From: Salisaeta longa DSM 21114
GTDB lineage: Bacteria > Bacteroidota > Rhodothermia > Rhodothermales > Salinibacteraceae
Reading direction: 5' to 3'
Assembly: GCF_000419585.1 (NCBI RefSeq)
Contig: NZ_ATTH01000001.1
Coordinates: 2,068,005-2,132,004, forward strand
DNA length: 64,000 nt
Shown here: positions 1 to 64,000 of the stretch, in pieces
Numbering within the stretch: position 1 is the first letter of the stretch
Layout of the letters: each line of letters opens with the position of its first letter
Made by a program: the position numbers and the translations under genes
Notes under the pieces: generated by a model
Database searches by the model: none
The model's input: only the letters and a program-made list of their open reading frames with translations
Told to the model about the DNA's origin: nothing

Positions 1-2385
1 CTCCCAAGGAGCAGGCACCCACCGCCCGCCAAAGCGCCCGGGATAACGCTGCCTTACGCGCTGCAGCGCAAGCGTCATGCCGCCTGCAAAGGCTTCCTGG
101 GCTCGTTCTACGGTTACGGACGCCCCAAACGAACGACCGCGAGCAGCCGTCATGAATGCAGACGCCTGCCCCACCGATTGGAGCGGAGCCGCACGCGCAT
201 CGGCAAAGGGCGTAGCGCGCACCAGTGCAGGGTAATCAATGGTAAGGCTGCGCGATTGCCACTTAGCGTAGGTTTCAAGACGCAGTGTCCAGTGGCTTGT
301 AGGTTCCCAAAGTACGTCGAATGCGGTGTGGTAAGCGCGCGGTGGGGCAAGCGACGCGTCCAGCGGGAGCCAGAATTGCATCGTGGGCACTGCAGCCATG
401 GGCCCCGTATTGCTAACCTCAGACTGCATAACAAACATCCGGTACAGCCCTGCTGCTCCCCGGAGGGCAATGGTGCCCCATGCGGCGCTGGCATCATAGC
501 GCACAAGCGCACGCGGCTCTGCATAAACAGTTTGGCGGGCTGGAAGATACGTAAAGCGGCTACCCATCGTGGCAGAGATGCCCGTTGGCCACGACGCTTT
601 CACCTCGGCAAAGCTGGCCATGTGCCACGTATTTACATCATAAGCTAGCGCTCCCAAAAATCGGTTGCGGAGCCGTACGCTGGCGCTGTATGCCTTGGGT
701 TCAAGCGCCGCCGTGAGTTGGTAGTGCGGCGTCAGGCTCACGTCTACCGTGGCGCTTCCGCCCCACGTGCGCAGGCCGTTGCGCTGCGTCGCATGATCCA
801 TAGCCTCGAGGGGAGGAGAGACAACGCGCACTCCATCTTCAAGGATCGTGGGCTGCATGGTGACATCGAGCATGCCAACCTGCATCTGCGAGTGGCCCTC
901 GCTGATGTATGCTTGCGTCGCAAGCGTAGTCCGCGCATTAACGGCCCACAGATGCCGCATCTGCACCAAGCGATTCGACCAGTCGGTACGTCCCGCGCCG
1001 GCAAGCACCCGATCCGGCGCCCCCGTGCGCAATGCGGCGGTATGCGTCTCTAAAGCATTGACACCGGCATAGACGGATGCCTCAAGCGTCTGAAATGGTG
1101 TGAGTGCTTGGCGCACCGCGCCGTGGACGTCCCAGAAGGAGAGAGCAGAGGTCTCTTGATGCGTAAACGACCCTTCACCGGCGCTGCCTCCAGGCATCCA
1201 TTGCGCAGCGAGCAACGGATCCGGCGCCGTCCACGATTCCAAGCGCTGCTGCAACGCCGGCGCTTCGTACACCGGCCACACACTGGTACGAGCAGCAACG
1301 GCGGCAGCACCCGCCCGCCGGGCAGTTGGCCCCCACCTCGCCTCGGCGCGCATGTTCGCACTCACTGGATCGATGCTCACCGATGCGTGCGAAAGATCGG
1401 GGCGGTTCAGGTCGTGCGTCGCCGCTAGCACACCGGCACTGTGGCTGCCGTAGCGCGCCGGAAAGCCTGCCTTGTGCGTTGTGACGCGCTCTAGCGACAG
1501 GGGACTAAAGGCGGAGAGGAGCCCGCCGAGAACAACCGGCTGACGCACCGGCACGCCGTCAAGAAGCGTCAGGTAGCTCCCCGGGCGTTCTCCTTGAATG
1601 CTTACGTCTACGTTAACGCGTGCTGTAGCAACGCCTGCCTGCTGGCCGACCGTCCGGAGCACGTCCGGCGTCCCGCTGCTTCGCAAGCGCGCTAGCGCCT
1701 CGGCCGATTGTTGGCCGCGCCCAAACCGTGTTGAGGGCCTGCGTCGCTGCAAACCGTCAACGATAAGTGGGGGCGTACGGATGGGTTGCGGCGGCAAGGC
1801 AACACGCAACGATTGGACTCCCCGCTTCCTCACCCGTACGCTGTCGACGACCGATTGATACCCCACATAGCTCACGATTACTCGGTGTTGCCCCGTCAGC
1901 ACCTCAGGAAAGGCGAACCGGCCGGCCGGGTTGGTTGTGGCCCCGGCCCCGGCATCGGCAAGCAGCACATGCGCATCAGGCAGCGGCTCGCCCGTCACAG
2001 CGTCTACAACCGTACCCACGAGCGTGCCGTACACCTTGGGTGCACGTAGGGCCGGAACCAGCACATACGTTCCGCCGGAGGTTTGCACATAATCAATGCT
2101 TGTGCCGCTTAGTACGCAGCGCAGCAACACCTCGGAAGTAACATCTTGGGCCTGGCAGTACACCCGGCGGTCACGCACTAACGTATTAGAGTATGCCAGA
2201 CTAATCCCCGTGCGGTCAATGAGCTGCTGCAGGGCTGCATCTAGCGGCACATTACGCCACGAGGCGGTGTGCAAGGACGCCGAGGACGGCTGCGCCCAAA
2301 CCGATACAGGCGTTGCCACGCTGCAGAACATCACAAGCAGACACACAATCCGCCAGCGCCCGTGTCTTGGGTGCAGGCAAAACAT
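1..2385 (-). CDS. TonB-dependent outer-membrane receptor with STN domain (3' end beyond window)
   Basis: The frame is open from an ATG at 2385 to base 1, 795 codons with no stop, so the C-terminal barrel is missing. Residues 1-31 look like a signal peptide ending in a WAQ junction. Residues about 45-112 resemble the secretin/TonB short N-terminal (STN) domain, 118-198 a carboxypeptidase-regulatory-like beta sandwich, and 225-330 a plug with SIQGERPGSYLTLLDGVPV; the rest is barrel-like. The gene starts one base after the FecR stop codon. STN-bearing receptors of this kind signal to FecR in the inner membrane and import siderophores, heme or glycans. The substrate cannot be read from the sequence. 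Translation continues smoothly to the edge, so there is no frameshift. Confidence 0.87.
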   Translation of the reverse strand, partial: MFCLHPRHGRWRIVCLLVMFCSVATPVSVWAQPSSASLHTASWRNVPLDAALQQLIDRTGISLAYSNTLVRDRRVYCQAQDVTSEVLLRCVLSGTSIDYVQTSGGTYVLVPALRAPKVYGTLVGTVVDAVTGEPLPDAHVLLADAGAGATTNPAGRFAFPEVLTGQHRVIVSYVGYQSVVDSVRVRKRGVQSLRVALPPQPIRTPPLIVDGLQRRRPSTRFGRGQQSAEALARLRSSGTPDVLRTVGQQAGVATARVNVDVSIQGERPGSYLTLLDGVPVRQPVVLGGLLSAFSPLSLERVTTHKAGFPARYGSHSAGVLAATHDLNRPDLSHASVSIDPVSANMRAEARWGPTARRAGAAAVAARTSVWPVYEAPALQQRLESWTAPDPLLAAQWMPGGSAGEGSFTHQETSALSFWDVHGAVRQALTPFQTLEASVYAGVNALETHTAALRTGAPDRVLAGAGRTDWSNRLVQMRHLWAVNARTTLATQAYISEGHSQMQVGMLDVTMQPTILEDGVRVVSPPLEAMDHATQRNGLRTWGGSATVDVSLTPHYQLTAALEPKAYSASVRLRNRFLGALAYDVNTWHMASFAEVKASWPTGISATMGSRFTYLPARQTVYAEPRALVRYDASAAWGTIALRGAAGLYRMFVMQSEVSNTGPMAAVPTMQFWLPLDASLAPPRAYHTAFDVLWEPTSHWTLRLETYAKWQSRSLTIDYPALVRATPFADARAAPLQSVGQASAFMTAARGRSFGASVTVERAQEAFAGGMTLALQRVRQRYPGRFGGRWVPAPWE

Positions 2386-2386
2386 C

Positions 2387-3403
2387 TTACGGAATGACAA
2401 CATACCCCTCTCTCACTTTACGAAACTGAAGGCCTTTCATGACTGAAATGTCCCGAAGGATATCTTCTAGCGTAACCGGCTGCCCATAATGGAGCGTGAG
2501 GGGTTCAGCCGCTTCTTTCGCAGAAATCTTGAGCCGAATCGTGGTACCATAGCGCCGTTCAAGCTCTTTGAGCACCCGCAAAAGCGGCGCATTATAAACG
2601 GCCAGCCCGCCGTTTCGCCAAGCCGCAATGCCCGGTTCAGCAATCGCCACGGGTTGGGTAGGTGCAGACGAGCCTACGACACGACTGCTTGCCCCCGACG
2701 CTTCTAGCAGTACGCTGTCTTCAGCTCCCTCCTCCGTGGCCCACACCTTCACGCGGCCAGACTGCAATGCCACGCGCGTAATGGGCTGAGCGTTGACGGA
2801 ACGCGCCCGTACGTTAAACCGGGTGCCCAGCACTTCTATCGTAGCATTTGGCGTATGTACCCGAAAAGGTCGTTTGCGATGGCGAATCGCAAAAAAGGCT
2901 TCCCCCTCAAGCGTAACCGTACGCGCACGATTCTCTCCCCGGAACCATGTGCTAAAACCTGAGGGATACGAAAGACGCGACGCTGCGTTGAGCGTTACCG
3001 TGGAGCCGTCGGGCAGTGTTACGGTGGTCTGTTCCGCGACCGCTGTTTTGTGGACCGTCGTTTGAGGCCTGGAAATCAGCACAGCGAAGCCAATGCAAAC
3101 AAACATTGCAGCAACGACGGCCCAGCGAGCCCGCGTGCGTCCTTTCGGGCGGGCGGCTCGCCTTGACGCTCGTTCTGGCATCCGCGCTCGAGGGGAATCA
3201 TCCGATGCAGACGACAACCGAGCCTCGAGTGCTGCCCATGCGTCATCGGTCGGGAAGCTACGATCGGTCGTTGCGTCCTGTTCTTTCAGCAAGGCCCAGA
3301 GGATCGCGTAGTCATCGCTTGTGGCCTTATCTGTTGCCTGCCGTTCCAGCTCGGGCGGCAGATCGGGCGTATTCTTGTGTTGCGGTTGCGATTCGCTATC
3401 CAT
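2387..3403 (-). CDS. FecR-family anti-sigma/signal transducer
   Basis: About 338 residues. One transmembrane helix lies near residues 93-111, followed by a periplasmic FecR domain (about 125-225, with VTLPDGSTVTLNAASRL and VLGTRFNV) and a C-terminal STN-like DUF4974 region that ends in GYVVIP. In this family the protein senses the occupied outer-membrane receptor and controls the cognate ECF sigma factor. It sits between the sigma gene and the receptor gene, as expected. An upstream in-frame TTG at 3433 is possible, but I chose the ATG at 3403; neither start has a clear ribosome site. The cytoplasmic N-terminus is longer and more charged than usual. Confidence 0.87.
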   Translation of the reverse strand: MDSESQPQHKNTPDLPPELERQATDKATSDDYAILWALLKEQDATTDRSFPTDDAWAALEARLSSASDDSPRARMPERASRRAARPKGRTRARWAVVAAMFVCIGFAVLISRPQTTVHKTAVAEQTTVTLPDGSTVTLNAASRLSYPSGFSTWFRGENRARTVTLEGEAFFAIRHRKRPFRVHTPNATIEVLGTRFNVRARSVNAQPITRVALQSGRVKVWATEEGAEDSVLLEASGASSRVVGSSAPTQPVAIAEPGIAAWRNGGLAVYNAPLLRVLKELERRYGTTIRLKISAKEAAEPLTLHYGQPVTLEDILRDISVMKGLQFRKVREGYVVIP

Positions 3404-3459
3404 GAGCCCGTGGCTATTCGTGTAAAGCAGCAAGTGGCAGCGCGAGACATGGGGAGGAT

Positions 3460-4059
3460 CTATGCCAACAGATCGGGACGGTGCGTGCGCAGGCGTTCGC
3501 GCAGCGTATCCATGGCTCGTACAATGTGATTATTGACGGTGTGCGGCGATATATCCATAACTTCAGCTATATCATCGTGGGAAAGCCCGTCGATGCGTCG
3601 GAGCGTTAGGGCTTCACGCTGTCGTGGCGGCAGGGCCTCAATCCACTGGTCCATCAACGAATGCAACTGGTCGGCATTCACCTGTTCATCTGGCAACGGA
3701 GGGGCGGCCCTTAACACATCGCGCGGTAGCTGCTCCTCATTGCGCCGGCGTGTTCGCGCGCCTCGCTGCTTGTTGTATACACGATGGCGCACCATCTGCA
3801 AAATGTAGGGAATGAGCGCTTCAATATCACCAAGCTGATCGCGCCGCTCCCACAAGGCCATAAACGCATCTTGCACGATATCGAAGGCTTCAGTGTCGGA
3901 TCCGGTCATGTACGCGGCATAACGAAACACCCGCTCCGAAGTGCGGCGGAAGATGCGCTCAAATGCGTGGCGGTTGCCCTTTGCAACCTGGGTGCATAGC
4001 ACATTGAGCGAAGCACCAGCGGCATCGGAGGACCGTTGAGCGTCCGGTAGGTTAGGCAT
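3460..4059 (-). CDS. ECF-type RNA polymerase sigma factor (FecI-like)
   Basis: 199 residues with sigma region 2 near residues 20-85 (AFERIFRRTSERVFRYA, then FDIVQDAFMALWER) and region 4 near 130-190 (LPPRQREALTLRRIDGLSHD, then SPHTVNNHIVRAMDTLR). It is the first gene of the sigma-FecR-receptor cluster and probably transcribes that cluster when the receptor is occupied. A TTG at 4074 opens the frame five codons earlier, but the ATG at 4059 is preferred. The FecR gene follows after about 56 bases. I found no convincing self-recognised promoter in the roughly 100 bases upstream. Confidence 0.9.
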   Translation of the reverse strand: MPNLPDAQRSSDAAGASLNVLCTQVAKGNRHAFERIFRRTSERVFRYAAYMTGSDTEAFDIVQDAFMALWERRDQLGDIEALIPYILQMVRHRVYNKQRGARTRRRNEEQLPRDVLRAAPPLPDEQVNADQLHSLMDQWIEALPPRQREALTLRRIDGLSHDDIAEVMDISPHTVNNHIVRAMDTLRERLRTHRPDLLA

Positions 4060-4158
4060 TGATACCGAAAGCAATGGAGGGACAGCGCTGTATCATCGGA
4101 GGGCCCGACCGCAGAGGCCACCGGCCGTACCAATGATGCCTATGCGTGCAACGGCATG

Positions 4159-4190
4159 CCGGGAGCCTTTCCCATCGGAAAGGCTCCCGG
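4159..4190 (-). terminator. Perfect 14-bp hairpin downstream of the FAS1 gene
   Basis: Bases 4159-4172 and 4177-4190 are perfectly complementary around a CATC loop. It lies 28 bases past the stop codon of the FAS1 lipoprotein gene and upstream of the ECF sigma gene on the same strand. No run of T follows on either strand, so it may be an RNA-stabilising 3' hairpin or a factor-assisted terminator rather than a classic intrinsic one. Confidence 0.6.
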
Positions 4191-4217
4191 AACCGTTCGC
4201 ATCGACCTGATACGTTG

Positions 4218-6875
4218 CTACGGAATGAGCACCGTGTCGATGCCGTGAATGACACCGTTCGACACGTCTACATCCGGCGCAATGACGCTTGCGTCTTCGT
4301 CGCTCGGATTGATCGTGACGCTCGAACCACTACGCACCACGGTGACGTCCGTCCCTTGAAGCGTGGGCACCGCGGTTTCAGACGTGGGCACGTCGGCCGC
4401 GAAAAATACGTCGTCGAGTACGTGGTACTGTAGGATTTCTGCCAGATTGGAAGGAACCTCGTTCCCATCAATCGTCCCATTGCCGTTGTTATCCAACGCC
4501 GCAAGGAAAGCCTCGTTGGTCGGCGCAAACACCGTCAGCCCATCCTGACCGTCAGGGCCTACGCCGCTCAAGGCACTCGCCAGGTTGGCTTCTCCTACCA
4601 GGTCAGCTAGGATGCTGAAGTTCTTGGTAACGGTTGCACGCTCCACGGCGTTGCGGTTGGTTAGGAGCACGTTGTCCACCACGTGAATGACGCCGTTGGA
4701 GGCTTCAATATCCGCGGTGATGACCTCTGCACCCTCAACGGAAATCGTGCCGTTCTGGATCGAAATCTCGATCTGGTCGCCCTGTACGGTAGTAAAGGTA
4801 TCACCGTCCGACAGGTCGCCCGACTGAACAGCGGCGCCTTGCACCACATGAAAGCCCAACACCTCTTCCAACAGCCCTGGATTGTTGACCAAGTAATTAA
4901 CGTTATAGGGCGCGAACGAGGCATCATTGGGCGCAAACACCGTGAAGGTTTTCGTCTCGTCTCCGAGCGTGCCATCGAGCCCAACGGTTTGCAAAGCTGT
5001 CTTCAGCGTAGCAAACTGCCCGTTGTCAGCCACAATCTCGGCAATCGACTTCTGCTGCAAGCTCGGCGGAATGAGCAGACCGTCAATGACATGCAAGATG
5101 CCGTTCGACGCCACATAATCGAGATTACTGAGGTCGAGCGTGGCTTGGCCGCCGTTAAACACGACCTGATCACCGTCCTTGGCGATTGTCAGATCCTCGC
5201 CTTGCAGGGTTGTCACTGTAATCTGGCCGCCGTTTTGGTCGAGGGCCGCTAGCAGCGCTTCGCTGTCGGTTACCTGCGATGGCAAGACGTGGTACTGCAG
5301 AACCTCCTGAATCTCCGAAGCGCTGAAGCCGCTTAGGTCAGCGTTCTGGAAGGTGGCGTTGTTTGGCCCGAAGACCGTCCAACCGTCCGCGTTTACGAAC
5401 GCGCTGCCCAACCCGGCATCCACCACCGTCTGGTAGAGCTCAAAGGTAGGCGCTACAAAGCGTGCGGTGCTGGCTAGGTTCTGGTTGCCCAGCAACGTGC
5501 GGTCGATAACGTGAATGATGCCGTTAGCCGCTTGCACATCGGCCTGCACAACTTCCGACCCCTCCACAAACACGCTGTTGCCGTTGCGCACAACCGTCAG
5601 CTCAGCGCCATCAAGCGTCGTGACCGTGTTTTCGCCTTCCTGCAGGTCAGCCAGAGCCAGCGCCTGTCCGGGCACCACGTGGTACTTCAGCACAGCCGAA
5701 AGGGCATCGGCCTGCCCAAGAAGTTCGTTGGTGTTGATGGGGCCAAACGCGTCATTGTTCGGCGCAAACACCGTGTATGTCTTGGTCTCGTCAGCGAGCG
5801 GAGCTACAAGCCCTGCCGACTCCAGCGCCGTCTTTAGCGTGGAAAATGCATCGGTATTGGCGACAATATCGGCGATGCTAGGCGTAGGCATTTCGCCAAG
5901 ACTGGGAGGCACAAGCACACCGTCAATTAGGTGGATGATACCGTTGCTTGCACGCAAGTCCAGATTGTTTACGTTGAGGGTTGCCTGATCGCCGTTAAGT
6001 GTAATGGTACCATCGGACAACTGCCGGACGGTGATGTCCTCTCCCTGATTGGTAGGGACCTGCACCTCTCCACCATTATTGTCCAAAAGCTGCACGAGCT
6101 GCGTAGAGGTCGTGATGCCATCCAACGTGTGATACTGCAGGATTTCCTGCACTTCGGCAGCGGTAAATCCACTCAGATCGGCATTCTGGAACGCCGCATT
6201 CGTAGGAGCAAAGGTGGTCCACACGTTTTGTGGGTTATTGAAGGCGTCTACCAGCCCTGCGTCGCTTATCGCTGTGTAGAGTGCTTCCGTAGCGGAGGTC
6301 ACGAGAAGGCGCTGACCGGCCGTGCGATTGGACAGCAGCACGTCGTCTATGATGTGCACAACCCCATTAGAGGCCTGTACATCGGGTGTGGTGACTTGTG
6401 CGCCTTCAACAAAAACATTGCCGCCTTCGAGGGTCACTTCAATTTGGTCGCCCTGCACGGTGGTAAAGGTATCACCGTTGCTCAGCTCATCTGCGGTGAC
6501 CTCGGCCCCTGCGACAACGTGAAAGCCCAACACCTCTTCCAAGAGCGCTGGATTGCTCTGCAGTAGCGCATTCACATCGTAGGCCGAGAACGCGCTATTG
6601 GAAGGGGCAAAGACGGTAAACGTCGCGGATTCGTCATCGAGCGTACCGGCGAGGCCCGTGGCCTGAAGTGCTGCAACCAACGTGCTAAGGTTGTCCGTAT
6701 CGGTGGCAAGGTCGGTGATGGTGGGCTCGGTCATGCCTCCGGGGCCGCCGCCATCGTCATCGCATCCGCTTGCTACTATCACAAGCGCAAGCAATCCGAG
6801 TAGCATGCGAAGCCAGCGGCTTGTTGTCGTCGTTCCTTTCCTGTGAGGGGGTGTTGAACGCATCGGAGCGTACAT
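4218..6875 (-). CDS. Lipoprotein with six fasciclin (FAS1) domains
   Basis: 885 residues. The N-terminus has a lipoprotein signal with lipobox VASGC (Cys38), so export and lipid anchoring are expected. Six FAS1 domains of about 140 residues follow from residue 51, each carrying TVFAP-type H1 and a later ASNGVIH-type H2 motif. Domains 1, 3 and 5 resemble one another, as do 2 and 4, so the protein is built from repeated two-domain units. The sixth is divergent and holds an EF-hand-like loop, DNNGNGTIDGNE, at residues 795-806. FAS1 proteins mediate adhesion or matrix contacts. The start may be M1 or M5. It is monocistronic, between pabBC and the sigma gene. Confidence 0.9.
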   Translation of the reverse strand: MYAPMRSTPPHRKGTTTTSRWLRMLLGLLALVIVASGCDDDGGGPGGMTEPTITDLATDTDNLSTLVAALQATGLAGTLDDESATFTVFAPSNSAFSAYDVNALLQSNPALLEEVLGFHVVAGAEVTADELSNGDTFTTVQGDQIEVTLEGGNVFVEGAQVTTPDVQASNGVVHIIDDVLLSNRTAGQRLLVTSATEALYTAISDAGLVDAFNNPQNVWTTFAPTNAAFQNADLSGFTAAEVQEILQYHTLDGITTSTQLVQLLDNNGGEVQVPTNQGEDITVRQLSDGTITLNGDQATLNVNNLDLRASNGIIHLIDGVLVPPSLGEMPTPSIADIVANTDAFSTLKTALESAGLVAPLADETKTYTVFAPNNDAFGPINTNELLGQADALSAVLKYHVVPGQALALADLQEGENTVTTLDGAELTVVRNGNSVFVEGSEVVQADVQAANGIIHVIDRTLLGNQNLASTARFVAPTFELYQTVVDAGLGSAFVNADGWTVFGPNNATFQNADLSGFSASEIQEVLQYHVLPSQVTDSEALLAALDQNGGQITVTTLQGEDLTIAKDGDQVVFNGGQATLDLSNLDYVASNGILHVIDGLLIPPSLQQKSIAEIVADNGQFATLKTALQTVGLDGTLGDETKTFTVFAPNDASFAPYNVNYLVNNPGLLEEVLGFHVVQGAAVQSGDLSDGDTFTTVQGDQIEISIQNGTISVEGAEVITADIEASNGVIHVVDNVLLTNRNAVERATVTKNFSILADLVGEANLASALSGVGPDGQDGLTVFAPTNEAFLAALDNNGNGTIDGNEVPSNLAEILQYHVLDDVFFAADVPTSETAVPTLQGTDVTVVRSGSSVTINPSDEDASVIAPDVDVSNGVIHGIDTVLIP
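4458..4493 (-). other. EF-hand-like calcium loop coded within the sixth FAS1 domain
   Basis: The twelve codons read DNNGNGTIDGNE. The spacing D-x-N-x-N-G-x-I-D-x-x-E fits the canonical EF-hand/dockerin loop, with acidic or amide ligands at 1, 3, 5 and 9 and Glu at 12. The other five FAS1 domains lack it. Calcium binding is inferred from the motif alone. Confidence 0.6.
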
Positions 6876-7009
6876 AGGGCTGCTTGTGTTGTCAGGAGTA
6901 ATGGTTGATTACGCGCCCCGAGGACACGTTGCCCCCCCTACAACAACCAGCCACGAATGAAACGAAAGTGTAATAGCACAGCGAAAAGATCAGAAATGTC
7001 CCCGTGCCG

Positions 7010-8836
7010 CTATTCGGCTACGCGGGTTATCGCCGTCGGTTGAGTTGCAGCCGCAAGCCGGGCCTCCTTCCACCCCCGCAGGGCGTTGCAGCAGTACAGC
7101 GCATCGGCGCGCGCCAGATCCTGCGGGGTAAGGCGGCCCTCCGTGGCGTGCGGATGCGTCGCCAGCACGTGCCGCCGGTACACGCCGCCCAGCACGCCGT
7201 CAGACAGCGGGGGCGTTACCAGCTGCGCGCCGAACCGGGCAAACAGATTCGTGCGGCTGCCTTCGGTCACGGCACCGTCGGCCGTGCGCAACAACCCCTC
7301 GTCGGCCCCTCGGGCCATCGCCTGGGCGTAGGCGGCCTCGTAGGGGCCGCGGCGGTTCGTTTTGTGGAAGCGGTGCGGGTTGGACGCGTCGACCGTAACG
7401 TCGGTGCACACCACCGTCCAGGGCGACGCATCGGGCGATACCGGCGCCGTCGTCAGGGCCACGCGGCCCTCGCCATCAACGGTGAGGCGCACCTTGTGGG
7501 GGCTTGGGGGAAGGGCGGCGGCCGTCGCTTCAATGCGCGAGCGGAGCTGCCGCCGGTCGGCCGGGCAATCGAAGTAGCGCGCCGAGGCCATGAGGCGGTC
7601 GAGGTGGTACGCGAGCAGCGGCACGGCGCCCGCCTCCGCGCGCATCGTCTCGATGAGTTGCAGCGGCGGCGCAGGATCGGCCGTTAGGAACTGCGTTTTG
7701 AGCCTGCACTCGTCGTACTCCGCCGCGGGATCGGAATCCCACACCACTCCACTTCCGGTACCCATGCGCCCCTGCCCGTCGCGCAGCTCCACCGTGCGGA
7801 TGGCGACGTTAAACGTTGCGCGGCCGTTGGGCGCGGCGTACCCGATGGCCCCGCAGTACGCGCCCCGGGGCGTTGCCTCCAGCGCGTGGATGATGGACAT
7901 GGCGCGGCGCTTGGGCGCGCCCGTGATGGAGCCGCAGGGAAAGAGCGCCGCAAACAGGTCGTGATAGCCGATGCCCGGCCGCAGCCGCCCCGTGACGGTG
8001 GAGGTCATCTGGGTGACCGTTTCGTAGCGCTCGGTGGCAAACAGGTGCGGCACCTGCACGCTGCCCGGACGGCACACCCGCGAGAGGTCGTTGCGCAGCA
8101 GATCGACAATCATCAGGTTTTCGGCCCGGCTTTTGGTATCGGCGGTGAGCCAGGCGGCCAGGGCGTCGTCGGCCGCCGTTGTGGGGCCGCGATGCACGGT
8201 GCCTTTCATGGGACGCGTGGTGAGGCGCGGGCCGTCGCGGTGGAAGAACAGCTCGGGCGAAGCGCACAACAGCTGCCGGGGCCCCAGGTGCAGAAATCCG
8301 CCGAACGCGACGCGCTGACGCCGCCGGAGCCGCCGGTACAGCACCCGCGGATCGCCGTCGTATCGGACATGCAGGGGCGCCGTGTAGTTGATCTGATAGA
8401 CGTCGCCGGCCTGGATGTGCGCCTTGATGGTGCGCAGCGCCTCCTCGTAGCGCGCGCGATCCACCGCCAGGCGGACGTCGGTGACCGGCGCCTCGGGGCC
8501 CGCCACCCGGTCGAGCCCATCGGCGACCGCTGCGGACGTGAGGGCCATGGGCGCGTCGTACACGCCCAGCCACAGGAGCGGCGCGTCGGGCAGGGGGCCG
8601 GTTGCCACAGGCTCGAAGGCGTAGCCGGCCTCGTAGGCCACGTAGCCCGCGACGTACGAACCGGCCGCAAGGGCGGCATCCATGGCGCGGAGCGCCGGAC
8701 GCACCGCCGCCAGCTCCCGCGCCACAATCACGCGGCGTGGCGCCCGAAACAGCAACGGATGGGGCTGCGCCGGATCGGGGCGGGCTGCATCGAGCAGCAC
8801 GGTGCCGGGGGCGTTCAGCCAATCGGGATTCAACAT
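7010..8836 (-). CDS. pabBC: Fused aminodeoxychorismate synthase component I / aminodeoxychorismate lyase (PabB-PabC)
   Basis: About 608 residues making p-aminobenzoate for folate from chorismate. The N-terminal two thirds is a chorismate-binding PabB domain with RPMKGT (Lys211, the lysine that marks PabB rather than anthranilate synthase) and GSITGAPKRRAM. The C-terminal third is a fold-type IV PLP domain with a likely Schiff-base lysine in FHKTNRR (Lys492) and the EGSRTNLF motif. The ATG at 8836 is preferred over the upstream ATG at 8887 because GAGGA sits seven bases before it. It is the last gene of the rpsP-to-pabBC operon, 66 bases after tyrS. The PabA glutaminase is not in this window. 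Confidence 0.9.
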   Translation of the reverse strand: MLNPDWLNAPGTVLLDAARPDPAQPHPLLFRAPRRVIVARELAAVRPALRAMDAALAAGSYVAGYVAYEAGYAFEPVATGPLPDAPLLWLGVYDAPMALTSAAVADGLDRVAGPEAPVTDVRLAVDRARYEEALRTIKAHIQAGDVYQINYTAPLHVRYDGDPRVLYRRLRRRQRVAFGGFLHLGPRQLLCASPELFFHRDGPRLTTRPMKGTVHRGPTTAADDALAAWLTADTKSRAENLMIVDLLRNDLSRVCRPGSVQVPHLFATERYETVTQMTSTVTGRLRPGIGYHDLFAALFPCGSITGAPKRRAMSIIHALEATPRGAYCGAIGYAAPNGRATFNVAIRTVELRDGQGRMGTGSGVVWDSDPAAEYDECRLKTQFLTADPAPPLQLIETMRAEAGAVPLLAYHLDRLMASARYFDCPADRRQLRSRIEATAAALPPSPHKVRLTVDGEGRVALTTAPVSPDASPWTVVCTDVTVDASNPHRFHKTNRRGPYEAAYAQAMARGADEGLLRTADGAVTEGSRTNLFARFGAQLVTPPLSDGVLGGVYRRHVLATHPHATEGRLTPQDLARADALYCCNALRGWKEARLAAATQPTAITRVAE

Positions 8837-8843
8837 GGCACGG

Positions 8844-8848
8844 TCCTC
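8844..8848 (-). promoter_or_regulatory. Ribosome binding site deciding the pabBC start
   Basis: GAGGA on the minus strand, seven bases before the ATG at 8836. It is one of the few good Shine-Dalgarno matches here and favours the shorter PabBC product over the ATG at 8887. Confidence 0.6.
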
Positions 8849-8902
8849 ATCATGCCTCATCATGCCGCCAGCGCTTGGCCCATCCATCGCGCGCGCCAGA
8901 GG

Positions 8903-10126
8903 CTAGGCCTCGTGTACGATGCGTGCAAAGCGGCGCTTGCCCACCTGCAACGTAAACGGCGCTTGTTCAGAGACGGTTACGTACAATCCGGTATCTTCCA
9001 CGGTTTCTCCGTCGATGGACACCGCGCCTTGCTTGATGAGGCGGCGCCCTTCGCTGTTGGAGTCGGTGAGGCCTGCGCCACGCATCAGGTTGAGGAGGCC
9101 CACCTGTTCGCCCGCATCAGCGTCTGGGGTATACGTCGGAATGTCGTCGGGCACGCCGCCCTGCACCACCGTCTGCTCGAAATGATCGCGGGCCGCGTCG
9201 GCCGCCGCTTCGTCGTGGTACATCCGCACGATGGTGTGGGCCAGCTGCGCTTTGGCTTCGCGCGGATTGGCTTCGGCAAACGCCTTCACCTTCGGCAGGT
9301 CGTCCGTGGGAATGTCGGAGACCAGCTCGGCGTACCGGTAGATCAGGTCGTCGGGCACCGACATCGTCTTGCCGTACATGTCTTCCGGCGATTCGGCGAT
9401 GCCGATGGCGTTATCCAGCGACTTCGACATTTTCTGCGTGCCGTCGGTGCCTTCCAGGAGCGGAAGCATCATGCACACCTGCGGGTCTTGCCCGCGCACC
9501 TGCTGCAGGTGACGGCCCACCAGCAGGTTGAAGCGCTGATCGGTGCCGCCCAGCTCGACGTCCGCTTTAATTTCCACCGAGTCCTGCCCCTGAGCGAGCG
9601 GGTACAAAAACTCGTGGATGCTGATGGGCTTGCCGGCGTTGTAGCGCGTTTTGAAGTCCTCGCGCTCCAGCATTTGTGCAACGGTGTACGACCCGGCCAG
9701 CTCAATGACGTCGCTAAACGAGAGGGCGTCGAGCCATTCGGAGTTGTAGCGGATCTCGGTCTTTTCCGGATCGAGGACGCGGGTGGCCTGCTCGTAGTAG
9801 GTTTCGCCATGTTCGCGGGTCTCCGCGAGCGTGAGCGCCGCGCGCGTCTTGGAGCGGCCCGTGGGGTCGCCAATCATCCCGGTAAAGTCGCCCACAATGA
9901 GGATGGCGTGGTGGCCGAGGTCCTGAAACTGGCGGAGCTTGCGCAGGACGACGGTGTGGCCCAGGTGCAGGTCGGGGCGGCTGGGGTCGCAGCCCAGCTT
10001 TACGGTAAGCGGCTGGCCCGTTTGGCGGGCGCGTTCCAGCTTCTTGCGGAGCTCCTCCTCCGGCAGAATCTCTTCGACGCCGCGGCGTAGCACGGCGAGT
10101 TGGTCGTCGACGGGTGGAAAATCCAT
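8903..10126 (-). CDS. tyrS: Tyrosyl-tRNA synthetase
   Basis: 407 residues, a class I aminoacyl-tRNA synthetase that charges tRNA-Tyr in the cytoplasm. It has the HIGH-type motif as HLGH (residues 54-57), the KMSKS signature at 232-236 and a C-terminal S4 RNA-binding domain (about 345-405, containing SNSEGRRLIKQGAVSIDGE). ELGGTDQRFNLLVGR is the usual family signature. It follows smpB by 42 bases on the same strand, in the operon that runs from rpsP to pabBC. Confidence 0.96.
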   Translation of the reverse strand: MDFPPVDDQLAVLRRGVEEILPEEELRKKLERARQTGQPLTVKLGCDPSRPDLHLGHTVVLRKLRQFQDLGHHAILIVGDFTGMIGDPTGRSKTRAALTLAETREHGETYYEQATRVLDPEKTEIRYNSEWLDALSFSDVIELAGSYTVAQMLEREDFKTRYNAGKPISIHEFLYPLAQGQDSVEIKADVELGGTDQRFNLLVGRHLQQVRGQDPQVCMMLPLLEGTDGTQKMSKSLDNAIGIAESPEDMYGKTMSVPDDLIYRYAELVSDIPTDDLPKVKAFAEANPREAKAQLAHTIVRMYHDEAAADAARDHFEQTVVQGGVPDDIPTYTPDADAGEQVGLLNLMRGAGLTDSNSEGRRLIKQGAVSIDGETVEDTGLYVTVSEQAPFTLQVGKRRFARIVHEA

Positions 10127-10168
10127 ACGAATGGTTGTGCGGTTCGGTCGAGAAAGGATGGGGCGTGG

Positions 10169-10633
10169 CTACAAGTTGTAGGCGCGGCGCTGTTCTTCGA
10201 GGCGGCGCGTGCTCTCGCGCTCTTTGATGGTTTGCCGCTTGTCGTGCTGTTTTTTGCCCTTGCCAAGGCCAATTTTGAGCTTCACCCAGCCGTCGCGCAG
10301 GTACAGCTCGAGCGGCACGATGGTGTAGCCTTTGCGATTGGCGGCCTCGGCCCAGCGCTCAATTTCGCGGCTGTGCAGCAGGAGCTTTCGTGTGCGGCGG
10401 GCGTCGTGGTTGAAGTGCCCGGCTTGTTCGTACGGCTTGATGTACGCATCGTGCAGCAGCATCTCGCCGTAGCGATCTACCGCGCAATAGGCCCCATCGA
10501 GGCTCACTTTGCCTGCGCGCACCGACTTCACCTCGGAGCCCTTCAGCACGATGCCCGCTTCCACGGTATCCTCAATCGCATACTCGTAGCGCGCCTTTTT
10601 ATTGCGCTCCACGGTTTTGATGCCCGTGCTCAT
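10169..10633 (-). CDS. smpB: SsrA-binding protein SmpB
   Basis: 154 residues, the usual length. It carries [20 protein letters not shown] and the [18 protein letters not shown] beta-barrel signature, with the basic C-terminal tail that follows [11 protein letters not shown]. SmpB delivers tmRNA to stalled ribosomes. Its ATG overlaps the stop codon of the upstream mqnA gene by four bases, so the two are probably translationally coupled. The tmRNA gene itself is not visible in this window. Confidence 0.96.
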
Positions 10634-11472
10634 GCGTCGTTGGGGGTTGGTGCGGAAGAATCGTCGGCGGTGGCGTTGTCCTCGTCGTCTTCGTCGATCG
10701 AGACGAAGGGCACGTCGGGGACGTCCTCCGTCACGTTGTAATAGAACAAGAACTTACGGAGTTCGGTGAGGCTGGCGATGGCCAGGCGGTCGAGCCCGGT
10801 GCGCAGGTGCTCGCGGTAGAAGGCAGCCAGCAGCGGCGTGGTCTCGTGCGAGGCTGCCCATACGTCCCGGTTCTCATCGGCGGCTTTGGCCGATGCAATG
10901 AGCGGCTCGGTGATGGCGGCATCGGTGCGGCCGCGCTGGGTGACGAACAGCCCCCACACCATCGGATAGTTGACGAGCTCGTACCACTCGCGGCCCAGGT
11001 CCATCGAGAAGGCATCAACCTCCAGCGTCGGCACCGCGGGGCCCACAAGGAGCGAGGCGTCCGCGTCGGCCGCGCGCAACGCATCGAGCGACGGCGCATC
11101 GAGCGGCACGAAGGCGGGCTCTTTGCCGTAATGCTCTTGCATGAGGATGCGCGTGAGCAAGCGCTCCTGCGCGGCCCGCCGGTCGTACGCAATGGTCGCC
11201 GGAAAGTCATGCAGGCCGCCGTTCCACACCAAGCGGGCGTAGGGGTAGCGCCAAGCCACAAGGCCCACGCTGGGTACCACGTCGATGGCCTCGCTGGCTT
11301 GCAGGGCCATCGAGGTAGGCAACAGCGCCACGTCCGACGTGCCCTCAATCAGGCGCGCTGCGCACACCTCGGGGCGATAGCGCTGAATCGTAAACGGGCC
11401 GTCCACAGCGCCGGAGGTAAACCCCGACACGAGGTATTCCGCGGGCGGCGTATTCCAGATGGCAAGTTCCAT
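10630..11472 (-). CDS. mqnA: MqnA-like chorismate dehydratase (futalosine menaquinone pathway)
   Basis: 280 residues with a periplasmic-binding-protein-like fold but no signal peptide. [12 protein letters not shown] and YPMVWGLFV match the MqnA/MqnD family, and the length fits MqnA. MqnA converts chorismate to 3-enolpyruvoylbenzoate, the first step of the futalosine route to menaquinone. The C-terminus adds an acidic tail of about 25 residues. It overlaps smpB by four bases. Together with pabBC, the operon holds two chorismate-consuming enzymes. MqnD-type activity is the main alternative, and the choice rests on general resemblance. Confidence 0.7.
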
Positions 11473-11532
11473 GGGTTGGTTGCTGCTCGATGGAAAAGAC
11501 CGCCGCGCCGCCGTGTGCCCTGCGCAGGCGTG

Positions 11533-11883
11533 CTACGAGCGGCGTTCCTTAATGCGGGCCGCCTTGCCGGAGCGATCGCGGAGGTAGAAGAGCTTCGAGC
11601 GGCGTACGCGACCGCGGCGGCGCACTTCAATTTTGGCAATGCGCGGCGAGTGCAGCGGAAATATACGCTCTACGCCAATGCCGCCGGATACCTTCCGTAC
11701 GGTAAACGTTTCGTTGGGGCCACTGCCGCGCCGGCTGAGCACCACACCCTCGTACTGCTGGATGCGTTCTTTGTCGCCTTCCACCACGCGCAGATGCACG
11801 TTTACGGTGTCGCCCGAGGCAAACTCGGGGCGTTCGGTTGTGGTTTGGGTGCCTTCGATGAGGCTAAGAAGATCGGTCGCCAT
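11533..11883 (-). CDS. rplS: Ribosomal protein L19
   Basis: 116 residues, matching bL19. The family signatures [33 protein letters not shown] and [20 protein letters not shown] are all present. It stands at the end of the classical rpsP-rimM-trmD-rplS order, 63 bases after trmD. mqnA follows after 60 bases. Confidence 0.98.
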
Positions 11884-11946
11884 AGGTCTACTGGTTCATT
11901 CAAAAGGTGAAGGCGCAGCGCAAGGCGCTACGCGGAAAACATGCGG

Positions 11947-12627
11947 TCAGTCGTCGAGGAGGTCGGGCCGGCGGGCGCGTGTCTTTTCGAGCCGTTGGGC
12001 ATCGCGCCAGGCGTCGATGCGCGCGTGGTCGCCCGAGCGCAGCACCGCGGGCACGTCGTGGCCCCGAAAGGACGCGGGCCGCGTGTAAGCGGGCGCATCC
12101 AGCAGGCCGTCCTGAAACGAATCGGTGAGGGCCGAGGAGGCGTCGCCCAGCACGCCCGGCTGCAGGCGCGCCACGGCATCCACCAGCACCAGGGCCGGCA
12201 GCTCGCCGCCGCTAAGCACGTAATCGCCAATGGACACCTCCAGCGTGACGACGGTGTCGCGCACGCGTTGGTCGATGCCCTTGTAGTGGCCGCACAGCAA
12301 AATCAGATGCTCGTGGGTCGACAGGTGGTTTACGCGGGGCTGCTGCAAGCGCTCGCCGTCGGGCGTCAGGTAAATGACGGCGTCGGGCGCGCCGGCCGCG
12401 GCCGTGATCGCTTCCACGCAGCGCACCAGCGGCTCGGGCTTGAGCACCATGCCTGCGCCGCCGCCAAACGGGTAGTCGTCAATCTGACGATGCTTGTCGG
12501 TGGCGTAGTCGCGCACATCGTGCACATGCACCGCCAGGGCGCCCTTCGATTGGGCGCGGCCCACGATGCTATGGCGCAGCGGCTCCTCCACAATGTCCGG
12601 CAAAGCCGTTACGATGTCGATGCGCAT
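11947..12627 (-). CDS. trmD: tRNA (guanine37-N1)-methyltransferase TrmD
   Basis: 226 residues starting [13 protein letters not shown]; the ORF extends further upstream but homologous proteins begin here. It has [32 protein letters not shown] and [20 protein letters not shown], the trefoil-knot S-adenosylmethionine site. TrmD methylates G37 of tRNAs and prevents frameshifting. It follows rimM by 19 bases in the conserved ribosomal operon. Confidence 0.97.
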
Positions 12628-12646
12628 GAGCAATAGCGTTGCGCGG

Positions 12647-13192
12647 TTAGTCCAGCAATCCGTCGATGGGCGCAATGGTGATGCAGCCCGCGTCAAGGTC
12701 TACCGTTGGCACGAGGGCTTCCACCCACGGCACGAGGGCATCGGGCCGGCCCGGACGCTCGATGACGAGCACGTCGGGGCCCGGAAGCGGCATCAGGTCG
12801 GCCACGGTACCCACCGGCGTGCCCGTGTCGGTAACCACGCGCGCGCCGATGAGGTCGTGCACGAAGAGCTCCTCCTCGTCCAGGGCCAAGTCGTCGGCCG
12901 CGGCATACACCGTGCGTTTGGCAAGGGCCTCGGCGGCCGTCCGGTCGTCTACGTCGCGGAGCGTAAGCAGGACCGTGAGGCCACGCTTCGTCTCTTGCGT
13001 ACGCACACCCGTCACGTCGTACGGACGCGCGCGCTCTGGCGCGGCGCCCACATACACCGTGGCAAGGTCGGCAAACGCGCGGGCGCTCTCGGCCTCCGGC
13101 GCCACCTTCAGCTCGCCGCGCACCCCGTGCGGGCGAAACACATACCCGATACGTACCAGCGCGTCGGCCGGTGGTGATGCAGCGTCGGTCAT
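12647..13192 (-). CDS. rimM: Ribosome maturation factor RimM
   Basis: About 181 residues. The N-terminal RimM domain has [18 protein letters not shown] and the C-terminal PRC-barrel part has [19 protein letters not shown] and [18 protein letters not shown]. RimM aids 30S maturation. The ATG at 13192 is chosen over an in-frame GTG at 13213, which would nearly touch the rpsP stop at 13217. It lies in the rpsP-rimM-trmD-rplS cluster. Confidence 0.93.
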
Positions 13193-13216
13193 GCCCGTAT
13201 CCGGTAGCGCCACGCG

Positions 13217-13867
13217 CTACGCGTCCTTGGTTTCGTCGTCGGTGTCATCAGCTTCGTCTGCAGCGTCCGCGTCGTCGGCGCCGGCCGCGGCGGTGTCGCT
13301 TGCGGCATCGTCCTCGGCTGCGTCAGACGCCTCGTCGGCTTCGTCTGCCGCATCAGATTCTGCAGCTTCCGCTTCTGCAGCTTCCGCTTCTTCCTTCGCC
13401 TTGCGCTCGGCTTCTTCTTTGGCTTTGCGCTCGGCCTCGGCCTTCTTTCGGGCCTCTTCTTCCAGTTCGCGGGCGCGCTGCTCTTCTGCCTCCAGGGCCT
13501 TCTGGCGGCGCATCTGGGCGGTCATCTTGATTTCTTCGCCCTTCTCCTCCAGGTGCTCGATGTGAGCATCCACGGCCTCGGCGATTTCTTCTTCGCTGGC
13601 CCCGCGCTGGCGCATGGCGTGCGTCATCATCAGGCCGCGCTTGCTCAGCAGCGAGCGGACGGTGTTGCTGGGCTTGGCGCCTTTGTCGAGCCAATACAGC
13701 ACGCGTTCGTCCTTTAGGGTGACCTCCGCCGGTTGCTCGAGCGGGTAGTAGCGGCCCAGATCCTCAATGTATCGTCCGTCGCGTGCATTGCGCGAGTCGG
13801 TTGCCACAATCGAATAGACGGGGATTTTCTTGCGCCCCATACGGCGCAGGCGTAGTTTGACAGCCAC
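13217..13867 (-). CDS. rpsP: Ribosomal protein S16 with long acidic C-terminal extension
   Basis: About 216 residues from a GTG at 13867 ([14 protein letters not shown]); a TTG at 13891 is possible but gives an atypical N-terminus. Residues 1 to about 85 are a normal bS16 ([20 protein letters not shown] and YYPLEQPA). The remaining roughly 130 residues form an EAK-rich predicted coiled coil followed by an Asp/Ala/Glu-rich tail that ends in DDETKDA. Most bS16 proteins are 80-95 residues, so this more than doubles the length. First gene of the rpsP-to-pabBC operon. The extension fits adaptation to a salty cytoplasm or a lineage-specific ribosome feature; its role is unknown. Confidence 0.93.
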
Positions 13868-13999
13868 GTCGGGTTTAGGTGGTTCGTTCAAAGAGTACGT
13901 AACAGTGCAGGGTGCAGCATGCGCTCCGTCCGTTCAGCCGCGGGGAGCGCGCGAGGATCGTGTGGGGCGCCACGCAACGAGGCGTAGCAAAACTGCAGA

Positions 14000-15373
14000 T
14001 TAGGGGAAACCGCCACCGCCCCCAAAGCGATTCATGAGTTTCTGCAAATTCACGGAGCGTCCTTTTCCGGTCAGCTTCGAGACGGTCTTCATCATCTTCT
14101 TCATGTCGCGAAACTGCTTGAGCAGCTGGTTGATGTCGCGCACCTTGGTGCCGCTGCCCTTGGCGATGCGACGGCGGCGCGTGCCGTTGATAATCTCGGG
14201 GTGCGCGCGCTCCTCGGGCGTCATCGACAGGATGATGGCTTCGATGTGCGTAAACGCGTCGTCGTCAACGTCGAGGTCCTTAATCTGGCGGCCCACGCCG
14301 GGAATCATGCCCATGAGGTCTTTGATCGACCCCATGTTTTTGATGCGCTGCAGCTGCTCGTAGAAGTCCTGCAGGTCAAAATCCTGCGACCGGATTTTAC
14401 GCTGGAGCTTTTCGGCCTGCTGCTCGTCGTACTGTTCCTGCGCGCGCTCCACGAACGACACCACGTCGCCCATGCCCAGGATGCGCTGCGCCATGCGGTC
14501 GGGGTAGAACGGCGTGAGGGCGTCGAGCGTCTCGCCGGTGGAGGCAAACTTGATGGGCTTGTGCACCACATCGCGAATGGAGAGCGCCGCGCCGCCGCGC
14601 GTGTCGCCGTCGAGCTTGGTGAGCACAACGCCGTCGTAATCGAGCTGCTCGTTGAACTCCTTGGCGGTGTTTACGGCGTCTTGGCCGGTCATGCTATCGA
14701 CCACGAACAGAATTTCGTTCGGGTCGACGGCCGCTTTGATGTCGGCCACCTCCTCCATCATCTGCTCGTCGACGTGCATGCGGCCGGCCGTGTCGATGAT
14801 GACCACGTCGCGGGCCTTCTCGCGGGCGTGGTCTACGGCCTCGCGGGCCACGCGTACGGCATCTTGCACGATCGTGCCGTCGTCGTCGGCCACCGAGTAC
14901 ACGGGCACGCCCACCTCGCCGGCCAGCTTGCCGAGCTGATCGACGGCGGCCGGGCGGTACACATCGGCAGCGGCCAAGAGCGGCGCGTGGCCTTTCTTGC
15001 GGAGGTGCCGCGCGAGCTTGGCCGAGAAGGTTGTTTTGCCCGAGCCCTGCAGGCCCGCGATAAGAATCACCGTGGGCGGCTTTTCCGCCATGTTGATGTC
15101 CTTGAACTCACCGCCCAGGATGGCCGTCAGCTCATCGTACACAATCTTGGTGAGCTGCTGCCCCGGCGTCACCGATGTGAGCACGTCCTCGCCGGTGGCC
15201 GCTTCCTTCACGCGGTTGGTGAAGTCCTTCGCCACCTGGTAGTTGACATCGGCGTTGAGGAGTGCGCGCCGGATCTCGCGCATCGTCTCGGCGATGTTCA
15301 CCTCGTTGATGCGGCCCTGCCCGGTAACGGACTGAAGGGCGCTTTCGAGCTTTTCGGATAAGTTCTCAAACAT
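14000..15373 (-). CDS. ffh: Signal recognition particle protein Ffh
   Basis: 457 residues. The N domain is followed by the GTPase with P-loop GLQGSGKTT (107-115), [13 protein letters not shown] and [14 protein letters not shown]. The C-terminal methionine-rich M domain binds 4.5S RNA ([17 protein letters not shown]) and ends in a glycine-rich FGGGGGFP. Ffh targets nascent membrane proteins to the translocon. It lies about 130 bases upstream of rpsP on the same strand; the gap may hold the rpsP promoter. The 4.5S RNA gene was not seen. Confidence 0.98.
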
Positions 15374-15434
15374 AGCAGGACGCCAGGGGTGCGTTCAAAC
15401 AAGCAGATCGTGCGGCCGGGCCGTGCGCCGTCGC

Positions 15435-15812
15435 TCACGTGTCGTCGCCGGCGCGTGCCCGCAGCATATCGATGGTTTCAACGGCATGCCGCAGGTGCGG
15501 AATGACAATGGAGCCGCCCACGACGAGCGCCACGTTCATGGCATCGTTGAGTTCGTCGTCGCTCCACCCGGCGGCCACACACTGCTGCAGGTGATAGTCG
15601 ATGCAGTCGTTACAGCGCAGCACCATCGAGGCCACCAGGCCCAACAGCTCCTTGGTGCGCCCGTCGAGCGCACCGTCACGATACGCCGCCGTATCCAAAT
15701 TAAAAAACCGCTTGATCCCCAGATGATCGTCGTCTTCGAGGATGCGGCGGTTCATTCGGTCTCTATACGCGTTGAACGCGTCCAAACGATCCGTGGGGTC
15801 GGGTTGGTTCAT
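15435..15812 (-). CDS. Carboxymuconolactone decarboxylase (AhpD-like) family protein
   Basis: 125 residues, the usual size for the CMD family. RCNDCIDYHLQQC supplies the CxxC plus downstream His typical of AhpD-like peroxidase or disulfide-exchange proteins. Substrate and partner are unknown. It lies upstream of ffh on the same strand, 61 bases away, and its start is divergent from the cyclo-ligase gene about 150 bases off. Confidence 0.85.
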   Translation of the reverse strand: MNQPDPTDRLDAFNAYRDRMNRRILEDDDHLGIKRFFNLDTAAYRDGALDGRTKELLGLVASMVLRCNDCIDYHLQQCVAAGWSDDELNDAMNVALVVGGSIVIPHLRHAVETIDMLRARAGDDT

Positions 15813-15959
15813 GGATTATTCGCCGAAGGTTGCGTGCAGAATGCCGAGCCATGCGGCGTAACAACGCACGGGCATCGTTCGTTCTATGCGGTGGTGCGTG
15901 GTACGACCTACGCAACGAAGCCCATGCGCCGGCTGACGTTCCCTCATGTGTGCATGCTT

Positions 15960-16577
15960 ATGCCTGCTGATGCCGCGACGGACGCGAAAAACCCCGTCGA
16001 ACATGCCAAAACAACGCTGCGCGAGCGCTTCCGCTCGTACCGCACGTCCTTGAGCGCTTCGGCACGCGATGCGGCCAGCGCCGTGATTGTGCGCCAGGTG
16101 CTTGGGCTTCCGGAAGTGCAGCAGGCCGCCACGGTGCACACGTACTGGCCGATGGTAGAGCGTGGCGAGATTGACACGCGCCCGCTCATCGAGAAATTGC
16201 AAGCGGCTGGCACGCGCGTCGTGCTGCCGGTGGTAACGGGGTATCCGCCCGACCCGCCCACCATGGCCCACCGAACCTTCGCGGGCCGCGGCGCACTCAC
16301 CCCCAACCGCTGGGGCATTCCCGAACCCCTCGCCGGCGATCCGGTGCCCCCCGAGGCGCTCGACGCGGTGATTGTGCCGGCGCTGGGCCTCGGGCGCAAT
16401 GGCCACCGCATCGGCCACGGCGCCGGGTTCTACGACGCGTTCTTGCACGACGTGCCGGCGCCCAAGGTGGGCCTAACCTACGATGCCTGTGTGGTGAGCT
16501 ACCTGCCGCCCGCCCCGCACGATGTACCGCTTGATGTGATTGTAACGGAGTCCTCGATTTTCCGTCCGGCGGCTTAA
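15960..16577 (+). CDS. 5-formyltetrahydrofolate cyclo-ligase
   Basis: About 205 residues from the ATG at 15960 (ATGs at 15954 and 15924 are in frame too). NRWGIPEP and GLGRNGHRIGHGAGFYDAFL are the substrate and ATP-phosphate motifs of this family (MTHFS/YgfA). It converts 5-formyl-THF to 5,10-methenyl-THF at the cost of ATP. The ORF extends upstream to 15423, but that part is the shadow of the opposite CMD gene. Folate salvage here complements pabBC, which feeds folate synthesis. Confidence 0.93.
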   Translation: MPADAATDAKNPVEHAKTTLRERFRSYRTSLSASARDAASAVIVRQVLGLPEVQQAATVHTYWPMVERGEIDTRPLIEKLQAAGTRVVLPVVTGYPPDPPTMAHRTFAGRGALTPNRWGIPEPLAGDPVPPEALDAVIVPALGLGRNGHRIGHGAGFYDAFLHDVPAPKVGLTYDACVVSYLPPAPHDVPLDVIVTESSIFRPAA

Positions 16578-16611
16578 CCGTTTGGCTGTTTCATTTATCC
16601 GCCCTCCGCCC

Positions 16612-17253
16612 ATGACTACGCGCGACCGATCGTCCCGCCGCCCGCCTGTCGACGAAGCCTTCGACAGCGGCAAGACCACCCTCGACGTGCACGACATCAG
16701 CGATGATGACCTCGATGCCCTCTTTTTTGAGGAGGATGAGGCCGAAACCTCAGGTGGCTTTCTCAACTGGACCTCTGCCGCTGGCCTCTCGCTCATCCTG
16801 GTGGGCATCGTGTACCTGCTGGCCGAACTGGGCCTGTGGAGCGGCCCCGACTTTAGCGGGCTGTGGCAGGCGCTGCCCATCATCGGCGGCATCCTCGTCA
16901 TCCTTATGGGCTTCGGACTGCTGTCGTGGCGCTCGAAGGATGACGCTGCGCCCCAGCACGCCCCGCCGCTACCCGATGTGGACACCGACGAGGCGCCACG
17001 CAACGACCCGGCCCGCGAGCGGCTGATGCGGGCGCGCTACGAAAAGAAGCTGTTTGGCGTATGCGGCGGCCTGGCCAAGCGCTTTGGCCTCGACCCTACG
17101 CTGGTGCGCATCGCCTTCGTCATTGGCACGGTGCTGTCCTCTGGCGTGCCGTTTGTCATTGGCTACATCGCCATGGCCTACGTGATGCCGAAGGAACCGG
17201 AGCGCTCGATAGAGGAGCGGCTGCGGGCGCTGGAGAAGGAATACCGTGCGTAG
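16612..17253 (+). CDS. PspC-domain membrane protein
   Basis: 213 residues. An acidic N-terminus (residues 1-47) is followed by two transmembrane helices (about 53-72 and 82-102), a polar linker, and a PspC domain near 143-193 with EKKLFGVCGGLAKRFGLDPT and a helix ending in YVMPKEPE. PspC domains take part in membrane-stress responses, but no PspA or PspB gene lies nearby. It starts 34 bases after the cyclo-ligase stop and converges with the DUF58 gene. Confidence 0.85.
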   Translation: MTTRDRSSRRPPVDEAFDSGKTTLDVHDISDDDLDALFFEEDEAETSGGFLNWTSAAGLSLILVGIVYLLAELGLWSGPDFSGLWQALPIIGGILVILMGFGLLSWRSKDDAAPQHAPPLPDVDTDEAPRNDPARERLMRARYEKKLFGVCGGLAKRFGLDPTLVRIAFVIGTVLSSGVPFVIGYIAMAYVMPKEPERSIEERLRALEKEYRA

Positions 17254-17271
17254 CGCCAGCGCATCCGGCCA

Positions 17272-18198
17272 TCAGGCCAACCGGCGGCGCTTGTTGAGGT
17301 ATTGCAGCAGCGCCGTATCAAACGGCGCGTTGGTGTCCAGCTCATGAAAGTCGATGCCGTGCGCCAGGCACTCGCGCCGAAACCGATCGGCAAAGTGCTG
17401 CACGGCCTCGGCGTAGTGCGACCGGATCTGAGCGGGCTGCAGTGTGACCTCGTCGCCGGTTTCCACGTCGCGAAAGCGCATGGGCCGATCGGGGAATTGC
17501 AGGCGGCGCTCGGTTTCGGCTTCCAGCACGTGAAAGACGATCACCTCGTGCTTGCGGTGGCGTAGGTGGCGCAAGGCGCGCAGCAGATCTTCGTGGGCCG
17601 CCACGGTCTCAAACAAGTCGGTGATGACGATGACGAGCGACCGCCGCGTGATGCGCTCGGCCACTTCACTGAGCGCGGCCGCCGCGCTGGTGCGCGTGCC
17701 CTGGGCATCGCGCTGCACCAGTCCATCGAGCGCCACCAGCAGCCGGCGCTCATAGCCCGGCGTGGCCTTGGGCGGATGCACCGTATGCACCGACTCGTCG
17801 AACGCCATCAGTCCGCTGGCGTCGCGCTGCTTGAGCATGAGGTGGTGCAGCGCGCCCGACAGGTACGCGCCGTATTCGAGCTTCGACACTGGCCCCTGCC
17901 CCTGGTAGTGCATCGACGGCGACGTGTCAAGCACCACGTAGCTCCGCAGGTTCGTCTCCTCCTCGTACTGCTTGATGTAGTACCGGTCGGTTTTGGCGTA
18001 CACCGTCCAGTCGATGTGCCGCAGCTCGTCGCCCGGGTTGTACGGCCGGTGCTCGGCAAACTCGACCGAAAAGCCGTGGTAGGGGCTGCGGTGCAGGCCC
18101 GTGATGAACCCCTCCACGATGAGGCGCGCACGCAGCTCCATGCTGCCGAGCTGCGCAATGACGGACGGGTCGAGGTAGCGAAGGGCGGTATCGGCCAT
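17272..18198 (-). CDS. DUF58 / von Willebrand factor A-like protein
   Basis: 308 residues. The DUF58 signature is YNPGDELRHIDWTVYAKTD (about residues 53-71), and the VWA-like fold follows with the MIDAS-type DTSPSM at 91-96 and VIVITDLFE. DUF58 proteins usually lie beside a MoxR AAA+ ATPase and may be metal-insertion or assembly partners. Here the neighbours are PspC and ppc, and the only MoxR gene in the window is about 43 kb away. No transmembrane segment is evident. Confidence 0.88.
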   Translation of the reverse strand: MADTALRYLDPSVIAQLGSMELRARLIVEGFITGLHRSPYHGFSVEFAEHRPYNPGDELRHIDWTVYAKTDRYYIKQYEEETNLRSYVVLDTSPSMHYQGQGPVSKLEYGAYLSGALHHLMLKQRDASGLMAFDESVHTVHPPKATPGYERRLLVALDGLVQRDAQGTRTSAAAALSEVAERITRRSLVIVITDLFETVAAHEDLLRALRHLRHRKHEVIVFHVLEAETERRLQFPDRPMRFRDVETGDEVTLQPAQIRSHYAEAVQHFADRFRRECLAHGIDFHELDTNAPFDTALLQYLNKRRRLA

Positions 18199-18424
18199 GG
18201 CGCGGGTTCGGTTGGGCGGTAACGCATCGTTAGAGCGGATCAGCCGGCGGCGCGTTCCCCCATGCGGCCCCTAATCCGCCAAATCCACGCGCACCAGTGC
18301 CGCAATCCACTAACGCCCCGCGGGCGGACGGATCGCTACGAACATGTTGCGTTGCCGGTGTGCACTTCCGCGGCCCGCGCGGTATGTTACAGGTGCGCAT
18401 CTTCACACATTGCTGCTTTTCGCT

Positions 18425-21265
18425 ATGAGCCGTTGGGAAGGATTAGACATTGAAGCCGAAGGCACCGGCATCTCGAAGCCGCTCAGCCGCCAGGTAAACC
18501 TGTTGGGGGCCATGCTGGGGCAGGTAACCGCTGAGCAGATGGGTCCGGAGATGCTGGAACGCGTCGAGCGTCTGCGGCTGCTGTGCAAGCAGGCCGCGCA
18601 CGACGATGCACCCGCGCGCCGCGACGAAGCTGCCGAGGAAATCGCGGGCCTGTCGCGCGACGACCTTACGGACCTGCTGCACGTCTTCACGACTTTCTTT
18701 CACCTGGTCAACCAGGCCGAGAAGCAAGAAATCATTCGGATCAACCGCGACCGGGCCCGCGCTGCCGGACCGTCGCCGTGGCCACCCGGCGGCAATGCCG
18801 ATCCGGCGGCGCCGCACCGTCCCGGCTCTATTGACGCGGCCATCGCCGATCTGAAAGCCGATGGGCACTCGCTGGACGAGGTGCAAGCCCTCTTTGCCCG
18901 CACCGACGTACAGCCCACGCTCACCGCGCACCCCTCCGAGGCCCGCCGCCGCACCGTGCTCCAAAAACAGCACACCGTGGCCCGCCTGCTGGCCACCCTC
19001 AACGATCCCGGCGCCACGCCCGACGAGCAAACCGAAGCCCTCGACGCCCTCTACACCCAAATCGCGCTGCTCCTAAGCACCGACGAGGTGCGGGCCGAGC
19101 GGCCCACCGTGCGCGAAGAAGTCGAGCAGGGGCACTACTTCATGCACCGCACCATCTGGGACACCGTCCCGCAGATTCATCGCGACGTGCAGCAGGCCCT
19201 CCGGCGCCACTACGGCGCCTCGGCCGACGTGCCGGCCTTCCTCAAATACCGCTCATGGATCGGCAGTGACCGCGACGGCAACCCGAACGTAACGGCCGAC
19301 GTGACGCGGTGGACGTTTGTAAAGCAGCGCCGCGAAACCATCGAACACCTCCAGGAAGAGATCCGCGCGCTGCGGGACGAACTGAGCCTCTCCGACCGGC
19401 AGGTGCCGGTCTCGGACGCACTCCGCACCTCGCTGAGCGACGACGCGGAGGCCCACACGCTTCCCGATGCGCAGGCCCGCGCCTACCGGCACGAACCCTA
19501 CCGCCGGAAGCTTGCCTTCATCGATCAGAAATTGGACGCCTTGGTGCAGGCGCTGCCGCCCGGCACGCCGAGTCAGGCGCAGCTGGCGGACCTCGATGCG
19601 GCGTACACGCCGGCCGACCTCCGCGACGAGCTCTCCGCCCTCGCTGCGAGCCTCAGGGCCCACGGGCTGGCCGACGCCGGTTACCTGGGGCGCTTGCACC
19701 GGGTGCAGGTGCTGGTTGATACCTTCGGGTTTCACCTTGCCGCGCTCGATGTGCGCCAGCACAGCGGCGTGCATGAGCGGGCCGTCGCGGCGCTGCTTCG
19801 CCACGCCGGTGTGACGGACGACTACGCGGCCCTCGACGAAGCCGACAAGCAGGCCGTGCTCACCCGCGAACTGTCGAACCCGCGCCCCCTCGTTCCGGTA
19901 GATGCCGAGCTGCCCGACGCGGCCCGCGAGCTCCTGGCCGCCTTCCGCAGCCTGCGCGCCATCCACCGCCTCGATGCCGACGCCGTGGGCAGCTACATCG
20001 TGAGCATGACCCACTCGGTGAGCGACATTCTGGAGCCGCTGCTGCTCTTTAAGGAGGTGGGGCTCGGCCGCATCAGCGACGACGGGTTTCAGTGTCCGGT
20101 AGATGTGGTGCCGCTCTTTGAAACGATTGATGACCTCGACGCCGCCGACGAGCGCATGGCCGCGCTGTTCACGCACGAGGCGTACCGGGCGCAGCTGGCC
20201 CATCGCAACCACTTTCAGGAAATTATGCTGGGCTATTCCGACAGCAACAAAGACGGCGGCTACTGGATGGCCAACTGGGCGCTGCACCGCTCCATCGACC
20301 GGCTGGGACAGGTGTGCGCGGCGCACGACGTAGACCTCCGCCTCTTTCACGGGCGCGGCGGCACCGTGGGGCGCGGCGGCGGCCACACCTATCAAGCCAT
20401 TCGCGCGCTGCCGCCGTCGGTGCACAACGGCCGCATCCGGTTTACCGAGCAGGGCGAGATCATCTCGTTTCGCTACGGGCTGCCGGCGCTGGCGCGGCGG
20501 CACGTAGAGCAGCTCGTTAGCGCGACCGTTACCGCCACCGCCGGGCGCGACACGCAAGCCACCGTAGACGCCGACGGACCGCTTGCGGCTGCGATGGACG
20601 CGCTGGCCCAACGCGGCATGGACGCCTACCGGGCCCTCATCGACGCGCCTGAGCGCTGGACCTGGTACACGCAGGCCACGCCCATCGAGCACATCAGCCG
20701 CCTGCCGATTGCCTCGCGGCCCGTCTCCCGCGGCAGCGGCGAGCAATCGTTCGACGACCTGCGCGCCATTCCGTGGGTGTTTGCCTGGACGCAAACGCGC
20801 TACATCGTGCCGGGCTGGTTTGGATCGGGCGCGGCCCTGGCGGAGGCGGTGGCGGACGACGCCACCCGCGAGCGCCTGCAGGAGGCCTACCGCACGTGGC
20901 CCTTCTTTACCGCCGTGCTCGATAGCGCGCAGCGGGAGATGGCCCGGGCCCGCCTGCCCATCGCACAGCGCTACGATGCCCTCAGCGACACCGGCGACGC
21001 CGTGCACGATGCCATCACCGCCGACTACGAAGCCGCCCGCGACGCCATTTGCGCGCTTACCGGCCAAGACGATTTGTTTGACAACAGCCCCGTACTGAAA
21101 AAGTCAATCCGCCTGCGCAATCCGTACACCGACGTGCTCAACCTGCTACAGATTGAACTCCTCAAGCGCTACCGTGCCGGCGACGACGATGCACAAGCAG
21201 CCCTGCGCGAACCGCTCTTTTTGAGCATCAACGGCGTAGCCGCGGCGATGCAGAGCACCGGCTGA
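18425..21265 (+). CDS. ppc: Phosphoenolpyruvate carboxylase
   Basis: 946 residues from the ATG at 18425 (MSRWEGLDIEAEG). It has the N-terminal catalytic His motif LTAHPSEARRRT (His169), the YSDSNKDGGYWMANW segment near residues 604-618, and the glycine-rich HGRGGTVGRGGG loop near 640-652. The C-terminal LRNPYTDVLNLLQIELLKRY and the end in STG are typical. It carboxylates PEP to oxaloacetate and refills the TCA cycle. No obvious promoter was found in the 226 bases shared with the divergent DUF58 gene. Confidence 0.97.
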   Translation: MSRWEGLDIEAEGTGISKPLSRQVNLLGAMLGQVTAEQMGPEMLERVERLRLLCKQAAHDDAPARRDEAAEEIAGLSRDDLTDLLHVFTTFFHLVNQAEKQEIIRINRDRARAAGPSPWPPGGNADPAAPHRPGSIDAAIADLKADGHSLDEVQALFARTDVQPTLTAHPSEARRRTVLQKQHTVARLLATLNDPGATPDEQTEALDALYTQIALLLSTDEVRAERPTVREEVEQGHYFMHRTIWDTVPQIHRDVQQALRRHYGASADVPAFLKYRSWIGSDRDGNPNVTADVTRWTFVKQRRETIEHLQEEIRALRDELSLSDRQVPVSDALRTSLSDDAEAHTLPDAQARAYRHEPYRRKLAFIDQKLDALVQALPPGTPSQAQLADLDAAYTPADLRDELSALAASLRAHGLADAGYLGRLHRVQVLVDTFGFHLAALDVRQHSGVHERAVAALLRHAGVTDDYAALDEADKQAVLTRELSNPRPLVPVDAELPDAARELLAAFRSLRAIHRLDADAVGSYIVSMTHSVSDILEPLLLFKEVGLGRISDDGFQCPVDVVPLFETIDDLDAADERMAALFTHEAYRAQLAHRNHFQEIMLGYSDSNKDGGYWMANWALHRSIDRLGQVCAAHDVDLRLFHGRGGTVGRGGGHTYQAIRALPPSVHNGRIRFTEQGEIISFRYGLPALARRHVEQLVSATVTATAGRDTQATVDADGPLAAAMDALAQRGMDAYRALIDAPERWTWYTQATPIEHISRLPIASRPVSRGSGEQSFDDLRAIPWVFAWTQTRYIVPGWFGSGAALAEAVADDATRERLQEAYRTWPFFTAVLDSAQREMARARLPIAQRYDALSDTGDAVHDAITADYEAARDAICALTGQDDLFDNSPVLKKSIRLRNPYTDVLNLLQIELLKRYRAGDDDAQAALREPLFLSINGVAAAMQSTG

Positions 21266-21348
21266 GGCGTGGAACCCGTGCCGCGCGTCGGTTCTTGAAT
21301 TTTGATCCATCGGCTCGTCGATCCCCCTTCCCCCGACTGCCCGCTGTC

Positions 21349-21867
21349 ATGTCGACCCCTGCTGCCTCCTCGAACCTTCCGCACGTGGTGCAGCCTAACG
21401 CTGCGGCCTTCGCCGAGCGCCTCAGCGCCGTTGCTACCGCCTATCAGCACAACGAAGGCGCGTGCATTATTTTCTGGGGCGGCTCGCGGGTCGCGCACCA
21501 ACAAACGCTACCCGCCATCATGGAGCGCACTACCGATACGATCCATCAGTTTACGCTGGGCAACCTGCTGGGCGAGCGCCGGATGCAAACCCAAAGCGCG
21601 CTCCGCAAGGCGTTCGACCATGCCGCGGAAGAAGACGCGCTGCTGTTCTTTGAAGCGGCCGACGTCATCTTCACGTGGTCGCACGACGATTCGCCGCACC
21701 AAACGAACGAGGCCATGCCGTCGACCGCCGAGTACTTCTTTCAGCGCGTGACGGCGTTTACCGGCCCGGTGGTGCTTGCTCTTGACGACGCCACCCCCCT
21801 CGCGGCCCTCGATGATCCCTCGCCCGTTGTAATGGTTGTGGCGTTTGACAACACAGACGCTCGGTAA
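21349..21867 (+). CDS. Degenerate AAA+ ATPase-like protein (pseudo-ATPase)
   Basis: 172 residues. The order of elements matches a classical AAA+ core: a Walker A position reading FWGGSRVAHQQ (43-52), LLGERRMQTQSALRKAFDHA (73-92), a Walker B position ALLFFEAADVIF (97-108), and a second region of homology ending in YFFQRVTAFTGPVVLALDD (129-147). The GxxGxGK lysine is gone and the D-E of Walker B reads F-E, so ATP binding and hydrolysis are unlikely. The protein ends soon after the core, without arginine-finger or lid parts. It follows ppc by 83 bases. Alternatives are an unrelated protein with chance likeness or a decaying gene. Confidence 0.6.
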   Translation: MSTPAASSNLPHVVQPNAAAFAERLSAVATAYQHNEGACIIFWGGSRVAHQQTLPAIMERTTDTIHQFTLGNLLGERRMQTQSALRKAFDHAAEEDALLFFEAADVIFTWSHDDSPHQTNEAMPSTAEYFFQRVTAFTGPVVLALDDATPLAALDDPSPVVMVVAFDNTDAR

Positions 21868-21934
21868 CAAGCCACGTGGGCTGCGCGTATCGTTACCCAG
21901 CGGTTATACTTTCTACCATCTATCGCACAGGGTT

Positions 21935-22537
21935 ATGCGAAGCAAAGGAACGTTGGTGCTTGTTGCACTTGTGGCACTGTTGGGGCTCGGCGGATGTGCC
22001 GGCGTAAGCACTTATAACGACATGATTGCGGCCCAGGAGAACGTGAAACAGGCATGGGCCAATGTCGAATCGAACTACCAGCGGCGGGCCGACTTAATTC
22101 CCAACCTCGTAAACACGGTGCAGGGAGCGGCCAACTTCGAGCAAGAGACCTTGCAACGTGTCATTGAAGCCCGCTCGAAGGCCACCTCCATACAGATCAG
22201 CGCCGACGACCTGAACGATCCGCAGAAATTGCAGCAGTACCAGGCCGCGCAGCAAGCCCTCGGGCAATCGCTGGGACGGCTCCTGGCCGTTTCCGAGCGG
22301 TACCCGCAGTTGCAGGCCACCGGCGCCTTCCGCGACTTGCAGGCGCAGCTTGAGGGGACCGAAAACCGAATTAACGTGGCCCGCCGCGATTACAATGCCG
22401 CGGTGCAGCGCTACAACACGCAGATCCGGCGCTTTCCCGCCAACATCGTTGCAAACCTGACGGGCTTCGAGCCGCGGGCACCGTTTGAGGCCGATCCCGG
22501 CGCTGCCCAGCCGCCTGCCGTAGACTTCGGGAGCTGA
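21935..22537 (+). CDS. LemA family lipoprotein
   Basis: 200 residues. A lipoprotein signal ends at GLGGC, followed by the LemA signatures STYNDMIAAQENVKQAWANV and YQRRADLIPNLVNTVQGAA. The rest is helical with coiled-coil character. LemA proteins are membrane-anchored helical bundles of unclear function, often beside TPM-domain (YgcG) genes, none of which is present. It follows the pseudo-AAA+ gene by 67 bases and converges with the SLC13 gene. Confidence 0.93.
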   Translation: MRSKGTLVLVALVALLGLGGCAGVSTYNDMIAAQENVKQAWANVESNYQRRADLIPNLVNTVQGAANFEQETLQRVIEARSKATSIQISADDLNDPQKLQQYQAAQQALGQSLGRLLAVSERYPQLQATGAFRDLQAQLEGTENRINVARRDYNAAVQRYNTQIRRFPANIVANLTGFEPRAPFEADPGAAQPPAVDFGS

Positions 22538-22723
22538 CCCGGAGCCCTACTCGGCCTTACGTGCGACGGGCACGGCCCGCTAGGAGCCTGTTTGATTTTG
22601 CATCAGAGGGCCGCGCGCGAGCAATGACGACACGAATCTCGACCCGCGGGCGCGGTTCTTAGCAGAACTACCGGCCACAACCGGGGGCGATGTGGAGCCC
22701 GGAGGCGTGCACGGAAACAGGGT

Positions 22724-24214
22724 CTAAAAGGCCCAGGAGGGCACGGTGCCTAAGCGCACATTGAGGGCCCACGGCAGCACGGCAAACACCACGAGGGTGA
22801 TCAGCAGGACGAAGAGGGCGTTGAGCCATGCCCCGGCGCGCATCATGTCGCGCACGTCGAGCCGGTTGCTGCCGTACACAATGGCGTTGGGCGGCGTAGC
22901 CACCGGCAGCATAAACGCACAGCTCGCGGCCAGCGCCACCGGCACGGCCAGCACCAGCGGGTTCTCGCCAATTCCCACCGCCACCGACCCAAGCAGCGGA
23001 ATGAAGACCGCCGCCGTGGCGGTGTTGCTCGTCAGCTCGGTCAGCAGAATGAGGGCGGCCACAACCACGAGCACCACAAGCACCGTAGGCCACGCCTCTA
23101 GCCCGATAAACCGCTGCCCCAGCCACCGCGCGAGGCCCGTCTGGTCGATGGAGGTGGCCAGTGCCAATCCGCCGCCAAACAGCAGGAGCACGCCCCAGGG
23201 CAGATCGGCCGCGGTCGACCAGTCGAGCACAAACGTCCCCTTGCGGTCGACCGGCAGAACAAAGAGCGCCAGCGCCCCGGCCATGGCAATGCCGCCGTCG
23301 GTGAGGCCGCCGGCGTACGCCCCCAGCGCGGGCCGCGCCATCCACAGCACGGCCACGGTCGCAAACACCGCCGCCACCATCTTTTCGGGGCGCTGCATGG
23401 AACCCAGCGCATCCAGCGCGTCATCGATCACCGCATCCGAGGCGGCGAGTTGCGACAAGGTTTGGGGGAAGGCGAGCCGCGTGAGGACGCCGTACACCAC
23501 GACCAGCCCCACAGCAGCCACCGGCACGCCCACCATCATCCACCGCGCAAAGCCGATCTGCACGCCGTACGTTTGCTGCATGTAGCCGGCCAGGAGCGCA
23601 TTGGGCGGCGTGCCAATGAGCGTGCCCAGCCCGCCCACGCTGCACGCGTAGGCGATGCCCAGCAGCAACGCCACCGAAAACGCCTGCCGCCCCGCAGCCG
23701 ACCCCTGATCGTCGGGCACCAGCTGGATTACCGAGAGCCCAATGGGCAGCATCATCATGGCCGTCGCCGTATTGCTCACCCACATGCTCAGAAACGCCGA
23801 AGCCAGCATAAAGCCCAGAATGATAGACGATGGCTCCGTGCCCACCCACCGAATGATGTGCAGGGCCATGCGCCGGTGCAACTCCCAGCGCTGCATGCCA
23901 CGCGCAATGATGAAGCCGCCCAGAAAGAGAAAGATGAGCGGATCGGCGTACGGCATCGCCGCCGTCTCGAAGTCGGCAATGCCAAGAAAGGGAAACGCCA
24001 CCACCGGCACGAGGGCCGTGGCCGGCAGGGGCAGCGCCTCGGTGATCCACCACACCGCCATGAGCACCCCGGCCGCGGCGGTTGCCCAGGCTTCAGGCCG
24101 CAGCCCGCTTGGCGGTGCAACCATGAGCATCACCGCAAACGCGAGTGCGCCAGCTCCCAGTCCGATCCATCGGATGATAGGTGATCGCGACGAGGCATCG
24201 GCGGCGGTAGGCAT
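22724..24214 (-). CDS. SLC13/DASS family sodium:dicarboxylate (or anion) symporter
   Basis: 496 residues, with about eleven hydrophobic helices. Two SNT motifs, SNTATAMMMLPIG (from residue 147) and SNTATAAVFIPLL near the C-terminus, match the inverted-repeat sodium and substrate sites of the DASS family. It probably takes up dicarboxylates with sodium across the inner membrane. It follows the lactate dehydrogenase gene by 15 bases, so transport and use of organic acids may be co-expressed. The exact substrate is not readable. Confidence 0.9.
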   Translation of the reverse strand: MPTAADASSRSPIIRWIGLGAGALAFAVMLMVAPPSGLRPEAWATAAAGVLMAVWWITEALPLPATALVPVVAFPFLGIADFETAAMPYADPLIFLFLGGFIIARGMQRWELHRRMALHIIRWVGTEPSSIILGFMLASAFLSMWVSNTATAMMMLPIGLSVIQLVPDDQGSAAGRQAFSVALLLGIAYACSVGGLGTLIGTPPNALLAGYMQQTYGVQIGFARWMMVGVPVAAVGLVVVYGVLTRLAFPQTLSQLAASDAVIDDALDALGSMQRPEKMVAAVFATVAVLWMARPALGAYAGGLTDGGIAMAGALALFVLPVDRKGTFVLDWSTAADLPWGVLLLFGGGLALATSIDQTGLARWLGQRFIGLEAWPTVLVVLVVVAALILLTELTSNTATAAVFIPLLGSVAVGIGENPLVLAVPVALAASCAFMLPVATPPNAIVYGSNRLDVRDMMRAGAWLNALFVLLITLVVFAVLPWALNVRLGTVPSWAF

Positions 24215-24229
24215 GCAGCAGGGCGAGAA

Positions 24230-25171
24230 TCAGGAGAGGGCGTCGAGCGCGTTCGCAAGGGTCTGGCCCGAGGCACGCAAGGCCTCGGCCTCTGCATCAG
24301 ACACATCCGGCTCCACAAGCGTTTCCACGCCGCCCAGGCCCAACACGGCCGGCAGGCTCAGGCACACGTCGGGCAGGCCGTACGCGCCGCCCGGCCGTAC
24401 GCTCACCGGCTGCACCGAGCGCTGATCGCTGAGGATGGCGCGCACGATGCGTGCAATGACGACACCGATGGCGGTGTTCGTGTAGCCCTTGCGGTCAATG
24501 ATCTGGTAGGCGGCATCGCGGGCCTCGGCGAACAGGTCGTCCATGGCCGCCCGGTCGAACGCACGCCCCAGCACGGTTTGTCCCGCAATGGGCTGCCCCG
24601 CGATGGTGGCGTTGCTCCAGATCGGCACCTCCGAGTCGCCATGCTCGCCCAGGATGTAGGCGTGCACCGAGCGCGGATCGACGCTGTAGTACTGCCCAAG
24701 GAGCGCCCGAAAGCGGGCCGTATCGAGCAGGGTGCCGGTACCCAGGATGCGCCCCGCGGGGCGGGTACTCAGCTCCTGGCTGATGTACGTGAGCACGTCG
24801 ACCGGATTGGTCGCCACCACCAGGATGGCGTTGGGCGCATGCGTATCGAGTTCGGCGATGATCTGCTCGAAGATGCGCGCGTTGCGGCGCAGCAGATCGA
24901 GGCGCGTCTCGTCGGGGCCCATTTGGCTCGCGCCGGCCGAGAGCACGATGACCTGGGCCTCGGCGAGGTCGGCATAGTCGCCCGCGCGCACCGTGGTGCG
25001 GCCGACGAGCAGCTGCCCGTGCATGAGGTCCATGGCCTCGCCTTCAGCGCGGGCCGCGTCTTTATCGACCAGAATAATTTCGCTGGCCAGGCCCTGGTTA
25101 AAGAGCGCGTAGGCACCGGCCGTGCCCACATGCCCGGCGCCCACAAATCCTACGGTACGGCGTTGAATCAT
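24230..25171 (-). CDS. ldh: L-lactate dehydrogenase (LDH/MDH family)
   Basis: 313 residues from the ATG at 25171; an in-frame GTG at 25201 would overlap the previous gene. The Rossmann motif GAGHVGTAGAYAL is near the start. The substrate loop reads ASQMGPDETRLDLL, with Gln where LDH has Gln102 and MDH has Arg; ATNPVDVLTY and the active-site GEHGDSEVPIWS follow. These favour lactate over malate. It interconverts pyruvate and L-lactate with NAD(H). It lies between a small membrane protein gene and the SLC13 carrier, probably in one operon. Confidence 0.88.
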   Translation of the reverse strand: MIQRRTVGFVGAGHVGTAGAYALFNQGLASEIILVDKDAARAEGEAMDLMHGQLLVGRTTVRAGDYADLAEAQVIVLSAGASQMGPDETRLDLLRRNARIFEQIIAELDTHAPNAILVVATNPVDVLTYISQELSTRPAGRILGTGTLLDTARFRALLGQYYSVDPRSVHAYILGEHGDSEVPIWSNATIAGQPIAGQTVLGRAFDRAAMDDLFAEARDAAYQIIDRKGYTNTAIGVVIARIVRAILSDQRSVQPVSVRPGGAYGLPDVCLSLPAVLGLGGVETLVEPDVSDAEAEALRASGQTLANALDALS

Positions 25172-25197
25172 AGCGGTGTAGATTGATGGATGGCGGC

Positions 25198-25386
25198 TCA
25201 CGGCGCCGCCTGAATGACGAGGTACACGGTAACGCTAAAGGAAATCACCGTGATGAGCACCACGGCAAGCGCAAGACCGTAGCTCGTCCCCTCCGATGAC
25301 GGCGCGGTGCCTTCTGAGGTGGCCTCGGGCCGCGGGGTGGGTGCCGATTCCTTAGCGGTCGACGAAGAAGCAGATGGTTGGCTCAT
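25198..25386 (-). CDS. Small single-helix membrane protein, function unknown
   Basis: 62 residues from the ATG at 25386. A hydrophilic Ser/Thr/Pro/Glu-rich half (about residues 1-38) is followed by one transmembrane helix, GLALAVVLITVISFSVTVYL, and a short tail. The ORF extends further upstream, but those residues look non-coding. The stop precedes the ldh ATG by 26 bases, so it probably shares that transcript. I recognise no family. Confidence 0.6.
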   Translation of the reverse strand: MSQPSASSSTAKESAPTPRPEATSEGTAPSSEGTSYGLALAVVLITVISFSVTVYLVIQAAP

Positions 25387-25558
25387 GGGACGCAATGCGC
25401 TGGGAAACAACGAACGAGGCTGCGATGCACCGGACAGCACCACACAGCGTGTGCACCGCGCGCTGCCTGCGCTACGGGGCGATGCTGTTGCGGGCTGCGG
25501 GCTATGCACGCCCTCGCGCGCCGGGCCGTTCCCTACAACGCAGTCCGCGGCTGTCGCG

Positions 25559-26059
25559 TCAGCCAAGGAAGAGGTACGGCTTCCAGGTGTCTTTTACCGC
25601 GCCGGCAAAGTCGCGCAAAAACATGACGTAGCTGGGCCGGAACGGCTCGCGCGCCAGCGTCATGTTGGCCTCCTCGGGCGTGCGGTCGCCCTTTCGGTTG
25701 TTGCAGGCCACGCAGGCGGCGGCAAGATTCTCCCACGTGTCGCGGCCCCCGCGCGACTTCGGCAAGACGTGATCGATGGTGAGGCGATCCTTCGCCCCAC
25801 AGTACTGGCAGGTGTGCCGGTCGCGCTTGAGGATATTGCGGCGCGACAGCATCACGCGCTTGAATGGCACGCGGGCGTACGACTTGAGACGCACAATGCT
25901 GGGCCACGGCAGGTGCGTAGACGGCGACCGGATGTACTGCCCCGGCACCGACTCCACGACATGAACCTTTTGCAGATGAACGAGCACCACGGCCCGCTCG
26001 ACGCTGCACACCGTAAGCGCGCTGTAATCCTGATTGAGCACAAGCACATGGCCGGTCAT
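25559..26059 (-). CDS. HNH endonuclease family protein
   Basis: 166 residues from the ATG at 26059, which has GGGGAGG seven bases before it. The C-terminal half is an HNH domain: CQYCGAKDRLTIDHVLPKSR supplies one CxxC and the His, and ACVACNNRKGDR the second CxxC and N/H region. The N-terminal half (GHVLVLNQDYSALTVCSVER) is the conserved leader of a widespread family of lone HNH proteins with unknown targets. There is no methylase or restriction partner beside it. Confidence 0.9.
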   Translation of the reverse strand: MTGHVLVLNQDYSALTVCSVERAVVLVHLQKVHVVESVPGQYIRSPSTHLPWPSIVRLKSYARVPFKRVMLSRRNILKRDRHTCQYCGAKDRLTIDHVLPKSRGGRDTWENLAAACVACNNRKGDRTPEEANMTLAREPFRPSYVMFLRDFAGAVKDTWKPYLFLG

Positions 26060-26066
26060 GGTGAGA

Positions 26067-26073
26067 CCTCCCC
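26067..26073 (-). promoter_or_regulatory. Strong Shine-Dalgarno site of the HNH gene
   Basis: GGGGAGG on the minus strand, seven bases before the ATG at 26059. It fixes the start of the HNH protein and excludes the longer reading from 26083. Confidence 0.6.
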
Positions 26074-26349
26074 TGCCACACACCTATGGACAGGCTGAGC
26101 GCGCAGTGCGACCATGCAGGAATGAAGCGAAATACTGAAGGGGGATTTCCTCCGCCAGCTGCACACTGGCTCCTTCATAAGAGATTGCGGACAACACGTT
26201 TGTGCAGGCCCAATGGCCTACGTACCGCTATCCCTAAACGGCTTTTTACCTTTTGTTTCCAAAACCTCCGCATAAAGACTGCTGCACGCAGACAATTGAT
26301 CGTTTTGTAATGATCTGCTGCAACGGCATCCCCGCAGTGCAACGTGGCC

Positions 26350-28287
26350 CTACGCCGGCTCCAGACGTTCTACGGTGCGCGCTTTGTCGAGTGGTTCAAC
26401 GCCTTGCTCTTTAAGCCACACCATGAGCACCGAAACGTCGGCCGCACGCACCCCGCTGATGCGAGAGGCCTGCCCCAGGTTGGTGGGGCGGATGCGATCG
26501 AGCTTCTCGCGCGCCTCTTTCGAGATGGTATCGAGCGCTTGGTAGTCCATGTCTTCCGGCAACGGCCAGCGCTCTTTTTCCTCCATCTGCTCCACCATCT
26601 GGCGCTGCCGGTTGAGGTAGCCTTCGTACTTCAGGTCAATTTCCACCAACCGCGGCGCGCTCAGCATACCGGGCGCCTCCGTCACCACCGCGTCGTAGAT
26701 GCCTGCATGCCGCAAGAGCGCTTCGGTATCAACCTGCGGACGCTTGCAAATCTGCAGCACCGGCCCGGCCTGGTCGATAGGTGTGGTGCCCTGCGCCGTG
26801 AGGTAATCATTGACCTGCGCCGGCTGCACACTGGTCGTCTCCAGCGCGGCCCGCGTGCGGTCCACGGCGTCTTTTTTCTGCTGCATGCGCCGGTAGCGCG
26901 CTTCCGAGGCCAGGCCCAGCTTGTAGCCCAGCGCCGTCAGCCGCTGATCGGCATTGTCCTGGCGAAGCAAGATGCGATGCTCGGCCCGGCTCGTAAACAT
27001 CCGGTACGGCTCATCGGTGCCCTTGGCCACCAGGTCGTCGATGAGCACGCCGATGTACGCCTCGGAGCGCTTCAACACGATGGGATCGGCGCCGCGCAGC
27101 TTCTGCACCGCGTTGATGCCGGCCATCAGGCCCTGCGCGGCTGCTTCTTCGTAGCCCGTGGTGCCGTTGATTTGCCCCGCAAAGAACAGCCCGCTCACGC
27201 GCTTCGTCTCCAGGCTATAGCGGATCTGGTACGGCGGGAAGAAATCGTATTCAATCGCGTAGCCCGGACGCAGCATGTGCGCATTTTCGAGTCCGGGGAT
27301 GGTGCGCAGCGCCTCAAACTGCACGTCCTCGGGCAGGCTCGTTGAAAAACCGTTTACGTACACCTCCTGCACGCGGCGCCCCTCCGGCTCGATAAAGATC
27401 TGATGGTGCTCCTGCTCGCTGAACCGGTCGATTTTATCCTCGATCGACGGGCAGTAGCGCGGCCCCTTGGCCTGAATGCGGCCGGCAAACATAGGACTGC
27501 GGTCGAACCCGGTACGCAAGAGCGCATGGGTCTCGGGCGTGGTTTGCGTGAGCCAGCACGGCAGCTGCGCCTCGACCGGGGGGAGGGCGTCGGTCAGGAA
27601 CGAAAACGCAGTGGCGTCGGGGTCGCCGGGCTGTTCCTGTAGCGCGCTGTAGTCGATGGAGCGGCCATCAACGCGCGGCGGCGTGCCCGTCTTCAGACGT
27701 CCGCTCTCGAAGCCCAGGTCGTGCAAGCACCCGGTGATGCCATGCGAGGCCCGCTCGCCCATGCGGCCGCCGCCAAAGTTCTGTTCGCCCACATGAATCA
27801 CGCCGTTGGCGAAGGTGCCGGTGGTAAGCACCACGCAAGGCGCGTGAAAGGTTTGCCCGAGGCTCGTGTGCACGCCCGTCACGCGGGTGCCCGCCGCGCC
27901 GGTAGCCACGCCGGTCACCATGTCGGCCCGCAGGTGCAGGTTGTCGATGGACTCCAGCGCTTCGCGCACGCCGGCGGCATACGCGGACCGGTCGGCCTGC
28001 GCCCGCGGCCCCCACACGGCGGGCCCTTTGCTTTTGTTGAGCATCCGAAACTGAATGCCCGCCGCGTCGATGACGCGCCCCATGAGGCCGCCGAGGGCGT
28101 CGATTTCGCGGGCAATGTGCCCCTTGCCAATTCCCCCGATGGCCGGGTTGCACGACATCTGCCCGATGGCATCCAGCTTGAGGGTGATGAGGAGCGTGCG
28201 TGCGCCCATGGTTGCAGCGGCAGCGGCCGCCTCGCTGCCCGAGTGGCCGCCGCCGACCACAATCACATCGTAGTGAAAATAATCCAT
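26350..28287 (-). CDS. mnmG: tRNA uridine-5-carboxymethylaminomethyl modification enzyme MnmG (GidA)
   Basis: 645 residues from the ATG at 28287. It has the FAD motif [12 protein letters not shown] near residues 10-21, [20 protein letters not shown], and [10 protein letters not shown], plus the C-terminal helical domain that binds MnmE ([20 protein letters not shown]). With MnmE it installs the cmnm5 group on the wobble uridine of tRNAs. mnmE is not in this window. The gene is monocistronic; a 290-base gap separates it from the HNH start. Confidence 0.98.
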
Positions 28288-28553
28288 CGTCGTGTATCTG
28301 TTCGCTCTGCAAGCCATCGCCGATGCGCCGAAGCACGCACCTGCACATCTCAATGCGCGCCGCGGGAAGAGGTCCCGCTGCGTCGTTCAAATAGCGATCT
28401 GTTTTTGATGATCCGGCGCGGCTTCGCCTGTTCCTAGCATACGTAACATTGTCTGTCGGCTTGGAACGTTACCTTCTGTCTTCGCCGTTCGGCCTTCCTC
28501 CCTGAGCAGGTCTCCTGTTCGTACGCGATATATCTACAAATGCGAATCATACC

Positions 28554-29333
28554 ATGTCACGCATCATTGCAACGCGGTTTCTCTCTCTTGTTGCCTTCCT
28601 ATGCTTCACCGCAACGGGTACCCTCCACGCCCAACAGGCACCGATCAGCAGCGATCGGCCCGGCCTGGGCAACGGTAGCGCCGTCGTCAACCAGGGGATC
28701 TTTCAGGCCGAGCTGGGCTATCAGCTGGATGACTTCGATGTCGTCACGCTACACAACGTCGGGCAGTTGCTCCTGCGCTACGGCGTAAGCGATCGCATTG
28801 AGCTGCGCGGCGGGGTGGGAAGCCTCGGCTTCACATCGGGGTCGTTTGGTGAGGAAGCGAGCGGCTACTTGGGTGCATCGATTGGCGCCAAAGCACGGTT
28901 GGCCGAAACCGACGTGGCCCGCCTCTCGGCCCTTGCCTCGGTCGACTTCCCCTCAACGGCCAGCGGCGATTTTGAAACGCCCAACGACCGGGCGCGCCAA
29001 AACCTGTCACTGCTCTTCGATGGCGCACTCGGCAGCAATCTGGGCCTTACCGTCAATGCAGGGTACAGCTTCTTTTGGGATGCCGGCCGCTTCGATGACC
29101 GAGCCGGGCAATGGTCGTTCATCCCCACGCTGTCCACCAGCATCAACGACCAAGTGGGCGTGTACGCCGGCTATGCCGGATTTTACACGGAAGGCCTCAA
29201 CCAGAACTTTGTGGAGGGTGGGCTCACGTTCCTGACGTCGCCCAACACGCAGCTCGACATCAACGCGGGATTGCAAGTGGATGACTACGCGGAGTACTAC
29301 TTTCTGGGCCTTGGCCTCGCGCACCGCTTCTAA
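28554..29333 (+). CDS. Outer-membrane beta-barrel protein (PF13557/transporter-like)
   Basis: 259 residues with a signal peptide ending near LHAQQA. The mature start, ISSDRPGLGNGSAVVNQGIF, resembles the N-terminus of the MetA-pathway outer-membrane family. The rest alternates hydrophobic and polar residues and ends in LAHRF, with the C-terminal Phe typical of barrels inserted by BAM. The substrate is unknown. The gene is followed by a clear intrinsic terminator and converges with the FkbM gene. Confidence 0.8.
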   Translation: MSRIIATRFLSLVAFLCFTATGTLHAQQAPISSDRPGLGNGSAVVNQGIFQAELGYQLDDFDVVTLHNVGQLLLRYGVSDRIELRGGVGSLGFTSGSFGEEASGYLGASIGAKARLAETDVARLSALASVDFPSTASGDFETPNDRARQNLSLLFDGALGSNLGLTVNAGYSFFWDAGRFDDRAGQWSFIPTLSTSINDQVGVYAGYAGFYTEGLNQNFVEGGLTFLTSPNTQLDINAGLQVDDYAEYYFLGLGLAHRF

Positions 29334-29359
29334 GCACTGCCTGAAGCCTTTTGCAACGC

Positions 29360-29396
29360 ACGCCCGGCGGCCACAACCCGTCGGGCGTTTTTTATT
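29360..29396 (+). terminator. Intrinsic terminator of the outer-membrane protein gene
   Basis: An 11-bp stem (29360-29370 with 29378-29388, one mismatch) around the loop CCACAAC is followed by TTTTTTAT. It lies 27 bases past the stop at 29333. The T tract overlaps the TAA stop codon of the convergent FkbM gene at 29392-29394. Confidence 0.85.
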
Positions 29397-30306
29397 GGAC
29401 GTGCGCCAGCGCGTGCTGCACGAGCGCGGTCGAGGTCTCATCTTCACGGGGCACCATCAGGTAATTCCGTTCCGTCGTGTCTGAGGGCTCAATCGTATCG
29501 CGCCGGCGCCCCCCCGTGCGCTGTAGCTGATGAAACGTGTAATCATGCCGCTTCAAAATCTCTTGGACCGCCTGCCCCGAAGCATCGGGCAGCACCTCGC
29601 AGATGATGACCGGGCGATCGTTTGCCAGTGTCTTCTCGGCCCCCTCCAGCACCAGATGCTCCGTGGCTTCGGTGTCTAGCTTCATCAGGTCGACCGTGGC
29701 GAGGCCTTCCGCCTCCTTGTAATGGTCGACCGTATCGAGCGCCACCGTGCACGACCGCTGATCGGCGTACTGCTGCGATGCGTCGTCATCAAGACTTCCG
29801 GTCGCCGTGAGGTGATGCTCCAGGTAGGCAAACGTCGGATCAACCGTGTAGTGGAATGTATCGTGCCCACACCCCGAGGAAAGGGCGCATGGCACACATG
29901 TAACCTGTTGCAACGCGTTGAGGCGTACATTCCGCTGAAGGAAATGGTACGCGCCCGAGAGGGGTTCAAAGCTCCGGATGTGCAGGGTGGGGTGGTAGGC
30001 CGCGGCCACGAGCGTGTAATATCCCAAATTGGCGCCTATGTCAAAGAAAACATCGGCATGAGGCGCGAGAGCGCGCACGGCATGAAACGTCTCGGGCTCA
30101 TAGCCCTCCACGCCCTCAAAGAACAGCCGCTTCGCCGCAAAACTGGTGGGATTGCACGCGAGCTGGATCGTATGCCAGCAATCCAACGACACCTCGAACG
30201 TGCCGGTAATGCGCGGCTGCCAGTCGACGGGAAGCTGCGATCCGATGGGCCGCAACGCATGCCGGATCGTACGGTTTACGCGCGGCCAGAACAGGGGGTG
30301 TCGCAT
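29392..30306 (-). CDS. FkbM family methyltransferase
   Basis: 304 residues. The S-adenosylmethionine site is FFDIGANLGYYTLVAAAYHP, followed by FEPLSGAYHFLQRNV and the late LMKLDTEATEHLVLEGAE that marks the FkbM family. Such enzymes O-methylate sugars or natural products. The two glycosyltransferase genes next to it suggest a surface glycan or glycolipid target. It is transcribed away from the GT2 gene across a 153-base gap. Confidence 0.88.
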   Translation of the reverse strand: MRHPLFWPRVNRTIRHALRPIGSQLPVDWQPRITGTFEVSLDCWHTIQLACNPTSFAAKRLFFEGVEGYEPETFHAVRALAPHADVFFDIGANLGYYTLVAAAYHPTLHIRSFEPLSGAYHFLQRNVRLNALQQVTCVPCALSSGCGHDTFHYTVDPTFAYLEHHLTATGSLDDDASQQYADQRSCTVALDTVDHYKEAEGLATVDLMKLDTEATEHLVLEGAEKTLANDRPVIICEVLPDASGQAVQEILKRHDYTFHQLQRTGGRRRDTIEPSDTTERNYLMVPREDETSTALVQHALAHVQ

Positions 30307-30459
30307 ACCTGCGTTTTTTATTTTTAATGAAGGGACAACAACATAGCGTCCAGTATCTGCCTATGCAACCGGTGTGGCGTCAAAAGCAACTATGTGCGCC
30401 ATCGGTCGTGCATAGTGTTGTGGTCCTTTCACTGCATCCGCTGTCTCGCCACCCATTAG

Positions 30460-31284
30460 ATGGCTACCTCGCCTGCCCACATGCCGCTGGTAAGCTGCCT
30501 GATGGTCACGGCCGACCGGCCCGCGCTGTGTCGGCGCGCCATTCGTTGCTACAACCGGCAGACGTACCCCAACCGCGAGCTGGTGGTGGTGGAAGACAGC
30601 ACGACGGATCTTGCGCCCGTGCTGGCCGATGTGCCGGCCGGCGAGCTGGTGCACCGGCACGTGAATCCGGACCGCGACCTATCCCTGGGCGCCTTGCGTA
30701 ACCTTTCGCTGGAGGCCGCCCGTGGCGACCTTTTGACACAGTGGGATGACGACGATTGGTATCACCGCGAGCGCGTCGCCCACCAGGTGGCGGCCCTGCA
30801 CGATGGATACGACGCGTGTTGCCTGCACGGCGCGCTCATGCACGTGGCCTCGCCGCGCATGATGCAGCACCCGTACATTGGCTACCTGCCCGACGGCGTG
30901 CCCGGCACCATCATGCACCGTCGCAACGCTTCTATCCGGTACCCGGAGCTCGCACGGGCCGAGGACTCGGTCTTCTTAAAGGCGTGGCCGGAGACGCGGC
31001 GCGTGCAGTTGCCGCGCGAGGCGTCGCATCTGTTTATTCGATGCTACCACGGCGACAACACGTGGGAGAAGACCCACTTCCTGACGCGGATGCGCAACAC
31101 CCCACGCGACTTTTTGCTGTATGCCTGGCACCGGTTTGTACGGGGCGATCTGTTCGGGCACCCGCGCTTTCAGCTGTATCCCGAAGCGCGCGCTGCGTTT
31201 GTGCAGTACCTGGAGGACTCGGTAGCACTAGGGCTGTTTGCGCCCTCGGAAGTCTGCGCCAGCCCCTTTGCCACAACCTCGTAG
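30460..31284 (+). CDS. Family 2 glycosyltransferase
   Basis: 274 residues. It starts with PLVSCLMVTADRPALCRRAI, the GT-A nucleotide-binding start, and has the metal-binding DxD motif in QWDDDDWYHRERV (around residues 95-100). It is likely cytoplasmic, adding a sugar to a surface polysaccharide or lipid. The stop TAG abuts the stop of the convergent GT4 gene with no bases between them. Donor and acceptor are unknown. Confidence 0.85.
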   Translation: MATSPAHMPLVSCLMVTADRPALCRRAIRCYNRQTYPNRELVVVEDSTTDLAPVLADVPAGELVHRHVNPDRDLSLGALRNLSLEAARGDLLTQWDDDDWYHRERVAHQVAALHDGYDACCLHGALMHVASPRMMQHPYIGYLPDGVPGTIMHRRNASIRYPELARAEDSVFLKAWPETRRVQLPREASHLFIRCYHGDNTWEKTHFLTRMRNTPRDFLLYAWHRFVRGDLFGHPRFQLYPEARAAFVQYLEDSVALGLFAPSEVCASPFATTS

Positions 31285-31291
31285 CTACGAG
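31278..31291. other. 14-bp palindrome containing two abutting convergent stop codons
   Basis: CTCGTAGCTACGAG is a perfect palindrome. TAG at 31282-31284 ends the plus-strand GT2 gene and the complement of CTA at 31285-31287 ends the minus-strand GT4 gene. No T tract follows on either side. Confidence 0.8.
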
Positions 31292-32442
31292 CGCTCGGCG
31301 ACCCGCGTAATGGTGGCATGCATACGGCCCGCCACCGCATCCCAAGACAGCTCGTCCACCACGCGCTGTCGTCCGTAACGGCCCATCTGCCGGGCGCGCG
31401 CCGGATTCGCAAGCAACCCGTTGACGGCTTCGGCCAGCGGCTCGGGGGCCTCCGGGGGCACCAAAAGCCCCGTCTTGCCGTCCTGCACTGCGTCGGGGAT
31501 GCCGCCGGCCTGCGACCCAACCACCGGCACCTCGCACGCATTCGCCTCCAAAAAGACGATCCCGAAGCCCTCGACCTGGGGCGGGGCCTCGTGCGGCGTC
31601 ATGACGAAGACGTTGCTCGCGCTGTAGTAGGCCGGAAGTTGGTCGTAGTCGATGTTGCCCAGAAACTCCACGTGGCGGTCAACCTCCAGCGTGTGCACAA
31701 GGCGCTGCAGCCGCTTGCGGTCGGGGCCATCGCCCGCGACGAGGTATTGAACGGACGGGTGCTGCGCTGCCACTGCCGGCAGCGCGCGCAGTACCGTGGC
31801 CACGCCCTTGCGCTCCACCAACCGACACGCCGTAAACACGACGGGCTGATCCGCGGAAAGGCCCAGGCGCTCGCGCACGGCTGCCGTGGACGTTGGCGCA
31901 AAAAGCGCCGGGTCGGTTCCGTTGTGGAGCACCGTGAGGCGCTCACGGGGCACACCCAGCCGCTCCATCAGTCGGGCGTTGTAGCGGCTGACTGGAAACG
32001 CATGATCGACGCGCTGCACCAGTGCCCGGCGCGCCGCATCGTACAGGCGTCCAAGCAGCGGCACCTGGGCGTACGGGTTGTAGAGGAGCTCGCGCCCATG
32101 CCCCGCGCACAAGATGGTGGAGGGGGCGCCGGTGAACCGGCGGGCCACGAGCGACGCGGGCACCGTTTGCCACTGCGCATGCAGCACCACGTCGTGTGGA
32201 TCAGCGCGCATCCACCGCGGCAGCCGATGCAACAGCGGGGCCACCAACAAATCGGGCCGCACCGGAAGCCGACGCACGGTACACGACAACGCCGCGTCGA
32301 TGGCCGCCGCCTTCGGAGCCGTTGGCGCCACCACGGTAACGTCAACCCCATGCGCCTGCAGGCGCTCCGCCAGCTCCACAGCATACGTCTGAATACCTCC
32401 AACGGCTGGCGGGAAGTCCTGGCTGACAAGCAGAAGGCGCAT
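31285..32442 (-). CDS. Family 4 glycosyltransferase
   Basis: 385 residues from the ATG at 32442 (MRLLLVSQDFPPAVGGIQTY, the usual GT-B opening). The C-terminal donor-binding half contains EGFGIVFLEANACEVPVVGS with the conserved E-x7-E pattern of GT4. It probably transfers an activated sugar in envelope glycan synthesis. The ORF reads upstream to 32625, but that part has no family likeness. It converges on the GT2 gene. Confidence 0.9.
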   Translation of the reverse strand: MRLLLVSQDFPPAVGGIQTYAVELAERLQAHGVDVTVVAPTAPKAAAIDAALSCTVRRLPVRPDLLVAPLLHRLPRWMRADPHDVVLHAQWQTVPASLVARRFTGAPSTILCAGHGRELLYNPYAQVPLLGRLYDAARRALVQRVDHAFPVSRYNARLMERLGVPRERLTVLHNGTDPALFAPTSTAAVRERLGLSADQPVVFTACRLVERKGVATVLRALPAVAAQHPSVQYLVAGDGPDRKRLQRLVHTLEVDRHVEFLGNIDYDQLPAYYSASNVFVMTPHEAPPQVEGFGIVFLEANACEVPVVGSQAGGIPDAVQDGKTGLLVPPEAPEPLAEAVNGLLANPARARQMGRYGRQRVVDELSWDAVAGRMHATITRVAERS

Positions 32443-32786
32443 ACAACAGGGCGGGCAATCGTCGGCAAAAAACGCTGCCGCATGAATCGCCGGTATGAAC
32501 GGGAGGTTCCTCGTTGCAGGGGGCAGAGATACAGTGCGTGACGAAGAAGGCCGCGCCTCTAACCTTCTGAAAGATGAGGATAAGCAGCGGGTGCGATGCC
32601 CCGCAGCATGGACGCCAAGCTGCACGTGTGCGCCCCACCGGATGGATGCCCCGCGCCAGGGAAGATACTGGCAAGCAGCGCAGCGACATTGCGCAAAAAA
32701 CCCGCGATTCTACGCGCCATAGCGGATCTGCGCAGCCCATCGCTCATTGGTGTGGGCGGCTCCTCTGTAACGCAACACGCGCCGCT
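32443..32786. other. 344-base divergent intergenic region
   Basis: It separates the GT4 gene (minus) from the membrane-protein gene (plus). Short ORFs cross it, but none has codon use or motifs that I would accept. I see no tRNA, no strong hairpin with a T tract and no clear promoter hexamers. Promoters for both flanking genes presumably lie here. Confidence 0.4.
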
Positions 32787-33776
32787 ATGACGCTCGCTCA
32801 GCTTAACGACCGGTGGAAACGCTTTGCTGCCTCCCAAACCGGGCAGTGGGTGCTTAGGGGGCTGCGCTGGCTCTTTACGGGCGGCGTGGTGGCTTACCTG
32901 GTGTATGAGCTGACCACCATCGGCTGGACCGAAATATGGACGTCGCTGCCCACGGCGCCGCTGTTCTACCTGTTCTTTTTGCTGATTTACTTCTCGCTGC
33001 CGTTCACCGAGATTTTCATCTACCGGGTTACGTGGACGTACGACCTGTGGAGCAGCGTGTGGGCCTTCCTCAAGAAGCGCATCTACAACAAAGATGTGCT
33101 GGGCTACTCCGGTGAGGTCTACTTTTTTGCCTGGGCGCGCAGCCACGTCGACCTCCCCGACCGGGCCATCGCCGAGACCATCCGGGACAACAACATCATC
33201 TCGTCGGTCGCCTCCACCACCTTGGCGGCTGTGCTGCTGCTCGTTTTTCTGCAGTACGGCGAGATTCGCCTCAACGACCTGTTTGAAACGCCAAAGACCG
33301 TGTATCTCGTGGGCGGCGGGCTGGTTGCTGCGTTGCTCATTCCCATCCTGGTCCGCTTTCGGCGGCACCTCTTCTCGATGGCCTGGAAGACGGCCGGCAC
33401 CATCCTGCTCATTCAGTGGGTGCGCCTGTCGGCGGGGCAGCTCTTGCAAATCGGCATGTGGGACGCCGCCCTGCCCGGCGTATCGCTCGATGTGTGGTTC
33501 ACGTATGCCGCAGCCAACCTCATGATTTCGCGCATCCCGTTTTTGCCCAACCGCGACCTCGTGTTCATGGCCGTGGGCATCCAGATGGGGCAAGAGATGG
33601 CGCTGGCCACCGCGGACATCGCGAGCATGCTCATGGTGTTTGCGGTGCTAGGCAAGGTGCTCAACGTGGTGCTCTTTGCGGGCGCCACGGCCTACAACCG
33701 CTGGATCCTTGACGCGCCGCGGCCCGAGGCCCCTGCCGCCCCGCCCGACCCCGAGGCCTCGCCCGCCGATGCGTGA
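32787..33776 (+). CDS. Multi-pass membrane protein, function unknown
   Basis: 329 residues from the ATG at 32787. About seven or eight hydrophobic helices are visible, e.g. LFYLFFLLIYFSLPFTEIFI and VAALLIPILVRF, with a cytosolic-looking loop around residues 85-130. The C-terminus is Pro/Ala/Glu-rich. The general look recalls UPF0104/lysyl-phosphatidylglycerol synthase-type membrane domains, but I see no diagnostic motif and make no function call. The gene precedes efp by about 156 bases and follows a 344-base gap. Confidence 0.75.
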   Translation: MTLAQLNDRWKRFAASQTGQWVLRGLRWLFTGGVVAYLVYELTTIGWTEIWTSLPTAPLFYLFFLLIYFSLPFTEIFIYRVTWTYDLWSSVWAFLKKRIYNKDVLGYSGEVYFFAWARSHVDLPDRAIAETIRDNNIISSVASTTLAAVLLLVFLQYGEIRLNDLFETPKTVYLVGGGLVAALLIPILVRFRRHLFSMAWKTAGTILLIQWVRLSAGQLLQIGMWDAALPGVSLDVWFTYAAANLMISRIPFLPNRDLVFMAVGIQMGQEMALATADIASMLMVFAVLGKVLNVVLFAGATAYNRWILDAPRPEAPAAPPDPEASPADA

Positions 33777-33874
33777 ATTGTTGATGACGCTCCAGCCTTT
33801 TTCCGTCAGCCGATCGCAACATTCCGCGTCTCGAAGGATTGACACCCGTTGAGGTAACGTTCTTTGCTACGCCC

Positions 33875-33901
33875 CGCCGCCCCTGCGCGGCGCTTTGTTT
33901 T
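33875..33901 (+). terminator. Weak terminator-like hairpin upstream of efp
   Basis: A 6-bp stem (33875-33880 with 33887-33892) with the loop CCCTGC is followed by CTTTGTTTT. It sits about 100 bases after the membrane-protein stop and 32 bases before the efp ATG. It could end the upstream transcript or form part of the efp leader. A TTGACA hexamer at 33839-33844 has no good -10 partner. Confidence 0.35.
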
Positions 33902-33932
33902 CCTCCTTTGCCCGACACGCTTTTATTTCTGC

Positions 33933-34511
33933 ATGGCCACCACCGTAAGCACCAGCGACTTCCGCAACGGACTCACGTTCATCTGGAAGGATGATCTCTG
34001 GCAGATTGTTGACTTCCTCCACGTTAAGCCCGGCAAGGGCGGTGCCTTCGTGCGCACGACGCTTAAAAATGTGCGCGACGGGCGCGAGCTCGACAACACC
34101 TTTCGGGCCGGCGAGAAGGTCGAGGAGATTCGCGTAGAGAAGCGAGAGCATCAGTTTCTGTACGAAGACGACTACGGCCTTCATTTCATGAACATGGACA
34201 CCTACGCGCAGTTTGCGCTGCCGCCGGAGCAGGTGGAAGGCCGCGAATACTTGAAAGAAGGCGCCACTGTGGATATTCTGTTTCGCGCCGACACCGAAGA
34301 GCCACTCAAAACGCGCCTGCCGCAGAAGGTAGACCTTGAAGTGGCCGATACCACCCCGGGGCTACGCGGCGACACCGCCCAAGGCGGATCCAAGCCGGCC
34401 ACGCTCGAAAGCGGCGCCACCGTCGACGTCCCGCTCTTCATTAACGAAGGCGACGTGGTGCGCGTAAACACCGACACCGGGGCCTACGAGACGCGCGTCT
34501 CGACGGCGTAA
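33933..34511 (+). CDS. efp: Translation elongation factor P
   Basis: 192 residues, the usual length. The acceptor loop reads [12 protein letters not shown], with the lysine at position 35 that is modified in species carrying EpmA. The C-terminal signature [20 protein letters not shown] is intact. EF-P rescues ribosomes stalled on proline runs. It is followed after 46 bases by accB on the same strand, an arrangement common in many bacteria. No modification genes are seen in the window. Confidence 0.97.
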
Positions 34512-34557
34512 GCGCGCCCGCCCTGTTCATTCTAGTTCCCTAGTTTCCGTTGCCCGC

Positions 34558-35121
34558 ATGAAGCTCTCGAAGATTCAGGATCTGCTTAAAATTGTTGCCG
34601 ACAGTGGCGTTGCCGAAATTGAGTACGAGGACGACGACTTTAAGCTGACGATCCGCCAGCAGTCGCCTACGGTGATGATGCAACCCGCGGCGCCGTCGTA
34701 CCCGATGCAGCAGCCGTACGCGGCCCCACCGCAGGCGGCCCCCACGGCACAGCCACAGCCGCAGCCGCAAGCCGCCCCCCCGGCGCCCGACGCCAACGCG
34801 ACGGCCAACGCCGCTTCGGCCACCAACGGCGCGCCCGAATCTTCAGGCGACACCGACGACACCTCTTCATCCAGCGCCAACGACCAGACCGTCACCGCGG
34901 AGCTCGTGGGCACGTTCTATCGTCAGCCCAGCCCCGATGCCGATCCGTTCGTTTCGGTGGGCGACACGGTGGAGACGGGCGACGTGCTGTGCATCATCGA
35001 GGCCATGAAGATCATGAACGAGATCGAGTCGCCGGTGAGCGGCACCGTGAAAGAGATCCTCGTCGAGGATGCCGAGCCGGTCGAGTTCGATCAGCCGCTC
35101 TTCATTGTCGAAGCAAAATAA
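34558..35121 (+). CDS. accB: Biotin carboxyl carrier protein of acetyl-CoA carboxylase
   Basis: 187 residues. A short N-terminal helical part is followed by a Pro/Ala/Gln-rich linker (about residues 41-85) and the biotinyl domain with EAMKIMNEI, whose Lys151 takes biotin. It carries CO2 between biotin carboxylase and carboxyltransferase in malonyl-CoA synthesis. accC follows 63 bases later, beyond a strong terminator hairpin. The carboxyltransferase genes accA and accD are not in the window. Confidence 0.96.
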
Positions 35122-35126
35122 CGCGC

Positions 35127-35150
35127 AGCGGCCCCGGCGGCCGCTTTTTT
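35127..35150 (+). terminator. Intrinsic terminator between accB and accC
   Basis: A 7-bp perfect GC-rich stem, 35127-35133 with 35139-35145, around the loop CCGGC leads directly into six T residues at 35145-35150. It starts 5 bases after the accB stop codon and ends about 34 bases before the accC start. As accB and accC normally share a transcript, this may be partial termination. Confidence 0.85.
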
Positions 35151-35184
35151 GTGCTCGCCTCCTGCTCATCGCCAACTGTCTCCG

Positions 35185-36540
<1,356 letters not shown>

Positions 36541-36597
36541 CGGCATGCCCCACCGCAGGCCGCCCCTCACGTTTCGTTCACCCCGATACCCCGATTC

Positions 36598-36975
36598 ATG
36601 AGTTACCCCGAAGACCTTTACTACACGGACGACCACGAATGGCTGCGCACGGAAGACGACGGCACGGCCACCATTGGTGTCACCAACTTTGCACAGCAGG
36701 AGCTGGGCGACATCGTGTTTGTGGAGCTTGACCCAGAAGGAACGTCCCTGCAAAAGGGCGACGTGTTTGGCACCATTGAGGCCGTCAAAACCGTCTCTGA
36801 GCTGTTCATGCCGGCCAGCGGTACCATCGTAGATGTAAATACCGCGCTGGAAGATGCGCCCGAGACGGTGAACGACGATCCGTACGGCGACGGCTGGATG
36901 GTTCGGATTGAGCTGGAAAACATGGATGACCTCGACGACCTCATGAACGCCGAGGCCTACGAGCAAATCGCGTAG
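36598..36975 (+). CDS. gcvH: Glycine cleavage system H protein
   Basis: 125 residues, the usual length. [20 protein letters not shown] opens it, and the lipoylation site is EAVKTVSEL with Lys64. It shuttles the aminomethyl group in glycine cleavage. The P, T and L proteins are not in the window. It lies 57 bases after accC and 37 before guaA, all on the plus strand. A lone gcvH can also serve as a lipoyl relay. Confidence 0.97.
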
Positions 36976-37012
36976 GTCGCGCCCGCCTCCTTGCCTGCTT
37001 GCCCCGCCGTCC

Positions 37013-38590
37013 ATGCACGACCGCATCATCATCCTCGACTTTGGCTCGCAGTACACGCAGCTCATCGCGCGGCGCGTTCGCGAGGCCGGCGTCTACTCCG
37101 AGATCTATCCGTGCACCACGCCCACCGACGAGATTGCGGCCCTGCAGCCCCAGGGCCTTATCCTGTCGGGCGGGCCCTGCTCGGTGTACGACGATCATGC
37201 GCCACGCCTCGATCCGGCCCTACTGCAACTGACCCGCGCCGACGGTTCGGCCGTGCCGGTGCTGGGCATCTGTTACGGCCTGCAGGTTATGGCCCACCAA
37301 CAGGGCGGGCAGGTGGAACGCGCCGAACGCCGCGAGTTTGGCCGGGCCCACATCTCCGTTCCTGCCGATGCCCCGACCGACGGACTGTTTGCCCACGTGC
37401 CTGATGGCTCAACGGTGTGGATGAGCCACGGCGACCACCTCACCGAACTGCCCGACGGCTACACGGTGATCGCGCGCACCGACAACGCGCCCGTGGCTGC
37501 AGTGCGCCATACCGAGGCGCCCCACTACGGCGTGCAGTTTCATCCCGAGGTGGTGCACACCGCCTACGGCACGCAGATCCTGGAAAACTTTGCGCATGAG
37601 ATTTGCGGCTGCGCCGGCGACTGGACGCCCGCGTCGTTCGTGGAGGAAAAGGTGGATGCCATCCGCGATGAGGTGGGCGACCGCCACGTCATTTTGGGCC
37701 TGTCTGGCGGCGTAGATTCTTCCGTCGCGGCGGCCTTGCTCCACCGCGCCATTGGCGATCAGCTGCACTGCATCTTTGTAAACAACGGCGTGCTGCGCAA
37801 GGGCGAGTGGACGCAGGTGCAGGAAACGTTTCGCGGGCACTTTGCCATGGACCTGCACGCTGTGGACGCGACCGACACCTTCCTGGCGGCGCTTGCAGGC
37901 GTTACCGATCCGGAGGAGAAGCGCCACATCATCGGCAACACGTTCATCGACGTGTTCGAGGAAGAAACCGAACGCATCGCTAACGCCCTCGGCCAGCGGC
38001 CCACCTTCCTGGCCCAAGGCACGCTCTACCCGGATGTCATTGAGAGCGTATCCTTCAAGGGCCCGTCGGTCACGATCAAAACGCACCACAACGTGGGCGG
38101 GCTGCCCGAGGAGCTCGGGTTTGCGCTGATTGAGCCGTTCCGCGAGCTGTTTAAGGACGAGGTGCGCGCTATCGGACGCCTGCTCAACGTGCCCGAAGCG
38201 ATCGTGTCGCGCCATCCGTTTCCCGGACCGGGGCTCGCGATTCGCATCTTGGGCGCCGTCACGCCGGAGCGCCTCACCCTCTTGCGGGCGGCGGATGCCA
38301 TCTTCATCGACGAGCTGCGCGCCAACGACCTATACAACGAAACCTGGCAGGCCTTTGCGGTGCTTCTCCCTGTGCAAACCGTGGGCGTGATGGGCGACGA
38401 GCGAACCTACGAGCACGTCGTGGCCCTGCGCGCGGTGACGAGCGTTGACGGCATGACGGCCGACTGGGCGCAGCTGCCGCACGACTTTCTGGGCCATGTG
38501 GCCAACCGTATCGTCAACGAAGTGCGCGGCATCAACCGCGCCGTGTACGACATCACCTCCAAGCCGCCGGCAACCATCGAGTGGGAGTAA
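37013..38590 (+). CDS. guaA: GMP synthase (glutamine-hydrolysing)
   Basis: 525 residues. The N-terminal class I glutaminase has the nucleophile in [12 protein letters not shown] (Cys87) and the [12 protein letters not shown] His/Glu pair. The ATP-pyrophosphatase P-loop is [13 protein letters not shown], and the C-terminal dimerisation domain ends in [10 protein letters not shown]. It aminates XMP to GMP in the cytoplasm. It ends the efp-accB-accC-gcvH-guaA run. Confidence 0.98.
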
Positions 38591-38702
38591 CGCCGTGCGC
38601 TTTTATGGCGGCTTGTGCCTGCACCGGTGGCGATTGTGCCAAACGTTTGGTACGCTGCATTGCGCACCGTCCCTATTTTTTATCGGCTAACTGGCTTTTC
38701 CT

Positions 38703-40346
38703 ATGATACGTCGTGTGGTCCTCTGCGTACTGCTCAGCTTGGCGGGCCTTAGCGGCTGGGCCCCGCACGCACAGGCGCAGCAACCGGTAACGCGCAATGC
38801 CGATGCCGAACTGATGTTTGATCAGGGCGTGGCGGCCTTTGAGGCGGGCAACTACCAGGACGCGTTTGAACGCTTTCGGCTGGTGGCGGAGTACCCCGTG
38901 AACCAACGAACCACCGCTGCCCTGCTGATGGCCGGGCGGGCGCTGTACCGTCAGGGGAAGTACCGTCAGGCGCAGACGTGGCTCAACCGCCTGCTGCGGC
39001 AATACCCGTCCACGTCCTACCGCGACGAGGCCGAGCGGGTGCTGCGGTTTGTAGACCAAGGGCTGCAGCAGTACGGCGCGCGCCCCGACACGCTGCGCAT
39101 TGGCGTGGCACTGCCCATGGGCGATCAGCAGGTGAGCCTGTCGCAGGCGCTGTTCAATGGCCTCCGGCTAGCGGCCGAGCAGCACAACGGCGTACGGCGG
39201 CGCTTCATCTTGCCCCCGGGCCTGCAGCAGCGCGCCCGCGACAGCGTGCGGGTGTACGACACTGCCGCCCTAGACAGCGACAGCCTCGCCGCCGCCGAAG
39301 GCCGTCTGACCCTCGTGGCGGGGCGCGACACGGTACGCCTCGATTCGATGCAGGTGGTGACCGAGCAGGTGCGCACGCCCGCCTGGGTGGCGAAGCTGTA
39401 CTTTCGCGCCTCGGGCACGACGCCCCAATCGGCGCGGGCCGCGGTGGATTCACTCATCCGCATTGACCGCGTGGACCTCATCGTGGGCCCGCTGTACAGC
39501 CGTACCGCGCGGGCCGCGGGCGCGGTGGCCGAGGCGGCCGGCGTCATTCTCGTGGCGCCCCTGGCCACCGATGCCAGCGTTTCTATCGGGCGGCAGCACG
39601 TCTTCCAAACCAACCCCACCATGCCCATGCGTGGGCGCGTGATGGCGCAGTTTGTGCGCGACGGCCTCATGACCAACACGGCCGGCATCATCTACGAAGC
39701 GGACAACACGTTGGGGGCGCAGATGGCGCGCGGCTTCATCGCGCAAAGCCGTGTGGCGGGCGTCAATGTGGCGTACGAGCTCCGCCTGCCCAATGCGCGC
39801 AGCTGGTCGCGCCTGCCCGAGGCGTTTGCCACCGACTCAACCGTAACGGATTCCATGCGGGCCTCGGCTGAGGTGGTCTACCTGCCCATTTCGGGCCGCA
39901 ACGCCACCGGGCGCATTCAGGAAGCCCTCATTGGCCTCGATCGGCTGAGCGGGCAGCCGCGGGTGCTGGGCAATGCCGAGTGGCACGACCTGGCCATCGA
40001 GAAGATGGCGAGCCGATTTTTGGCCACCTACACCAACGACTTTTACGTGGATCCCGCGCGGCCGGCGGTGCAGGACTTCATCCGCAGCTATCGCCTGCTC
40101 ACCGGTGCGCCGCCGAGTGCGGGCTCGGTGGCCGAGCGCCGCCTGGCGTACACCGGGTACGACGTGGCAACCTTTCTGATGCAAACGTTAACGCCCGGCC
40201 TCACGCGGCCGGCGCCCGCGACCCTCCGCAACGCCGCGCGCTACGAAGGGCTGGGCATGCGCATCGACTTTGCGCCCGACAGCAACGTGAACGGCGCCAT
40301 GTTCATCCACCGCTACCGCAACGGGCAGATTGAGCTGGTCCGCTAA
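38703..40346 (+). CDS. Exported TPR / periplasmic-binding-protein type 1 fusion (LpoA-like or Leu/Ile/Val-binding-like)
   Basis: 547 residues with a signal peptide ending near AQAQ and no lipobox. Residues about 30-125 hold tetratricopeptide-like repeats (ADAELMFDQGVAAFEAGNYQ and ALYRQGKYRQAQTWLNRLL). From about 132 (DTLRIGVALPMGD) a type 1 periplasmic-binding fold begins, with VDLIVGPLYSRTARAAGAVA and VILVAPLATDASV. A loop at about 190-260 interrupts it. This order matches LpoA-type activators of penicillin-binding proteins and some ABC-type proteins; no ABC transporter genes are adjacent. The SDR gene converges on it, 12 bases away. Confidence 0.75.
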   Translation: MIRRVVLCVLLSLAGLSGWAPHAQAQQPVTRNADAELMFDQGVAAFEAGNYQDAFERFRLVAEYPVNQRTTAALLMAGRALYRQGKYRQAQTWLNRLLRQYPSTSYRDEAERVLRFVDQGLQQYGARPDTLRIGVALPMGDQQVSLSQALFNGLRLAAEQHNGVRRRFILPPGLQQRARDSVRVYDTAALDSDSLAAAEGRLTLVAGRDTVRLDSMQVVTEQVRTPAWVAKLYFRASGTTPQSARAAVDSLIRIDRVDLIVGPLYSRTARAAGAVAEAAGVILVAPLATDASVSIGRQHVFQTNPTMPMRGRVMAQFVRDGLMTNTAGIIYEADNTLGAQMARGFIAQSRVAGVNVAYELRLPNARSWSRLPEAFATDSTVTDSMRASAEVVYLPISGRNATGRIQEALIGLDRLSGQPRVLGNAEWHDLAIEKMASRFLATYTNDFYVDPARPAVQDFIRSYRLLTGAPPSAGSVAERRLAYTGYDVATFLMQTLTPGLTRPAPATLRNAARYEGLGMRIDFAPDSNVNGAMFIHRYRNGQIELVR

Positions 40347-40358
40347 GCCGGCGGCTCG

Positions 40359-41108
40359 CTATTCACGCTGTTCGGTGGGCATCACCATCAGCTCCTCGAC
40401 GTCCACATGCGGCGGCGCGGTGAGCGCGTAGCGGATGGCAGCGGCAATGTCGCCCGACTCCATCAGCTTCCAGCCCTGGTTGCCCGACGAAATCTGTTGC
40501 AGGATGTCCTCGTCGGTGATGGTGTTCGTCAGCTCCGTGGCTACCGCGCCGGGCTCAATGCTGGTGACGCGGATGTTGTGCGCCGGTCCGAGCTCGTTGC
40601 GCATGCCCTCGGAGAGCGCCCGCACGAAAAACTTGGTGCCCGAGTACACCGCGCTTCCCGGAAACACCCGCCGCCCGGCCACCGACGAGACGTTGACGAT
40701 GTGCCCCTGGCCGCGCTCCAGCATCGACGGCAAGACCGCGCCAATGCCGTACAGGACGCCCTTCACGTTCACGTCCACCATCTGCTCCCACTCGTCCTCG
40801 TGCAGGTTTTCCATGAGCGAGAGCGGCATGATGCCCGCATTGTTTATGAGCACGTCCACCGGACCAAACGCCTCAACGGCTGCGTCCACGAGCTCCTGCA
40901 CTTGGCTGCGCTCGGTGACGTCGGTTGGCACCACCAGGGCGTCTCCGCCGTCGTCTGTAATCTCTTGCTGCAACGCCTCCAGGCGCTCGGCGCGGCGTGC
41001 GGCCAAGACCACCGCGGCCCCCTCGCGGGCGAGCATGCGGGCCGTGGCCTCGCCAATGCCGCTCGATGCGCCGGTTACGATAGCTGTAGCTCCGGTAAGA
41101 TCGGTCAT
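40359..41108 (-). CDS. Short-chain dehydrogenase/reductase (SDR)
   Basis: 249 residues, the classical SDR length. The cofactor motif is TGASSGIG (12-19), NNAG is at 89-92, and the active-site Tyr155 and Lys159 lie in YSGTK. The sequence around AARRAERL suggests NADP. These features fit the YdfG/serine-dehydrogenase-like subgroup, but the substrate cannot be assigned. It is divergent from bamD across 271 bases and convergent with the LpoA-like gene. Confidence 0.9.
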
Positions 41109-41379
41109 AGAACGCTGGAATTGGTTGAGTGAGCAAAAAAGCTACGGCGTATAATCCGACAGCCCGCAGGCAAGGTCCACGCGACACGACAATGATACAT
41201 TGCGCCCCTCGGGCACGCCGGGCTATTGACGGATGGGTTCTCCTATCAAGCGCCCGGCAATAATACGGGCGCTGGTGCCGTTTACGGAACAGATGTTCCC
41301 GGCCCCATGTTACGCCCGCAGCACACTCGGCCCTGCCCCGGGACTTCGTTCCGATCTCCTGATCAACGCTTGCTGTTTC

Positions 41380-42237
41380 ATGCGTCTTCGCTCGCTCCTG
41401 CTCGTCCTCGGCCTGCTCGTGGTGGGCACCGCCTGCTCTGGAAGCAATAGGCTCCGGTACTCGTCGGCGAAAGATGCCTACCAAAAGGGCTACGCGCAAT
41501 ACCAGGCTGGCGACTACGAGGATGCCATCCGCTTCTTTCGGGCCGTCTTTCAGTACGGCCGCGGCAACGAGTGGGCCGACGACGCCCAGTACTTCTTGGC
41601 CAGCTCCTACCGCGAGCAAAGCCGTTACCTGATGGCGGCCACCGAGTACGGGCGGTTTTTGCAGCTCTACCCCACCAACCAGCGGGCGCCGCATGCGGAG
41701 TATCAGCGGGCGCTGGCCTACTACGAGCGCTCGCCCAATTTCCACCTGGGCCAGTCGGATAGTTACCAGGCCATTTCGTACTTCCAGCTATTCCTCTCGC
41801 GGTATCCCAACCACGAGCTTGCGCCCAAGGCCGAAGACAAAATCTTTGAGCTGCGCACCAAGCTTGCCCACAAGCAGTACGCTGCCGGCGCCCTGTATGA
41901 AGAACGCGAGCTGTGGCCGGCCGCTGTGCACGCGTACAAAAGCGTGTTTGACGAATACCCGGACACGCCCTGGGCCGATGACGCACTGCTGGCCTCCATC
42001 AATGCGTACATTCAGTACAGCGACAACAGCATTCAGCAGAAGCAGGCCGAGCGGTATCAGGCGGCCCTGGACCAGTACCGCCGCCTCACGCAGCTCTTTC
42101 CCGACAGCCCGCTCCTTGACGAGGCTGAAGCGCTCTACCAGGAAGCGCAACGCAAGCTGCAAGCGGTGCAAGCACAGCAACAGGAGGCCAAGAAGCAATC
42201 GCTGGCCGACACCTCGGGTCTCCCTCAGCGCAAATAG
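41380..42237 (+). CDS. bamD: Outer-membrane assembly lipoprotein BamD
   Basis: 285 residues from the ATG at 41380. The lipobox VVGTAC puts the anchor at Cys19. TPR-like repeats follow, including DAYQKGYAQYQAGDYEDAIR and FFRAVFQYGRGNEWADDAQY, and further repeats near residues 185-230 (DTPWADDALL). The C-terminus is Gln/Lys-rich. BamD partners the BAM complex, which inserts beta-barrels such as the barrel proteins in this window. nadD begins eight bases after its stop. Confidence 0.88.
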   Translation: MRLRSLLLVLGLLVVGTACSGSNRLRYSSAKDAYQKGYAQYQAGDYEDAIRFFRAVFQYGRGNEWADDAQYFLASSYREQSRYLMAATEYGRFLQLYPTNQRAPHAEYQRALAYYERSPNFHLGQSDSYQAISYFQLFLSRYPNHELAPKAEDKIFELRTKLAHKQYAAGALYEERELWPAAVHAYKSVFDEYPDTPWADDALLASINAYIQYSDNSIQQKQAERYQAALDQYRRLTQLFPDSPLLDEAEALYQEAQRKLQAVQAQQQEAKKQSLADTSGLPQRK

Positions 42238-42245
42238 CGGCGGGC

Positions 42246-42830
42246 ATGACGATCGGCTTATTCGGTGGTTCGTTCAATCCGCCGCACGTGGCGCATTGCA
42301 TTATTGCCGAGGTGGTGCGCGACCAGTTTGAACTGGATGAGATCTGGTGGATCCCGAACGGCACGCCGCCGCACAAAACGGACCGCACCCTGGCGTCTGC
42401 AGCGCATCGCAAGGCGATGGTGCAGCGGGTGACCGACGCGCACGCGCCATTTCGGCTGTGTACCGTTGAGATGGAACGCGACGGGCCCTCGTACACCGTC
42501 GATACGCTGCGGCGCCTGCAAGCGCGCCATCCGCAGCACGACTTTCACCTCATCATTGGCAGCGACAGCCTCGACACGTTCGCGTCCTGGCGGGCGCCGG
42601 ATGAAATTGTCGAGCGGGTGCCGCTCATTGTGTACAAGCGTCCGGGCGGGCTGAACGCGGTGGCGGAGCGGCGCTTTGCCAACCGGGTACGCTACGCCGC
42701 GGCCCCCGTCTTGGAGCTCTCCAGCACGGAAGTGCGCGCGCGGCGACGGGCAGGACGCTCGATTCGCTTTCTGGTGCCCGATGCGGTGCAGCAATACATC
42801 ACCAGCCACGACTTATATGCCGGCGACTGA
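42246..42830 (+). CDS. nadD: Nicotinate-nucleotide adenylyltransferase
   Basis: 194 residues, normal length. The nucleotidyltransferase motif IGLFGGSFNPPHVAH (with the HxxH-type site) opens the protein, and LELSSTEVRARRRAGRSIRF near the end is the second ATP motif. It makes deamido-NAD from nicotinate mononucleotide. The gene overlaps the following GH3 gene by 14 bases and follows bamD by eight. Confidence 0.96.
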   Translation: MTIGLFGGSFNPPHVAHCIIAEVVRDQFELDEIWWIPNGTPPHKTDRTLASAAHRKAMVQRVTDAHAPFRLCTVEMERDGPSYTVDTLRRLQARHPQHDFHLIIGSDSLDTFASWRAPDEIVERVPLIVYKRPGGLNAVAERRFANRVRYAAAPVLELSSTEVRARRRAGRSIRFLVPDAVQQYITSHDLYAGD

Positions 42831-44358
42831 TCTGGGGCCGCTGCCGGCGTCGCTGCGGGCGCGCTGCGGTCAACTGGTTATGGCGCGCCTCGGCTCGAAC
42901 CTGCCGCCGGGACGCAGCGCCCCCGACGATGCCGACCGCGTCGCGGCGCTTCTGGACGAGGTGCCCCTCGGCGGGCTGCTGGTCTTTAACGGCGCGTGGC
43001 CCGCGCTCCCCGCAACGCTCACGCGCCTCCAACGCGCTGCCTCGTTCCCCTTGCTCATCGCAAGCGACGTAGAGCGCGGCGTCGGTCAGCAGGTGCAGGG
43101 CGGCACGCACTTTCCGCATGCACGGGCCGTAGCACGCGCGGGCGCCGACGGGGCCGCCACCCTGGCCCGCATCACGGCCCACGAGGCGCGCGCCTGCGGC
43201 ATCCACCTCGCGTTCGCTCCGGTGGCCGACGTGAACCTGACGGACGCGAACCCCATCATCGACACCCGCGCGTTTGGCACCACCCCCGCCCGCGTAACAC
43301 CGTGCGTGCAAGCCTATGTGCGCACCGCGCAGCAGCACGGACTGCTGACGGTGGCCAAGCACTTTCCGGGCCACGGGCGCACCACCACCGACTCGCACGC
43401 CACGTTGCCTGTGGTGGACGCCACAACCGCGGACTGGATGCGCGACGAGGCGCCGCCCTTTCGTGCGGCCTGCGACGCCGGCGTGGCCGGGCTCATGACG
43501 GCCCACGTGGCCTATCCCGCCCTCGAACCCGCGTACGCACCGCAGCGCCCGGCGACGGCCTCTCCGGCTCTGCTGCGCGACCTGCTGCGCGACGGCTGGG
43601 GCTTCTCGGGCGTCGTGTTCTCCGATAGCCTCCTGATGGAAGGCATCCGGGCGACCGCCGACGTTGGCACGCACGCGGCCCGTCTCATCCGTGCCGGCGT
43701 CGATGTGCTCCTTGACCCCGACGATCCCGCGGCCGTGGTCGAGGGCCTCGTGCAGGCCGTACGCGACGGCGCCCTTCCCGTGTCGTTGGTCGACGCCGCG
43801 TGCCGGCGCGTCTGGCGCCTGAAAGCCCAGGTGGCAGCCCGCACGGCGTGGCGGCCCGCGCCCGATCACGCGTTTGGCACCGCCGCCCATCAAGAAGCCG
43901 CCGATGAGCTGGCCGCACGCGCCCTGCAGGCCCCGGCATCGCTTCCGCAAAGCACCGACTGGTGCGTGCTCTACGCGGGCGCCGGGCGCGCAGCGTCGCC
44001 CGATCCGCTGGTGCGCGGCCTGCGGCGGGGCGGCGGCACGGTCTCCTGCTACACGCTCCCCGAAACCCCGACCGCCGAAGACAAAGCGGCGTTTGACCGG
44101 GCCACCCAGACGGCTTCCCATCTGCTGGTGGCCTGCGCCGTGGGGCCTGCAGCCTGGCACCGGTTTGGGCTCTCGAAGGCCCAAACAGCGGCACTCCGTC
44201 GCTGGACGCGCACCGCCCGCATGCCCCACGTGGTGTACGCCGCCCTTGGCGCCCCGCATGCCCTGCAGTGGGCCCCCGAGCGTGCGCCGCGGTGCATCAC
44301 CTACAGCGACGTTCCCGCAGCGCAGCAAGCCTTGGCGCACCGGTTGCTTCCCCATTAG
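42817..44358 (+). CDS. Glycoside hydrolase family 3, NagZ-like beta-N-acetylglucosaminidase
   Basis: 513 residues. The GH3 N-terminal barrel has LIASDVERG, KHFPGHGRTTTDSH (residues 181-194, the Asp192-His194 dyad typical of NagZ-type enzymes) and the nucleophile Asp270 in GVVFSDSLLMEGI. A C-terminal region of about 150 residues extends it beyond the roughly 340 of single-domain NagZ. It most likely removes GlcNAc from peptidoglycan fragments in the cytoplasm; no signal peptide is seen. It overlaps nadD by 14 bases, so the two are likely co-translated. Confidence 0.85.
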   Translation: MPATDLGPLPASLRARCGQLVMARLGSNLPPGRSAPDDADRVAALLDEVPLGGLLVFNGAWPALPATLTRLQRAASFPLLIASDVERGVGQQVQGGTHFPHARAVARAGADGAATLARITAHEARACGIHLAFAPVADVNLTDANPIIDTRAFGTTPARVTPCVQAYVRTAQQHGLLTVAKHFPGHGRTTTDSHATLPVVDATTADWMRDEAPPFRAACDAGVAGLMTAHVAYPALEPAYAPQRPATASPALLRDLLRDGWGFSGVVFSDSLLMEGIRATADVGTHAARLIRAGVDVLLDPDDPAAVVEGLVQAVRDGALPVSLVDAACRRVWRLKAQVAARTAWRPAPDHAFGTAAHQEAADELAARALQAPASLPQSTDWCVLYAGAGRAASPDPLVRGLRRGGGTVSCYTLPETPTAEDKAAFDRATQTASHLLVACAVGPAAWHRFGLSKAQTAALRRWTRTARMPHVVYAALGAPHALQWAPERAPRCITYSDVPAAQQALAHRLLPH

Positions 44359-44526
44359 AAAACGATGGAGGCTCCATAGCACGATGTCGGCGCGGATCCA
44401 TTGATGTATCTAGGTCGTTACGTTTTTCTGCGGTCGGTAGCCGCCGCGCGCGCTTGGGTGTGGGGCTGCCGTTTCGTACCGCCTGTTAGTTCCTTATCGC
44501 TTTAGTTTCAGGCCGCCTGTTCTTTT

Positions 44527-45237
44527 ATGCACAACCCGTCCTCATCGCAAGCCCCTCGGCTCCTCATTGTGGAAGACGACCCAGAGGTTGGGGCAGGACT
44601 TGAAGATTTTTTCTCGATCAAAGGGTACACGGTGACCCGCGCAACAGACGGCAACGCTGCCCTGCGCGAGATCACGCAGCTGCCCCCGTACGACGTGATC
44701 TTGCTCGACGTGATGCTTCCCGAGCGCGACGGCTTCGATGTGCTGCGCGAGGCCCGCAAGGCCAGCGTCGACTCGCCCGTCATCATGCTTACGGTGAAGG
44801 GCGACGACAAACACAAGCTGCGCGGCTTTGAGCTGGGCGCCGACGACTACGTGACGAAGCCCTTTGACGCCGAGGAGCTCGCGGCCCGCGTGCGGGCGGT
44901 CCTGAATCGCTCGGAGGAGGCCTCCGAGGATACCGGCCACTCGTACCGGTTTGGCGAGGTGGTGGTCGACTTCGACTCGCAGACGGCGCACCGCGACCAG
45001 GAAACGGTGGAGTTTACGGCCCTGGAGTTTGACATTCTGGAGTACTTCATTGAGCACCGCGGGCGCACCGTAAGCCGCAAGCAGTTGCTGCGCGACGTGT
45101 GGGGCATTAGTGGAGAGATTACGACGCGAACCATCGATCGCCACGTGGCTTCGCTCCGCAAAAAGATCGAGCAAGACCCGTCCGATCCTACGTACATCGA
45201 AACGGTGTACGGCATCGGCTACAAGTTCAGTGATTAG
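44527..45237 (+). CDS. OmpR-family response regulator
   Basis: 236 residues. The receiver has the acidic cluster VEDD (15-18), the phosphoacceptor Asp61 in LLDVMLPERDGF, Thr89 and Lys111 in YVTKPF. The C-terminal winged helix carries LEFDILEYFIEHRGRTVSRK and TIDRHVASLRKKIEQDP. No histidine kinase lies beside it, so it is an orphan in this window. A PAP2-family gene follows after 13 bases. Confidence 0.95.
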   Translation: MHNPSSSQAPRLLIVEDDPEVGAGLEDFFSIKGYTVTRATDGNAALREITQLPPYDVILLDVMLPERDGFDVLREARKASVDSPVIMLTVKGDDKHKLRGFELGADDYVTKPFDAEELAARVRAVLNRSEEASEDTGHSYRFGEVVVDFDSQTAHRDQETVEFTALEFDILEYFIEHRGRTVSRKQLLRDVWGISGEITTRTIDRHVASLRKKIEQDPSDPTYIETVYGIGYKFSD

Positions 45238-45250
45238 ACGCCCTGCTTAG

Positions 45251-45973
45251 ATGCCTGTACCGGCTGCTCGCATGCGTACGGCTGTTGCCCTAGTGCTCAT
45301 TGGGCTGTTTGGATGGTGGAGCGGGCCTGTAGCGCTTGGGCAATCGTTCTGCCACGCCCCGCATACCGGCACGCTCGATGTGCGCGGGCTTCGTGCGGTG
45401 TACTGTACGCCCTCGGAGGCGCTGCAGACGACCTTTCGGGGCGCGCATGCCTCGGCCTACCCTGTGTTCTATAGCGCGCTGCCGGTGGCCTGGGGCACGG
45501 CCCTTGCAACCGACGCGCGCGCTGCGGCGGCAACGGCGTATCGCCTCACGGTTACCGCCGCCGGCACGTACGGCCTTGTGCTCGCGCTCAAGCACCTCAC
45601 CCGGCGCCCGCGCCCCTTCGTACGCCTTGCCGCGCTCACCTCCCGCAGTGCCGACTACCAACGGCCCGTCGACGCCGCCGATTACACCGCCTGGCCCTCG
45701 GGACACGCGGCCATGTCCGCCGCCCTGGCCACCTCCATCAGCTGGTCGTACCCGCGCTGGTACGTAACGGCGCCCGTGGCACTCTGGGCACTTAGCGTTG
45801 GCCTGAGCCGCATATGGCTCGGCGTGCACTACCCGTCCGATGTTCTCTCGGGGTTCGTCCTCGGCGTCGGCGTGGCCACCGCCGTTCACCTGCTGCGCGG
45901 GGCGCTAACGCCCGCACGCTGGCAGCCCGCCGCCCCACCACCGGCCCTGGTCCGCCTGCGCATCGCGCTGTAA
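45251..45973 (+). CDS. PAP2-superfamily membrane phosphatase
   Basis: 240 residues with an N-terminal signal or first helix and several further helices. The three phosphatase motifs are present: KHLTRRPRP, PSGHAAMS and SRIWLGVHYPSDVLSG. Such enzymes hydrolyse phosphatidic acid, undecaprenyl-diphosphate or similar lipids at the outer face of the membrane. It lies 13 bases after the response-regulator gene, so it may be co-transcribed or controlled by it. An ATG at codon 8 is an alternative start. Confidence 0.88.
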   Translation: MPVPAARMRTAVALVLIGLFGWWSGPVALGQSFCHAPHTGTLDVRGLRAVYCTPSEALQTTFRGAHASAYPVFYSALPVAWGTALATDARAAAATAYRLTVTAAGTYGLVLALKHLTRRPRPFVRLAALTSRSADYQRPVDAADYTAWPSGHAAMSAALATSISWSYPRWYVTAPVALWALSVGLSRIWLGVHYPSDVLSGFVLGVGVATAVHLLRGALTPARWQPAAPPPALVRLRIAL

Positions 45974-46048
45974 CCGCAGGCTTATGCCGGTTGCATATGC
46001 AATTTTGGGCAAGATGCCCCCCGTCCCCTGCACTTTTCATCGTCACTC

Positions 46049-46065
46049 TTTAGAATGCATCTAAA
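46049..46065 (+). promoter_or_regulatory. Palindrome upstream of the iron-binding lipoprotein gene, candidate metalloregulator operator
   Basis: TTTAGA-ATGCA-TCTAAA, a 6-bp inverted repeat with a 5-bp spacer, ends 29 bases before the ATG at 46095. The half-sites resemble DtxR/MntR/IdeR-type operators (TTAGG-like arms). Its place just upstream of an iron-binding-type protein fits repression by a metal-dependent regulator, but the regulator gene is not in the window. Confidence 0.4.
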
Positions 46066-46094
46066 CTAATCCATCCCAAACTGCCGAAACCGCC

Positions 46095-47168
46095 ATGATA
46101 CGTCGCTCCCTCGGAGCATTTGCTCTGCTTGCTTGCCTCCTGGTGCTCAGCGCCTGCCAGTCGTCGTCCGATCAAAAAGAGCTCGTGATCTACTCGGGGC
46201 GTAGCATGGCGCTTGTAGATTCGCTGGTGGAAGTGTATCGCCAGCAAACCGGCACGCCCGTAAGCGTGAAGTACGGCTCGGACGCGCAGCTTTTGGCCGC
46301 CCTCAACGAAGAGGGAAGCCAGAGTCCGGCCGATGTTTTTTGGGCGAACACCACCGGCGCCCTCACGCAGGCCCAAACCAGCACCCTCCTCACGCAGCTG
46401 CCCGACTCGCTGCTGAATCGTCCGGCGCGGTTTGTGCCCTCCAGCGGTCAGTGGCTGCCCGTTACCACCCGCTTCCGCGTGCTGGCGTACAACTCCGATA
46501 CGGTTACTCCCGAGAACCTGCCGGCGTCGGTGCTCGACCTCCCGTCGCTCACGCAGTTTGAGGGCCGCGTGGGCTGGACCCCCGCCTACTCCAGCTTCCA
46601 GGACTTCGTAACGGCGATGCGCGTGATGCACGGCGCCGACACGACGCGCACGTGGCTCAACGCCATGCAAGACCTCAACCCGAAGGCCTACACCTCCAAC
46701 ACGCCCATGATTAAGGCGCTGGCGGCGGGCGAGATCGACATCGCGCTCACCAACCACTACTACGTGCTGCGCCTTAAGCACGGCGGTGGCGAAGGCGAGT
46801 ACGAAGGGCACGAGGAAGGCGAAGGCCATGAGGCCGAAGAAACCACGCGCCCCAACGCCCCGGTCGGTACGTACCACTTTGCCGCGGGCGACGTGGGCAA
46901 CCTCGCGCTTGTAACCGGTGCGGCCCGGCTGCAAACGAGCGACCAGCCGGCTGCCGCTGCCGACTTCCTCCGCTTTCTGCTCTCGGAGCAGGCCCAGCGC
47001 TTCGCCGCGACGTCTGTGAATGAGTACCCCGTGGTGTCTGGCGTACAGGTGCCGGCCTACATGACGCCGGTCGACCAGGCCCTGGAGCTGAGCCCTACGT
47101 TCGACTTCCAGAAGCTGAGCGACCTCGACGCCACGCTTGAGCTTCTCCGCAATACCGGGCTGCTTTAA
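46095..47168 (+). CDS. Iron(III)-binding ABC-type lipoprotein (FutA/FbpA-like)
   Basis: 357 residues. Lipobox LSAC puts the anchor at Cys21. The family features include LVIYSGRSMALVDSLVEVY, WTPAYSSFQDFVTAMR and the Tyr pair in NHYYVLRL that ligates iron in this group. A Glu/His/Gly-rich insert (KHGGGEGEYEGHEEGEGH, near residues 229-246) follows the Tyr pair and looks metal-binding. No permease or ATPase gene follows; the next gene is on the other strand. A good terminator lies at 47226, and an operator-like palindrome just upstream of the gene. Confidence 0.88.
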   Translation: MIRRSLGAFALLACLLVLSACQSSSDQKELVIYSGRSMALVDSLVEVYRQQTGTPVSVKYGSDAQLLAALNEEGSQSPADVFWANTTGALTQAQTSTLLTQLPDSLLNRPARFVPSSGQWLPVTTRFRVLAYNSDTVTPENLPASVLDLPSLTQFEGRVGWTPAYSSFQDFVTAMRVMHGADTTRTWLNAMQDLNPKAYTSNTPMIKALAAGEIDIALTNHYYVLRLKHGGGEGEYEGHEEGEGHEAEETTRPNAPVGTYHFAAGDVGNLALVTGAARLQTSDQPAAAADFLRFLLSEQAQRFAATSVNEYPVVSGVQVPAYMTPVDQALELSPTFDFQKLSDLDATLELLRNTGLL

Positions 47169-47225
47169 GTGCTCCCGGAGCGGCGGCGCACGCGAACGGT
47201 GCGCTGCGCTTCAATGAACACGCCT

Positions 47226-47263
47226 GCGCCGCCCCGCCACTACATGGCCGGGCGGCGCTTTTT
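47226..47263 (+). terminator. Intrinsic terminator after the iron-binding lipoprotein gene
   Basis: A perfect 9-bp stem, 47226-47234 with 47250-47258, leads into five T residues at 47259-47263. It lies about 58 bases after the stop and isolates the gene from the convergent cysteine desulfurase. Confidence 0.8.
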
Positions 47264-47298
47264 AGGGATGGTACGCGACAGACAGGACCGGGGACTGG

Positions 47299-48438
47299 CT
47301 ACGTCGCAGGCGCGGACGCCGCAGCGCGGAGGCGCTCGGTCAGGTAGTCGATGGCGCGGTCGATGGCGTCTGCCGTCGTGGGGCGGCCGAGGCTCAACCG
47401 AACCGTCGCCCGCGCTTCATCGGGGGCATGGCCCATGGCCGTAAGCACGTGGCTGGGCCGGGGATCGGCCGTCGAGCAGGCGCTGCCGGTGGCGCACGCC
47501 ACGCCGCGCAGCTCGCGCACGATCTGATCGGCACGCAGCCCCGGCACCGTGCAGCTAACGGTGTTAGGCAGCCGTGGCGCATCGGCGCCGTTGATGAACG
47601 CGCCGGGAAGCGCCTCGACGAGGGCCGCGCCCAATCGGTCGCGCAGAGCCTTCAGGCGCTGGGCCTCTTCGTCGAGCGCCTCGCGGGCCAGCGCGGCCGC
47701 CGCCCCAAACCCCACGATGCCCGGCGTGTTGAGCGTACCGCCCCGGTGCCCGTCCTGCTGCCCGCCGCCATCGATGAGCGCCGGAAAGCGGAGGCGTGGC
47801 TGCGCGTACAGCACGCCCACGCCCTTCGGGCCGTACAGCTTGTGTGCCGAGCCCGCCAGCAGATCCACCGCGTCTACATCCACCGGCACCTTGCCCAGGG
47901 CCTGCGTGGCGTCGGTGCAAAACAGCACGCCGCGGTCATGCGCGGCCGCCGCGAGGGCCGGAATATCCTGCAGCACGCCCGTCTCGTTGTTTGCCCACAT
48001 CACCACCGCGAGCACCGTGTCGTCGCGCAGCGCATCCGCAAAAACAGACGGGTCGAGCCGTCCGTCGCGGGCCACCGGGAGCGTCGTCACCTCAACGCCC
48101 TCTCGCGCCAGCGTCTTGCAGGTATCCAGCACGGCCTTATGCTCCGTGGCTACGGTCACAAGATGCCGGCCTTTCGTGCGGTAGGCACGCATCACGCCCT
48201 TCAGGGCATGGTTTAGCGCCTCTGTAGCCCCGCTGGTAAAGGTGAGCGTATCCGGCGGCGCGCCCATGAGCGCGCCCACCTGCTCGCGGGCCATCGTAAC
48301 CGCCTCCGACGCGCGCCAGCCCATGGTGTGCCCGCTAGAGGCATTGCCAAAGTGCTCAGTAAAGTACGGCTGCATGCGTGCCATCACGCGCGGGTCGACC
48401 GGCGTGGTGGCGTTGTAATCCAGGTAGATCGTCTCCAT
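47299..48438 (-). CDS. Cysteine desulfurase (IscS/NifS class)
   Basis: 379 residues from the ATG at 48438 (METIYLDYNATTPVDP). The PLP lysine is Lys200 in AGSAHKLYGPKG, and the catalytic Cys321 sits in ATGSACSTADP. The Cys-loop and length fit group I enzymes. It moves sulfur from cysteine to iron-sulfur clusters or tRNA thiolation. It is the last gene of the photolyase operon, 14 bases after the FAD oxidoreductase. No IscU-type scaffold gene is adjacent. Confidence 0.93.
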   Translation of the reverse strand: METIYLDYNATTPVDPRVMARMQPYFTEHFGNASSGHTMGWRASEAVTMAREQVGALMGAPPDTLTFTSGATEALNHALKGVMRAYRTKGRHLVTVATEHKAVLDTCKTLAREGVEVTTLPVARDGRLDPSVFADALRDDTVLAVVMWANNETGVLQDIPALAAAAHDRGVLFCTDATQALGKVPVDVDAVDLLAGSAHKLYGPKGVGVLYAQPRLRFPALIDGGGQQDGHRGGTLNTPGIVGFGAAAALAREALDEEAQRLKALRDRLGAALVEALPGAFINGADAPRLPNTVSCTVPGLRADQIVRELRGVACATGSACSTADPRPSHVLTAMGHAPDEARATVRLSLGRPTTADAIDRAIDYLTERLRAAASAPAT

Positions 48439-48452
48439 CGGTACAAACAAGC

Positions 48453-49718
48453 TTATGCTGCAATGGCGCGTTGATCGGCCACGACGGCGTGCGCCGCCGC
48501 CCGGCCTGCCGCAATGGCCCCGTTGATTGATCCGGTGCGCAGGTGATCGCCGCAGCAGTACAGGCCCTTGCGGCGGCGGGGCGAGCGCTCCGGCGATGCA
48601 ACACCCGGCGGCCGCTGATCGGGCAGCGCGTACGGAATGTGGTAGCTGCGCAGGTGCGTCCACCCGCCGGCTTGCAGACCGAACCAGTCGATGAGTTGCT
48701 GTCGCACCTCGCGCTCCAGCACCGCAGCGTCTTCGTCCGGCGGGTTTACCACGACCACCGAGAGCAGCGCGCGGTCGTCGGGGCTGTACGACGGCGCCAC
48801 TTCCGACATCACCGCGATGTTGTTGATGAGGCCGGTGCCGTCGCCGTTAAGCACCAAAATCGGCTCGTCGACCGGCGGCTTGTGGGCGGCGTAGTAGAAG
48901 CACAGGGTCGAGCGCCCATCTACCCGCTCGACGCCCCCAATGAGCTGTTGGGCCGCCGGGGCGTCCGTGGCCACCACCACAGCTTCGGCGGTGCGCGTCT
49001 CGCCCGAGGCCAGCGTTACCGTTTGGCCTTGCACGCCCGTCGCGCGTGTGTTCAAACGCACGGCATCGGCCGGCAACGACGCGGCGATTTGTTCCGGGAT
49101 GGCCTGCATGCCCTCTGCCGGCACGGCGGCTGCGCCTTCGGCAAACATCTTGAACAAGAACTCGAACATCCGGCTGGACGTCGCCAGGGAGCGATCGAAG
49201 AAGATGCCGCCGTAAAACGGACGGAAGAACCGCTCGATCATGAGCGACGAAAACCCCCAGCGCGAGCGCAACGCCTCCTCGGTCGAGCATTCCTCACGCG
49301 CCATCAGGTGGCCCACCGGCGTGTTCACCAGGGCCTGCCGCAAGCGGGCCACGCGCAATTTGTCGGTGAGCGTACCCACGGGCGCAAAAAACGTACGCGG
49401 CACGTCCCACGGCTGCCGGAAGGGATCCGCGATGCGATGGAGGCGGCCCTGCGTGCGCACCAGCGCGCCGTCGTAAAACGACTGGAAGTTGAGCGCCTCG
49501 TAATCCAGCTCGCGGCGCGCCTCGGGATAGGCCGTCAGCATCACCTGAAAGCCGCGGTCGAGCCGAAAGCCGTCCACCACATCGGTGCGCATGCGGCCGC
49601 CCACCGCATCACGCGCCTCAATGACCTCCACCGTAGCGCCCTGTTGGTGCACGTGCCGGGCACACGTCAGCCCGGCCAGTCCGGCGCCAATGACCAAAAC
49701 ATCAACCGAAGAAGCCAT
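48453..49718 (-). CDS. FAD-dependent amine oxidase/phytoene-desaturase-like oxidoreductase
   Basis: 421 residues. The Rossmann FAD motif VLVIGAGLAGLTCARHV is at the start, followed by EARDAVGGRMRT, and the closing GDHLRTGSINGAIAAGRAAA is the second FAD site. This set of motifs fits the amine oxidase/phytoene desaturase family. The substrate is unknown. In several bacteria such genes accompany photolyase, as here. It follows terC by 11 bases. Confidence 0.87.
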   Translation of the reverse strand: MASSVDVLVIGAGLAGLTCARHVHQQGATVEVIEARDAVGGRMRTDVVDGFRLDRGFQVMLTAYPEARRELDYEALNFQSFYDGALVRTQGRLHRIADPFRQPWDVPRTFFAPVGTLTDKLRVARLRQALVNTPVGHLMAREECSTEEALRSRWGFSSLMIERFFRPFYGGIFFDRSLATSSRMFEFLFKMFAEGAAAVPAEGMQAIPEQIAASLPADAVRLNTRATGVQGQTVTLASGETRTAEAVVVATDAPAAQQLIGGVERVDGRSTLCFYYAAHKPPVDEPILVLNGDGTGLINNIAVMSEVAPSYSPDDRALLSVVVVNPPDEDAAVLEREVRQQLIDWFGLQAGGWTHLRSYHIPYALPDQRPPGVASPERSPRRRKGLYCCGDHLRTGSINGAIAAGRAAAHAVVADQRAIAA

Positions 49719-49729
49719 ATCAGATGCGA

Positions 49730-50725
49730 TTATGTGTTGACAGGTTCACGTTCTTCCTCTGGCAGGAGCTCCTCCGGAGGCGGCGCATCATCACGCGCCC
49801 ACAGGCTTGCCACCACCGAGGCGCCAATGCACACCGCGATGATGCCCACCGATAGCATCGGCGGAAAGTGCGTGTTGGACGTGCTCAAGATGATTTTGAT
49901 GCCGGCAAAGCCCAGCACAGCGGCCAGCCCGTAGTGGAGGTACTTTAGCTCGGCGATGGTGTGGGCAAGCACCAGATACAGCGCGCGCAGGCCCAAGATG
50001 GCAAACACGTTGGAGCTGTACACGATGAAGACATTCTTGGTCATGGCAAGGGCCGCGGGCACCGAGTCGATGGCGAACATGATGTCGCTCAGTTCGATGG
50101 CCACGAGGGCCACGGCCAGGGGCGTCAGCACGCGCGCGCCATTTTCCACAACCCAAAACTTCTTCCCGTGGAGCGTACTGGTGACCGGTAGATGCGTCTC
50201 CAGCCACTCGGCCAATCCGCTGCCCTCTTTTTCTGAAGGATCCTCGCGGAAGGTGTGCCACGCGGCAAAGAGCAATATGACGCCGAAGACGTACGAGATC
50301 CAGGTAAACTCGCGAAGGGCCGCCGCGCCGAGGTAAATAAACAGCCCGCGGAAGACGAGCGCGCCAAAGATGCCCCAAAAGAGCACGCGGTGCTGCCGCT
50401 TTTTGGGGATGCCCAGCGTCTTGAAGATGATGAGGAAGACGAACAGGTTGTCGAGGCTCAGGCTCTTCTCAATCAGGTACGCTGCCAGGTACTCCTGCGC
50501 CGCCTGGTGGCTGAACATCTCCCAAATGAAGAAGCCAAAGCCCAACCCGGCGCTCACCCAAATGACGCTCCACCAGATGGCGTTGCGGCGCGCCTCGGGC
50601 CCCTCGCCGTGCGTGTGGCGATGCGACCACATGTCGATGAGAAAAAGAACGAAGACGGCAGCGCTAAACACGTACCATCCCCACTGGGGAATTTGGCCTT
50701 CCATGAAGGGGTGCTGCTTGTTCAT
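49730..50725 (-). CDS. TerC-family integral membrane protein
   Basis: 331 residues with about nine hydrophobic helices. The family's acidic membrane motifs are present: EKSLSLDNLFVFLI and ELSDIMFAIDSVPAAL. TerC proteins (Alx/MntP-related) export manganese or other metals or protect against them. A C-terminal acidic tail ends in EEEREPVNT. The start of its operon lies with photolyase, 24 bases after the epimerase. No room exists for a manganese riboswitch. Confidence 0.93.
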   Translation of the reverse strand: MNKQHPFMEGQIPQWGWYVFSAAVFVLFLIDMWSHRHTHGEGPEARRNAIWWSVIWVSAGLGFGFFIWEMFSHQAAQEYLAAYLIEKSLSLDNLFVFLIIFKTLGIPKKRQHRVLFWGIFGALVFRGLFIYLGAAALREFTWISYVFGVILLFAAWHTFREDPSEKEGSGLAEWLETHLPVTSTLHGKKFWVVENGARVLTPLAVALVAIELSDIMFAIDSVPAALAMTKNVFIVYSSNVFAILGLRALYLVLAHTIAELKYLHYGLAAVLGFAGIKIILSTSNTHFPPMLSVGIIAVCIGASVVASLWARDDAPPPEELLPEEEREPVNT

Positions 50726-50749
50726 GTCATGCGATCGGCGCGCGCGGCG

Positions 50750-52159
50750 CTACGCAGCCGCAGAAGCCGGCGCGTGCGGCCGTAAGGTGCGCCCCAGGAC
50801 GTGCTGGAGCGCATCCCGCAACCCTGCGTAGCCAAAGTCGTAGCCGGTTGTTTCTAGCTTTTCGGGCAGCACACGTGCGCTTTGCAACAAGAACTCGTCG
50901 GCCATTTCTCCAAACGCCGCCCGCACCGCGAACGCGGGCACATTCAGGAGCGCCGGACGGCCCAGCACGCCCGCGAGCGTCTCGGCATAGGTTTGCATGC
51001 GCACGGGCTGCGGCGCCGTCAGGTTGACCGGCCCGTGCACCGTCTCGCGCATCAGCGCATGGTAGAACCCGCCGATGACGTCATCGAGCGTGATCCAGGA
51101 GAAGTACATGTCGCGCGGCCCAATGCGGCCGCCGAGGCCGATCTGAAAGGCCGGAAGCATCAGTTGCAAGGCCCCACCCGCGGGCGATAGCACCACGCCG
51201 GTGCGTAGCTGCGCTGTGCGCACGCCGGCGTCGGCGGCGGGCTGCGTGGCGGCCTCCCAGGCAGCGCACACCTCGCCCAGAAATCCTGCATCGCGGGGCG
51301 GGGTCTCCTCGGTGATGGGCTCGGCGCCGTGATCGCCGTAGTAGCCGATGGCCGAGGAGGAGAGCAGCACGCGCGGCGGATCGTCGCACCCGGCAATGGC
51401 TTCCGCGAGCAGGCGCGTGCCCTGTGCCCGGCTGTTGTAGATGCGGCGCTTTTTGTCTTCGGTCCACCGCAGCGCAAATACGTTTTCGCCGGCCAGGTGA
51501 ATCACCGCATCCACGCCGTTGAGCTTCTCGGCCTCCACCGCGCCGGCCGCGGGGTCCCACAGAATCTCGCCGGGCCCGGCGGGCGCGTGCCGCACCAGCG
51601 GGTGCACCGTGTGCCCGCCGCTGCGCAAAAACGCCACGAGCTGCGTGCCCACCAGGCCGCTTGTGCCGCTTACGGCGATGGAGAGCGCGCGGCCTTCGGG
51701 GTTGTAGCGCCGGTGCAGCGCCAGGTCGCGCGCCGTTATGCGGTGGCGGTACGCAAACTGCCGTTTCAGCTCGGGCGCGCCAAAGTGCTCATTCAGGGCG
51801 CTGCCTATGTCGCCCAGCGGCAACTCGTAGTCGATGTGATCGATGAGCGTGCAGCGCTCGGGCCCGTCCGGGGTCATGCGGTGGGTGTGCTCCCACGACC
51901 GAAACGGCCCCTCCACCTGCGCATCGCAAAACTGCCGGCCCTCCTCGTATCCAAAATGCTCCGCCACCCACTTCAGACTCAGCTTGCCGGGGCCCAGGCG
52001 AATTACGGCACGGTCGCCGTCGCGAATGCCCTCCAACGACTCCAGCCGTACGGGCGCCCAAGGGGGCGTGAGCCGCTGGAAGGCGCCGGGGCGGGCGTGC
52101 CAGTTGAATACCGCGTCGGCCGGGGCATCGAGCGAAGATCGGAAGGTAAGCGAAGGCAT
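50750..52159 (-). CDS. SRPBCC domain fused to TIGR01777-type epimerase
   Basis: 469 residues. Residues 1 to about 150 are an SRPBCC ligand-binding fold (FRSSLDAPADAVFNW, then LKWVAEHFGYEEGRQFCDAQ). From about 160 a short-chain epimerase begins with VSGTSGLVGTQLVAFLRSGG (GxxGxxG at 165-171) and DAVIHLAGENVFALRWTEDKK, continuing to a TIGR01777-like end. Both halves occur as separate genes in other bacteria. The second gene of the photolyase operon, it starts 15 bases after phr. Substrate unknown. Confidence 0.88.
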   Translation of the reverse strand: MPSLTFRSSLDAPADAVFNWHARPGAFQRLTPPWAPVRLESLEGIRDGDRAVIRLGPGKLSLKWVAEHFGYEEGRQFCDAQVEGPFRSWEHTHRMTPDGPERCTLIDHIDYELPLGDIGSALNEHFGAPELKRQFAYRHRITARDLALHRRYNPEGRALSIAVSGTSGLVGTQLVAFLRSGGHTVHPLVRHAPAGPGEILWDPAAGAVEAEKLNGVDAVIHLAGENVFALRWTEDKKRRIYNSRAQGTRLLAEAIAGCDDPPRVLLSSSAIGYYGDHGAEPITEETPPRDAGFLGEVCAAWEAATQPAADAGVRTAQLRTGVVLSPAGGALQLMLPAFQIGLGGRIGPRDMYFSWITLDDVIGGFYHALMRETVHGPVNLTAPQPVRMQTYAETLAGVLGRPALLNVPAFAVRAAFGEMADEFLLQSARVLPEKLETTGYDFGYAGLRDALQHVLGRTLRPHAPASAAA

Positions 52160-52174
52160 AGGCCAGGGGGTGCA

Positions 52175-53620
52175 TTATCGGATGTCGTCGTACGCGTCGA
52201 GGGCGTTCTCGCGGGCCACGCTGTGATCCACCATCGGATCGGGGTACGTGTCGCCCAGCGTTACGCCCGCATTGGTCAGCACATCGGACGGCGCCTCCCA
52301 CGGGGCATGCAGGTGCTCGGTGGGCACATCCGACAGCTCGGGCACGAAGCGGCGGATGTAGTCGCCATTGGGATCGTAGCGCTCGCTTTGCGACACGGGG
52401 TTGAAGATGCGAAAGAACGGCTGCGCATCGACGCCGCTCCCGGCCGACCATTGCCAGCCCATGGTGTTGCTTGCCAAGTCCCCATCCACCAGCGTGTCCC
52501 AAAACCACCGGGCGCCGTGCCGCCAGTGAATCAGCAGATCTTTGGTAAGGAACGAGGCCACGATCATGCGCACGCGGTTGTGCATCCAGCCGGTTTCGTA
52601 CAACTGGCGCATGCCCGCATCCACGATGGGAAAGCCGGTGCGGCCGTTCTGCCAACGCGTGAGCGCGTCGGCATCGTCGACCCACGCAAAATCCTTGAAC
52701 TTGTCGCGGTACGTTTCGGTGGGCGTGTTGGGGTAGTGGTAGAGCCAGTGGTACGAGAACTCGCGCCACACCAGCTCTTGCAGAAACGGCTCGGCGGCCG
52801 CGCGTGCGTCGTGCGTTTCTGCCCAGGCGGTCACCGCGTGCCACACCTGCCGCGGACTCAGCGCGCCGTGGTGCAGGTGTGGGGAGAGGCGCGAGGTGCC
52901 GTCTTTGTCGGGGCGGTTGCGCATCGTTTCGTAGTCGGCCACGATGCGATCCAGCGTTTCCTGCAACCGCTCGTGGGCCGCGTCTTCGCCGGGCGTCCAG
53001 GCCTCGCGGAGGCCGCCGGCCCAGTCGACGCCATCGCGGGCCTCGGGGAGCAGCTGCAGTGCCTCAAGCGGCTCCGAAGCCGGAAGGGCGTCGGGGAAGG
53101 CGAGCGCCGGGGCGTCCAGCGGGGGCCGCGTGTCGAGCAGGTCGTGGCCCGTCACCTTCTTCCAGAACGGCGTGTAGACGTGGTAGGGCCCGCCGCTGGT
53201 GGTTTCGACGCCCTCGGGATCGTGCATCAGGCGTCCGGTGAAGTGGTGGTCAACGGTTAGTCCCTCGTCGCGCAGGGCATCGGCCACGCGGTTGGCCTGC
53301 GCCGCGAGCGGCGGGGCGTAGCGGCGGTTCCACACCACGCGCGTGGCGCCCACCGCGCGGGCCGCGTCGGTAAGGGCCGTTGCTGCATCGCCCTGGCGCA
53401 GCACGAGCGCGCCGCCACGATCACGCAGCGAGGCATCGAGCGCCGCAAGGGCATGATGCAGCCACCAGCGGGCCGCGCCGCCCGGCGCAGCGGTGCCCTC
53501 CGCGTCTGGATTCCACACAAACACCGGCACCACCGGGCCGTCGTCGGCCGCCGCATGAAGGGCGGCATGATCGGCAAGGCGAAGGTCGTGACGAAACCAG
53601 ACGAGCGTTGGGGCGGGCAT
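52175..53620 (-). CDS. phrB: Deoxyribodipyrimidine photolyase
   Basis: 481 residues from the ATG at 53620 (MPAPTLVWFRHDLRLADHA). The FAD-binding domain contains ELVWREFSYHWLYHYP, GRTGFPIVDAGMRQLYETGW, HNRVRMIVASFLTKDLLIHW and DGDLASNTMGWQWSAGSGVDA, and it retains the Trp-rich electron-transfer positions. It repairs cyclobutane pyrimidine dimers using blue light. First gene of a tight five-gene operon with the SRPBCC-epimerase, TerC, FAD oxidoreductase and cysteine desulfurase. The antenna cofactor cannot be read from sequence. Confidence 0.96.
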   Translation of the reverse strand: MPAPTLVWFRHDLRLADHAALHAAADDGPVVPVFVWNPDAEGTAAPGGAARWWLHHALAALDASLRDRGGALVLRQGDAATALTDAARAVGATRVVWNRRYAPPLAAQANRVADALRDEGLTVDHHFTGRLMHDPEGVETTSGGPYHVYTPFWKKVTGHDLLDTRPPLDAPALAFPDALPASEPLEALQLLPEARDGVDWAGGLREAWTPGEDAAHERLQETLDRIVADYETMRNRPDKDGTSRLSPHLHHGALSPRQVWHAVTAWAETHDARAAAEPFLQELVWREFSYHWLYHYPNTPTETYRDKFKDFAWVDDADALTRWQNGRTGFPIVDAGMRQLYETGWMHNRVRMIVASFLTKDLLIHWRHGARWFWDTLVDGDLASNTMGWQWSAGSGVDAQPFFRIFNPVSQSERYDPNGDYIRRFVPELSDVPTEHLHAPWEAPSDVLTNAGVTLGDTYPDPMVDHSVARENALDAYDDIR

Positions 53621-53747
53621 GCAACCGGCGGTTATGGAATACGGCGTACGCATCAGGGTACAACCTACGCATGCGCCGGATTTTCCCGTTGAGGGCCGAA
53701 GTGAAGCACTTCGTTACAAGTCGCTGTGCCGCCTGCCATGGCGCGCC

Positions 53748-55193
53748 CTACGCATGTGAAGGCGTCCACCCGCTGCTCTTCTCCTTGATGTACGCAGCCA
53801 CGCGGTCGATGGCGATGCGGTCTTGCGTCATGCTGTCGCGGTCGCGCACCGTCACCTGCTGATCGTCGAGCGTGTCAAAGTCGACCGTCACGCAGAACGG
53901 CGTACCGGCCTCGTCCATGCGGCGGTAGCGCTTGCCCATCGAGCCCCGCTCGTCATACATCACGTTAAAGTGCGCCTGCAGATCATCGGTGATGCGGTGC
54001 GCAATATCGGGCAGTTCCTTCTTTTTGGACAGGGGAAAGACCGCCGCGCGGATGGGCGCTAGCTCGGGGTGCAGCTGCAACACCGAGCGCGTATCGCCGC
54101 GCACCTCCTCCTCGTAGTACGCATCGGTAAGCAGCATCAGGATGGTGCGGTCGAGGCCCACGGACGTTTCCACGACGTAGGGAATGTAGCGCTCCTGCTC
54201 GAACGGATCGTAGTACGTCATTTTCTTGCCCGAGTACTCCTGATGGCGCTTCAGGTCATAGTCGGTGCGGCTGTGGACGCCCTCCAGCTCCTTCCATCCC
54301 ATCGGGAACTCGTACTGGATGTCGACTGCCGCGTCGGCGTAGTGCGAGAGCTGTTCGTGTTCGTGAAATCGCAGCTTCGCGGGACTGATGCCCAGCGCCT
54401 GATGCCAGGCCATGCGCTTGTCCTTCCACGCCTCAAACGCCTCGCCCTGCGTGCCGGGCTTCACAAAGTACTGCATCTCCATCTGCTCAAACTCGCGCAT
54501 CCGGAAGACGAACTGACGCGCGACGATCTCATTTCGAAAGGCTTTGCCAATTTGCGCAATGCCAAAGGGCACGTGCTGCCGCGCCGGCTCGCGCACGTTG
54601 TGGAAGTTGACGAAGATGCCCTGCGCAGTCTCGGGGCGCAGGAAAAGGCGCGAGCCCTCATCTTTTAGCGGCCCCATGTGGGTGTCAAACATGAGGTTAA
54701 ACTGGCGCACCTCCGTCCAGTCGAACGCGCCGGAGTCGGGCGCATGAATCTCTTCGTCCATGATGATGGCGTGCAGCGCCTCGGGCATGTCGTCGCCCGC
54801 GTTCAGCGCAGCCACCAGCCGCTCGTGCACGGCATCGGCCTGTGCGGCCTCGCCCGCCGTACGCAGCCCACGGATGTAATCCTCGATGAGCTCATCGGCG
54901 CGGTAGCGGTTGCCGCTGGCCTTGTCGTCGATGAGCGGATCGTTGAAGGCCTCGGTATGCCCCGAAGCGTCCCACGTCTTGGGGTGCATGAGAATGGCCG
55001 CATCGAGGCCCACAATGTCGTCGTGGCCGTGCACCATGTGCGCCCACCAGCGCTCTTTCACGTTGCGCTTCAGCTCCACCCCCAGCGGACCGTAGTCGTA
55101 CGTAGCGCCCAGGCCGCCGTAAATCTCGGACGACTGAAAGATGAAGCCGCGCTGCTTGCACAGCGAAACGATCGTGTCAAAGAGGTCGCTCAT
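53748..55193 (-). CDS. glyS: Glycyl-tRNA synthetase (dimeric type)
   Basis: 481 residues, the eukaryote/archaea-like alpha2 form. Class II motifs are clear: FIFQSSEIYGGLGATYDYGP, LRPETAQGIFVNFHNV (motif 2), FGIAQIGKAFRNEI and the motif 3 region ETSVGLDRTILMLL. It ends with the anticodon-binding part. The gene is monocistronic on the minus strand, 127 bases downstream of phrB on the coordinate scale but upstream in transcription. A T-box or riboswitch was not seen. Confidence 0.97.
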   Translation of the reverse strand: MSDLFDTIVSLCKQRGFIFQSSEIYGGLGATYDYGPLGVELKRNVKERWWAHMVHGHDDIVGLDAAILMHPKTWDASGHTEAFNDPLIDDKASGNRYRADELIEDYIRGLRTAGEAAQADAVHERLVAALNAGDDMPEALHAIIMDEEIHAPDSGAFDWTEVRQFNLMFDTHMGPLKDEGSRLFLRPETAQGIFVNFHNVREPARQHVPFGIAQIGKAFRNEIVARQFVFRMREFEQMEMQYFVKPGTQGEAFEAWKDKRMAWHQALGISPAKLRFHEHEQLSHYADAAVDIQYEFPMGWKELEGVHSRTDYDLKRHQEYSGKKMTYYDPFEQERYIPYVVETSVGLDRTILMLLTDAYYEEEVRGDTRSVLQLHPELAPIRAAVFPLSKKKELPDIAHRITDDLQAHFNVMYDERGSMGKRYRRMDEAGTPFCVTVDFDTLDDQQVTVRDRDSMTQDRIAIDRVAAYIKEKSSGWTPSHA

Positions 55194-55287
55194 CGGGAGT
55201 CAAAAAGTCGACAAGAAGAGGGATGGACAGCCTCAAACGTACCCATGCGCGGCCTGCGATGCAACGCGCCGCGCGCCGCGCCCGGTG

Positions 55288-55307
55288 AAAATAGGGCAAG
55301 ATTGCCC
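55288..55307 (-). terminator. Possible terminator of the cyclic-nucleotide-binding gene
   Basis: On the minus strand, GGGCAATCTTGCCC forms a small hairpin (55294-55307) followed by TATTTT. It lies about 55 bases past the stop at 55362, between that gene and glyS. The stem is short. Confidence 0.5.
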
Positions 55308-55361
55308 GGAATCTGCGCGCACCGGCCGCGCGCACCGCCCCAAGGACTTGCCACCCCGCTT

Positions 55362-55943
55362 CTACTCGTTGGATGTGCTGGCGCGCTGCATCGCGTCGAT
55401 GTAGACCCGCAGCGCGGCGCCCGCGCCCTCCTGGGCGGCAAACTGCTCGACGAGGGCCACATGCTGCGCCGTCCCCCAGGCCGCCAGGGCGCGCAAAAAC
55501 TCGGCCGCCGCGGTGGGGTGGCGCCGCATCAGTCCCTTCAGGTCGGGCTTAAAGAAGCCAAAGACGACGGCCTCCGTCACGGCCTCGGCCGTTTCCATCC
55601 GGCGGAAGTCGCCCACGAGGGACGCGCCGCCCAGCAGCGTAGCGGGGCCCACCTGCGCAAGCTCCTGCACGTGGCCGGGTTCATCTTCGGCGCTGAGCCG
55701 CACCCGGCCCTCTTGCACCACGTAGAGGCCCAGGCCCGGATCGCCCTCGTAGTAGAGCGCCTCGCCGCGCCGGTACCGCCGCGGGTGGCCCATCTGCGCC
55801 ACATGGCGAAGCGTGCGCAGGCTACAGTCGTGAAAAGGCCCCACCGCGTGCAGCGCATCCATGATGGGCTGCCACTCGTTGGTGGATGACGAAGCGGTGA
55901 GGCGGCGGTACAGGCGACGCAGCCGGCCTACAAGGGAGGGCAT
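55362..55943 (-). CDS. Cyclic-nucleotide-binding-domain protein without a DNA-binding domain
   Basis: 193 residues from the ATG at 55943. A Crp-like cyclic-nucleotide-binding barrel spans about residues 35-140 (RRGEALYYEGDPGLGLYVVQ, then VGPATLLGGASLVGDF), but the phosphate-binding R-x-A motif is not obvious. The C-terminal helices lack a helix-turn-helix, so it is unlikely to act as a Crp regulator. It is the third gene of the M23-Omp85 operon, 58 bases after the Omp85 stop. Ligand and target are unknown. Confidence 0.75.
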   Translation of the reverse strand: MPSLVGRLRRLYRRLTASSSTNEWQPIMDALHAVGPFHDCSLRTLRHVAQMGHPRRYRRGEALYYEGDPGLGLYVVQEGRVRLSAEDEPGHVQELAQVGPATLLGGASLVGDFRRMETAEAVTEAVVFGFFKPDLKGLMRRHPTAAAEFLRALAAWGTAQHVALVEQFAAQEGAGAALRVYIDAMQRASTSNE

Positions 55944-56001
55944 AAACGCAAGCGGTTGGGAAACAGGACACGCTACAGGATAGGGCGCGCGCCGCGAAGG
56001 A

Positions 56002-58566
56002 TCAAAACGTGTGGCCGATGCCAAAGTGGAGGAGGGGACGCTCCAGCCCCCGGCCAAACACGTCGTTGTTGCGTTGCGACGGATCGTGCAGGCGGTAGGC
56101 AAGGTCGAACCGCGCGATCAGGTATTCCCACGCCAGCCGAACCCCGATGCCGCCCCCGACGCCCACTTCGGTAAGGAACGAGGGCACCTGAAAGCGCCCC
56201 TCGGCCCGTCCACCCTCCGCCGTGCGAAGGCCCGGGTTGCGCGGGCCAAACCACACGTTGCCGGCATCCACGAAGGCCACGCCCAGCCAGCGAGAGGTCA
56301 GGAAGTTTTGGAAAACCTCGGTGCGCAGCTCCACGCTCGCCTCCAGCTTGATGTCGCCACCCAGCACGTTGGCGTTGCCGCCGCCGGTAGACGACTGAAA
56401 CAGGTTGGCGCCGCCCGGCCCCAGCTCGTGCAGCCGCCACCCGCGCACGCTCGTGGCGCCGCCGCTAAAGAAGCGCCGGTCGAACGGCACCACGTCGGGT
56501 CCGGCAATGGGATGGGCCCAGCCCGCGATGCCCTTAAGCGCCAAGACGGTTTCGCTGGACAGCGGCAGGTAGCGGCGCACATCGGCGGTGAAGCGCACGT
56601 ACGGCCGGTAGATCAGTTGATTGCCTGAGAGGGGGCGCGCTGCGGTGGTGTCGAGCGACGCGAGCCGCGTCGCCGGGTAATCGGTGGGGGCTAGGCGGCG
56701 CCCCGGCAGGCTGTACTCAACGCGCCCCGGTGTAAACAGAAAACGATCCAGTGCCATCGGCAGCAGGTTGCCCACCTCGGCCGTGCCCTCGTAGATGTGG
56801 CCGCTGCTGCGCCGAAGCAGGTCGGTGGTGGTGGACCGCAGCGTATACCGCAGCGCGCTATTGATCTGCGGCTGGGTGTAATCCTCAATGATTTGCCGGC
56901 GCTGCACCGGATCGAGAACCGCCACGCTGTCGCCCGTTCCAATGACGCGGCGCAGGAACGTCCGCTCAAACCCGCGCAGCGTATCCGGATTGCTCAGGCT
57001 TAGGTCGACCACATCGATGAACGATTGGCGCGTGGCACTGTGGTTAAGTTCTAAGCTGAGGCGCGCGTTGGCCCGTGCCCGAATGCGCAGCCGAAACTCG
57101 TCGCGCCGCGCGCGCAGGAAGCCCAGCGCAATGCGCGTCCGCGCCGTCTGCAGGGCGAACAGGCTGTCGAGCGCCCCAAACGGACGCACGAGGTAGGGCA
57201 GCGTGAGGGAGCTGTTCACTTCGAGCTGCGCCGAGGTCAGCCGCGTGATCGACTCGACGCTCGTCCCAATAGAGGCCGAGGTGCCAACCTGAAATGCCTC
57301 ACCGGCGCCCAGGGCGTTCAGGTTTTCGTAGGTTACGCCCAGCCCAATGCCCAGCTCGTTCTCAATGTCGGTGACCGTTTCGCGCTGCAGGGCAAACATT
57401 TCGGCCCGCAGCTGATGCCGTGCCAGCGTGCGCGCGTCGATGCGCAGGGGCAACGCCGGGAGCGTCGCGCTGTCGGGGGCCACAGCGGCGTCAAACTGCG
57501 GCGTGAAGTTGGTGAACGAGAACACGCCAATGCTTTCGAGGCGACGCTTGGTGGCTTGCACGGCCGACTGCCGGTAGAGGGCGCCGGGGCGAAACTGCAA
57601 GGCCCGCGCGATGGCCGTGGGCTGCAGATGCGTCTCGCCGCGCCACTCGATGGTGACCGGAAACGGCAGGGCCTGCCCGTCGATGGCGCGCAGCGTATCG
57701 CGCCGGATGCGTCCGTTGGCCTCGGGCCCCTCCACCTGCACATGCACCGGCCCAAACCGGTAGCGCGCCCCGGGGCGCACCCGCAGCGAAACGTCGAAGC
57801 TGTCGGGCACCGGGCGGTAGACGATCGCCTGCACCGAGTCGCGCGTGATGGCGGCAAACCCTCGGTTGCGCAGAAAATCGAGCAGGCGGCGGCGCTCCTG
57901 CAACAGCATCAGCTGCATGTAGCGCTGCGACCGAAGCCGCAGGTCGAGCGCCGGCGTCTTGGGCACGGGCGTGCCGGGCAGAGGCGTCTCCTCCAACAAC
58001 GTACGCGCCTGCGCCGGCGTGAGCGCGCCCAGCCCTTTGTAGGTGATCGTGCGGATGTAGGTGGGCCGTCCCGGCGCCACGCGAAAGACGACCCGCACGC
58101 GATCGTCCTCGTCGGTGGGCCGCACCTGCACCGACACCCGAGCATCCCGAAAACCCGCATTCTGATAGAAGATGCGCAACCGCTCCACATCGTCCTGCAG
58201 CACCGAGCGGTCGACGTACGCCGGCGGCTCCCCGCCCTCGCGCAGCGCCCGGCTGATGCGCTTGCCGAGCGTGCCGGCGGCGCCCAGCTGGTACATCCAG
58301 CGCCACCACGTAAATCCGGGGATGCCCAGGATGCGCCGGTTGGGGGCAGCACGCACGTACTGCTTCAGTTTGGCGTCGTCGAAGAACGTGTTGCCCTGTA
58401 TCTCGACCGATTGGATGACGGGCCGCGTGCTGTCGGGCATTGCGCCGGCTTGCGCCCCAACCGGCTGCGCCCCCGCGGGCCGCACGCCCGCCATCAGCAG
58501 CACGCACATAAAAAAAGCGGCACCGGCGGCCGCTTTCTGATGCAATAGACGAAGGGGGTACATCAT
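56002..58566 (-). CDS. Omp85-superfamily outer-membrane protein (BamA/TamA-like)
   Basis: 854 residues with a signal peptide ending near RPAGAQP. Several POTRA-like segments follow (e.g. VIQSVEIQGNTFFDDAKLKQ, then YIRTITYKGLGALTPAQART). The C-terminal half is a beta-barrel with the conserved loop motif in GGATSVRGWRLHELGPG (VRGW, where most have VRGF) and a final Phe. Such proteins insert barrels or export lipids. The POTRA number is uncertain. It starts 20 bases after the M23 stop. Whether it is the main BamA cannot be settled. Confidence 0.85.
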   Translation of the reverse strand: MMYPLRLLHQKAAAGAAFFMCVLLMAGVRPAGAQPVGAQAGAMPDSTRPVIQSVEIQGNTFFDDAKLKQYVRAAPNRRILGIPGFTWWRWMYQLGAAGTLGKRISRALREGGEPPAYVDRSVLQDDVERLRIFYQNAGFRDARVSVQVRPTDEDDRVRVVFRVAPGRPTYIRTITYKGLGALTPAQARTLLEETPLPGTPVPKTPALDLRLRSQRYMQLMLLQERRRLLDFLRNRGFAAITRDSVQAIVYRPVPDSFDVSLRVRPGARYRFGPVHVQVEGPEANGRIRRDTLRAIDGQALPFPVTIEWRGETHLQPTAIARALQFRPGALYRQSAVQATKRRLESIGVFSFTNFTPQFDAAVAPDSATLPALPLRIDARTLARHQLRAEMFALQRETVTDIENELGIGLGVTYENLNALGAGEAFQVGTSASIGTSVESITRLTSAQLEVNSSLTLPYLVRPFGALDSLFALQTARTRIALGFLRARRDEFRLRIRARANARLSLELNHSATRQSFIDVVDLSLSNPDTLRGFERTFLRRVIGTGDSVAVLDPVQRRQIIEDYTQPQINSALRYTLRSTTTDLLRRSSGHIYEGTAEVGNLLPMALDRFLFTPGRVEYSLPGRRLAPTDYPATRLASLDTTAARPLSGNQLIYRPYVRFTADVRRYLPLSSETVLALKGIAGWAHPIAGPDVVPFDRRFFSGGATSVRGWRLHELGPGGANLFQSSTGGGNANVLGGDIKLEASVELRTEVFQNFLTSRWLGVAFVDAGNVWFGPRNPGLRTAEGGRAEGRFQVPSFLTEVGVGGGIGVRLAWEYLIARFDLAYRLHDPSQRNNDVFGRGLERPLLHFGIGHTF

Positions 58567-58586
58567 CCTACGACTCGCCGCTCGCG

Positions 58587-59627
58587 TTATCCGGTGGGCC
58601 GGTTGATGGATTCGGTGCGCGGCGCGCCGGTCGTCTCCATCGACGGACCGTCGTGCATCTGCTGGTAGGCCTTGGTGCGCTGCTTGAGCTCCTGATACTT
58701 CTGCGGCGACATGTCGGGCATGACGAAGCGGATGGGATCGAGCGTTCGCCCGTTCAGCGTGCGCACTTCGTAGTGCAGGTGCGGCCCCGTGGAGCGGCCC
58801 GTGTTGCCGCTGTAGGCAATGACCTGGCCGCGCTCTACGCGGGCACCGCGGCGGATGCCATCGGCAAACTCCGAGAGGTGCGCGTACCGGGTGACGTAGC
58901 CGGCCGCCCGGTGGTAGATGTCGACGTAGTTCCCGTACGACGAACTGTAGCGCGCTCGGCGCACCACGCCATCGCCCGGCGCCACCACCGGCGTACCGGT
59001 GCGCACTACGAAGTCGAGGCCTTCATGCATCGTACGCACCTTCAGGATGGGATGATGCCGCATGCCGTAGCCCGACACGATCGGCCCGTCGGTGGGGCGC
59101 AGCACCGGCAGCTGCCGCATGGCCTTCTCGTGGCGCTTCGTATAGTCGATGAGCTCGCGGTAGCTGGCGCTCTGCAGGCTGGACTTCCGCTCTAGCTTGT
59201 CGAGCGTGCGGGAGGTTGTGCGAAGCAGCGCTGCGGTGCTCTCGCTAAACCGGTCGTACTGCGCGTACGGATCGCTCCCGCCCACGCCCACCTTGCGCAC
59301 ATCGGCCGAAATAGGCTCCATTTGCAGCAGCGTACGATACAACCTTTGGTCGCGCTGCGCAAACGTCTCCAGCTTCGACGTAAGCGTCGTCATCTGCTGC
59401 GTGGCCGCCTGCAGTTTTTCGCGCAAGGCCCTATTCTCGGCCGCCAGCGCTTGCTCCTCCGGCGTTTCAATCAGCTGCGCGTCCATGCTCCAGGCAAACC
59501 CGCACGCAAGCACCAGCGCTACGGTACAGATGATGGCGCCGTACACCACGTACCGGCGACGGCTCGGCGTTACTTCAACAAAGGCGCACTGGTCCTCATC
59601 GTAGCGGTAACGAACGTCTGCGTCCAT
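58587..59627 (-). CDS. M23-family metallopeptidase with N-terminal membrane anchor
   Basis: 346 residues. A cytoplasmic N-terminus of about 25 residues precedes one transmembrane helix (VVYGAIICTVALVLACGFAW), then a coiled coil (about 60-105) and the M23 LytM domain. Zinc ligands are in HEGLDFVV and HLHYEV with the GRSTGPH lead-in. It probably cleaves or regulates cell-wall crosslinks in the periplasm. First gene of the operon with the Omp85 protein; a sigma70-like promoter lies upstream at 59772-59800. Confidence 0.93.
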   Translation of the reverse strand: MDADVRYRYDEDQCAFVEVTPSRRRYVVYGAIICTVALVLACGFAWSMDAQLIETPEEQALAAENRALREKLQAATQQMTTLTSKLETFAQRDQRLYRTLLQMEPISADVRKVGVGGSDPYAQYDRFSESTAALLRTTSRTLDKLERKSSLQSASYRELIDYTKRHEKAMRQLPVLRPTDGPIVSGYGMRHHPILKVRTMHEGLDFVVRTGTPVVAPGDGVVRRARYSSSYGNYVDIYHRAAGYVTRYAHLSEFADGIRRGARVERGQVIAYSGNTGRSTGPHLHYEVRTLNGRTLDPIRFVMPDMSPQKYQELKQRTKAYQQMHDGPSMETTGAPRTESINRPTG

Positions 59628-59941
59628 GGAAATAGGTGGGGGTCAAATCCAGTAATCTGCACGAGGCAGGCTTACATGGGGGAGGAAGGCAAGCCATTTT
59701 CGTCTCTAGGGGCCCTGCAGCGCGGCCGCTCCCAGACGACAGCGCCTAGCGGGCGGATTCAAAAGCATTCCAATATAGTGGGCGGAAGGCTGGACGTCAA
59801 CTCTTTCGAGCCGTCTTTCAGTAAAGAAGCCGTACATACCCCATCGGTTACATCAGCCCAAGGGCCATGTGCATGGGCGGGTCCACGCATCGCACATCGT
59901 TGCAATGGACAATAAGCGCGCCGTGCGCCATTGCCCATCGC
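59628..59941. other. 314-base intergenic region between hprK and the M23 gene
   Basis: It holds the promoter for the M23 operon (listed separately) but no gene: the ORFs crossing it lack motifs and codon bias. The 145-base leader from promoter to ATG has no obvious riboswitch. No T-tract terminator for hprK was recognised. Confidence 0.5.
59772..59800 (-). promoter_or_regulatory. Sigma70-like promoter of the M23/Omp85 operon
   Basis: On the minus strand TTGACG (59795-59800) is separated by exactly 17 bases from TATATT (59772-59777). It matches the classical consensus in 5/6 and 5/6 positions. It lies about 145 bases upstream of the M23 ATG at 59627. Bacteroidota often use a different consensus, so confidence is moderate. 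Confidence 0.55.
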
Positions 59942-60955
59942 TTATTCATAATCTCCTTCAAAGTATTCGATGCCCCGGCGCGGCACAGACGGGCTTTCGC
60001 CTCGAATACGGGCCCGTAGGCGCTCGGTAAACACCTCGGCGGCGTCGTAGCCGTAGTGGCGCAGCAGGTAGTTCATGGCAATTACTTCGCAGATGACGGT
60101 AATATTTTTCCCGGGCGTGATGGGCACTTGCACGGTTGGCAGGGCCACATCCAAAATATCGTGGGTGTCCTCGACCATGTGGAGGCGCGTGTACTCCTTG
60201 TCCTCGTCCCACAGCTGCATGTCGACCACCACCTCGATCCGCTTTTGGAAGCGGATGGCGCGGATGCCAAACATGGCGCGCACGTCCACCAGCCCCAGCC
60301 CGCGCACTTCCATAAAGTGCTGCACGAGGTCGGTGCCAGAGCCCATGAGCACGCCGGCCTCCTGGCGGGTGGCCACTACCACGTCGTCGGCCACCAGCCG
60401 GTGCCCGCGCTCTACCAGGTCGAGCGCCACCTCGCTCTTTCCGATGCCGGGCTTGCCCATCAGGAGCAGCCCGATGCCGTACACGTCAACGAGCGAGCCG
60501 TGCACCACGCGCTGCGGCGCAAACTGATCGTTGAGGAGCGTGCGCAGGGCCTCCATGAGCCGCACCGTGGGCCACGCCGTGCCGTACACCGGAATGCCGT
60601 GCTCGGTGGCCTGCTGCAGCTGCGGGGCGGGCAGCGCATTGCCGTCGGTGCAGATGATGCACGGGAGGTCGAACTGCATCAGGTGGCCAAACGCCTCGGC
60701 GCGTGCGTCGGGCCCTAGGTGCCGCAGGTAGCGATGCTCGGTGTTGCCCAGCACCTGCACGCGCTGATGCGTAAACAGCTCCACGTACCCGGCAAGCGCC
60801 AGGCCCGGGCGGTGCAGGTTGCTCTCCGTCACGGGGCGCGCGCTGTCATCGACGGCGTTGTGCTTGTCGAGCGGCACCCCCACCGCCTCCCGCAACTGGT
60901 CGGCCATGAAGGCGACCGTGATGGACGATTTTTGGAAGTTGGACGCGTCGGACAT
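59942..60955 (-). CDS. hprK: HPr kinase/phosphorylase (HprK)
   Basis: 337 residues from the ATG at 60955 (MSDASNFQKSS). The P-loop is GKPGIGKSEVAL (from residue 167), followed by HRLVADD (185-191) and EVRGLGLVDV (216-225), the HprK signature. It phosphorylates HPr on serine in organisms with a PTS; the Bacteroidota often have HprK without a full PTS. No ptsH gene is in the window. It follows moxR by 49 bases, in the operon headed by the pseudo-galactokinase. Confidence 0.95.
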   Translation of the reverse strand: MSDASNFQKSSITVAFMADQLREAVGVPLDKHNAVDDSARPVTESNLHRPGLALAGYVELFTHQRVQVLGNTEHRYLRHLGPDARAEAFGHLMQFDLPCIICTDGNALPAPQLQQATEHGIPVYGTAWPTVRLMEALRTLLNDQFAPQRVVHGSLVDVYGIGLLLMGKPGIGKSEVALDLVERGHRLVADDVVVATRQEAGVLMGSGTDLVQHFMEVRGLGLVDVRAMFGIRAIRFQKRIEVVVDMQLWDEDKEYTRLHMVEDTHDILDVALPTVQVPITPGKNITVICEVIAMNYLLRHYGYDAAEVFTERLRARIRGESPSVPRRGIEYFEGDYE

Positions 60956-61004
60956 AACGGGGCGTGGACGGGCGTGAGCGGCTGGCGAGCGGATGCGGTG
61001 CGGG

Positions 61005-62000
61005 CTACGGCACCTCCACCGCGTCGAGCACGCGCTGCACCAACGCGGCGGGCTCGATGCCTTCGGCCTCGGCTTCGTATGTGCGCACGAGGCGGTGCTG
61101 CAACACGTTGGCCGCCAGGGCCCGCACGTCTTCGGGGGTAACGTAGGCGCGCCGCCGCAACAGGGCATGCGCGCGGGCGGCCAGGTTCAGGTTGATGCTG
61201 GCACGGGGCGAGGCGCCGTATGCGATGAGAGAGGCCAGATCGTCGAGCCCCTCGGCGGCCGGGGCGCGCGTCGTCATCACCAGGTCTACGATGTACGCCT
61301 CTACCCGCGCATCCATGTAGAGCGCGTCGAGCACGGCCCGGGCGTTCAGGACTTGCGCGGGCGTCGCGACGGGCTGTACGGTGGGCGCGGGCTGCGTCTG
61401 CGCCATGCGCCGCATGATCTCCAGCTCGTCGGTCCGCGTGGGATACGGCACGTGCACCTTCAGCATGAAGCGGTCCACCTGCGCCTCGGGCAGCGGGTAG
61501 GTGCCCTCCTGCTCGATGGGATTTTGCGTAGCCAGTACCAAAAACGGCTCCTCCAGGGCAAACGTGCGCTCGCCGATCGTCACCTCACGCTCCTGCATGC
61601 TCTGCAAGAGCGCGCTCTGCACCTTAGCGGGCGAGCGGTTGATCTCATCGGCCAGGATGATGTTTGCAAAGATGGGTCCTTTCTTGATCGAAAACGCGCC
61701 CTTCTGCTGGTTGTACACCAGCGTGCCCAACAGGTCGGCCGGCAGCAGGTCGGGGGTAAACTGGATCCGCTGAAACGACGTGCCAATGCTTCCGGCAAGC
61801 GCGCGCACGGTAAGTGTTTTGGCCAGGCCCGGCACCCCCTCCAACAGCACGTGGCCGCCGGTGAGCAATCCGATGAGCAGCCGCTCGATCATCGTTTCCT
61901 GCCCCACCACCACGCGCTGCACCTCCTCCAGCAGATCGTCGAGGAACGCCGTATCGTGGGCGATGCGGGCGTTGATGTCGGCACGGTTGGGGGTGGACAT
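61005..62000 (-). CDS. MoxR-family AAA+ ATPase
   Basis: 331 residues. Walker A is LEGVPGLAKT, near residues 53-62, Walker B is IILADEINR, and SPAKVQSALLQSMQEREVTI and LATQNPIEQEGTYPLPEAQV are the MoxR hallmarks. MoxR ATPases act as chaperones that help install cofactors, usually with a VWA or DUF58 partner. Here that partner is not adjacent; the window's DUF58 gene is about 43 kb away. It starts nine bases after the pseudo-galactokinase stop. Confidence 0.95.
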   Translation of the reverse strand: MSTPNRADINARIAHDTAFLDDLLEEVQRVVVGQETMIERLLIGLLTGGHVLLEGVPGLAKTLTVRALAGSIGTSFQRIQFTPDLLPADLLGTLVYNQQKGAFSIKKGPIFANIILADEINRSPAKVQSALLQSMQEREVTIGERTFALEEPFLVLATQNPIEQEGTYPLPEAQVDRFMLKVHVPYPTRTDELEIMRRMAQTQPAPTVQPVATPAQVLNARAVLDALYMDARVEAYIVDLVMTTRAPAAEGLDDLASLIAYGASPRASINLNLAARAHALLRRRAYVTPEDVRALAANVLQHRLVRTYEAEAEGIEPAALVQRVLDAVEVP

Positions 62001-62009
62001 GGCGTGGGC

Positions 62010-63185
62010 CTACGGGTAAAAGATACGAAACGGACCGGAGAGGGCGCGGCCGAGGCGCGAGCGCAGCTCGGCAAAGGCGTGCTGCCGCCCCACCAGGAGC
62101 ACCGCGCCGCCGCGGTCGATGAGGCTTGCGCCGTAGATGCCATCCAGCGTGAGGTCTTCCACGGCGGCCACCAGCGCATTGGCCGCGGGGGGTGCGGCCT
62201 GCCACCGGTCGCGCCGACTGGCGTGCTGCATGAGCAGGAGCGCCCCCACCATTTGTCCGTCGTCGCGGCGCAGGGCGGCCACCTGTTTCTGCACGCGATG
62301 GTTTTCGGTCACCAGATATTGGACGAGCGGACGCTGCGCTTCCGTCACGCAGTTGAGCACCTCGTCGAGGGCCCGGTAGTCGATGTCGCGGTAGGTACGC
62401 ACTTGCGGAAAGCCCCCGTCACGGATCCGCTGGAGGGCACGCTGCGCCGTCTCCTGACGGGCGCGCTCGGCCGACGCGGCAAGGGGCGGGCCCGTGTGCA
62501 GATCCACCAGCACCCACATCATGCGGTCGCGCAGCGGCGTGGGCACCGGGAGGTACTCGTTGGTGGCCGTGTCTACGAGGGTAAACGGGCGGGCCGCGGC
62601 GTGCGCCGCCCACAGCGGCGCGGTGCTGTACGGACGCGCGGTCGCTTCGGCAATGCAGTCTGCAGCGGCCGCCAGCCCGTCGGGCGTCAGCGGCGCGTCG
62701 GCGAGCGCCTCATGCAACGCCATGGCCAGCGCCGCCCAGTAGGCATCGGGGCAGCACCCCGGCACCGCACTGGCCACGGCGATGCGGTGCGGCTGATCGG
62801 TGTAGCGGGCGGCGAGGGCGCGGGTGAGCCGGTGCCAGCGCGGGTCCCCCGAGGCGTGCGGTGCGGTGTCGTTTGCAAATGCGACCTCGGTGTCACCGTC
62901 TGCCGGCGCCACGGCTACGCTCAGGTGCTGGTGCATGGGCAGGAGCAGGGCGAACCCGTCGGTGTAGTGGGCGTGGGTGGCCTGGATGCCCAGCGCGCCC
63001 GGTGCCGTGCCCGTACGCCCCGCCGCGGGCCACGCGCCGAAGGCGTCGGTCCACAGCGCGTGCGCACGGTCTTGCGTCGTCGTGGGATCGGCCGCGGCCC
63101 GCGCGTCGAGAGTGGGCGGCAACGCCTCGGAGGCCGTATCGGGATTGCCCGAAGGGGGACACACAGTCGCGGGGGTGGGCTGCAC
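62010..63185 (-). CDS. Galactokinase-like protein with all catalytic motifs lost (pseudo-GHMP kinase)
   Basis: 391 residues from a GTG at 63185. The whole galactokinase order is recognisable: FGAWPAAGRTGTAPGALG (50-66) where APGR stood, THAHYTDGF (70-78) for GEHTDYNDGF, SAVPGCCPDAYWAALAMA (139-156) for the GLSSSAALE loop, PLWAAH (190-195) for the MDQ base, then VTENHRVQKQVAALR (292-306) and HASRRDRW (321-328), with GIYGASLIDRGGAVLLVG (349-366) for the GGGFGG motif. The Arg, Glu, Asp and glycine-rich phosphate loop needed for catalysis are all replaced. It heads an operon with MoxR and HprK. A sugar- or nucleotide-sensing role is inferred, not shown. Confidence 0.8.
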   Translation of the reverse strand: MQPTPATVCPPSGNPDTASEALPPTLDARAAADPTTTQDRAHALWTDAFGAWPAAGRTGTAPGALGIQATHAHYTDGFALLLPMHQHLSVAVAPADGDTEVAFANDTAPHASGDPRWHRLTRALAARYTDQPHRIAVASAVPGCCPDAYWAALAMALHEALADAPLTPDGLAAAADCIAEATARPYSTAPLWAAHAAARPFTLVDTATNEYLPVPTPLRDRMMWVLVDLHTGPPLAASAERARQETAQRALQRIRDGGFPQVRTYRDIDYRALDEVLNCVTEAQRPLVQYLVTENHRVQKQVAALRRDDGQMVGALLLMQHASRRDRWQAAPPAANALVAAVEDLTLDGIYGASLIDRGGAVLLVGRQHAFAELRSRLGRALSGPFRIFYP

Positions 63186-63385
63186 GAAACAAACGGATGC
63201 GGACTAGACAGGGTAGGATGCGCGCGGGCCACTTGCAACACGCACGCCCCGCGCCACCACCCGCCGTAACGACACGTTCACCAACGGGCCGGCGCAGATG
63301 CAGGAACGCTACGTTGATGATTCAGATGGTCGTTCGGGTTTGTTCGCCCATCTGCACGCTCCACGCACAACGAAGCAATCCCCTC
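63186..63385. other. Gene-free region before the repeat array
   Basis: It contains the upstream region of the pseudo-galactokinase operon, then (from about 63290) a degenerate copy of the inter-element spacer (GTTGATGATTCAGATGGTCG, later GCACGCTCCACGCACAACG). That suggests an older repeat unit whose left part is lost. No gene is supported. Confidence 0.5.
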
Positions 63386-63543
63386 CTTGTCATCACGAGG
63401 ACCGAACAGCGTGAGGGACGTGGGGGCCGAAGGTCATATCTACGATGGGGCCGAAGGTCATGCCACTGGTGCGATCTCCATGTACAGAGGTAAATGCCTC
63501 ATTGCGGAGATTGCCACGTCGCTCCGCTCCTCGCAATGACAAG
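63386..63543. repeat. Repeat element copy 1 with inverted ends
   Basis: The left end CTTGTCATCACGAGGA and the right end TCCTCGCAATGACAAG are imperfect inverses. Between them, GGGGCCGAAGGTCAT occurs twice around ATCTACGAT. The 64 bases at 63422-63485 match copy 2 exactly. The family GAGATTGCCACGTCGCTCC is common in many bacterial genomes. No transposase; ORFs across it are artefacts. Confidence 0.85.
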
Positions 63544-63640
63544 AGGGGTACAATGCAGAAACGATACGTGAATGGTTCAGATGGCTGTTCCGATGAATTC
63601 GACCAACTGCACGCCCAACGCACAAAAAAGCAGTACACTC

Positions 63641-63825
63641 CTTGTCATCGCGAGGAGTGAGCGCATGCGAGCGACGCGGGGGCCGAAGGTCATATCTACG
63701 ATGGGGCCGAAGGTCATGCCACTGGTGCGATCTCCATGTACGAGCAAGAACGCTCGGTTGCGGAGATTGCCACGCACCACAGGCATGACCTCACGGCCCT
63801 CGCCTTCGCCTCCTCGTAATGACAC
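63641..63825. repeat. Repeat element copy 2 with inverted ends
   Basis: It begins CTTGTCATCGCGAGGAGTGA and ends CTCCTCGTAATGACACG. The exact 64-base core is at 63678-63741. The internal tail has diverged (ACGCACCACAGGCATGACC), making the copy longer than copy 1. The stretch between copies 1 and 2, and that after copy 2, share AATGGTTCAG and AACTGCACGCCCAAC, so the full unit is a tandem repeat of about 255-284 bases. Confidence 0.85.
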
Positions 63826-63924
63826 GAATGGTAGGATGAAGAGTCACGCGTCAATGGTTCAGGTGGTCGTTCAGACCAGTTTGCGCAACTGCACGCCCAA
63901 CACATCGACAACTACAAACCCCAG

Positions 63925-64000
63925 CTTGTCATTGCGAGGAATGAGCGTATGCGAATGACGCGTGGGCCGAAGGTCATATCTACGATGGGGCCGAAGGTCA
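63925..64000. repeat. Repeat element copy 3, cut by the window end
   Basis: It begins CTTGTCATTGCGAGGAATGA and continues through both GGGGCCGAAGGTCA blocks to the last base. Only the left half is visible, so the array extends beyond the window. Confidence 0.8.

Follow-up and report, generated by a model that had tools for sequence, protein, structure and literature searches.

Known pseudo-AAA+ proteins are mostly parts of larger proteins or eukaryotic regulators. A small gene of Salisaeta longa, situated between ppc and lemA in the window (the whole stretch of 64,000 nucleotides analysed here), raises the question of whether a single free-standing AAA+ domain may lose its ATP site and still be maintained in bacterial genomes, and of what such a protein might do. 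The initial annotation had described the product as a small, intact AAA+ relative without Walker A and Walker B residues, encoded behind ppc. The open reading frame is indeed uninterrupted from ATG to TAA and follows ppc on the same strand (Table 1); the gene region showed no sigma-70-type promoter, a result that is uninformative in this phylum. Antisense to ppc runs a 604-codon open frame (window 19253-21067, minus strand), for which high G+C content is the likeliest explanation. The annotation had also placed the protein beside a pseudo-galactokinase as a second pseudoenzyme of the window, and had suggested that such proteins may be adapters made out of former enzymes; on that context, one search found the galactose-binding domain PF10509 nowhere in the genome.

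Table 1. Positions in the window of the pseudo-AAA+ gene, its sequence elements and its neighbours
Feature	Coordinates	Strand	Remarks
ppc, phosphoenolpyruvate carboxylase	18344..21265	+	Pfam PF00311, E 4e-268; 83 bp upstream of the pseudo-AAA+ gene
Pseudo-AAA+ protein	21349..21867	+	Intact ORF of 172 codons (172 aa), ATG 21349, TAA 21867; alpha/beta core only, without lid
Degenerate P-loop GGSRVAHQ, residues 44-51	21478..21501	+	From alignment; active relatives have G-x4-G-K-T
Helix 2, residues 78-94	21580..21630	+	Best-conserved stretch; R86, F89 and D90 invariant
Degenerate Walker B LLFFEAAD, residues 98-105	21640..21663	+	Asp replaced by Glu, catalytic Glu by Ala
EYFFQR, residues 128-133	21730..21747	+	Y129 and R133 invariant; matches conserved SYLLQR of Pvc15-type AAA domains
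Sensor-1 position, residue 146	21784..21786	+	Asp here, Asn in active relatives
lemA	21935..22537	+	Pfam PF04011, E 9e-58; 67 bp downstream of the pseudo-AAA+ gene

Searched singly against Pfam, the 172-aa sequence gave no AAA match, and evidence from its family was therefore needed. A profile of 24 family members matched AFG2/Cdc48/p97 in the PDB at E 2e-10, with AFG2 and Cdc48 best, and 20 of the 24 members matched Pfam AAA at E<1, weakly, the best at E 2e-5; NCBIfam yielded weak matches alone (IteA, best E 7.5e-4). The AlphaFold model (pLDDT 86.3, pTM 0.83), which informs on fold alone and not on oligomeric state, follows the AAA+ core in its beta-alpha order, and the chain ends there. Foldseek and VIA-align searches with this model returned AAA+ proteins throughout, among the matches listed, VIA-align reaching Z 12.8 with about 140-147 residues aligned. 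The proposed AAA+ ancestry is thus borne out by family profile, model and structure searches, and the protein has the alpha/beta core fold of the AAA+ superfamily; the helical lid is absent, as the protein stops at the last core strand and none appears in the model.

On sequence comparison, the Pvc15/Afp15-type ATPases of contractile injection systems, and not FtsH, stand closest among relatives that retain an intact ATP site: the family profile scores 51-72 bits on Pvc15/Afp15-type AAA domains as against 1-6 bits on the genome's own FtsH proteins, and a profile-profile comparison against Pvc15-type AAA domains reaches 99.2% and E 2e-19. In the tree, Pvc15-type domains stand beside the pseudo-AAA group and away from the AAA outgroup used. 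Two other sources were considered and rejected, namely a recent copy of a cellular AAA+ protein, since no other match in the own genome falls at E<0.01 and FtsH scores as just given, and a defence or phage protein, since PADLOC yielded no match and PHROGs weak ATPase matches alone.

The residue losses were read from an alignment with ten intact relatives. The initial reading of the P-loop at residues 44-51 and of the loss of Walker A holds, His standing in place of the Walker A Lys; the loss of Walker B was also correctly recognized, but the acidic pair given as FE was one residue out of register, the D-E reading E-A. The same losses run through the near family: none of the 24 members, the window's GGSRVAHQ included, has a full Walker A (G-x4-G-K-[ST]), none has the sensor-1 Asn or the arginine-finger pair (P and S occupy the finger positions in the window protein), and every member lacks the lid. 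The pore-loop K-Y-[IV]-G, sited around the start of helix 2, is likewise not retained. The catalytic Glu of Walker B persists in four of the 24, three of which read FDEAD (L021, L023 and L024), and Lys or Arg occupies the Walker A Lys position in 21. The residue that follows this position is Gln in 23 of 24 near members, which argues that the change is fixed and not drifting, and R86, F89, D90, Y129 and R133 are, besides Met1, invariant in the 24-sequence profile. Judged from its sequence, the pseudo-ATPase status of the 172-aa protein is well supported.

A tblastn search of the window's order recovered 22 homologues in the same family in addition to the window's own, and clear ones in families f2 and f7. 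With the 24-sequence profile, the gene was found in 23 of the 27 genomes of the window's family (f1), one genome (G058) giving a partial match at a contig end; among genomes of the family and order without the gene, the 20 regions examined showed no hidden diverged copy beside lemA/TPR. The initial annotation had staked its proposal on an AAA+ match in profile searches and on conservation among close relatives, and it stands on both counts. Nei-Gojobori dN/dS ranges from 0.08 to 0.33 in close pairs; pooled over 16 pairs, it is 0.145 for the core, 0.10 for the degenerate P-loop, 0.08 for residues 78-109 (helix 2 and Walker B) and 0.37 for the N-terminal tail. The value for the P-loop means that the dead site is itself conserved, and the gene is under purifying selection, degenerate P-loop included.

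Orthologues beside ppc, as the initial annotation had expected of relatives, were found: the gene lies directly after ppc in 15 genomes of the family, most of which then enter a cluster of envelope genes, lemA-TPM-TPR-LysM/RlpA-HtpX, and wherever gene and cluster are seen together they are co-oriented. In five relatives the place of ppc is taken by an S41 protease gene, divergent from the pseudo-AAA+ gene. An ancestral role tied to ppc was rejected on the strength of these five; since the link to ppc is not ancestral, the protein is unlikely to have a function connected with PEP carboxylase. Elsewhere in the order, other families possess the envelope cluster and lack the pseudo-AAA+ gene, and three of those examined carry S41 directly divergent from lemA. 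A block of M1 peptidase and S41 protease, divergent from the whole or part of the lemA-TPM-TPR-LysM/RlpA-HtpX cluster, is conserved order-wide (L072, L073, L100, L120-L122), whether or not the pseudo-AAA+ gene lies between the two parts.

A second branch first surfaced in a class-wide profile search, as short frames in family f16, which is probably Balneolaceae. The profile built from four f16 frames detects a 180-225-aa protein in 63 f16 genomes, short-frame matches counted. Its predicted fold is that of the window's branch; it too is without the lid, sensor 1 is lost, K-N-G-D-like letters replace Walker B, and it reads Y-A-[TS]-P-Q-E-x-Y where Pvc15-type domains read [RK]-Y-A-N-x-E-x-x-Y-L-L. 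The first arginine finger is present in all 30 sequences examined, with R155 invariant, and the Walker A Lys is kept in 25 of the 30, Lys or Arg standing there in all. One member (L158:1501-2079, plus strand) has a formally complete Walker A, GRYKAGKT, without the Walker B Glu. The f16 gene lies close to, and is mostly convergent with, a gene for a putative metallopeptidase (PF18894) at 23 of 24 loci (L062-L065, L164-L183); a metallopeptidase partner shared by the two branches was rejected, PF18894 being absent from the window's genome.

The two branches match each other at E 8e-14 over 157 columns, which span an N-terminal extension absent from Pvc15-type proteins, and compared with Pvc15-type AAA domains they give E 2e-19 and 3.6e-18. 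In the tree they unite with SH-aLRT 93; because long branches meet there, a single origin of both is likely and not proven. Two further short forms, from other phylum genomes, have lost the P-loop and lid alone: a 186-aa frame (L188:912-1469, plus strand) and one of 152 aa from Met (L189:783-1256, minus strand). In both, Walker B, sensor 1 and the two arginine fingers survive, features that make them good candidates for arginine-finger donors. The tree places them among Pvc15-type rows and outside the pseudo-AAA group, which indicates that there was probably more than one origin of short forms without a P-loop.

We consider it probable that the gene encodes a selected single-domain pseudo-ATPase acting by protein binding, a role suggested because the scaffold is conserved and the chemistry absent. 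What the gene encodes is a classical-clade AAA+ domain reduced to its alpha/beta core and derived from the Pvc15/Afp15-type subfamily. The lid and every catalytic element are missing, scaffold helices and strands are conserved, and the degenerate P-loop is itself under purifying selection. It would not hydrolyse ATP and would probably not bind it in the usual mode, and it may hold another protein through the AAA+ surfaces that meet a ring neighbour or a client. Candidate partners would be a cellular AAA+ ring, into which it would be inserted as a dead subunit, and clients of the adjoining envelope cluster (LemA, TPM, LysM/RlpA, HtpX). As relatives across the class keep the dead state under selection, the protein has probably acquired a new role in binding other proteins.

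A more specific mode of action, possible though rather unlikely, is that of an arginine-finger donor or ring-capping subunit of the LAP1/LULL1 kind, which would alternate with or cap a true AAA+ ATPase and switch it on or off. The second branch, with its finger in 30 of 30 sequences, matches the feature set of LAP1 (PMC4358337), and L188 and L189 retain both fingers together with sensor 1 and Walker B. The window's branch, however, has no arginine fingers and could at most be a cap or inhibitor; no ATPase that lacks an arginine finger of its own emerged as partner, and the genomes of L188 and L189 contain no full-length Pvc15-type ATPase at E<1e-20. A screen of the own genome's AAA+ proteins for partner candidates gave no clear one. 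A 603-aa AAA+ protein encoded in that genome (L077:448-2256, plus strand; contig C1, about 1,979,500) combines one intact ATP site (GPVGSGKT, MIDEAD) with a long N-terminal part and is a possible partner.

That the protein is an ATP-independent chaperone or client-recognition module, which retained the substrate-binding face of a Pvc15-type ancestor and acts on an envelope protein from a neighbouring gene, we hold to be unlikely. Its position at the head of the conserved envelope cluster would fit, as would the reported unfolding by Pvc15 with Walker A and Walker B mutated (PMC11495950), but the pore-loop motif is gone, the second branch has a different neighbourhood, and the envelope cluster occurs without the gene in many genomes of the order.

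It is improbable that the protein still binds nucleotide in an altered pocket, for example without hydrolysis. The length of the loop is kept, and Lys or Arg at the Walker A Lys position is frequent in the near family (21 of 24) and constant in the second branch (30 of 30); against this, other residues stand in place of the glycines and the Thr/Ser, neither the catalytic Glu nor sensor 1 survives, and the window protein has His for the Lys. For the family at large, the FDEAD of L021, L023 and L024, the P-loop of L158 and the Lys in 25 of 30 second-branch sequences count against the pseudo-ATPase reading, and judging from these motifs some nucleotide binding is possible in the FDEAD members, in L158 and in the Lys-keeping second branch. 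A decaying fragment or spurious ORF, to which the shortness and the single sequence's want of an AAA model match might point, is scarcely credible for a gene that is intact in more than 20 genomes, in conserved order, with dN/dS of 0.08-0.33.

Returning to the preferred reading of a protein-binding pseudo-ATPase, the missing arginine makes a cap, scaffold or client-binding role more likely in the window's branch. A broader and doubtful extension is that the whole class shares a free-standing, lidless and nucleotide-free AAA+ family that acts in trans as regulator of a cellular AAA+ machine, as an independently arisen counterpart of LAP1/LULL1 with Torsin, and that the window's branch later lost the finger and became a cap or scaffold. 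Neither literature on the family nor a family model describing it was found; it is a new conserved family among AAA+ pseudoenzymes, in an unusually minimal form. The analysis offers a testable function for genes to which family models otherwise give no good match, and the graded intermediates (L188 and L189; L021, L023 and L024) make a good system for studying the transition from ATP motor domain to binding protein.

Among known systems, the p97/Cdc48, AFG2, FtsH and Vps4 modules share the core fold with the window protein (VIA Z 12.8) but are active ATPases with lids, at about 11-17% identity over the aligned core. The Pvc15/Afp15-type proteins have in common with it the SYLLQR/EYFFQR helix and the FD.AD strand; they are, however, frames of 430-1100 aa in which P-loop, Walker B and sensor 1 are intact and both a lid and two arginine fingers are present, and the N/D1/D2 architecture of Pvc15 with its active D2 site contrasts with the single degenerate domain of the window protein. 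Several Pvc15/Afp15-type genes lie in injection-system loci, whereas the window gene lies between ppc and lemA with no injection genes nearby. Pvc15 reportedly unfolds leader-tagged proteins despite mutations in Walker A and Walker B, and roles beyond that of an ATPase have been proposed for it (PMC11495950). The AAA+ fold of LAP1 is atypical: Walker A and the C-terminal lid domain are missing, and a single arginine finger is strictly conserved (PMC4358337). The lidless AAA+ domains of LAP1 and LULL1 give an arginine finger to Torsin and activate it (PMC4358337). The window protein resembles them in having an AAA+ fold without Walker A and without a lid, but they are animal/eukaryotic and membrane-anchored proteins with a conserved arginine finger, which the window's branch lacks; the second branch, without lid and catalytic residues and with the first arginine finger kept, fits the LAP1 pattern. 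Functionally, LAP1/LULL1 is the closest analogue, with no homology proposed.
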